Source of the DNA: Candidatus Limadaptatus stercoripullorum
GTDB lineage: Bacteria; Bacillota; Clostridia; Christensenellales; CAG-917
NCBI GenBank assembly: GCA_018713795.1
Contig: DVOE01000062.1
Span: 1 to 33,322, forward strand
Direction of reading: 5' to 3'
Length of the DNA stretch: 33,322 nt
The notes beneath the pieces were generated by a model. It was not told the DNA's origin. It saw only the letters and a list, made by a program, of their open reading frames with translations, and did no database searches. Position numbers and translations under genes: made by a program. This document shows, piece by piece, positions 1-33,322 of this stretch (positions are counted from its first letter, which is position 1; each line of letters begins with the position of its first letter).

Positions 1-57
1 GCAAGCGGCGAAATACACTCCTTCGGAGCGTTCTTACATGCACGCACTACGCCTAAA

Positions 58-84
58 GAAAAACGGACCCGTAGGGGTCCGCTG
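58..84 (-). terminator. Rho-independent terminator of the SCIFF/maturase operon
   Basis: Minus strand GCGGACCCCTACGGGTCCGTTTTT: 8-bp GC stem followed by a T-run, just downstream of the maturase stop at 120. Confidence 0.8.
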
Positions 85-119
85 TTTGTTTGGTGGCGCG
101 CCGCTCGCTGTGCGGCGGG

Positions 120-1544
120 TCAGGGCTCGCAGGCGGTGCAGTCGTCGCAGGGGGCGGCGGGTGAAGCGGGAGCGGCGGAGTCGAGGAGGGCGGAGGCGTT
201 CACGGCTATGGCGCATTCCAGGCGCTTTTTGAACAGGCGGCAGCCGTAGGTGTAGGCGCCGTCGATGGAGCCGGTGGCGTGGAAGGAGTTCGCCGCGCAG
301 CCGCCCGCGCACCACAGACGCGCGCCGCAGTCCGCACACTCGGCGCGGGTGAACACATTGGAGGAGCGGAAAGCCTCTCTGATGTCGGGACGGGTGATGC
401 CCGAGGCGAGATCTCCCATCAGGAAATCCTTTTCGCCGACGAATTGATGGCAGGGATAGAGCTCGCCGGTCGGGGTGACCGCGAGATACTCCGAGCCCGA
501 GCCGCAGCCCGAAAGCCGCTTATAAATACACGGTCCGTGTTCAAGATCGAGCATGTAGTGGTAGAACACGAAAGGTGTACCTTTCTTCCTTTCCTCGATC
601 ATGCGCTCGGCGAGGAGCTCGTATTGGCGCATAACGACGGGGAGATCCTCTTCGGTCAGCGCGTAGGGCGAGTCCGGCGGGCAGACGACGGGTTCCATGC
701 TCAGCCTGTCGAAGCCGAGGGAGAGCATGGCGTCGATATCCTTCATGAAATCGGGATTGAGGTGAGTGAAGGTGCCGCGGATATAGTATTCTTTTCCGAT
801 GGCTTTGCGCGCGGCTTGCAGGGCGAGGAATTTGGGGACGATGATGTCGAAGCTCCCGACGCCGCCCACGGTCTTGCGGAAGCGGTCGTTGACTTCCTTT
901 CTGCCGTCGAGGCTCATCACGACATTGTCCATCTCGCGGGAGGTGAAGTCGATGACTTCCTCGTCCACGAGCATACCGTTTGTGGTGAGGGTGAAGCGGA
1001 AGTGCTTGCCCGACTCCTTTTCGCGCTCTCTGCCGTAGGCGACGAGGCGTTTCACCGTCTCCCAATTCATGAGCGGTTCGCCGCCGAAAAAGTCCACTTC
1101 GAGGTTGTGTCTGTCGCCCGACGACTCGATGAGGAAGTCGAGAGCGCGGCAGCCCGTCTCGTAGGACATGAGCGCGCGTTCGCCGTGGTAGCGCCCTTGG
1201 CTCGCGAAGCAGTACTCGCAGTCGAGGTTGCAGGTGTGCGCGACATGGAGGCAGAGCGCTTTGAGGACGCCGGGGCGCTTTGCGGGCGCGACGAGATCGC
1301 TCGAAAATCGCTTCTTTGCAAAAAGTTTGCCGGCGGCTGCCAATTCGTCTATCTCGGCGAGGCACTCGTCCGCTTCGCTCTCCGTCAAACCGTGTTTTTC
1401 GAGCAGCATCGCGGCGAGCTCTTCGCGGGAGGAAGAAGGGTAGAGGTCTATCGCGTCGCGGACGGCCTCGTCCACGACATGTATCGCCCCCGTCTCGCAG
1501 TCGACGGCGAAATACATCCCGGAATTAAAAAAAGTATGGACCAT
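120..1544 (-). CDS. Radical SAM/SPASM thioether cross-link-forming SCIFF peptide maturase
   Basis: CxxxCxxC radical SAM motif (CNLDCEYC), FFGGEPLMNW, C-terminal SPASM-type cysteines (CGSGSEYLAVTPTGELYPCHQF, CADCGARLWCAGGCAANS), adjacent to the SCIFF precursor. Start moved from track 1580 to MVHTFFNSG at 1544. Confidence 0.9.
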   Translation of the reverse strand: MVHTFFNSGMYFAVDCETGAIHVVDEAVRDAIDLYPSSSREELAAMLLEKHGLTESEADECLAEIDELAAAGKLFAKKRFSSDLVAPAKRPGVLKALCLHVAHTCNLDCEYCFASQGRYHGERALMSYETGCRALDFLIESSGDRHNLEVDFFGGEPLMNWETVKRLVAYGREREKESGKHFRFTLTTNGMLVDEEVIDFTSREMDNVVMSLDGRKEVNDRFRKTVGGVGSFDIIVPKFLALQAARKAIGKEYYIRGTFTHLNPDFMKDIDAMLSLGFDRLSMEPVVCPPDSPYALTEEDLPVVMRQYELLAERMIEERKKGTPFVFYHYMLDLEHGPCIYKRLSGCGSGSEYLAVTPTGELYPCHQFVGEKDFLMGDLASGITRPDIREAFRSSNVFTRAECADCGARLWCAGGCAANSFHATGSIDGAYTYGCRLFKKRLECAIAVNASALLDSAAPASPAAPCDDCTACEP

Positions 1545-1598
1545 AATCAAAGCCACCCGAGCACGCTCGGGCGGCTGCAATGTAGGAAGCGGGAGGAA

Positions 1599-1745
1599 TT
1601 ACTTCGCGTTATTCTCGCACTTCTGGTTGGCGACGCCGCAGGAAGTCTTGCAAGCGGACTGGCAGGAGGTCTGGCATTCGCCGCAGCCGCCGTTCAGCTT
1701 GCTCTTTTCAAGGTCGCGGGTGTTCAGGGTGACTATTCTCTTCAT
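1599..1745 (-). CDS. SCIFF (six-cysteine ranthipeptide) precursor peptide, 48 aa
   Basis: Translation MKRIVTLNTRDLEKSKLNGGCGECQTSCQSACKTSCGVANQKCENNAK; six Cys at 21,24,28,32,36,43; SD AAGGAG upstream; directly upstream of the maturase. Not in the ORF track (<60 aa). Confidence 0.95.
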   Translation of the reverse strand: MKRIVTLNTRDLEKSKLNGGCGECQTSCQSACKTSCGVANQKCENNAK

Positions 1746-1772
1746 GGCTGAGCTCCTTATAGCTTTTTTAAG

Positions 1773-1801
1773 ATTATATAACGCGCGCGCGGATTTGTCA
1801 A
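1773..1801 (-). promoter_or_regulatory. Sigma-A-type promoter for the SCIFF operon
   Basis: Minus strand TTGACA-N17-TATAAT (-35 at 1796-1801, -10 at 1773-1778) upstream of the SCIFF ATG. Confidence 0.85.
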
Positions 1802-3231
1802 CGGGCGAGGGCGTCTCCCGCCGCCGCGACGGCTATCCTGCCTTCTGGTATCGCTCCGCTGTCCGAGACGAGGAACGCGCCCGCTTTTGCCGCTTCCGAA
1901 AGATAATCGGCAGCCTGCTCCGTTACGCGCTCGCCGCGCACGAGGACGGGCACACCCGGGGGATAGAGATAGACGCTCTCGGCGCATATCTTTCCCACCG
2001 CCGCGGATATCTCCTCCCACGCCTCGGGCGTGTCCTGCGGAAGAGAAAAGATCTCGGCGGGATCCGGCAGCGCGAGGACTCGCCGTCTCCCCGCCGAAAG
2101 ACCGCGATCCGCCTCCTTGACGGCATTGGCGAGCCGCGCGAGCGAGAGGGCGTCGTCGCCCGCCGAAGCGAGCATCAGCACGCCGCAGGGCGAGGCGTAC
2201 TCCGCCTCTATCCCGAACTTGTCTCTGAGTAGTTCCGAGACGCCGTAACCGTTCAAAGAGCATGATGAACAGTCGATGTAGATCTTTGAAGTGTCTCTTT
2301 TGAAATTTACGCCGCTCGCCGTCAGGCTGTCGCCGAGTACTTTGAGACGCTTTGTATCCGCCGTTTCGCGGTAGAACGCGTCGAGCCCGGCGAGCAGGGG
2401 ACGGAAGAGATCTTCGCCCATATCTTCTGCCGCGAGGAAAAATTTGTCCGCCGCCGCCATGAGGATGTAGGAGGGGCTGCTGCTCACAAAAAGGGACATT
2501 GCGCGCGCGATCCCCGTGAGATCGGGGCGGTCGGTGTGGACGGTGAGGAGAGCCGTCTGCGTGAGCACGGGCAGGGTCTTGTGAAGCCCGCATATGACGA
2601 CATCTGCGCCCGCGCGTCCCGCGCTCTCCGGGAAGGCGGAGGAAAGGGCGAAATGCGCTCCGTGCGACTCGTCGACAATGAGGATACTACCGTTAGAGTG
2701 CACGATCCTCGCCGCTTCGCGTATATCCGTCGTCACGCCCTCGTAGGTCGGAGAAGTGAGAAAAACGGCGTCGTAGTTCCGCTTTGACAAAGCTTTTTTG
2801 AGCTCTTCGGGCAGCACTCCGCCGAGCAGTCCGGTCTCAGGGTCGGAGGGCTGGGGGAGATAGTCCGCCCGCGCGCCCAAAAGCTCCGCCGCGCCCGCAG
2901 CAGAGCGGTGACAGCCGCGCCCGATGAGCACGCTGCCGCCACGCCCCACGCAGGCGTAAAACGCCGCGAGCACCGCGCCCGTGCCGCCGTTGACGGAGAG
3001 GAAAGCGCGCTTCGCGCCGTACAGCCTCGCCGCGCGCTCCAAAGTGCGGGACAGCACGCCCGAAGGGGCGTGAAGGTCGTCCGCGCCCGCTATCTCGGTG
3101 ATATCGAGTTCGCCGCCGAGCTCCCTGAGCCATGGAAAAGCGCGGGTGTTGCGCTTGTGTCCCGGCATATGCATGGGGAGGGCGCCGTCCGTCAGCTCCT
3201 TTATCCTGCCGATGAGAGAATTGTCGTCCAT
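1798..3231 (-). CDS. Orn/Lys/Arg decarboxylase family PLP enzyme
   Basis: LPMHMPGHKRNTRAFPWL N-terminus, VDESHGAHFA, GLHKTLPVLTQTALL PLP-lysine region; 477 aa. Confidence 0.9.
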   Translation of the reverse strand: MDDNSLIGRIKELTDGALPMHMPGHKRNTRAFPWLRELGGELDITEIAGADDLHAPSGVLSRTLERAARLYGAKRAFLSVNGGTGAVLAAFYACVGRGGSVLIGRGCHRSAAGAAELLGARADYLPQPSDPETGLLGGVLPEELKKALSKRNYDAVFLTSPTYEGVTTDIREAARIVHSNGSILIVDESHGAHFALSSAFPESAGRAGADVVICGLHKTLPVLTQTALLTVHTDRPDLTGIARAMSLFVSSSPSYILMAAADKFFLAAEDMGEDLFRPLLAGLDAFYRETADTKRLKVLGDSLTASGVNFKRDTSKIYIDCSSCSLNGYGVSELLRDKFGIEAEYASPCGVLMLASAGDDALSLARLANAVKEADRGLSAGRRRVLALPDPAEIFSLPQDTPEAWEEISAAVGKICAESVYLYPPGVPVLVRGERVTEQAADYLSEAAKAGAFLVSDSGAIPEGRIAVAAAGDALAR

Positions 3232-3237
3232 ACGGCG

Positions 3238-3266
3238 ATTATACTACCGCCCGGACAAAAACTCAA
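3238..3266 (-). promoter_or_regulatory. Sigma-A-type promoter for the decarboxylase gene
   Basis: Minus strand TTGAGT-N18-TATAAT with the -10 box at 3238-3243, 6 nt from the ATG. Confidence 0.6.
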
Positions 3267-3278
3267 CAGACGGCGATA

Positions 3279-3307
3279 TTGACAGTGGGCGGCGGGGTTG
3301 GTAGTAT
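3279..3307 (+). promoter_or_regulatory. Sigma-A-type promoter for the yjbQ-like gene
   Basis: TTGACA-N17-TAGTAT upstream of SD AAGGAG and ATG 3327. Confidence 0.75.
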
Positions 3308-3326
3308 TTAAGAAAAGGAGACGACC

Positions 3327-3743
3327 ATGAAAAGCTTCAGAAGAGAACTTTATTTCAACCTTCCCACCCGCAGGGGCTTCCGTAACATTACCCCCGAGGT
3401 GGAGCGCGCGCTCGCCGAGTCGGGCATCAAAGAGGGGCTGGTGCTCGTCAATGCCATGAACATCACGGCAAGCGTCTTCATCAACGACGACGAGAGCGGA
3501 CTGCACTCCGATTTTGAGAGGTGGCTTGAAAAGCTCGCGCCCGAAAAGCCGTACTCGCAGTACGCCCACAACGGCTTCGAGGATAACGCCGACGCCCATC
3601 TCAAGCGCACGATAATGGGGCGCGAAGTGGTGGTCGCGGTCACGGACGGCAAACTCGATTTCGGCACCTGGGAGCAGATCTTCTACGGCGAATTCGACGG
3701 CAAACGCAACAAGCGCGTGCTGATCAAGATAATCGGCGAATGA
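3327..3743 (+). CDS. YjbQ/UPF0047 family protein (secondary thiamine-phosphate synthase-like)
   Basis: 138 aa; [85 protein letters not shown] are hallmark blocks. Confidence 0.93.
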
Positions 3744-3765
3744 CCCCAAACAAATGTTTACAAAT

Positions 3766-3794
3766 TAAAAACGGCGTGTGAACGCCGTTTTTTT
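3766..3794. terminator. Bidirectional terminator between convergent genes
   Basis: AAAAACGGCGTGTGAACGCCGTTTTTTTT. Confidence 0.88.
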
Positions 3795-3824
3795 TGTTGT
3801 ATTTCTCGGGAAGCCGTTTCTTGG

Positions 3825-4898
3825 TCAAACGGAGAAAGCGATCTCTTCCGCGCCGATTTCATCGTCCGGGACGAGGGCGACTTTCATGACTCCGTCCGCC
3901 TTTTCGGCGAACAGGCGGTAAGCCTCGTCCGCCCGCGAGAGGGGGAAGGTGTGGGTGATGAGCGGGGAGACATCGAGCTTCCCGTCCGCGATGAGCGAGA
4001 GGATCTCGCCGCACTTGTTGCCGTCCACGCCGCCCGTCTTGAACACCAGATTTTTGCCGTACATATCGGGGAGGGGGAGGGTCTGCGCCTCGTCGTAGAG
4101 CGCGATGACGGCGACGGTAGCCGCGGGACGGGCGTACTGCCACGCCGCGCGGAAAGTTTCGGGAGTGCCGGCCGCCTCTATGACGCTGTCCGCGCCGCCG
4201 TGCGGGCAGAGCGCCGCGATCGTGGCGGGGAGTTCTTCGGGCGGGACGGCGGTGACGCCGGGAAAATGCTTTTTCACAAAGCGCAGCCGCGCGGGATCGA
4301 TGTCGGTGACGATGATGTGGCGGGGAGAGCGCAGCGCCGCGCACGCGACCGCGCAGCAGCCCGTCGGACCCGCGCCTATGACGAGCACGGTCGAACCCGC
4401 CTCTATGTCCGCGATGTCCGCCGCCCACATGCCCGTGGCGAGGATATCGCCGGTGAGCAGAGCGGCTTTGTCGTCCACGCCGTCCGGGATGCGGGTGAGA
4501 CCGGTGTCGGCGTGGGGGATGCGGGCATAGCCCGCCTGCAACCCGTCTATGCGGCAGCCGAGCGCCCAGCCGCCGTCAGGGAGAGTACAGTTGTTGACGC
4601 TGCCTCGGCGGCAGAAAAAACATTCGCCGCAAAAGGTCTCCACGCCTATCGCGACGCGGTCGCCGGGGCGCACGCCGCGGACTGCGGAGCCGACTTCTTC
4701 GACCACGCCCACAGCCTCGTGCCCGACGACTATGCCGGGGACGGCGCGGGGCACGGAGCCGTGCATTATGTGCAGGTCGCTGGTGCAGATCGAAGCCAGA
4801 GTTATGCGGACGACGGCGTCGCCGTCCTCAACGACGGAGGGACGGGGACGGCGGGTCAGAAGGAATTTGTCTTTTCGGGAATAGACGCAGGCGAGCAT
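3825..4898 (-). CDS. Zinc-dependent alcohol dehydrogenase (MDR family)
   Basis: GHEAVGVVEEVGSAVRGVRPGDRV, structural Zn CGECFFCRRGSVNNC, VLVIGAGPTGCCAVACA. Confidence 0.92.
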   Translation of the reverse strand: MLACVYSRKDKFLLTRRPRPSVVEDGDAVVRITLASICTSDLHIMHGSVPRAVPGIVVGHEAVGVVEEVGSAVRGVRPGDRVAIGVETFCGECFFCRRGSVNNCTLPDGGWALGCRIDGLQAGYARIPHADTGLTRIPDGVDDKAALLTGDILATGMWAADIADIEAGSTVLVIGAGPTGCCAVACAALRSPRHIIVTDIDPARLRFVKKHFPGVTAVPPEELPATIAALCPHGGADSVIEAAGTPETFRAAWQYARPAATVAVIALYDEAQTLPLPDMYGKNLVFKTGGVDGNKCGEILSLIADGKLDVSPLITHTFPLSRADEAYRLFAEKADGVMKVALVPDDEIGAEEIAFSV

Positions 4899-4903
4899 AT
4901 ATA

Positions 4904-6034
4904 TCAGCCGTCGCTGCGCAGCGGCGCGAAGCCGTAGCCGTTGACCTCGCGCGCCTTGGTGATATAGATGAACGCGGAGGGATCGTGGCGCTGGATTATG
5001 CGTTTGACCTCGTTGATCTGCTTTTTGCGGACGACGCAGACCAGCACTTTGTGTTCCTTGCCGGTGTAGTAGCCTATGCCGTCGGTGATGGTGACGCCAC
5101 GGTGGAGGGTGCCGGTGATCTCGGCGGCGATCTCGTTATGTTTGTCGGAGATGACATTGAACACGATGGACGCCTGGAAGCCGGATTGGATGACATCCGC
5201 CACCTGCGAGGTGGTGACCAGCGACAGGAAGGAGTAGAGTATGGGAGAGAGCACGGCGGTGATGACCGCGTTGGTGCCCTGGCTGTAGTCCAGACCGATG
5301 AAACCGAGACCGCCCGAGGCGATGACGATGACGCAGTCGCACATGAAGATCAGCCAGTGCACGCTGGAGATGGGGTTCTTGGCGTAGATGAGTTTGCCTA
5401 TGATATCCGTGCCGCCGCGGGAGGCGTTGAAGCGCAGCATGAGACCCAGGCTGAGACCGGATATCGCGCCGCCCGCGAGCGAGGCGAGCAGCATATAACC
5501 GCTCTCGTAGTCGCCCGCCTTGTAGACGGGGAAGCCCTCGATGACATCGAACACCGCCATGAACACCGAGTGGACCGCGACGCAGTAGAGGGTGTCGAAG
5601 GTGAACTTCTTGTCGAGCAGCAGGAACGCCGCGATGAGCAGAGGTATGTTGAGCACCAGACCTGTGACGGCGGGGCTGAACACGGTGTCCGCAAGATGCT
5701 GATCGAAGGGGAGCACGGCGTTGTAGATGAGCGACGAAACGCCGTTCAGCCCGCCGGGGGCGAAGGCGTTGGGGACTATGAACACATAGTCCGCTATCGC
5801 CCACACGAAGGACATGGCGGCAAGGAATAGATAGAACTTGCACGCCTTGAAGAATTTGCGTTTAACGGAGAGCGGCGCCTCGGCGGCGGCGCTTGCTTCG
5901 CCGCTCGCGCCCGAGCTCGCAGCGTCGTTCGCGGCGGGCGCGGGGTCGTCGGAGCCGTAGGGCGAAATGTCGCCCGCGACCGCGGTATTCTCCTCTGAGG
6001 GGAGAGCGGAACTTTCTTTTGTCTCGTCCTGCAT
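4904..6034 (-). CDS. YitT family membrane protein (DUF161/DUF2179)
   Basis: FVWAIADYVFIVPNAFAPGGLNGVSSLIYN, SRGGTDIIGKLI, C-terminal HRGVTITDGIGYYTGKEHKVLVCVVRKKQINEVKRII. Start at internal ATG 6034 preferred (SD GAGGTGA); track starts at 6043. Confidence 0.9.
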   Translation of the reverse strand: MQDETKESSALPSEENTAVAGDISPYGSDDPAPAANDAASSGASGEASAAAEAPLSVKRKFFKACKFYLFLAAMSFVWAIADYVFIVPNAFAPGGLNGVSSLIYNAVLPFDQHLADTVFSPAVTGLVLNIPLLIAAFLLLDKKFTFDTLYCVAVHSVFMAVFDVIEGFPVYKAGDYESGYMLLASLAGGAISGLSLGLMLRFNASRGGTDIIGKLIYAKNPISSVHWLIFMCDCVIVIASGGLGFIGLDYSQGTNAVITAVLSPILYSFLSLVTTSQVADVIQSGFQASIVFNVISDKHNEIAAEITGTLHRGVTITDGIGYYTGKEHKVLVCVVRKKQINEVKRIIQRHDPSAFIYITKAREVNGYGFAPLRSDG

Positions 6035-6076
6035 ATGAGTCACCTCGGGGGCGTCACCGCCCGCGAAAAGCTTGGG

Positions 6077-8599
6077 TCACTTGTTCTTTTCGGCTTTGGC
6101 GGCTGCCTTTCTCGCCTTTTTGGAGAGCATCGCCGGCTTGGGGCTGTAGGCGTCCATGCTCTTGTCGCGCTTGAAGCCCTTGATAAAGCGGCGGAAGCTG
6201 CCCTTGACGCCGTTGCACATCTCGGCGAGCGCCTCGACGGAAGCCGTGGAGATCATCCCGCCCGTGAAGCCCATGAAGGACCTGAGCGGCATATCCTGCG
6301 CCGAGCGGACGATCATGTCGCCGTTCTCGGAGAAGCCCGCCACCATCTTCGCGCCGCCGACTATCAGCGAGTTCATGAACTTGCCGACGGGAGAGGCGAC
6401 GAGAGAGGAGAGGCAGGAGTTGCGGTCGAATTCGCCCTTGGCGTACGGTGTGTTCTCGACGATGGAAGTGCCGATGAGCGCCGCGAACTGTTCGACGGGC
6501 ACGGAATGCTGTTTGTTTTCGCCGCCGGCTGCGATCTCGTAGTAGGCGGGCGCGCACTCGCGGTAGTCGGGGATGGGCGCGTCGGGAGCCGACGAACGCA
6601 CGGTCACCGTGGCGGAGAGGCGGATGTCCGCGGAGGAGGCGCCGACCAGGATGTCGAATTCACCGCTCTCCACATGCCAATCGGAGATGAGGACATTGTA
6701 GTAAGCGAACGCCCGCTTGCCGAGGGTGAGAGTGACGGTGGTCTCCTCGCCCGCTTTCAGGAACACCTTCTTGAACGCGCGCAGTTCTTTCTTCGGACGG
6801 AAGACGGAGGAGACGCGGTCGGAGACATAGAGCTCGGCGACTTCCGCGCCGTCGCGGCTGCCGGTGTTTTTGACTTTGAAGGAAACTTCGAGGGTGTCGT
6901 CCTCGTCGATGTCCGTCGCGGACAGCTTGAGGTCGGAGTACTCGAAAGAGGTGTAGCTGAGCCCGTAGCCGAAGGGGTAGCGCACCGGCTTATCCGCGGT
7001 GTCGAAGTAGCGGTAGCCGACGAAAACGCTCTCGCGGTACTGCACATTGCGCGGTCCCTGCGGGAAATAATGCGAGGAGATGTTGTCGCTCTCGCGGAGG
7101 GGGAAGGTCTCGGCGAGTTTGCCGGAGGGGTTGACCTTGCCGAAGATGATATCGCGCGTCGCGAGCCCCACCGCCTGACCGCCGAGGTACATGTTGAGTA
7201 TGGCGCGGGAGACGGGCTCCACGCGGTCGAGCTGCACGGGCGAGCCGCAGGAGAGCACGGTCACGATGTTGGGATTGACCTTCGCGATCTCCTCGGCGAG
7301 TATGACATGACCGTCGGGCATGTCGATATGCCTGCGGTCGAAACCTTCGGATTCGTACTTTGGAGTGAGTCCGATGAAGAGCAGGACGACATCCGCGTCT
7401 TTCGCCGCTTCCGCCGCCTTCTTGACCAGGTGCGCGCTGTAACCGTCGCCGCGGAACTTGTAGCCGGGAGCGTAGACATAGGGGATGTTCTCCTCGTCGA
7501 GCGCGTTGAGGAAAGAGGTGACGCGGGTGGGGTTGATGTTGCTCGAACCCGACCCCTGATAGCGCGGCTTTTCGGCGAGCGCGCCTATGACGGCGATCTT
7601 CGCGTCTTTGGAGACGGGCAGCGTTCCGTCCTCGTTTTTGAGCAGCACCGCGCTCTCGGAAGCTATCTTCGCGGCAAGCGCGTGATGCTCCTCAAACTTG
7701 GGATCCGCGCCCTCGACCTCGTTCGCCTTGCATTCAAAAGCGAACTTTATGAGACGCAAAACGACTCTGTCAAGTTCCTCTTCGGAGATGACGCCGTCCT
7801 TGACCGCCTTGACGATGACTTTGTCGTTGGCGCCCCTGTTGCCGGGCATCTCGAGGTCCATGCCCGCTCTTATGCCTTCCAGCCTGTCGTTGACCGCGCC
7901 CCAGTCGCTGACCACGATGCCTTCAAATCCCCACTCGTCGCGGAGGATGTCGGTGAGCATTCGCTTGTTGTCGGAGAGGTAGGTGCCGTTCAGGCGGTTG
8001 TAGGAGCACATGACCTGCGCGGGCTGCGTTTCCTTGACCACCTGTTCGAAGGCGGGAAGATATATCTCGCGGAGCGCGCGCTCGTCGACGATGGTGTCGA
8101 TGCACATGCGCAGGTGCTCCTGATTGTTGGCGCAGAAATGTTTGAGCGACGCGCCGACCCCGAGGCTCTTAGCGCCGCGCACCCACGCGCTGCCCATGGT
8201 GCCCGCGACCAGCGGATCTTCGGAGAAGTACTCGAAGTTCCTGCCGCAGAGCGGACTGCGCTTGATGTTGACGCCGGGGCCGAGCACGGTGGTGATCTTC
8301 TGAGCGCGCGCCTCTTCGGCGATGGCGCGCCCTTCGGCTTCGGCGAGGGAGGGATCCCAGGAGCTTGCGGTCGTCACCGCGGGAGGGAAGCAGGTCGCGG
8401 GATGGGCGGGGGACATGATGTTGGTGCCCACGCTCTCCTGCTCGTGACGCACTCCGTGAGGACCGTCCGTCATGAGCACGGACGGGATCCCGACGCGGTC
8501 GACGGGAGCCGTCTTCCAGAAGGTGAGACCCGAGCAAAGGGACGCTTTTTCTTCGAGGGTGAGACTTGCGAGGATCGCTTGGTAATCGACTTGGTTCAT
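6077..8599 (-). CDS. Glycoside hydrolase family 3 (beta-glucosidase-like)
   Basis: LTLEEKASLCSG, LMTDGPHGVRHE, FEGIVVSDWGAVND nucleophile region, C-terminal fibronectin-like domain. Start MNQVDYQAIL at 8599 behind SD GGGAGG; track starts at 8626. Confidence 0.95.
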   Translation of the reverse strand: MNQVDYQAILASLTLEEKASLCSGLTFWKTAPVDRVGIPSVLMTDGPHGVRHEQESVGTNIMSPAHPATCFPPAVTTASSWDPSLAEAEGRAIAEEARAQKITTVLGPGVNIKRSPLCGRNFEYFSEDPLVAGTMGSAWVRGAKSLGVGASLKHFCANNQEHLRMCIDTIVDERALREIYLPAFEQVVKETQPAQVMCSYNRLNGTYLSDNKRMLTDILRDEWGFEGIVVSDWGAVNDRLEGIRAGMDLEMPGNRGANDKVIVKAVKDGVISEEELDRVVLRLIKFAFECKANEVEGADPKFEEHHALAAKIASESAVLLKNEDGTLPVSKDAKIAVIGALAEKPRYQGSGSSNINPTRVTSFLNALDEENIPYVYAPGYKFRGDGYSAHLVKKAAEAAKDADVVLLFIGLTPKYESEGFDRRHIDMPDGHVILAEEIAKVNPNIVTVLSCGSPVQLDRVEPVSRAILNMYLGGQAVGLATRDIIFGKVNPSGKLAETFPLRESDNISSHYFPQGPRNVQYRESVFVGYRYFDTADKPVRYPFGYGLSYTSFEYSDLKLSATDIDEDDTLEVSFKVKNTGSRDGAEVAELYVSDRVSSVFRPKKELRAFKKVFLKAGEETTVTLTLGKRAFAYYNVLISDWHVESGEFDILVGASSADIRLSATVTVRSSAPDAPIPDYRECAPAYYEIAAGGENKQHSVPVEQFAALIGTSIVENTPYAKGEFDRNSCLSSLVASPVGKFMNSLIVGGAKMVAGFSENGDMIVRSAQDMPLRSFMGFTGGMISTASVEALAEMCNGVKGSFRRFIKGFKRDKSMDAYSPKPAMLSKKARKAAAKAEKNK

Positions 8600-8785
8600 G
8601 GTACCTCCCTGCGCGCGACGGCGCACTGCAGGCGCGCGATATGTGCGAGCGCGCGTACATACACCACTATGTTACCACTCTTTACGGGCGGAATCAACAG
8701 CTTGAAGCATAATTTCGTGCGCGAAGCGTCGCTTGCGGGGAGAAAAAGGGGAGGGCGGATCGAAAACCGTTATCCACTCCGCCGC

Positions 8786-8816
8786 AAAAAAACGCCCCCG
8801 CTCGGATGCGGGGGCG
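8786..8816 (-). terminator. Terminator downstream of the sigma/membrane-protein operon
   Basis: Minus strand CGCCCCCGC-ATCCGA-GCGGGGGCGTTTTTTT. Confidence 0.88.
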
Positions 8817-8849
8817 CCGGGTATGCCTATCTGTGCGCGGGAGCGGGGA

Positions 8850-9479
8850 TCAACCTCTGCCGTAGCCGGGGTAGTAGCCCTCGTGGTCCCGCTCGACCTT
8901 GACGATGAGCGCGCCGCCGCTTCGGGCGTCGATGTCGATCTCGTATTCCCATTCGACCCTGTTCTCGTCCCAGCCTTTGACATCTATCTCGTAGACATAA
9001 TAGCTGTCTCTGATGTTGCTGCCGAGCACGAACTTGCGGTCGACTTCGTCGGGTCTCTCGTCAAGGCGGAAGTTGTTCTCGCCGACGAACGCGGTCGCGC
9101 CCCATTTGGACGAAACGGCGTCCTCGTAAGCCGCCTGTATGGCGAGAGCGACCGCCTCTTCGCTCGAGATCGCGACGGAGTTCTTGGCGTATGCGCCCGC
9201 CGCGCCGAACACGCCGCCGAGCACCGCGCCGACCGCGACCAGCAGCACGATTATCGCCACGAGACCTATCATCAGCCTGTGCCATGAGAACTGTTTTTTC
9301 GCTTCTTTGACCTCGGCTGCCTCCGCGCGTTTTACCTCTGCGGGGCGGGCAGCCACCGAATCGTCGTCCAGCATGGAGACGAGCGCGCGCGCCTTTGCGA
9401 GCTCCTGTTCGACGAACTCTTTTTCTTCGTCGCTGGCGGTGCCGTCCTTGTAGTGGGTGAAAGCATCGTCGTATTTCAT
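8850..9479 (-). CDS. Putative anti-sigma-like membrane protein with PepSY-like C-terminal region
   Basis: N-terminal YDDAFTHYKDGTASDEEKEFVEQEL, one TM helix (LMIGLVAIIVLLVAVGAVLGGVFGAAGAY), extracellular region with EAVALAIQAA...YEYEIDIDARSGGALIV; ATGA overlap with the sigma gene. Confidence 0.65.
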   Translation of the reverse strand: MKYDDAFTHYKDGTASDEEKEFVEQELAKARALVSMLDDDSVAARPAEVKRAEAAEVKEAKKQFSWHRLMIGLVAIIVLLVAVGAVLGGVFGAAGAYAKNSVAISSEEAVALAIQAAYEDAVSSKWGATAFVGENNFRLDERPDEVDRKFVLGSNIRDSYYVYEIDVKGWDENRVEWEYEIDIDARSGGALIVKVERDHEGYYPGYGRG

Positions 9480-9961
9480 ATCTGTCCCTCCAGGATCTGT
9501 TTTAGTTTCATTCTGCCGCGGTAGAGCATGACCTTGACATTCGCCGTGCTCTCCTCGGTTATGCCGGCTATCTCCGCGACCGACATCTCGCCGAAGTAGT
9601 ACAGCTCGATGACCTCGCGCAGGTTCTCTTTGAGGAGCGAGATCGCGCGGTAGAGCGCGGCGTACTCCTCCTGTTTGATCAGTCTGTCCGCAAGGTCGCC
9701 GTCCTCCTCCGACGCCATGGACTCGCTGAGCGCGGTCAGGCGCCCCCTGCGGCGCAGCATGTCAAAGTAAGTGTTGCGACACACCTTGAACAGCCAGAAT
9801 TTGAAGTTGTTCCCCGCCTCGTCCAGCTTGGTGAAAGCCTTGTAGAAGGAGGACGACACTATCTCGTCGGCGAGGGCGGAGTCGCGGCACAATGAAGCCA
9901 CATACAGCTTGGCTTCGTTGTAGTATTTTTTGAAAAGCTCCTCGAGCACCTCGTTCTTCAT
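9476..9961 (-). CDS. ECF-type RNA polymerase sigma-70 family factor
   Basis: LFKKYYNEAKLYVASLCRDSALADEIVSSSFYKAFTKL region 2, REVIELYYFGEMSVAEIAGITEESTANVKVMLYRGRMKLKQIL region 4. Start at MKNEVLEELF (9961); track starts at 10135. Confidence 0.92.
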   Translation of the reverse strand: MKNEVLEELFKKYYNEAKLYVASLCRDSALADEIVSSSFYKAFTKLDEAGNNFKFWLFKVCRNTYFDMLRRRGRLTALSESMASEEDGDLADRLIKQEEYAALYRAISLLKENLREVIELYYFGEMSVAEIAGITEESTANVKVMLYRGRMKLKQILEGQI

Positions 9962-9981
9962 ATCCGTCCGTTCACTTAAAA

Positions 9982-10007
9982 TACGCCGCCGCACGGCGTA
10001 GGTTACA
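9982..10007 (-). promoter_or_regulatory. Candidate ECF-type promoter of the sigma operon
   Basis: Minus strand TGTAAC-N16-CGTA, close to the TGAAAC-N16-CGTA pattern of Bacillus SigW-type promoters; a 7-bp inverted repeat (TACGCCG/CGGCGTA) lies in the spacer and -10. Confidence 0.5.
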
Positions 10008-10155
10008 ATTATTTTATCACCCGCCGCCCGCCGCGGCAAGCAAAGCGGGCGACGCGCTCCCGACATCCCCGCGCGCTTCCCGGTTTTTTCCGCCGCGAAT
10101 TTTTCCGCGGCTAAATTATTCGCCGCCGAATGCATAGAATATAGCCGAGGTGTGT

Positions 10156-10863
10156 ATGTGGTCCGATGTCATCAGCATTGACAAGGCGTACGGGAAAGAG
10201 ATAGAGTTCGTGCTCGGCAAACTCAGAGGCATAAAGAATCTCTCTTTCGCGGTCGAAGAGAGCCGCGACCGCGTGTTCATATATCTCGCGTCCGTGTGCG
10301 AGGTCGCGCGCGAGGTGGAAGAGCAGGTCGCGGACATTCTCGAGACCGTCGTCCTTGTGTTCATGAAACTCCGCTTTTTTCTCGAAAAAATGCAAAACTC
10401 GGACTTGAACCACGCAAATTGTGCTCTCATATGCTCGCTTGTGCATTTTGACAGACAATACGAAGGCAACATCGTGCGCAAGGCGCTCTCCGAGACCGCC
10501 GACTTCGCCGTGGACGGCATCTTCAACTTCCGCCTCCGCCCCCTCCTCGAAAATTGGGAGGAGCTCGCCGCGCTCGCCTGCCGCCTCGAAAGCGAAGGCG
10601 CAAGCGGAGACGCTTTCGACATCGCCTCCTTCATAACCGGCACCGACGGCGCGCGCAGCCGTCTCGCTCTCACCCGAGACGCCCTCCTCAACCTCACCGC
10701 CCGCCACCCCGTCGAAGTCATCGACCTCTTCGACGCCCCCGAACTTAACCTCATTTCCGCCATCATCGGCGAACGCCCCTCCGAGATCCTGCTCCGAGGT
10801 GCGGAACTCTCACCACCGATGAGTAATACTTTGCGGCATATTGCCCGCCTCATCACCTCCTGA
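10156..10863 (+). CDS. Putative sporulation protein YtxC-like
   Basis: About 235 aa; DFAVDGIFNFRLRPLLENWEELAALA resembles the YtxC FINFRLK block; ends HPVEVIDLFDAPELNLISAIIGER. Start moved to ATG 10156 behind GAGGTG. Confidence 0.5.
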   Translation: MWSDVISIDKAYGKEIEFVLGKLRGIKNLSFAVEESRDRVFIYLASVCEVAREVEEQVADILETVVLVFMKLRFFLEKMQNSDLNHANCALICSLVHFDRQYEGNIVRKALSETADFAVDGIFNFRLRPLLENWEELAALACRLESEGASGDAFDIASFITGTDGARSRLALTRDALLNLTARHPVEVIDLFDAPELNLISAIIGERPSEILLRGAELSPPMSNTLRHIARLITS

Positions 10864-10984
10864 CGGCGTCATTCGGCGATCTGCTTTGTCAGCCCCGCCT
10901 CACCGACCGCTTATGTACGACAAGTACACCGCGCGTCCGCTGAGGCGAGGCTTTCGCGCATATCATCCAAATGACGCCGTCAGG
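10859..10984. repeat. Large imperfect inverted repeat (126 bp)
   Basis: Outer arms CCTGACGGCGTCATT / AATGACGCCGTCAGG (15 bp perfect), inner arms GCCCCGCCTCA / TGAGGCGAGGC, apex TGTAC-gacaa-GTACA. Confidence 0.8.
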
Positions 10985-11452
10985 TGTATGCGTCTGATTT
11001 GGCGAATAGCTTTGTCAGAGCCGCATTGAACTCGCGCAACGCCAATTCGAAGCGTTCTTAGACCCGCACTACATTTTTCGAAGACGGAATTACGCGCCGC
11101 TCAGCCAAACTTTCACAGGCGGCAAAGCCGCCGCTTGAAAGTCGCGGCGCGCTCTTTGAGCGTCGCGCGCCGCTCACGCTCTAAGCAGGCACGGGCATAG
11201 TGCGCGCGGCCGAATTCCTCGCCCCACACGGGGATCTCAGCCGGTGGTGCCCGCCGCTTGAACTTAGTGAGTGCGCCACGATAAGCGCGAGTATCACACC
11301 CGCGTTTGTCGTGCATGATACGAGGACTGTCCCCTATTCCGCGTGGGTGAGGAAAGCCCGAAGGGAAGGAGGGGGACTGTATTACCACGCTCGGGGCACT
11401 TCGCCCGATCGAGAGTGCTTGACTTCGCACTTACTCATTCGGAGCGTTCCTA

Positions 11453-11602
11453 CATAACCGCCAATTAGGGACGGGGTAGCACTGATACGCGCTGTCTGAA
11501 CTCGCACTTACTTATTCGAAGTTCCCCGGGGTCCCCAAAAAATACCGCAGGCGTAGCCGAGGACACTTTTTGGGGTAAAGCCCCGTCCCTAATTGGCTTA
11601 TG
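11453..11602. repeat. MITE-like element with terminal inverted repeats
   Basis: 17-bp perfect arms GCCAATTAGGGACGGGG (11460-11476) / CCCCGTCCCTAATTGGC (11581-11597), extended by CATAA/TTATG; inner CCCCAAAAA/TTTTTGGGG stem. Confidence 0.65.
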
Positions 11603-11730
11603 GGGATGAGATCAAGCGTTCAAGTGGTAAAATACACTCCTTCGGAGAGCGGTTGGACACGCACTCCCTTATTCAAAGTGCACTTAGCCCTCCCGCGTCG
11701 GATGGCGTCCGGCGCGGACGGAGATGCGCG

Positions 11731-11770
11731 CAAATCAAAAGCGGGAGCGAGGCTCCCGCTTTTTGATTTG
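11731..11770 (-). terminator. Terminator of the serC-serA operon
   Basis: Near-perfect hairpin CAAATCAAAAGCGGGAGC-GAG-GCTCCCGCTTTTTGATTTG. Confidence 0.85.
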
Positions 11771-11790
11771 ATGCGGTTAGATGACGGATT

Positions 11791-12888
11791 TCAGGCGATA
11801 ATGCGGACGCGGATGACTCCGGGGATCGACTCGACGGACTTGGCGTCGAAGGGGGCGGCGGAGTCGTAAGCCGCGTAGACGAAGCCTTTGCGTTCGGCGC
11901 GGAGACCGCCTTCGGGGAGGGCGGCGCCCGCTTCGGCGATAACGGTCATCCTGTGCGCGGCGGGGGCGTCGAGTTTGAGGCAGGGCAGGTTGACCGAATT
12001 GACGATGCTGCCCGTCTCGATGTAATCCTTGAGCTCGTTTGCCGCCATGACGGCGCAGTTGTCTTCCGCTTCCTCGGTGGAAGCGCCGAGGTGGGGCACG
12101 GCGACTATGCCGTCGCAGTCGTTGATCTCGGCGGTGGGGAAGTCGCAGACATACTTGTGGAGTTTCCCGGAAGCGAGGGCGGCTTTGATGTCGGCGGTGA
12201 CGGCGAGTTCGCCTCGCGCGGCGTTGACCACGACGGCGCCGTCAGCCATCTTTTCTATGGCGGCGGCGTTTATCATGCCTTTGGTCTCCTCGGTCGCGGG
12301 CATGTGCAGGGAGACGAAATCCGCGCCGGCGTACGCTTCACCCGGAGTGGGGAGCACTTTGACGAAGGGGATCTCCTCGCGCGCCGCGTCGGAGAGGTAG
12401 GGATCGTAGCCCTTAACCGTCATGCCGAGCGCGTGGGCGGATGCGGCGACTTTTCTGCCTATGGCGCCCAGCCCCATGACGCACAGCGTCTTGCCGAGGA
12501 TTTCGTGACCCACGAACTTTTTCTTGCCCTTTTCGACCTGTTTTGCGACATCGTCGCCGGTGAGCGTTGCCGTCCAGCGGATGCCTTCGACGAGGTTACG
12601 GGCGGCGAGCAGGAACTCGCATATAACCATCTCCTTGACGGCGTTGGCGTTTGCGCCCGGGGAGTTGAAGACGACTATGCCGCGCTTTGCGTAATCGGCG
12701 TGGGGGATATTGTTGACCCCGGCGCCCGCCCTCGCCACCGCGAGCAGGGAGGCGGGGACATCGTAGGCGGACATATCCGCGCTGCGCACGAGAATGCCGA
12801 CGGGAGCCGCGCTCTCGTCCGTGAGGTCGTAACCCTTCAATATCTCGCCCGCGAGGGGGGAGATGGCGTTGAGTTTCAGGATATCCAT
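11791..12888 (-). CDS. serA: D-3-phosphoglycerate dehydrogenase
   Basis: GAGVNNIPHADYAKRGIVVFNSPGANANAVKE, LCVMGLGAIGRKVA, SLHMPATEETKGMI; C-terminal ACT-like tail. Start MDILKLN at 12888; the track's 676-aa ORF adds an out-of-frame N-terminus. Confidence 0.92.
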   Translation of the reverse strand: MDILKLNAISPLAGEILKGYDLTDESAAPVGILVRSADMSAYDVPASLLAVARAGAGVNNIPHADYAKRGIVVFNSPGANANAVKEMVICEFLLAARNLVEGIRWTATLTGDDVAKQVEKGKKKFVGHEILGKTLCVMGLGAIGRKVAASAHALGMTVKGYDPYLSDAAREEIPFVKVLPTPGEAYAGADFVSLHMPATEETKGMINAAAIEKMADGAVVVNAARGELAVTADIKAALASGKLHKYVCDFPTAEINDCDGIVAVPHLGASTEEAEDNCAVMAANELKDYIETGSIVNSVNLPCLKLDAPAAHRMTVIAEAGAALPEGGLRAERKGFVYAAYDSAAPFDAKSVESIPGVIRVRIIA

Positions 12889-12899
12889 GGTTTCCTCGC

Positions 12900-13973
12900 T
12901 TACTTGTTTTCGAGCTCGAACTTCTTCATGAAGTCGATGAGCGCCTTGACGCCTTCGACGGGCATGGCGTTGTAGATGGACGCGCGCATACCGCCCGCGA
13001 GACGGTGACCCTTGAGCGAGACCAGCCCCGCCTTTTCCGCCTCTTTGACGAAAGCGGCGTCCAGCTCGGCGGAGGGGGTGACGAAGGGCACATTCATCAT
13101 CGAACGGTCCTCGGGCACGACCTTGTTGCGGTAGAAGGAGGAGTTGTCGATGAAATCGTAGAGCATCGCCGCCTTTTCGCGGTTGATCTTCTCGATGGCT
13201 GCCACGCCGCCCATCTTTTTGAGGTAGCGCATGTTCAGCATCATGACATAGATAGCCCAGCAGGGAGGAGTGTTGTAAAGGCTGTTGTTCTTCGCCTGCA
13301 CGGAATATTTGAGCATGGTGGGGCAGATCGCCATCTCGTGACCCATGAGGTCCTTGCGCACGATGACGAGGGTGACGCCCGCGGGAGCGAGGTTCTTCTG
13401 CGCTCCGGCGTAGATGAGGGCGTACTTGCTCACATCCGTCACTTCGCTCATGATGCAGGAGGACATATCCGACACCAGCGGCGCGCCGCAGTCGGGGGTG
13501 TAGTTCCACTTGGTGCCGAAGATGGTGTTGTTCTCGGTGATGTGGACATAGTCGATATCGTCGCGGAAGTCTTTGCGGGTGACCTTGGGGATATAGGTGT
13601 AGCCCGCCTCTTCCGAAGACGCGACGAGGCGGATATCGCCGTACTTTATCGCCTCTTTGTAAGCCTTGTTCGAGAAGTTGCCGGTGACGACATAGTCCGC
13701 CTTGCCTTTGACGAGCAGGTTGAGCGGCACGGCTTCGAACTGAGTGGAAGCGCCGCCTTGGACGAGCAGGATATCGTAATCCTCCGGCACGCCCATCAGC
13801 TCGCGAACGAGGGAAATACACTCATCGTGTATCGGCTCGTACACCTTGCCGCGGTGGCTGAGCTCCATGACGCTCATGCCCGAACCTTCGTAATCCGTGA
13901 TCTGACGCCCCGCCTCTTCGAGCACCTCGAGGGGGAGCATGCTGGGACCGGCGGAAAAATTGTAAACTCTCAT
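12900..13973 (-). CDS. serC: Phosphoserine aminotransferase
   Basis: MRVYNFSAGPSMLPLEVLEEAGRQITDYEGSGMSVMELSHRGK, AGAQKNLAPAGVTLVI. Start at 13973 (SD AAGGAGG); track starts at 13994. Confidence 0.96.
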   Translation of the reverse strand: MRVYNFSAGPSMLPLEVLEEAGRQITDYEGSGMSVMELSHRGKVYEPIHDECISLVRELMGVPEDYDILLVQGGASTQFEAVPLNLLVKGKADYVVTGNFSNKAYKEAIKYGDIRLVASSEEAGYTYIPKVTRKDFRDDIDYVHITENNTIFGTKWNYTPDCGAPLVSDMSSCIMSEVTDVSKYALIYAGAQKNLAPAGVTLVIVRKDLMGHEMAICPTMLKYSVQAKNNSLYNTPPCWAIYVMMLNMRYLKKMGGVAAIEKINREKAAMLYDFIDNSSFYRNKVVPEDRSMMNVPFVTPSAELDAAFVKEAEKAGLVSLKGHRLAGGMRASIYNAMPVEGVKALIDFMKKFELENK

Positions 13974-14012
13974 AAACCGTGACCTCCTTGGCACAGAGTG
14001 CCGTATGCGGGG

Positions 14013-14042
14013 ATTATACTACTTCCCGCGCGTGTTTGTAAA
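14013..14042 (-). promoter_or_regulatory. Sigma-A-type promoter for serC-serA
   Basis: Minus strand TTTACA-N18-TATAAT. Confidence 0.6.
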
Positions 14043-14097
14043 GAAAATCGCGCCGCTTGCCTGCGTGGGAACGCCGTCCGCGCCCGGGCGATTTCGG

Positions 14098-14126
14098 TTG
14101 CTTAAAACTTTTTTATAATGTATAAT
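14098..14126 (+). promoter_or_regulatory. Sigma-A-type promoter for the RNase J operon
   Basis: TTGCTT-N17-TATAAT. Confidence 0.65.
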
Positions 14127-14181
14127 ACCCGAGTATCGAGTCAAAAACGCAAATGCGGCGGGCTGCCGCACAAGGAGAAAC

Positions 14182-15813
14182 ATGGCAAGATCCGTTAAGG
14201 TAATTTTCCTCGGGGGCGTGGGCGAGATAGGCAAGAACATGACCGCCCTCGAGTTCGGCGACGACATCATCATCGTGGACTGCGGCGTGGAATTCCCGCG
14301 CGAAGACAGTCCCGGCATCGACGCCATCATCCCCGACATAACCTATCTCAGGGACAACATGCACAAGGTGAGGGGCATAGTGCTCACTCACGGTCACGAG
14401 GATCACATAGGCGCGCTGCCTTACTATGCCGACGAGTTCGATGTTCCCGTCTACGGCACGGCGCTCACTCTGGGGCTTGTCGAGCGCAAGCTCGCCGAGC
14501 GCGGCGCAGGCAGGATCAGGCTCACGCAGGTGAACGCCGGCGACGAGATCAAACTCGGGTGCTTTTCGGTGGAGTTCATCAAGGTGGCGCACTCCATGGC
14601 GGGCGCGTGCGCGCTTTCCATAACCACGCCGCTCGGCATAGTGTTCGTGACCGGCGACTTCAAGATCGACAACACCCCGATCGACGGCAAGAAGACAGAT
14701 CTCCAGCGCATCGCCGAGATAGGCGCCAAGGGCGTGCTGCTCATGCTCGGCGAGTCCACCAATGTCGAGCGCAAGGGCTCTTCCACCTCCGAGATGGTGG
14801 TGGGGCAGGGGCTTGAGAGCATCTTCGTCGCCAATCCGACAAAGAGGCTGATAATCGCGTGCTTTGCCTCTTCCAATTATCGCGTGCAGCAAATACTTTG
14901 GCTCGCCGAGAAGTACGGCAGGAAAGTGGTGCTCGCGGGGCGTAGCATGAAGGGCATAGTCGAAGTCGCCTCCCGCGTCGGAGAGCTCAAGATCCCGAAG
15001 GGCATCATCGCCGACGGCATAGGCAAACTGCCGCCCGAAAAGGTGGTGGTCATCGCGACGGGCACGCAGGGCGAGCCGTCGAGCGCGCTCAACAAGATGA
15101 GCCGCGGCGACTTTTCCAAGGTGTCGGTGGGCCCCGACGATGTCGTGGTGCTCTCCTCGACGCCCATCCCCGGCAACGAGAAGTCGGTCTACGATGTCAT
15201 CAACAACCTCTTCCGCAAGGGCGCGAATGTCATCTACGAGGCGATGAACGAAGTCCATGTCTCGGGACACGCCTACGAAGAGGAGCTCAAGATAATGCTG
15301 TCGCTGGTGCGCCCGCGCTTCTTCATGCCCGTGCACGGCGAGTACCGCCATCAGTTCAAGCACGCCGAGATCGCGCGTTCGCTCGGAGTGCCCGCCGAGA
15401 ACATCGTCATCCCCGCGATAGGCGAGGTGTACGGCGTGGGCAAGTCGCTTAAGCAGCACTCCAATGTGCCCGCCGGCAATGTGTATGTGGACGGCGTGGT
15501 GCTCGAGGACGGCGACGCGGTGGTGTCCGACCGCCGCAGTCTCGCGGAGTACGGTATGCTGCTCATCCTGGCGTCGGTGGACGCGGCGAGCGGCAGGATG
15601 GCGGGCGAGTGCGAAGTCATCGCCCGCGGGTTCAATCTCACGGACGACATCGAGCGCGACATCGCGGGAGTCGTGAGAGACACCGTGAACGGCACGGATT
15701 TCGACGAGGATTCCCTCGGCGAGCTCAGCCGCATCGTTAAAAAGGCGGTGCGCAAGCTGTTCTACCGCGACAGGCAGTTCCCGGTGATCATCCCGATCAT
15801 AGTGCAGGACTGA
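14182..15813 (+). CDS. rnj: Ribonuclease J
   Basis: FLGGVGEIGKNMTALEFGDDIIIVDCGVEFP, LTHGHEDHIGALPY metallo-beta-lactamase motif, FMPVHGEYRH beta-CASP motif; SD AAGGAGA. Confidence 0.96.
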   Translation: MARSVKVIFLGGVGEIGKNMTALEFGDDIIIVDCGVEFPREDSPGIDAIIPDITYLRDNMHKVRGIVLTHGHEDHIGALPYYADEFDVPVYGTALTLGLVERKLAERGAGRIRLTQVNAGDEIKLGCFSVEFIKVAHSMAGACALSITTPLGIVFVTGDFKIDNTPIDGKKTDLQRIAEIGAKGVLLMLGESTNVERKGSSTSEMVVGQGLESIFVANPTKRLIIACFASSNYRVQQILWLAEKYGRKVVLAGRSMKGIVEVASRVGELKIPKGIIADGIGKLPPEKVVVIATGTQGEPSSALNKMSRGDFSKVSVGPDDVVVLSSTPIPGNEKSVYDVINNLFRKGANVIYEAMNEVHVSGHAYEEELKIMLSLVRPRFFMPVHGEYRHQFKHAEIARSLGVPAENIVIPAIGEVYGVGKSLKQHSNVPAGNVYVDGVVLEDGDAVVSDRRSLAEYGMLLILASVDAASGRMAGECEVIARGFNLTDDIERDIAGVVRDTVNGTDFDEDSLGELSRIVKKAVRKLFYRDRQFPVIIPIIVQD

Positions 15814-15814
15814 G

Positions 15815-16933
15815 ATGGAAAGAAAGCCCGTCATCGTCATCATGACCTCGAGAGGGGAGTTCGGCGGAGTGTCCGAGGCGCTCGCCCAAGCGGTGCGCCG
15901 CGAAGGGACGCACAATGTCGTCATACTCGACGAGAGCAAGTACGACTCCCGCGCCCGGTTCTCCCGCCTCGACAAGCTCATGCAGATAAGCGACGAGTAC
16001 AGGATGGTGGCGGATAAGCGCATGACCGCGAAGGAGGCGTTCCGCTACGACAGGGAAGGCGAGCGTTCGGGCGGACGCATGGGCAGGCGCAGCCGCCGTA
16101 TCGCAAACGCCGTCAAGCGCTATCGCCCCGAATTCCTGCTCGCCGTCACTCCTTACGCCTGCGCGGTGGCTGCCGAAGCCAAGCGTAAGGCGGGGTTCGG
16201 CACGAGCGTGATCTACATGATGAACGGGTTCGTGGTGCACGGCGAGGGCGCCGTCCACGACGCAGACTGCTACATAGTCGAGAACGGCGATATGAAGGCG
16301 GAGCTGGTGCAGCGCGGGGTGCCTTCGCGGAAGGTCATGGTGCTGGGGCTGCCCTTCGACGCTCCCGACCTCACTCCCATAGAAAAAGAGGCGAAGAAAC
16401 AGGAGCTCGGGCTGCCGAGGACACCCACCGTCTTTCTCAATGAGCGGGGAAAACGCGAGAGGGCGGAGCTGCTCAGGCTGCTCACCGATCAGGGGAACAT
16501 ACTCAACACCGTCTGCTACACCGGCGATCCCGCGAGCGTGGCGTCGCTGCGCGCCATCTCCGACGAGGAGGGCGGCGTGGGCGGCACGGTCATCCTGACC
16601 AAGGAGGAACTCTTCGACGAGTATCTGTCCGTCAGCGACATCGCGGTGACTTCCTATGACCCGTCCGTCATCTACAAATGCATGAAGTCGGGCAAGGCGG
16701 TCATAGTCTGCGAGTCCGAAGGCGGCAGGCATTCCGCAGACGCCGAATATCTCGAAGGGGAGGGGCTGGTGTTGCTCGCCCGCCGTCCCATCGACACCGT
16801 CGCGCTCATCTACAAACTTATGCAGACCGCGACCGCGGCGAGGTTCGCGGAGGCGGGAGAGAAGCGCACCGAGATGTTCTCGGCGGCGAACACGGCGAGT
16901 TATCTCACGGGCTGGATAGCCCCGAACGCATGA
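15815..16933 (+). CDS. GT-B-like glycosyltransferase distantly resembling MGDG synthase/GT28
   Basis: 372 aa, 1 bp after the rnj stop; SRGEFGGVSEALAQAVRREG, YMMNGFVVHGEGAVHDADCYIVENGDMKAELVQRGVPSRKVMVLGLPF resembles the MGDG-synthase-like acceptor domain; GT-B-like C-terminal half. Confidence 0.6.
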   Translation: MERKPVIVIMTSRGEFGGVSEALAQAVRREGTHNVVILDESKYDSRARFSRLDKLMQISDEYRMVADKRMTAKEAFRYDREGERSGGRMGRRSRRIANAVKRYRPEFLLAVTPYACAVAAEAKRKAGFGTSVIYMMNGFVVHGEGAVHDADCYIVENGDMKAELVQRGVPSRKVMVLGLPFDAPDLTPIEKEAKKQELGLPRTPTVFLNERGKRERAELLRLLTDQGNILNTVCYTGDPASVASLRAISDEEGGVGGTVILTKEELFDEYLSVSDIAVTSYDPSVIYKCMKSGKAVIVCESEGGRHSADAEYLEGEGLVLLARRPIDTVALIYKLMQTATAARFAEAGEKRTEMFSAANTASYLTGWIAPNA

Positions 16934-17021
16934 CGAAACCGAGCGTTTATCGCGCAAAACCGGCGCATAAACTTCTGAAATAAGCAACTTTCGCGCCGCG
17001 GCGCTGCCGCGGGGAGGAATT

Positions 17022-18335
17022 ATGAAACCTTTGGTAGCTATTGTCGGACGCCCCAATGTCGGCAAGTCCACGCTGTTCAACAAGCTGGTCGGCGACAGGA
17101 TATCCATCGTCGAAGACGAGCCCGGCGTGACGAGGGACAGGGTGCAGGCGGACTGCGAGTGGTGCGGCCGCGTGTTCACTCTCATAGACACCGGCGGGCT
17201 GGAGCTCAAGAGCGACGACGAGATGTGGACGCATATCCGCGAGCAGGTGGAGATCGCCGTCAGCGCCGCGGACGCCATAGTGTATGTGGTGGACGGGCGG
17301 ACGGGGCTCACCCTCGACGACGAGGCGATCGCTTCCTATCTCAGGAAGGCGAAGGTGCCGGTCGTGCTCGCCGTCAACAAGCTGGACAACAACGAGCAGG
17401 ATCTCGCCTACGCATTTTGCGGGCTGGGATTCGGCGAGCCTTACGCGGTGTCGGCCGCGCAGGGCAAGGGGCTCGGCGAGCTGCTTGACGCGGTCGCCGA
17501 GGCGGTGCCCGTCGCTCATCCCGAGGAAGAGGACGAGGTCATCAGGATCGCCATAGTCGGCAAGCCCAATGCCGGCAAGAGCTCGCTGGTCAACAAATTG
17601 CTCGGCTACGACCGCGTCATAGTCAGTCCCGCCGCGGGCACCACCCGCGACGCCATCGACACCGAACTCACCGTGGGCGCGGACAAGTATGTGCTCATAG
17701 ACACGGCGGGGATGCGCCGCCGCAAAAAGGTGGACGAGGGGCTGGAGCGCTACAGCGTCATGCGCAGTCTTCTCGCCGTGCGGCGGGCGGATGTGGTGCT
17801 CATCGTCTGCGACGCGGCGGAGGGCATCACCGAGCAGGATGTCAAGATAGCGGGTTATGTGCACGAGCAGGGCAAGCCCTCGGTCGTGGTCATGAACAAG
17901 TGGGATCTGGTCAGCAAGGACACCTACACCAAGGACAAGTTCGACAAGCGTCTCCGCGAGGAGCTCAAGTTCATGGACTATTTCCGTTCGGTGTATGTTT
18001 CCGCCGCGACGGGCAAGAGGGTGGACACCATCCTCGGCGAATGCCGCAGGGTGCTCGCCAACAGCCGCCGCCGCATAGCCACGGGGCTGCTCAACGATGT
18101 GTTGACCGAAGCCGTGCGTACGGGCGAACCGCCGTCGAGGAAGGGCAGCAAACTCAAGATCTACTTCATCACCGAAGTCTCCGTCTCTCCGCCCACATTC
18201 GTCCTCAAAGTCAACGATCCCGAGCTCATGCATTTCAGCTATCTGCGCTATCTCGAAAACGCTCTCAGGCGGGCGTTCGACTTTGACGGCACGCCGATAA
18301 AACTCATCGTCAGGCGCAACAAAGAGGAAGATTGA
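17022..18335 (+). CDS. der: Ribosome biogenesis GTPase Der (EngA), two G domains
   Basis: Two G1 motifs GRPNVGKSTLFNKL and GKPNAGKSSLVNKL, NKWD, and a KH-like C-terminus. Confidence 0.97.
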   Translation: MKPLVAIVGRPNVGKSTLFNKLVGDRISIVEDEPGVTRDRVQADCEWCGRVFTLIDTGGLELKSDDEMWTHIREQVEIAVSAADAIVYVVDGRTGLTLDDEAIASYLRKAKVPVVLAVNKLDNNEQDLAYAFCGLGFGEPYAVSAAQGKGLGELLDAVAEAVPVAHPEEEDEVIRIAIVGKPNAGKSSLVNKLLGYDRVIVSPAAGTTRDAIDTELTVGADKYVLIDTAGMRRRKKVDEGLERYSVMRSLLAVRRADVVLIVCDAAEGITEQDVKIAGYVHEQGKPSVVVMNKWDLVSKDTYTKDKFDKRLREELKFMDYFRSVYVSAATGKRVDTILGECRRVLANSRRRIATGLLNDVLTEAVRTGEPPSRKGSKLKIYFITEVSVSPPTFVLKVNDPELMHFSYLRYLENALRRAFDFDGTPIKLIVRRNKEED

Positions 18336-18426
18336 CCCCGCGCTTGCAAGCGGGCGTATAATGTGGTAAACTTTGCCTTACGCGGCGCGGGAGACCCTAC
18401 CTTGCCGCGCGGACAACAGGAGGATT

Positions 18427-19701
18427 ATGGATTACAAATCGTTTTCCCGCAGCGAGCTCGAAAAGATGCTCGCCGAGGAACAGAAGAAGTTCAAGAAACT
18501 CGTCAAAGAAGGGCGCAGCGTGGACATGACCCGCGGCAGACCCTCCAAAGCTCAGCTCGAGATCGCCATGCCCATGCTCGCGGGCGCGGCGGCGTACGAC
18601 TATTCGTCCGAAGATGTCGACGCCCGCAACTACGGAGCCCTCGCCGGCACCAAAGCCTGCCGCGCGCTGTTCGCCGAGCTGTTCGGAGTGAAGCCCTCCG
18701 AGGTCATCGCCGCCGACGGCAGCAGCCTGGATCTCATGTACACGCTCGTGCATTTCGCGGTGCAGTTCGGCGTGCTCGGGTCCACCCCCTGGGGCAAGCT
18801 CAAGCGCGTCAAATTCATCTGCCCGGCTCCCGGCTACGACAGGCATTTCGCGGTCACCCAGCAGTTCGGCATCGAGATGATCACCGTCGCCATGAAAGAG
18901 GACGGTCCCGACATGGATGTCATCGAAGCGCTGGTGCGCGAGGACGATTCCATCAAGGGCATCTGGTGCGTGCCCAAGTACTCCAACCCCACCGGCATAA
19001 CCTTCTCGGATAAGGTGGTGGAGAGGATGGCGCTCATGAAGACCGCCGCCCCCGACTTCCGCATCTTCTGGGACAACGCCTATATGGTGCACTCCCTCTA
19101 CGACACCGACGATCAGCTCAAGAATATCTTCGATGTCGCGCGCAAGGCGGGCACCATGGACAGGATCTACTCCTTCGCGTCCACCTCGAAGATCACCTTC
19201 GCGGGCAGCGGCGTATCGGCGATAGCCGCCTCCGAGGCGAACATAAAGGATATCCTCCGCCTCATGGCGTTCAAGTGCATCTGCCCCAACAAGATCAATC
19301 AGGTCATGCACACCAACTTCCTCGTGAACGCCGCGGGCGTCAGGCGGGTGATGGCTCAGCACGCCGCGCTGCTGCGTCCCAAGTTCGAGCTGTTCGACAG
19401 GAAGTTCACCGAAGCCTTCGAAGGCGACGAGTTCGTGAAGTGGTCCAAGCCGCGCGGCGGCTATTTCATCTCCGTGGATGTCCGCAAGTGCGCAAAGCGT
19501 ATCGTCGAGATCGCGGCAAAAGCGGGCGTCAAGTTCACCGAAGCCGGCGCCACCTTCCCCTACAAGCTGGACGACATGGACAGCAACATCCGCATCGCGC
19601 CCTCCGTGCCCACCCTCGAGGAGATGGAGTTCGCGGTGGATGTGCTCATCTCCGCCGTCAAGCAGGCGCGCATGGAACGCATTCTCGCAAAAGCCGTCTG
19701 A
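18427..19701 (+). CDS. Aminotransferase class I/II (Asp aminotransferase, MocR-associated type)
   Basis: DMTRGRPSKAQLEIA, CPAPGYDRHFAVTQQFGIEMI, SNPTGITFSDKV, FASTSKITFAGSGVSAIAAS. Start MDYKSFSRSEL at 18427 (SD AGGAGG); track starts at 18373. Confidence 0.9.
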   Translation: MDYKSFSRSELEKMLAEEQKKFKKLVKEGRSVDMTRGRPSKAQLEIAMPMLAGAAAYDYSSEDVDARNYGALAGTKACRALFAELFGVKPSEVIAADGSSLDLMYTLVHFAVQFGVLGSTPWGKLKRVKFICPAPGYDRHFAVTQQFGIEMITVAMKEDGPDMDVIEALVREDDSIKGIWCVPKYSNPTGITFSDKVVERMALMKTAAPDFRIFWDNAYMVHSLYDTDDQLKNIFDVARKAGTMDRIYSFASTSKITFAGSGVSAIAASEANIKDILRLMAFKCICPNKINQVMHTNFLVNAAGVRRVMAQHAALLRPKFELFDRKFTEAFEGDEFVKWSKPRGGYFISVDVRKCAKRIVEIAAKAGVKFTEAGATFPYKLDDMDSNIRIAPSVPTLEEMEFAVDVLISAVKQARMERILAKAV

Positions 19702-19721
19702 ACAAAACGGTCACATAAAAG

Positions 19722-19748
19722 AAAGCGGGCGAAATCGCCCGCTTTTTT
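19722..19748 (+). terminator. Terminator after the aminotransferase gene
   Basis: GCGGGCG-AAAT-CGCCCGC-TTTTTT. Confidence 0.85.
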
Positions 19749-19798
19749 GTTGCGTTTTTCGCGCTTTCCCACTCGCGACGCGGCTTTTTTCGCGGACG

Positions 19799-19827
19799 GA
19801 ATATTCGGCGGCGGGCGGTCATACATT
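19799..19827 (+). promoter_or_regulatory. Sigma-E-type (mother cell) promoter for spoIVA
   Basis: GAATATT-N14-CATACATT, matching the Bacillus sigma-E consensus (KMATATT-N14-CATACAHT). Confidence 0.75.
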
Positions 19828-19852
19828 TTAGCAAACCGAAATGGAGGCTCTT

Positions 19853-21331
19853 ATGGACAAATACGACCTTTATCGCGACATCGCCACGCGCACGGGCGGG
19901 GACATTTATGTGGGGGTTGTGGGCCCCGTCCGGACGGGCAAATCCACCGTCGTCAAGCAGTTCATGGAAAAGCTCGTCGTGGACGGTATAAAGGACGCGG
20001 ACGCCCGCGCCCGCGCGATAGACGAGATCCCGCAGTCCGCCGACGGCAAGACCATCATGACCACTCAGCCGCGCTTCGTGCCCGCCGAGGCTGCGCGCGT
20101 CAATTTCCGCGACAATCTCGCCGTCAATATGCGGCTCATAGACTGCGTGGGTTATCTGGTCGCGGGCGCGCTCGGCGGGGAAGAGGACGGGAGAGACCGC
20201 ATGGTCTCCACACCCTGGTCGGAGGAAGATATGCCCTTTGCCGAGGCGGCGGAGATAGGCACCGACAAGGTCATACGCGAGCACAGCACCGTCGCCGTCG
20301 CCGTGCTGACCGACGGGTCGTTCACGGGTATCCCGCGCGAACAATATATACCCGCCGAGGAGAAGGTCATCGCAGAGCTCAAAAGGACGGGCAAGCCTTT
20401 CGCGGTGCTGCTCAACACCGCCGATCCCGCCGCCGAAAGCGCGAGGACGCTTGCCGCGGAACTCGCCGCCAAGTACGACGCGCCCGTCACCGTCGCCCAC
20501 GCGCCGTCCATGACCGAGAGCGACATCTCCGCCGTCATGGAAGATATCCTGCTCGAATTCGGCGTTCGCCGTATAGACCTCAAGCTGCCGCGCTGGGTGC
20601 AGGCGCTGCCCGCCGACGACGAAGTGGTACGCGAGATGCTCTCCGCCGTCCGCGATATGGGCGAAAAAGTGTCCAAGATGAAGGACTACGAGGGCATAGA
20701 CGCCTTCTTCGAGGGCAGGGAGTTCTGGCAGCTCCCCTCCGGCGTCGAGCTCGAGGCGGGGGAGGGCAGGATAGAGGTCACCGTCCGTCCCAAGGAAGAT
20801 GTCTTTTACCGGGTGGCGAGCCGCGAGAGCGGGCTGGACATCACCGACGATTTCTCGCTGCTCGCGAATATCCGCACCATGGCTGCGGCGAAGAGCAGGA
20901 CGGAAAGGCTCGCCGCCGCCCTCGAACAGGCGGAAGCCACCGGCTACGGCATCGTGCATCCCACCGTCGAAGAGATGACGCTCGGCGAACCCGAGATAAT
21001 AAGACAGGGACAGCAGTACGGCGTGCGCCTCAGCGCGAGCGCGCCTTCGCTGCACATCATGCGCGTGGATGTCAAGACCGAGGTCAGTCCCATCGTCGGC
21101 AGCGAACAGCAGAGTTCGGAACTGCTCGGGAGCCTGCTTCGCGACTTCGAGGGCGACAAGCAGGCGATATGGCAGACCAACATATTCGGGCGCAGCCTCT
21201 CCGCTCTCGTCGCAGACGGGATAAGGAGCAAACTCGACCTCGTGCCCGCCGACGCCGAGAACAAACTCAGGCGCACGCTTGGCAGGATAGTCAACGAAGG
21301 AAAGGGCGGCGTCATCTGCATACTTCTCTGA
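19853..21331 (+). CDS. spoIVA: Stage IV sporulation protein A
   Basis: MDKYDLYRDIATRTGGDIYVGVVGPVRTGKSTVVKQFMEKLV, ending GGVICILL. Start at 19853 (SD GGAGG); track starts at 19841. Confidence 0.97.
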   Translation: MDKYDLYRDIATRTGGDIYVGVVGPVRTGKSTVVKQFMEKLVVDGIKDADARARAIDEIPQSADGKTIMTTQPRFVPAEAARVNFRDNLAVNMRLIDCVGYLVAGALGGEEDGRDRMVSTPWSEEDMPFAEAAEIGTDKVIREHSTVAVAVLTDGSFTGIPREQYIPAEEKVIAELKRTGKPFAVLLNTADPAAESARTLAAELAAKYDAPVTVAHAPSMTESDISAVMEDILLEFGVRRIDLKLPRWVQALPADDEVVREMLSAVRDMGEKVSKMKDYEGIDAFFEGREFWQLPSGVELEAGEGRIEVTVRPKEDVFYRVASRESGLDITDDFSLLANIRTMAAAKSRTERLAAALEQAEATGYGIVHPTVEEMTLGEPEIIRQGQQYGVRLSASAPSLHIMRVDVKTEVSPIVGSEQQSSELLGSLLRDFEGDKQAIWQTNIFGRSLSALVADGIRSKLDLVPADAENKLRRTLGRIVNEGKGGVICILL

Positions 21332-21370
21332 GCCGTTTGCGAAGAAGCCTCCGGCAATTCGCCGAAAAGT

Positions 21371-21408
21371 CCGTTCATGAGCCCGTATCGCTCGTTGAAC
21401 GGGCTTTT
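21371..21408 (+). terminator. Probable terminator after spoIVA
   Basis: AGCCCGT-N12-ACGGGCTTTT stem-loop; overlaps a second possible stem (CCGTTCA/TGAACGG). Confidence 0.55.
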
Positions 21409-21449
21409 CACGCGCATTGATTTGTCATCGTTTCCCGCGTGCGATGTGT

Positions 21450-21478
21450 TTGCGTTGCGCGTGCGGGTGTGGTATAAT
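21450..21478 (+). promoter_or_regulatory. Sigma-A-type promoter for ACT-PFL genes
   Basis: TTGCGT-N17-TATAAT. Confidence 0.55.
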
Positions 21479-21503
21479 GTGCAAAAAGTTTTTCGGAGAC
21501 TGT

Positions 21504-21773
21504 ATGAAAGCTATCGTTTCGGTTATAGGCAGGGACTGCACCGGCATCATCGCCAAGGTCGCCTGGAAGCTCTACGAGCTCGGCATCAACATCGAGGATA
21601 TCTCGCAGACCGTCATGCAGAACGCGTACTTCACCATGATCATGATGATCACTCTTCCCGAGGGCGTCACCGTCTCCGCGGTGGGCGACGCTCTCGCGCC
21701 CGTCGCCGCCGAACTCGGCGTGGAGATCAGGACGCAGCACGAGGATATCTTCAATTCCATGCACAGGATCTGA
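21504..21773 (+). CDS. ACT domain-containing protein (UPF0237)
   Basis: MKAIVSVIGRDCTGIIAKVAWKLYELGINIEDISQTVMQNAYFTMIM; start at 21504 (track 21417). Confidence 0.93.
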   Translation: MKAIVSVIGRDCTGIIAKVAWKLYELGINIEDISQTVMQNAYFTMIMMITLPEGVTVSAVGDALAPVAAELGVEIRTQHEDIFNSMHRI

Positions 21774-21782
21774 GGAGGAGTT

Positions 21783-23135
21783 ATGGTCAACAGCCGGGAG
21801 ATAATCCAGACCATCAGCATGATCAAGGATCAGCACCTCGACATCCGCACGGTGACGCTGCATGTCAGTCTTTTCGACTGCATCTCCGAGAGCGCGGAGC
21901 GCACGGCGGACAAGGTCGCGGACAAGCTCATGCCCCTCGCGTCCTCCCTCGTGTCCACAGCGGAGGCGATACAGGCAAAGTACGGCATCCCCATCGTCAA
22001 CAAGCGCATCTCGGTGTCGCCCGTCAGCCTCATAGGTGCGGCGAGCGGCGGCTACGAGCTCATCGCACGCGCCCTCGACAGGGTGGCGAAGGAATGCGGG
22101 ATCGATTTCATAGGAGGCTACACGGCGCTCGTCCAGAAGGCGATGACCCCCTGCGAGCGCGAGTTCATCCTCACCATCCCCGAGGTGCTCGCCTGCACCG
22201 AACGGGTGTGCGCGTCGGTCAATGTCGGCTCGACGAGGGCGGGAATCAACATGGACGCCGTCGCGCTCATGGGCGAGGTGATAAAGCGCACCGCCGAGCT
22301 CACCGCAGACCGCGGCAGCATAGGCTGCGCCAAGCTCGTGGTGTTCGCCAACGCCGTCGAGGACAACCCCTTTATGGCAGGCTCTTTCAACGGGGTCAGC
22401 GAAGGCGACGCGGTGGTCAATGTGGGCATATCCGGTCCCGGCGTCGTCAAAGCCGCGCTCGAAAACATCCGCGGCGCGTCCTGCGACATCCTCGCCGAGA
22501 CCATAAAGGACACCGCTTTCAAGATCACGCGCATGGGCGAGCTGGTGGGCAGGGAAGCCGCCGCCGCCATAGGCGCCGCGTTCGGCATCGTTGATCTCTC
22601 GCTCGCGCCCACTCCCGTGAGAGGGGACAGCGTCGGCGAAGTGCTGCGCGAAATGGGGCTCAGCGAAGTGGGAGCCCACGGCACCACCGCTTGCCTCGCC
22701 ATGCTCAACGACGCCGTCAAGAAGGGCGGCACCATGGCGAGTTCGCATGTCGGCGGACTGTCTGGGGCGTTCATCCCCGTCAGCGAGGACATAGGCATGA
22801 TAGAGGCGGTGCGCCGCGGCACGCTGCCAATCGAAAAACTCGAAGCCATGACTTCGGTGTGCAGCGTGGGGCTGGACATGATCGCCGTCCCCGGCGACAC
22901 CGACCCCGCGACGCTGTCCGCCATGATAGCCGATGAGGCGGCGATAGGCGTCATCAACGGCAAGACCACCGCCGTCCGCGTCATCCCCGTCATCGGCAAG
23001 AGCGAGGGGGACGAGGTGGAATTCGGAGGACTGCTCGGCAGGGCTCCCGTCATGCGCCTTTCGGGCGGCAGCGCTGCGGCGTTCGTCGCGCGCGGCGGCA
23101 GGATCCCCGCGCCCATACACAGCTACAAGAACTGA
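21783..23135 (+). CDS. PFL family protein (DUF711/UPF0210)
   Basis: [63 protein letters not shown]. Confidence 0.95.
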
Positions 23136-23155
23136 ATCGTTCCCCGTGAACGAAC

Positions 23156-23187
23156 AAAAAAACGCCCGCCGAACGGCGGGCGTTTTT
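23156..23187. terminator. Bidirectional terminator between convergent genes
   Basis: AAAAACGCCCGCCG-AA-CGGCGGGCGTTTTT. Confidence 0.88.
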
Positions 23188-23200
23188 GCGATCGTTGCCG

Positions 23201-24262
23201 TCAGTCCTGAAGGCTGGGCAGACACTCCACGGCGACCAGCTCGCCGGTCAGGAAGAACTTTCCTTCCGCCGCGCGGGGTAGGAAGAAGTAGTCGCCCTTT
23301 TTGACTTCACGGGACCAACCTTCGCCTTCGACGCTGCCCGCGCCGTCCACCACCGTCCACACCGCGGGAGCGTAGCCGAGCACGGCTTTCCCGCCCGTGA
23401 GGGTGTAGCGCTTTTCGGCGAAACACGGGGTGTCTTCGTAGGATATCAGCCACTCGACCTTGACGCCGTCTGCCGAATGAAGGAGTTTAGGAGTCATTTT
23501 TGACTCTTTAACCGCCTGTTCGCCGAACTTGTTGAGGTCGAATATGCTCATCGCCGTCTCGCGCGGCAGCCCGAGATACTTCTCGGCTTCGGTCACTCTC
23601 GACTCGCCGCACCAGTTCTCGATCTGGATGGTGAAGTCGGTGGGTTCCTGCACTTCGAGGATGGTGCAGCCCGCGCCTATGGCGTGTATGAGTCCCGCGC
23701 GGATGAGGTAGACATCGCCGGGGCGCACCTTGACGGGGGTTATGTATTTGGTGAGTTCGTCGCGGCTCTCAAGCGAGCGGTCGGCGGCGGCGCAGAGCTC
23801 TTCCCGCGTGATCTTGTCTTTGAATCCGAAGTAGAGGCAGGCGTCCTCGCTGCGCGTCGCGAGCACCAGCCACGCCTCCGTCTTGCCGTAGGGCGAACCG
23901 AAATGCTCTTTGGAAAAGTCGGGAGTGGGGTGCACCTGCACGGGCAGGCGGATGGCGCTGTCCAGATATTTGACCAGGCAGTCGTATTTTCTGTCGCCGA
24001 GCAGTTCTTCGGGATGGTCGCGGAGCAGGTCGTCAAAGAATATGTCCGTCCCTTCGGGCACGGAAACGCCGTCGCGCTCGCCGAAATAGACGGGGTTGAT
24101 GGCGCGGACGCGGCTTGCGATCCATTCCTCGGGGAAGGAGTTGTCCCCCGTCGGATCGCCCATGAGGGCGCGCAGCCCTTCGCCGCCGATATAGTTGCGG
24201 AAAACGCGGTTGCGCTCAAAGAATATCGGGCGCGAGAGCAGTTTGTTAAGATCTGTCCCCAT
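23201..24262 (-). CDS. manA: Mannose-6-phosphate isomerase, class I
   Basis: LPVQVHPTPDFSKEHFGSPYGKTEAWLVL, GDVYLIRAGLIHAIGAGCTILEVQEPTDFTIQIENW. Start MGTDLNKLL at 24262 (track 24283). Confidence 0.93.
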   Translation of the reverse strand: MGTDLNKLLSRPIFFERNRVFRNYIGGEGLRALMGDPTGDNSFPEEWIASRVRAINPVYFGERDGVSVPEGTDIFFDDLLRDHPEELLGDRKYDCLVKYLDSAIRLPVQVHPTPDFSKEHFGSPYGKTEAWLVLATRSEDACLYFGFKDKITREELCAAADRSLESRDELTKYITPVKVRPGDVYLIRAGLIHAIGAGCTILEVQEPTDFTIQIENWCGESRVTEAEKYLGLPRETAMSIFDLNKFGEQAVKESKMTPKLLHSADGVKVEWLISYEDTPCFAEKRYTLTGGKAVLGYAPAVWTVVDGAGSVEGEGWSREVKKGDYFFLPRAAEGKFFLTGELVAVECLPSLQD

Positions 24263-25205
24263 AGGTCTCCTCCATTTTTTCAAGCACTTGTCCGAGAGTG
24301 GGCATGGCTGCCGCCGCTCCCTTTTCGGATATGGCGTAAGCGCACGCGGCGGAAGCGAATCTCACGGCGTCCGCCGCCTCTTCCGCGCTCGCGGGAACGC
24401 CCTCCGAGAGAAAACGGAAGAGCACGCTGCCCGCGAAACAGTCGCCCGCGCCCGTGGTGTCCACGGCTTTGGCGGGCACGGCGGGGCAGTCGTATCTGCC
24501 GAGCGAGCGGTCAAAAGCCGTTGCGCCTTCCGCGCCCCTGGTCACGAACACGATCTTTGCATGGGGCGCCGCCTCGAACATGGCGCGCGCGCCCTTTTCG
24601 TCCGAGTCGCCGGTCAGGAATATCAGCTCGTCGTCGCTGACTTTGACTATGTCCGCATACGCCGCGAATTCACGGATCGCAGCGCGCAGTCCCTCTTCGT
24701 CGCCGCCCCAGAGATTGAGGCGCAGATTGACATCGAAACTCACCGTCGCGCCCTTTTTGCGCGCGATCTCCGCCGCCTTCTTTATGGCGTCGCGGGTGGG
24801 GGAGGGCGGCAGGGAGATCGAGCAGAAATGCAAAGCGTCTCCCGCCTCGAACATCTCCTCCTTCACCTCGTCCGGGGAGAGCGAAGCGTCCGCCGGTTTG
24901 TCGCGATAAAAGGAGAATTCGCGGTCGCCGCTCTCACTCAGGGTGACGAACGCCAGCCCCGTTTTGCAGCTTCCGTCCACGACGGTGAGCGAGGTGTCCA
25001 CGCCGTAGGACTTTAGCTCGGAAAGCAAAAACCGCCCGAACGCGTCCGCCGCGAGTTTTCCGAGAAAACACGCCCGCGCGCCGAGTTTTGCCGCCGCGAC
25101 GCAGACATTGGCAGGCGCTCCGCCCATCTTCGCCGTGTAAGTCAGCCCCGATCCCTCGGGGAGCATATCCGCGATACAGTCGCCCATGCAAATGAGTTTG
25201 GGCAT
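24246..25205 (-). CDS. PfkB-family carbohydrate kinase (fructokinase-like)
   Basis: MPKLICMGDCIADMLPEG, MGGAPANVCVAAAKLGA, DTTGAGDCFAGSVLFRFL; SD AAGGAGGAG. Confidence 0.9.
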   Translation of the reverse strand: MPKLICMGDCIADMLPEGSGLTYTAKMGGAPANVCVAAAKLGARACFLGKLAADAFGRFLLSELKSYGVDTSLTVVDGSCKTGLAFVTLSESGDREFSFYRDKPADASLSPDEVKEEMFEAGDALHFCSISLPPSPTRDAIKKAAEIARKKGATVSFDVNLRLNLWGGDEEGLRAAIREFAAYADIVKVSDDELIFLTGDSDEKGARAMFEAAPHAKIVFVTRGAEGATAFDRSLGRYDCPAVPAKAVDTTGAGDCFAGSVLFRFLSEGVPASAEEAADAVRFASAACAYAISEKGAAAAMPTLGQVLEKMEETYGDRS

Positions 25206-25611
25206 ATCTCCTCCTTGCGCGTCGCCGCCCGTTATTGCGGCATTATACTACCACTCCCCGCGCCCTCCCGTCAAGACCGCCGCCGGCGCGGCGAAGGGAT
25301 ATTCGTCGTTTGAGAGCCGGGAACTCAAAGCCGAACTTTGACGAGTGTAGTGCGGCGTGCCGAAGCCATCGGGAACGCGTTCGCGCGGGGGTGCATTCCA
25401 GGGCGAGCTGCCGCAGGATCTGCATCGCCCGCGGTTTTTATTGCCGGCAAGTCAATGGCGGCGGGCGCACAAACAGACCCGCCGGAGATATGCGAGTAGT
25501 GCAGAGCTTCGGATGGGGGCGGTGCGGAGACGAGGCGAGAACACTTTTGGGGGCGGTGCGTGCAAGCGGCTTTGCCGCGCGAACCCCGTTCGAATCTCAC
25601 GCCTGCGGCGT

Positions 25612-25652
25612 AAAACAAAAACAGCCTCCTCATGGAGGCCGTGTTTGTTTTG
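25612..25652 (-). terminator. Terminator of the tRNA operon
   Basis: Minus strand hairpin GGCCTCC-ATGA-GGAGGCTGTTTTTGTTTT directly after tRNA-Lys. Confidence 0.8.
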
Positions 25653-25653
25653 G

Positions 25654-25726
25654 TGACCCACCGGAGATTCGAACTCCGGACCATCGCATTAAAAGTGCGG
25701 TGCTCTACCGGCTGAGCTAGTGGGTC
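25654..25726 (-). tRNA. tRNA-Lys (anticodon TTT)
   Basis: GACCCACTAGCTCAGCCGGTAGAGCACCGCACTTTTAATGCG...GTTCGAATCTCCGGTGGGTCA + encoded CCA; cloverleaf complete. Confidence 0.96.
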
Positions 25727-25734
25727 GTATCTGG

Positions 25735-25806
25735 CAGGGGTAGCTGGATTCGAACCAACGAATGCCAGAATCAAAATCTGGTGCCTTACCGCTTGGCGAT
25801 ACCCCT
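25735..25806 (-). tRNA. tRNA-Gln (anticodon TTG)
   Basis: AGGGGTATCGCCAAGCGGTAAGGCACCAGATTTTGATTCTGG...GGTTCGAATCCAGCTACCCCTG + CCA. Confidence 0.95.
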
Positions 25807-25840
25807 TCGGCTCGGTAACACCGAGATGATTGTCATGTGG

Positions 25841-25915
25841 GGTGAGTAGTGGGATTCGAACCCACGGCCTTCAGGGCCACAACCTGACGCGCTAACCAAC
25901 TGCGCCATACCCACC
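25841..25915 (-). tRNA. tRNA-His (anticodon GTG)
   Basis: GGTGGGTATGGCGCAGTTGGTTAGCGCGTCAGGTTGTGGCCCTGA...GGTTCGAATCCCACTACTCACC + CCA; G-1:C73 pair present. Confidence 0.95.
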
Positions 25916-25921
25916 ATCTGG

Positions 25922-25995
25922 CGAGCCTGAAGAGATTCGAACTCCCGACACACGGCTTAGAAGGCCGTTGCTCTATCCGGCTGAGCTACAGGCTC
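25922..25995 (-). tRNA. tRNA-Arg (anticodon TCT)
   Basis: GAGCCTGTAGCTCAGCCGGATAGAGCAACGGCCTTCTAAGCCG...AGTTCGAATCTCTTCAGGCTCG + CCA. Confidence 0.95.
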
Positions 25996-26001
25996 GTATG
26001 G

Positions 26002-26072
26002 AGCGGGTGATGGGAATCGAACCCACATAGCCAGCTTGGAAGGCTGGTATTCTACCACTGAACTACACCCGC
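26002..26072 (-). tRNA. tRNA-Gly (anticodon TCC)
   Basis: GCGGGTGTAGTTCAGTGGTAGAATACCAGCCTTCCAAGCTGG...GGTTCGATTCCCATCACCCGCT + CCA. Confidence 0.95.
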
Positions 26073-26117
26073 GGGTGTCGGGAAGCCGCTTCTTCATGCC
26101 GCTTGCGACGCTTGAAG

Positions 26118-26146
26118 ATTTTAGCACAGAGGCAAGGGGTTGTCAA
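26118..26146 (-). promoter_or_regulatory. Sigma-A-type promoter of the tRNA array
   Basis: Minus strand TTGACA-N17-TAAAAT upstream of tRNA-Gly. Confidence 0.8.
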
Positions 26147-26201
26147 CGGTTTGAGGGCAAGTGGAGAGAGGGAAGGGACGCGTCTTTCTTTCTCGGCGCG
26201 C

Positions 26202-26672
26202 TCAGAGCTCGACGAGCGTTGTCACCGCCTTTTTGCCGTTCACGACCGTGTAGGCGTAGGTCGGGACGCCGTAGGCGGGACGGGCGGCGGAGCCGGGGTT
26301 TATCAAAGTCAAGCCGCCGCGCGGGAGCGTCTCCGCGATATGCGTGTGCCCGAAGAAGGCGAGCGAGCATCCGAGCTCCTCGGCGCGCAAAGAGAGGTTT
26401 AAGAGGTCGGTTTTGACGCCGTAAAGGTGTCCGTGAGTCAAAAAGACGCGGACGCCCTCCACATCGAGTGTTAGCTCGTCGGGGGAGGGGAGGAAGTCGC
26501 AGTTGCCTTTCACGGCGTAAAGCCCCGGGTGATCGGCGAGTTCTCTCAGTCCGCCGAGCCCGTCGCCGAGGAAGAAGACGAGATCGCTCTCCCGTGCGAC
26601 GGAGAGAAGGCGGGCGGGAAGAGGCGCGCCGTGTGTGTCCGAAAATGCGAGGATGGTCTTCATGGTCGTCAT
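26202..26672 (-). CDS. YfcE/MJ0936-family metallophosphodiesterase
   Basis: ILAFSDTHG, FFLGDGLGG, VKGNCDF, LTHGHLYGVK, FFGHTHIA, NPGSAA motifs. Confidence 0.93.
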   Translation of the reverse strand: MTTMKTILAFSDTHGAPLPARLLSVARESDLVFFLGDGLGGLRELADHPGLYAVKGNCDFLPSPDELTLDVEGVRVFLTHGHLYGVKTDLLNLSLRAEELGCSLAFFGHTHIAETLPRGGLTLINPGSAARPAYGVPTYAYTVVNGKKAVTTLVEL

Positions 26673-26734
26673 ACCCGCTCGGGCGGGCCGGTTGCATTAT
26701 AACGCTTCGCCGCCGGGAGCCGCAAGTGCGGAAA

Positions 26735-26764
26735 CAAAAAAGGAGGGGACGAGCCCCTCCTTTT
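26735..26764. terminator. Terminator between the Ca2+-ATPase and yfcE
   Basis: AAAAAAGGAGGGG-ACGAG-CCCCTCCTTTT. Confidence 0.8.
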
Positions 26765-26781
26765 GCGGTCTGCGCGTTCCC

Positions 26782-29517
26782 TCAGTTCGAGGCGGATGAC
26801 GCTTTCCCGCGACGCTTTTTGTCTATGCGCGCGAAGAGCTTGACCAGCTCCACCGCGACGAGCGGGAAGAGGGCGAGGGCGAGCACTATGCCGTACTGCT
26901 CTCCGTCCAGGTAGACCAGGCTGAAGAAGTCCATGATGCCGGGCACGAAGGACACCAGCGCGATTATGACGAGCGAACCGACCATGGCGAGGTAGAGATA
27001 CTTGTTGTGTCCCTGCCCGGGGCGGAAGATGCTGTCGAGGTTGGAGCGCTGGTTGACGGCGTGCACGAGCTGCGAGAGCGCGAGGGTCATGAAGGTCATT
27101 GTCATGGCTATCGCGTGTTTCTCCGCGGGGTCGCTGCCGTAGCAGGCTTCGGCTATCCAATAGGCGGACAGCGCGGCTGCGGTGATGAACAGTCCGTGCA
27201 GGGCTATGCGCACGATGACGCCGCGTTCGAACAGAGTGCCGCTCTTGACGGGCGGGACTTTCATGACATTGCGGTCTGCGGGATCGACGCCGAGCGCGAT
27301 GGCGGGCAGGGAGTCGGTCGCGAGGTTGATGAGCAGGATGTGGATGGCGAGGATGGGATCCTCCCAGCCGAAACAGAACGCCAGGAAGAGCGTGAGTATC
27401 TCGGCTATGTTGCCCGCCACGAGGAATTGGATGACTTTCTGGATGTTGCGATAGACGCGTCTGCCTTCGCGCACCGCCTGTTCGATGGTGGTGAAGTCGT
27501 CGTCGAGCAATATCATGTCGGCGGCGTCTTTTGCGACATCCGTGCCGGTCACGCCCATCGCGACGCCGATATCCGCCTCTTTGAGGGCGGGGCTGTCGTT
27601 GACTCCGTCGCCGGTCATTGCGGCGACTTCGCCCGTGCGGCGCAGCGATTTGATTATGCGCAGCTTGTCCGCGGGGGACACGCGCGCGAACACGGTGGCG
27701 TTCACGACGGCGGCGTCGAGCTCGTCGTCGGTCATCTCGTCGAGTTCGGTGCCCGAGATGACGGTGTTGCCGCTCCTGAATATGTGGAGCTGCTTGGCGA
27801 TGGCGACGGCGGTGTCGCGGTGGTCGCCGGTGATCATTATGACGCGTATGCCCGCTTCGTGGCAGGTCTCCACCGCGCCGATGACCTCATTCCTCGGCGG
27901 GTCTATCATGCCGGTCACGCCGACGAAAGTGAGATCGCGCTCGAGGTCGAGGGAGTCGTCTTCGAGATCGTACTTCTCGGGATCGACGCTTCTCACGGCG
28001 AACCCGAGCACTCTGAGCGCCTCCGCGCTCATGTCGTTGCAAACCTTGGCGATCGCCTCGCGGTCGGCGTCGGTCATCTCGCGCACGCCGTTCGAGGTGA
28101 GTATGCGCGGGCAGAGCGGCAGCATCTCGTCCACCGCGCCCTTGGTGAATGCGATCGCGCCCCTGTCCGTGAGGTTGACGGTGGTCATGCGTTTGCGGTC
28201 GGAGTCGAAGGGCTGCTCGAATATCTTTTCGTGTGCCTCGCGGTAGTCGTCGGCGTCAATGCCGAACTTAGCCGCAAAAAGCAGCAGCGCGCCTTCGGTG
28301 GGATCGCCTATGGTCTCGCCCGCGCGGTCGGGATCGAGATGAGCGTTGCCGCACAGCGCGCAGGCGTCCACCAGATCGCGGGTGAGCGAGGAGGGGAGCG
28401 CCGCGAACTCGTCCGCGGTCATGAATCTCCCGCTCGTCAGCGCGTCCGCGGCGGAGAGGTGGGTGACGGTCATTTTGTTGAGGGTGAGGGTGCCGGTCTT
28501 GTCGCAGCAGATCACCGTTGCGCTGCCCAGAGTCTCGACGGCGGGCAGCGTCTTGACGAGGGCGTTCTGTTTCGCCATGCGCTGCACGCCGAACGCCATG
28601 ATTATGGTGGCGGTAGCGGGCAGACCTTCGGGGATGATGGAGATGGCGAGCGAGATGCCGAGCAGCACCAGCGACTGCCAAGTCCTTCCCCCGCGCGCGA
28701 AACCTATTATCATTATTATCACGCACACCGCGAGCCCGATGACGGTGAGGATCTTGCCCACCGAATTGAGCTTCTTTTTGATGGGGGTCTGGAAATCGTC
28801 CTGCGTCTTGAGCATGTCGGCGATCTTGTCGACCTCGGTGTTCATGCCCGTCTCCACGACCACGCCGCGGGCGTTGCCGTACATGACGACGGAGGAGGAA
28901 TAGACCATATTCGCCCTGTCGCCGAGAGGGGTATCCTCACCGAGCACGGCGTCGGCGTTCTTTTCCGAAGGCACGCTCTCGCCGGTCAGAGACGCCTCCT
29001 GCACGCGCAGGTTGTTTTCTTCGATCAGCCTGATATCCGCGGGGACAATGGCGCCGTCTTCGAGATAGACCACATCGCCGGGCACCAGCTCGGAAGCGGG
29101 CACCAGGCTCTCCTCGCCGCTGCGCATGGCACGGGCGGAAGGAGCGGTCATGCTCTTCAGCGCGGCGAGCGCGTCGGCAGCCTTTTTCTCCTGTATGACG
29201 CCGACGGCGGCGTTCAAAGTGATGACGGCGAAGATGACTATGGCTTCGGGCAGCCCCTCGCCGTCAATAAAGTACATGACCAGCGAGAACACCATGGCGA
29301 TGAAAAGTATGATAACCATGATGTCCGAAAGCTGTTCGCCTATCATGCGCCAGACGCTCTTGCGTTTGGCTTCGTGGAGCGTGTTCCTGCCGTACCGTTC
29401 GAGGCGTTTTGCCGCCTCGTCGTCGCTGAGCCCGTCCTCGGATGTGCCGAGCGCGGCGCAGGTCTCTTCGGCGGACAGCGAGTGCCACGCCCGTCTGTGG
29501 TCTTGGTCGTCTTGCAA
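26782..29517 (-). CDS. Calcium-translocating P-type ATPase (P2 type)
   Basis: ICCDKTGTLTLNKMTV phosphorylation motif, LTGESVP, MTGDGVNDSPALKEADIG, IPEGLPA; TTG start with SD GGAGGG. Confidence 0.95.
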   Translation of the reverse strand: MQDDQDHRRAWHSLSAEETCAALGTSEDGLSDDEAAKRLERYGRNTLHEAKRKSVWRMIGEQLSDIMVIILFIAMVFSLVMYFIDGEGLPEAIVIFAVITLNAAVGVIQEKKAADALAALKSMTAPSARAMRSGEESLVPASELVPGDVVYLEDGAIVPADIRLIEENNLRVQEASLTGESVPSEKNADAVLGEDTPLGDRANMVYSSSVVMYGNARGVVVETGMNTEVDKIADMLKTQDDFQTPIKKKLNSVGKILTVIGLAVCVIIMIIGFARGGRTWQSLVLLGISLAISIIPEGLPATATIIMAFGVQRMAKQNALVKTLPAVETLGSATVICCDKTGTLTLNKMTVTHLSAADALTSGRFMTADEFAALPSSLTRDLVDACALCGNAHLDPDRAGETIGDPTEGALLLFAAKFGIDADDYREAHEKIFEQPFDSDRKRMTTVNLTDRGAIAFTKGAVDEMLPLCPRILTSNGVREMTDADREAIAKVCNDMSAEALRVLGFAVRSVDPEKYDLEDDSLDLERDLTFVGVTGMIDPPRNEVIGAVETCHEAGIRVIMITGDHRDTAVAIAKQLHIFRSGNTVISGTELDEMTDDELDAAVVNATVFARVSPADKLRIIKSLRRTGEVAAMTGDGVNDSPALKEADIGVAMGVTGTDVAKDAADMILLDDDFTTIEQAVREGRRVYRNIQKVIQFLVAGNIAEILTLFLAFCFGWEDPILAIHILLINLATDSLPAIALGVDPADRNVMKVPPVKSGTLFERGVIVRIALHGLFITAAALSAYWIAEACYGSDPAEKHAIAMTMTFMTLALSQLVHAVNQRSNLDSIFRPGQGHNKYLYLAMVGSLVIIALVSFVPGIMDFFSLVYLDGEQYGIVLALALFPLVAVELVKLFARIDKKRRGKASSASN

Positions 29518-29532
29518 AGTCGTTCCCTCCGT

Positions 29533-29652
29533 TTAACGGTTATTATACGCAAAAAAGACACGGCCGCATCCTGCGGTCATGTCTTTCGGCTTCATGATAT
29601 GGTCGGCGGGGCTTGCGGCGTCGCCGCTACTGTCTCCGTCGTCGTCCTTCAT
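29533..29652 (-). CDS. Candidate short ORF (39 aa), unknown; overlaps a terminator
   Basis: MKDDDGDSSGDAASPADHIMKPKDMTAGCGRVFFAYNNR with perfect SD AGGAGG 5-6 nt upstream; below the ORF-track cutoff. Confidence 0.35.
   Translation of the reverse strand: MKDDDGDSSGDAASPADHIMKPKDMTAGCGRVFFAYNNR
29551..29588 (-). terminator. Terminator downstream of rdgB
   Basis: Minus strand GAAAGACATGACCGCAGGATGCGGCCGTGTCTTTTTT. Confidence 0.75.
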
Positions 29653-29728
29653 ACGGACCTCCTGTCGTTCTGCCTTTCATTATATGCGGCGTGCGACAAA
29701 AAGTCAAGTATCCGCCGATCGCGGTGCT

Positions 29729-30310
29729 TCAGCGCCCCGAGGAGAGCAGTTCGAGCATGGCGCGGAGCGCGCGCGAACGGTGGCTGACCGAATTCTTTTG
29801 CTCGGGCGTCGCCTCCGCGAAAGTCTTGCCGAGCTCGGGGGAGAAGAAGAGAGGATCGTAGCCGAAACCGCCCGTCCCGCGCTCCTCTTTGAGTATGACG
29901 CCGCGGACGCTCCCCTCGGCGGTGAGCTCGCGTCCGTCGGGGTAGCAGAGGGCGATGACCGAACAGAACTTTGCGTCCCGGGGTTTGCCCTCGAGGTTTT
30001 TGAGGAGCAGAGCGTTGTTCTTTTTGTCGTCGTGTTCCTCACCCGCGTAGCGCGCCGAATACACTCCCGGCGCGCCGCCCAACGCGTCCACCATCAGCCC
30101 GCTGTCGTCGGCGAGGGCGGGGAGCCCGGTCAGGTCGCGGATGGTGCGCGCCTTGATGAGCGCGTTCTCGGTGAGCGTCGTCCCCGTCTCCTCGATGTCG
30201 ATGTCTATGCCGAGGTCGGAAAGGGAGAGCGCCTCGTCGAAAAAGCCGCCGAGAATGGCGCGTATCTCGCGGAGTTTGTTTGGGTTGTTGGTGGCTATTG
30301 CGATCTTCAT
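29729..30310 (-). CDS. rdgB: XTP/dITP diphosphatase (RdgB/HAM1 family)
   Basis: IATNNPNKLREIRAIL, ADDSGLMVDALGGAPGVYSARYAG, GTGGFGYDPLFF, SHRSRAL. Confidence 0.96.
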   Translation of the reverse strand: MKIAIATNNPNKLREIRAILGGFFDEALSLSDLGIDIDIEETGTTLTENALIKARTIRDLTGLPALADDSGLMVDALGGAPGVYSARYAGEEHDDKKNNALLLKNLEGKPRDAKFCSVIALCYPDGRELTAEGSVRGVILKEERGTGGFGYDPLFFSPELGKTFAEATPEQKNSVSHRSRALRAMLELLSSGR

Positions 30311-30388
30311 ATCTTACCTCAAAAAGAAGTTTATCTCTTGTTTTTGTGCTGTCATCGCCGCGTTTTGCGCATTAGGTTTCATTGCCGC

Positions 30389-31612
30389 TCAGCGCTTGAA
30401 TGGCAGGAAGCCGTCGTCTCCGTGCAGTCCTTCGGTGAGTTTGTCGCCGATGAGCACGCCGCGGCGGAGGGCGTTGAAGCCGTATTTGCCGCGTATCTCG
30501 TCCACGCATTTTTCGAGGACTTCCTCGCGGCTCACGCCGTCGTCGAACAGCGACATCTGTCTCACCGAGCTCTCGGAGAGGCGGGTGGCGGCGACGGAGA
30601 GCGCGCGCAGCGGCGCGGGGAATGAGTGCATGGATGAGAGCAGCCCGAGGGCGCCTTCGGCTATGTCCGACGCGCTGCAGGTGTCGGCAGGGAGCAGGCA
30701 TTGTTTGGAGGCGGTGGTGAGGTCGGCGCGGCGCAGGGTGAGAGCGACTCCGCCCGCCACGAGATCGTGGCGTCTCAGTCTTGCCGCGACCAGCTCCGAA
30801 AGGGCGTAGACGACGGCGCGCGCGTCCTCGTCCGAGGTCATGTCGCGGGGAGTTGTGGTGCCGTGGCTGACGCTCTTGGGGACGCGGACGGCGTAGTAGA
30901 AGGCGACCTCGTCGTCGCCCTCGCCGCGGGCGGCGTCCGACATCTTTTCGCCGATGACGCCGAACCTCGAACGGAGCATACCGCGGTCGGCTTCGGCGAG
31001 CCGCCTTATGGTGCGTATGCCGAGCGCTTCCAGCTTAGCGGCGGCGGATCTGCCTATCATGATGAGCGAGGAGGGCGGCATATCGCCTATCGTGTCCATG
31101 TAACTCTCGCGGGGGAGGAGCACGGTGGCGTCGGGTTTTTTGAGGTCGCTGCCGAGTTTTGCGAGCACTTTTGTGAAGGACACGCCGACGGAGATGGTGA
31201 GTCCGGTGCGCGTCTTCACCGTCTCGCGGATGCGGTCGGCGATCTCCTTGCCGCTGCCTAACAGGGAAGTGGACTCGGTGACATCCAGCCAGCATTCGTC
31301 CAGCCCGAAACTCTCCACGCGGTCGGTGAACTCGGTGTAGATCGAAAAGACCTGCTTGCTTATGCGGACATATTCGTCGTAATGCGGAGGGAGGAAGACT
31401 ATGCCCGGGCACTTGCGCTTCGCCGCCCATATGGGCTCGCCGGTGGCGACGCCCGCTGCCTTTGCCTTCATGTTTTTTGCGAGGACGATGCCGTGCCGCG
31501 CCTCGGGATCGCCGCATACGGCGATGGGCAGCCCGTCGAGTTCGGGATGAGAGAGCTGCTCCACCGAAGCGTAGAAGTTGTTCAGGTCGCAATGAAGGAT
31601 GACTTTGTCCAC
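30389..31612 (-). CDS. dinB: DNA polymerase IV (Y-family)
   Basis: VDKVILHCDLNNFYASVEQL, YDEYVRISKQVFSIYTEFTDRVESFGLDECWLDVT, GVSFTKVLAKLGSDLKKPD. GTG start at 31612 preferred over track 31627. Confidence 0.94.
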   Translation of the reverse strand: MDKVILHCDLNNFYASVEQLSHPELDGLPIAVCGDPEARHGIVLAKNMKAKAAGVATGEPIWAAKRKCPGIVFLPPHYDEYVRISKQVFSIYTEFTDRVESFGLDECWLDVTESTSLLGSGKEIADRIRETVKTRTGLTISVGVSFTKVLAKLGSDLKKPDATVLLPRESYMDTIGDMPPSSLIMIGRSAAAKLEALGIRTIRRLAEADRGMLRSRFGVIGEKMSDAARGEGDDEVAFYYAVRVPKSVSHGTTTPRDMTSDEDARAVVYALSELVAARLRRHDLVAGGVALTLRRADLTTASKQCLLPADTCSASDIAEGALGLLSSMHSFPAPLRALSVAATRLSESSVRQMSLFDDGVSREEVLEKCVDEIRGKYGFNALRRGVLIGDKLTEGLHGDDGFLPFKR

Positions 31613-31618
31613 CCGTCT

Positions 31619-31646
31619 ATTATACACGATATATCTTGCAAAACAA
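31619..31646 (-). promoter_or_regulatory. Sigma-A-type promoter for dinB
   Basis: Minus strand TTGTTT-N16-TATAAT; -10 ends 6 nt before GTG 31612. Confidence 0.6.
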
Positions 31647-31664
31647 CCGTGAGCACGCTATAAT
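31636..31664 (+). promoter_or_regulatory. Sigma-A-type promoter for the clpE-like gene
   Basis: TTGCAA-N17-TATAAT. Confidence 0.75.
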
Positions 31665-31741
31665 GTCGGTGGCAAAAAGGGAAGCGCGCGGGTGCGTCTT
31701 CCCCTGCCGCCGCGGGCAGACCGCGGCGTTTTCGGAGGAAT

Positions 31742-33322
31742 ATGCTCTGCGATTTCTGCGGCAGGCGCGAAGCCACTTTGTCCGACCGGACCGTCATCAA
31801 CAACGGCGTCGTCGAGTACCACTTCTGTAAGGAGTGTTACACGGCGCTTTTGCGTTCGGGGCGCACTCCCTACGACGCCATGCGCGAGAATGCGGCGAGG
31901 CGCGAGGCGGAGGCGCAGAGCGGAGCGGTGTTTTCGATGAGCGCGGAAGAGGCTCTCGACGCCGCCGCGGCGTACGCGGCAGGCAGAGGCGGGGTCATCG
32001 GCATAGCGCATCTCATGGCGGGGCTGTGCGGCGCGGGCACCGCGGGAAGGATACTCGTCTCTCTCGGCGCGAGGGCGGCGAGAGTGCCCGAGACGACGGG
32101 CGCACGGCGTAATTGCCGCGTTTCGCTGCCCGTGCGCAGGGCGCTGTCGGACGCGGAGAAAGTGTCGAGGGCGCTCGGCAGTCCCGAGATAAGGACGGAA
32201 CATATGCTCGCCGCGCTGCTCGGCAGTCCCGAGGCGGACGATATGCTGAGCGGGGCGGGGGTGGATCCGCTCGCCGCACGCGAGCTCACCGAAAAACTTC
32301 TCAAAAGCGGCAAGACCGCGGACAAGCGCGCGCACGGCGTGGTCTCCGCGGCGTACGAAGGCTGTCTGCCCGAGGCGCTCGCTCCCTTCGGCACCGACCT
32401 CACCGCGAGGGCGGAGAGAGGAGAGCTGGATCCCGTCATAGGCAGAGACGGCGAGATAGAGCGGGTGATACAGATCCTCTGCCGCAGGAGCAAGAACAAT
32501 CCCGTGCTCGTCGGCGAGGCGGGCGTCGGGAAATCCGCTGTGGCGGAAGGGCTGGCGCAGGCGATAGCCGCCGGCGATGTGCCCGAGAAACTGCTCGGCA
32601 AGCGGCTGTTTTCGCTGGATGTCGCGGCGCTGCTCGCGGGCACGAGGTACAGGGGCGATTTCGAAGAGCGGCTGAAAGGGGCGCTGGACTCCGCCGTGAA
32701 CGCCGGCAATGTCATACTTTTCATCGACGAGATCCACAACATACTCGGCGCGGGCGGCGGCGACAAGTCGGGCCCCGACCTTGCAAATCTCATCAAACCT
32801 CTGCTCGCGCGCGGCAGGCTGATGACGGTGGGCGCGACCACCTTCGACGAGTACTCCAAGTACTTCGAGAAAGATCCCGCGCTCGAACGCCGTTTCCAGC
32901 CTGTCAAGGTGGAGCAGCCCGCTCCCGACGACGCTCTCAACATCCTGCGCGGGCTCAAAGGGAAGTACGAAGATTATCACGGGGTCGTCATCACGGACGA
33001 GGCGCTCTCGGCTGCCGTAGTGCTGTCCGAGAGATATATCACCGACCGCAAGCTCCCCGACAAGGCGATTGACCTCATGGACGAAGCCGCGAGCCGCAAA
33101 CGCATAGCAGCCGAACGCGGCGGCGGGGCGGTCTCGCCCGTGGTCTCCGCCGAGGACATCGCGGAGGTGGTCTCGGGCTGGACGGGCGTGCCCGCCACTT
33201 CGCTCACGAGCGGCGAAGCCGAAAAATTCGGCAGGCTGGAAGAGCTGCTTTCCCGCCGCGTGATAGGGCAGGAAGAGGCGGTGAGAGCCGTCGCGAAAGC
33301 CATGAAACGCGCGCGCACCGGG
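31742..33322 (+). CDS. ClpE/ClpC-like AAA+ Clp protease ATPase subunit with N-terminal CxxC zinc finger (3' truncated by window)
   Basis: Own translation: [37 protein letters not shown]..., Clp-N-like region, [44 protein letters not shown] Walker [16 protein letters not shown] Walker [34 protein letters not shown], second AAA domain beginning [12 protein letters not shown]. Absent from the ORF track because it has no stop in the window. Confidence 0.93.

Follow-up and report, generated by a model that had tools for sequence, protein, structure and literature searches.

SCIFF peptides are found in most Clostridia, and their role is unsettled. The best described members, CteA of Clostridium thermocellum and Tte1186a, have been assigned two conflicting crosslinks: in vitro work placed the link between Cys32 and Thr37, whereas later co-expression placed it between Cys32 and Thr34, through the gamma carbon (reviewed in PMC8326336 and PMC8172795). 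The only physiological role reported in PMC8326336 and PMC8102284, both of which cite Chen et al. (2020) for it, concerns quorum sensing and sporulation genes in C. beijerinckii and C. ljungdahlii.

The window analyzed here is an entire contig (C54; 33,322 nucleotides) from Candidatus Limadaptatus stercoripullorum, and the contig edge (base 1) lies just past the terminator of scfB. Its core locus (Table 1) is an ordinary SCIFF locus of genuine ranthipeptide family identity: the 48-aa ORF that a sequence-only reading of this DNA had put forward as the precursor is present, with CGECQTSCQSACKTSCGVANQKC and six cysteines, and matches TIGR03973 over model positions 1-43 of 43 (82.2 bits, cut-off 50) as well as PF13165 (81.8 bits, cut-off 27), and the maturase, ScfB, matches TIGR03974 (656.8 bits, cut-off 425). 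Over residues 1-451, ScfB aligns with the full length of CteB (5WGG; E 1.2e-148), the iron-sulfur cysteines included, and its score against the exception family NF040492 (not_ScfB), 501 bits, is below the model cut-off of 855, which excludes it from that family. That the precursor was missing from the ORF track, as the same reading had remarked, is to be expected, because SCIFF precursors, being small, are easily overlooked in annotation (PMC5300114). The genome holds one copy each of SCIFF and ScfB; two SCIFF matches per genome were seen in G043, G088, G106, G140, and G318. The near-universality of SCIFF in the class was borne out, with matches in 250 of the 293 genomes sampled. All eight small genomes of one family (f18) in the window's order depart from this pattern and lack SCIFF (G044, G078, G127, G149, G189, G271, G284, and G300; 0.8-1.2 Mb, 98-100% complete).

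Table 1. Features of the scfAB locus and its upstream neighbor, in window coordinates
Feature	Position	Strand	Basis
scfA, SCIFF precursor, 48 aa, six Cys; Cys32, Thr34, Gly37	1599..1745	-	TIGR03973, PF13165
scfB, SCIFF maturase (radical SAM/SPASM), 474 aa	120..1544	-	TIGR03974; CteB 5WGG match
scfA promoter TTGACA-N17-TATAAT	1773..1801	-	12/12 match; transcription start expected near 1766
scfA Shine-Dalgarno (SD) AAGGAG	1753..1758	-	read from sequence
Intercistronic hairpin, 11 bp, 4-nt loop, T-rich tail; probable leaky terminator/attenuator	1551..1576	-	
GGGTGG, only SD-like motif before scfB, within hairpin 3' arm	1553..1558	-	inference
Intrinsic terminator 3' of scfB	52..83	-	stem 83-62, fold
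Orn/Lys/Arg decarboxylase family gene (OKR), co-directional, directly upstream of scfA promoter	1798..3231	-	PF01276

We compared 159 SCIFF loci, namely, the window and 158 relatives from 80 GTDB contigs and about 80 genomes, mostly one per family, retrieved with a pattern that required six cysteines, Glu23, and Lys33 and left residues 34 and 37 free. Residue 37 is Gly in 105 of these peptides, including that of the window, and Thr in 54, in a sample that favors the Gly37 type because 80 of the loci were picked as closest to the query. In the ScfB tree, the Gly37 type forms a single clade (support 100, one change), and the type of residue 37 predicts the gene context. In 47 of the 54 Thr37 loci, the arrangement is tgt-yajC-(TIGR04086)-scfAB-secD-secF, the remainder being cut by contig ends or unassigned; in the window's genome, the row ruvB-queA-tgt-yajC-TIGR04086-secD-secF-recJ-relA lies on contig C12, without scfAB. 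Both types are found in the window's own family, in different genera. TIGR04086, the membrane protein encoded before scfA in the Sec-linked loci, was considered as an obligate partner and rejected, since Gly37 genomes retain its gene even with no scfAB alongside. The leader motif T[RK][DNE][LMIV] occurs in 103 of 105 Gly37 peptides compared with 1 of 54 Thr37 peptides; thus, the leader, previously offered as a natural variant for maturase studies, is not a one-off but is common to the whole Gly37 clade.

The gene directly upstream of the scfA promoter, overlooked in the sequence-only reading along with the strong hairpin between scfA and scfB, belongs to the Orn/Lys/Arg decarboxylase family (PF01276, 118.5 bits, cut-off 27), and the corresponding activity is predicted, the PLP-lysine motif HKTLP aligning to 2x3l, the nearest solved structure. 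It alone among the genes of the genome exceeds the OKR cut-off, and its stop codon overlaps the -35 box of the scfA promoter. Divergent from it lies a YjbQ-family gene (TIGR00149; 3327-3743, plus strand), and several members of the genus have a cluster, in part an antisense ORF, at this same place upstream of OKR. By a strict count, a co-directional OKR gene adjoins scfAB in at least 66 of the 105 Gly37 loci, directly upstream of scfA in 36 and directly downstream of scfB in 30, and in none of the 54 Thr37 loci within the available flanks. Another 16 Gly37 loci are cut off at a flank, and 23 with both flanks have no adjacent OKR by the strict count; two of the latter (L046 and L088) carry one by a looser rule, leaving at least 21 without. 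In 24 of the 30 downstream-type loci, the OKR start codon falls within -20 to +30 nt of the scfB stop codon, in many at -4 or -1, and because of these start/stop overlaps of 1-4 nt, OKR is probably translationally coupled to scfB in such loci, which belong to other genera. In the upstream-type loci, only 1 of 34 OKR-scfA spacers contains a terminator. The upstream and downstream OKRs mostly form two clades, and an AU test rejects the grouping of all scfAB-adjacent OKRs together (p 0.0007, on a quick tree of 45 rows with long branches). From two separate recruitments, subject to the long branches of that tree, we infer that OKR is probably linked functionally to the Gly37 SCIFF branch.

The reading that competes most strongly with this link takes the OKR neighbor to be neutral, scfAB and OKR both being housekeeping genes that are neighbors by descent or through horizontal transfer, and we consider the prospects of this reading to be close to even. 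OKR is nearly universal (77 of 80 genomes), so that it cannot serve SCIFF alone, and in most of the Thr37 genomes examined, it has a separate home with tmk, yaaQ, holB, and a PSP1-domain gene (names assigned by sequence reading). The Gly37 loci with both flanks and no adjacent OKR also favor neutrality, and the co-occurrence of both scfAB types in the window's family is consistent with transfer or loss. What speaks against neutrality is the separate placement of two OKR lineages next to scfAB, one on either side, invariably co-directional and with tight overlaps. Hitchhiking with the tmk cluster was considered as a present cause of the link and rejected: near the Gly37 loci, tmk and PSP1 genes were not found, and holB was found in three only. 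The three OKR-negative genomes (G003, G018, and G024) also lack SCIFF; for two of them, G003 (89% complete, same genus) and G024 (99% complete, same family), sister species have both genes, and such joint absence would follow from loss of both neighbors at once or from a gap in the assembly. That OKR genuinely forms a third part of the Gly37 SCIFF pathway, or is its immediate physiological partner, and was recruited two or more times, is a possibility that we put forward only tentatively; if true, the role of SCIFF would be tied to diamine/polyamine or acid-stress metabolism. A recurrent gene partner with probable translational coupling offers a concrete handle on SCIFF function.

The control regions of the locus present another facet of its organization. 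The scfA promoter claimed in the sequence-only reading is present and is the sole perfect one among four promoter-like sites in 3.4 kb (0.6 expected); near-consensus promoters (at least 10/12) lie upstream of scfA in 91 of 102 Gly37 loci and 23 of 53 Thr37 loci, against 5 of 155 shuffles. The terminator claimed 3' of the radical SAM gene is likewise present, with a folding z of -4.25. Within the 55 nt between scfA and scfB, the window contains a GC-rich hairpin (p<0.01 against 100 shuffles) with a T-rich tail, which qualifies as a terminator when defined as a stem plus a T-tract, although the tract, TTGATTAT, is imperfect. Such terminators are found in 95 of 134 SCIFF loci (71%) with scfA-scfB spacers of 35-299 nt, compared with 141 of 558 (25%) other co-directional spacers of the same loci (Fisher p 2e-22, to be read, like the counts, with the proviso that related loci are not independent observations), and this contrast is, if anything, understated because the control spacers include operon ends. 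For spacers of 35-90 nt only, the figures are 60 of 82 and 35 of 230, respectively, and 2.6 terminators would be expected in shuffled scfA-scfB spacers; in 39 of the 134 spacers, no terminator was detected. The stem sequences are unrelated between families, indicating that what is conserved is where the element lies and how it folds; among members of the genus, the stem persists despite altered pairs, for example, G-C, A-T, or T-A at one position, as counted on a stem-anchored hand alignment, the MAFFT alignment having misplaced the arms. In three loci from sister species (L116, L117, and L120), a second small hairpin, e.g., CATCCGTTTTCGGATG, lies just upstream of the terminator hairpin; the window lacks it. 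The earlier description of an independent, self-contained two-gene unit captures only part of the picture, given the terminator-like hairpin between them and the co-directional decarboxylase that adjoins them.

About half of the intercistronic stems end within some 35 nt of the scfB start, and in the window, where this gap is 6 nt, there is no room for a separate promoter, so that scfB is probably transcribed by read-through of the terminator-like hairpin. An attenuator in this position points to surplus production of the peptide, and the combination of a strong scfA promoter with an intercistronic terminator implies that scfA is probably strongly expressed, in excess over scfB. Alternatively, the locus could be an ordinary SCIFF pair, fully co-transcribed, in which the hairpin acts only in mRNA processing or stability, guarding the 3' end of scfA after cleavage. 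We regard this as unlikely: the imperfect T-tract in the window would fit, as would the strong stems without a T-tract in some relatives (L057, L105, and L112), but most relatives (such as L006, L016, L021, and L069) have a classic stem with a T-tract, at a frequency far above that in the control spacers. It is more improbable still that the hairpin is a full scfA terminator and that scfB has a promoter of its own, for which the 60-200 nt between terminator and scfB in some loci would be room enough, but the hairpin is followed by the scfB ATG within less than 40 nt in many relatives, and no promoter-like site was found between hairpin and scfB in the window.

The Gly37 branch also bears on the crosslink, because its members are natural substrates that separate the two conflicting assignments. 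A crosslink to the side chain of Thr37 is impossible where residue 37 is Gly, and Thr34 is invariant in all 159 peptides, which supports Thr34 as the general acceptor, although by itself this is not decisive for the Thr37 peptides. The product of the window's locus would, then, be a ranthipeptide with a putative thioether from Cys to a non-alpha carbon, the acceptor Thr34 being present.

With respect to leader removal and export, the absence of a protease or exporter inside the scfAB operon, as originally claimed, was upheld. A GG pair precedes Cys21 in 105 of 105 Gly37 peptides. The C39 peptidase is the protease of double-glycine transporters, and PF03412 has no matches in the window's own genome (95% complete) and none in 21 of 22 genomes searched. 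A double-glycine (C39/PCAT) transporter for SCIFF is therefore unlikely here, and a C39 transporter supplied in trans was rejected on the same ground. The notion of an exported antimicrobial sactipeptide or bacteriocin, prompted by the small size and Cys richness of the peptide, its radical SAM maturase, and GG before the core, can be given hardly any credence in view of the near-universal single copy, the near-invariant core, the lack of an adjoining exporter or immunity gene and of a C39 peptidase in the genome, and the wide spread of SCIFF, which speaks against such a role (PMC8326336).

Taken together, these observations make it rather likely that the window carries a distinct Gly37-branch SCIFF locus with a leaky scfA-scfB terminator, an excess of peptide, and a tie to OKR. 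In the scheme we propose, a near-perfect housekeeping promoter would drive scfA; most transcripts would stop at the hairpin, 22 nt past the scfA stop codon, leaving precursor mRNA in excess, and occasional read-through would yield a little ScfB, limited further by the placement of its only SD-like motif within the 3' arm of the hairpin. By analogy with CteB and Tte1186, ScfB would then bind the leader and crosslink Cys32, most likely to Thr34, residue 37 being Gly; leader removal and export, if any, would proceed by means other than a C39-type transporter, and the neighboring OKR would probably be tied functionally to the Gly37 branch. The two-branch structure, the decarboxylase link, and the attenuator appear to be undescribed in the literature compared, in which we found no paper combining SCIFF with secDF and in which co-mentions of SCIFF and a decarboxylase were matched by words only; the founding paper (Haft and Basu 2011) lies outside that scope and may contain an earlier mention of the sec or decarboxylase gene context.

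Among the known systems, thermocellin CteA/CteB and the Tte1186a/Tte1186 pair belong to the same precursor and maturase families as the window's proteins. As in CteA and Tte1186a, Cys32 is the fourth cysteine of the window's peptide and Thr34 is present, but residue 37, reported as Thr in both, is Gly in the window, where scfAB adjoins OKR in place of the sec locus that is typical of Thr37 loci. Unlike CteB, the window's ScfB has a 23-residue C-terminal extension beyond the CteB-aligned part (120-188, minus strand), ending in CDDCTACEP; similar Cys-rich tails are found in about a dozen scattered Gly37 ScfBs (L035, L039, L042, L050, L054, L058, L061, L069, L084, L087, L088, and L095), not in the closest relatives of the window. 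The SCIFF-derived ranthipeptides of C. beijerinckii and C. ljungdahlii are of the same family as the window's peptide. Freyrasin (PapA/PapB) likewise depends on a radical SAM/SPASM maturase that forms non-alpha thioethers, but it has six Cys-Asp links, and the window's ScfB scores below the cut-off of the PapB model (249 versus 340 bits). Finally, the YaaO-type Orn/Lys/Arg decarboxylase of the tmk-holB cluster is of the same enzyme family as OKR (PF01276; 2x3l), but unlike this enzyme beside tmk, OKR in the Gly37 genomes mostly lies beside scfAB, as it does in the window.
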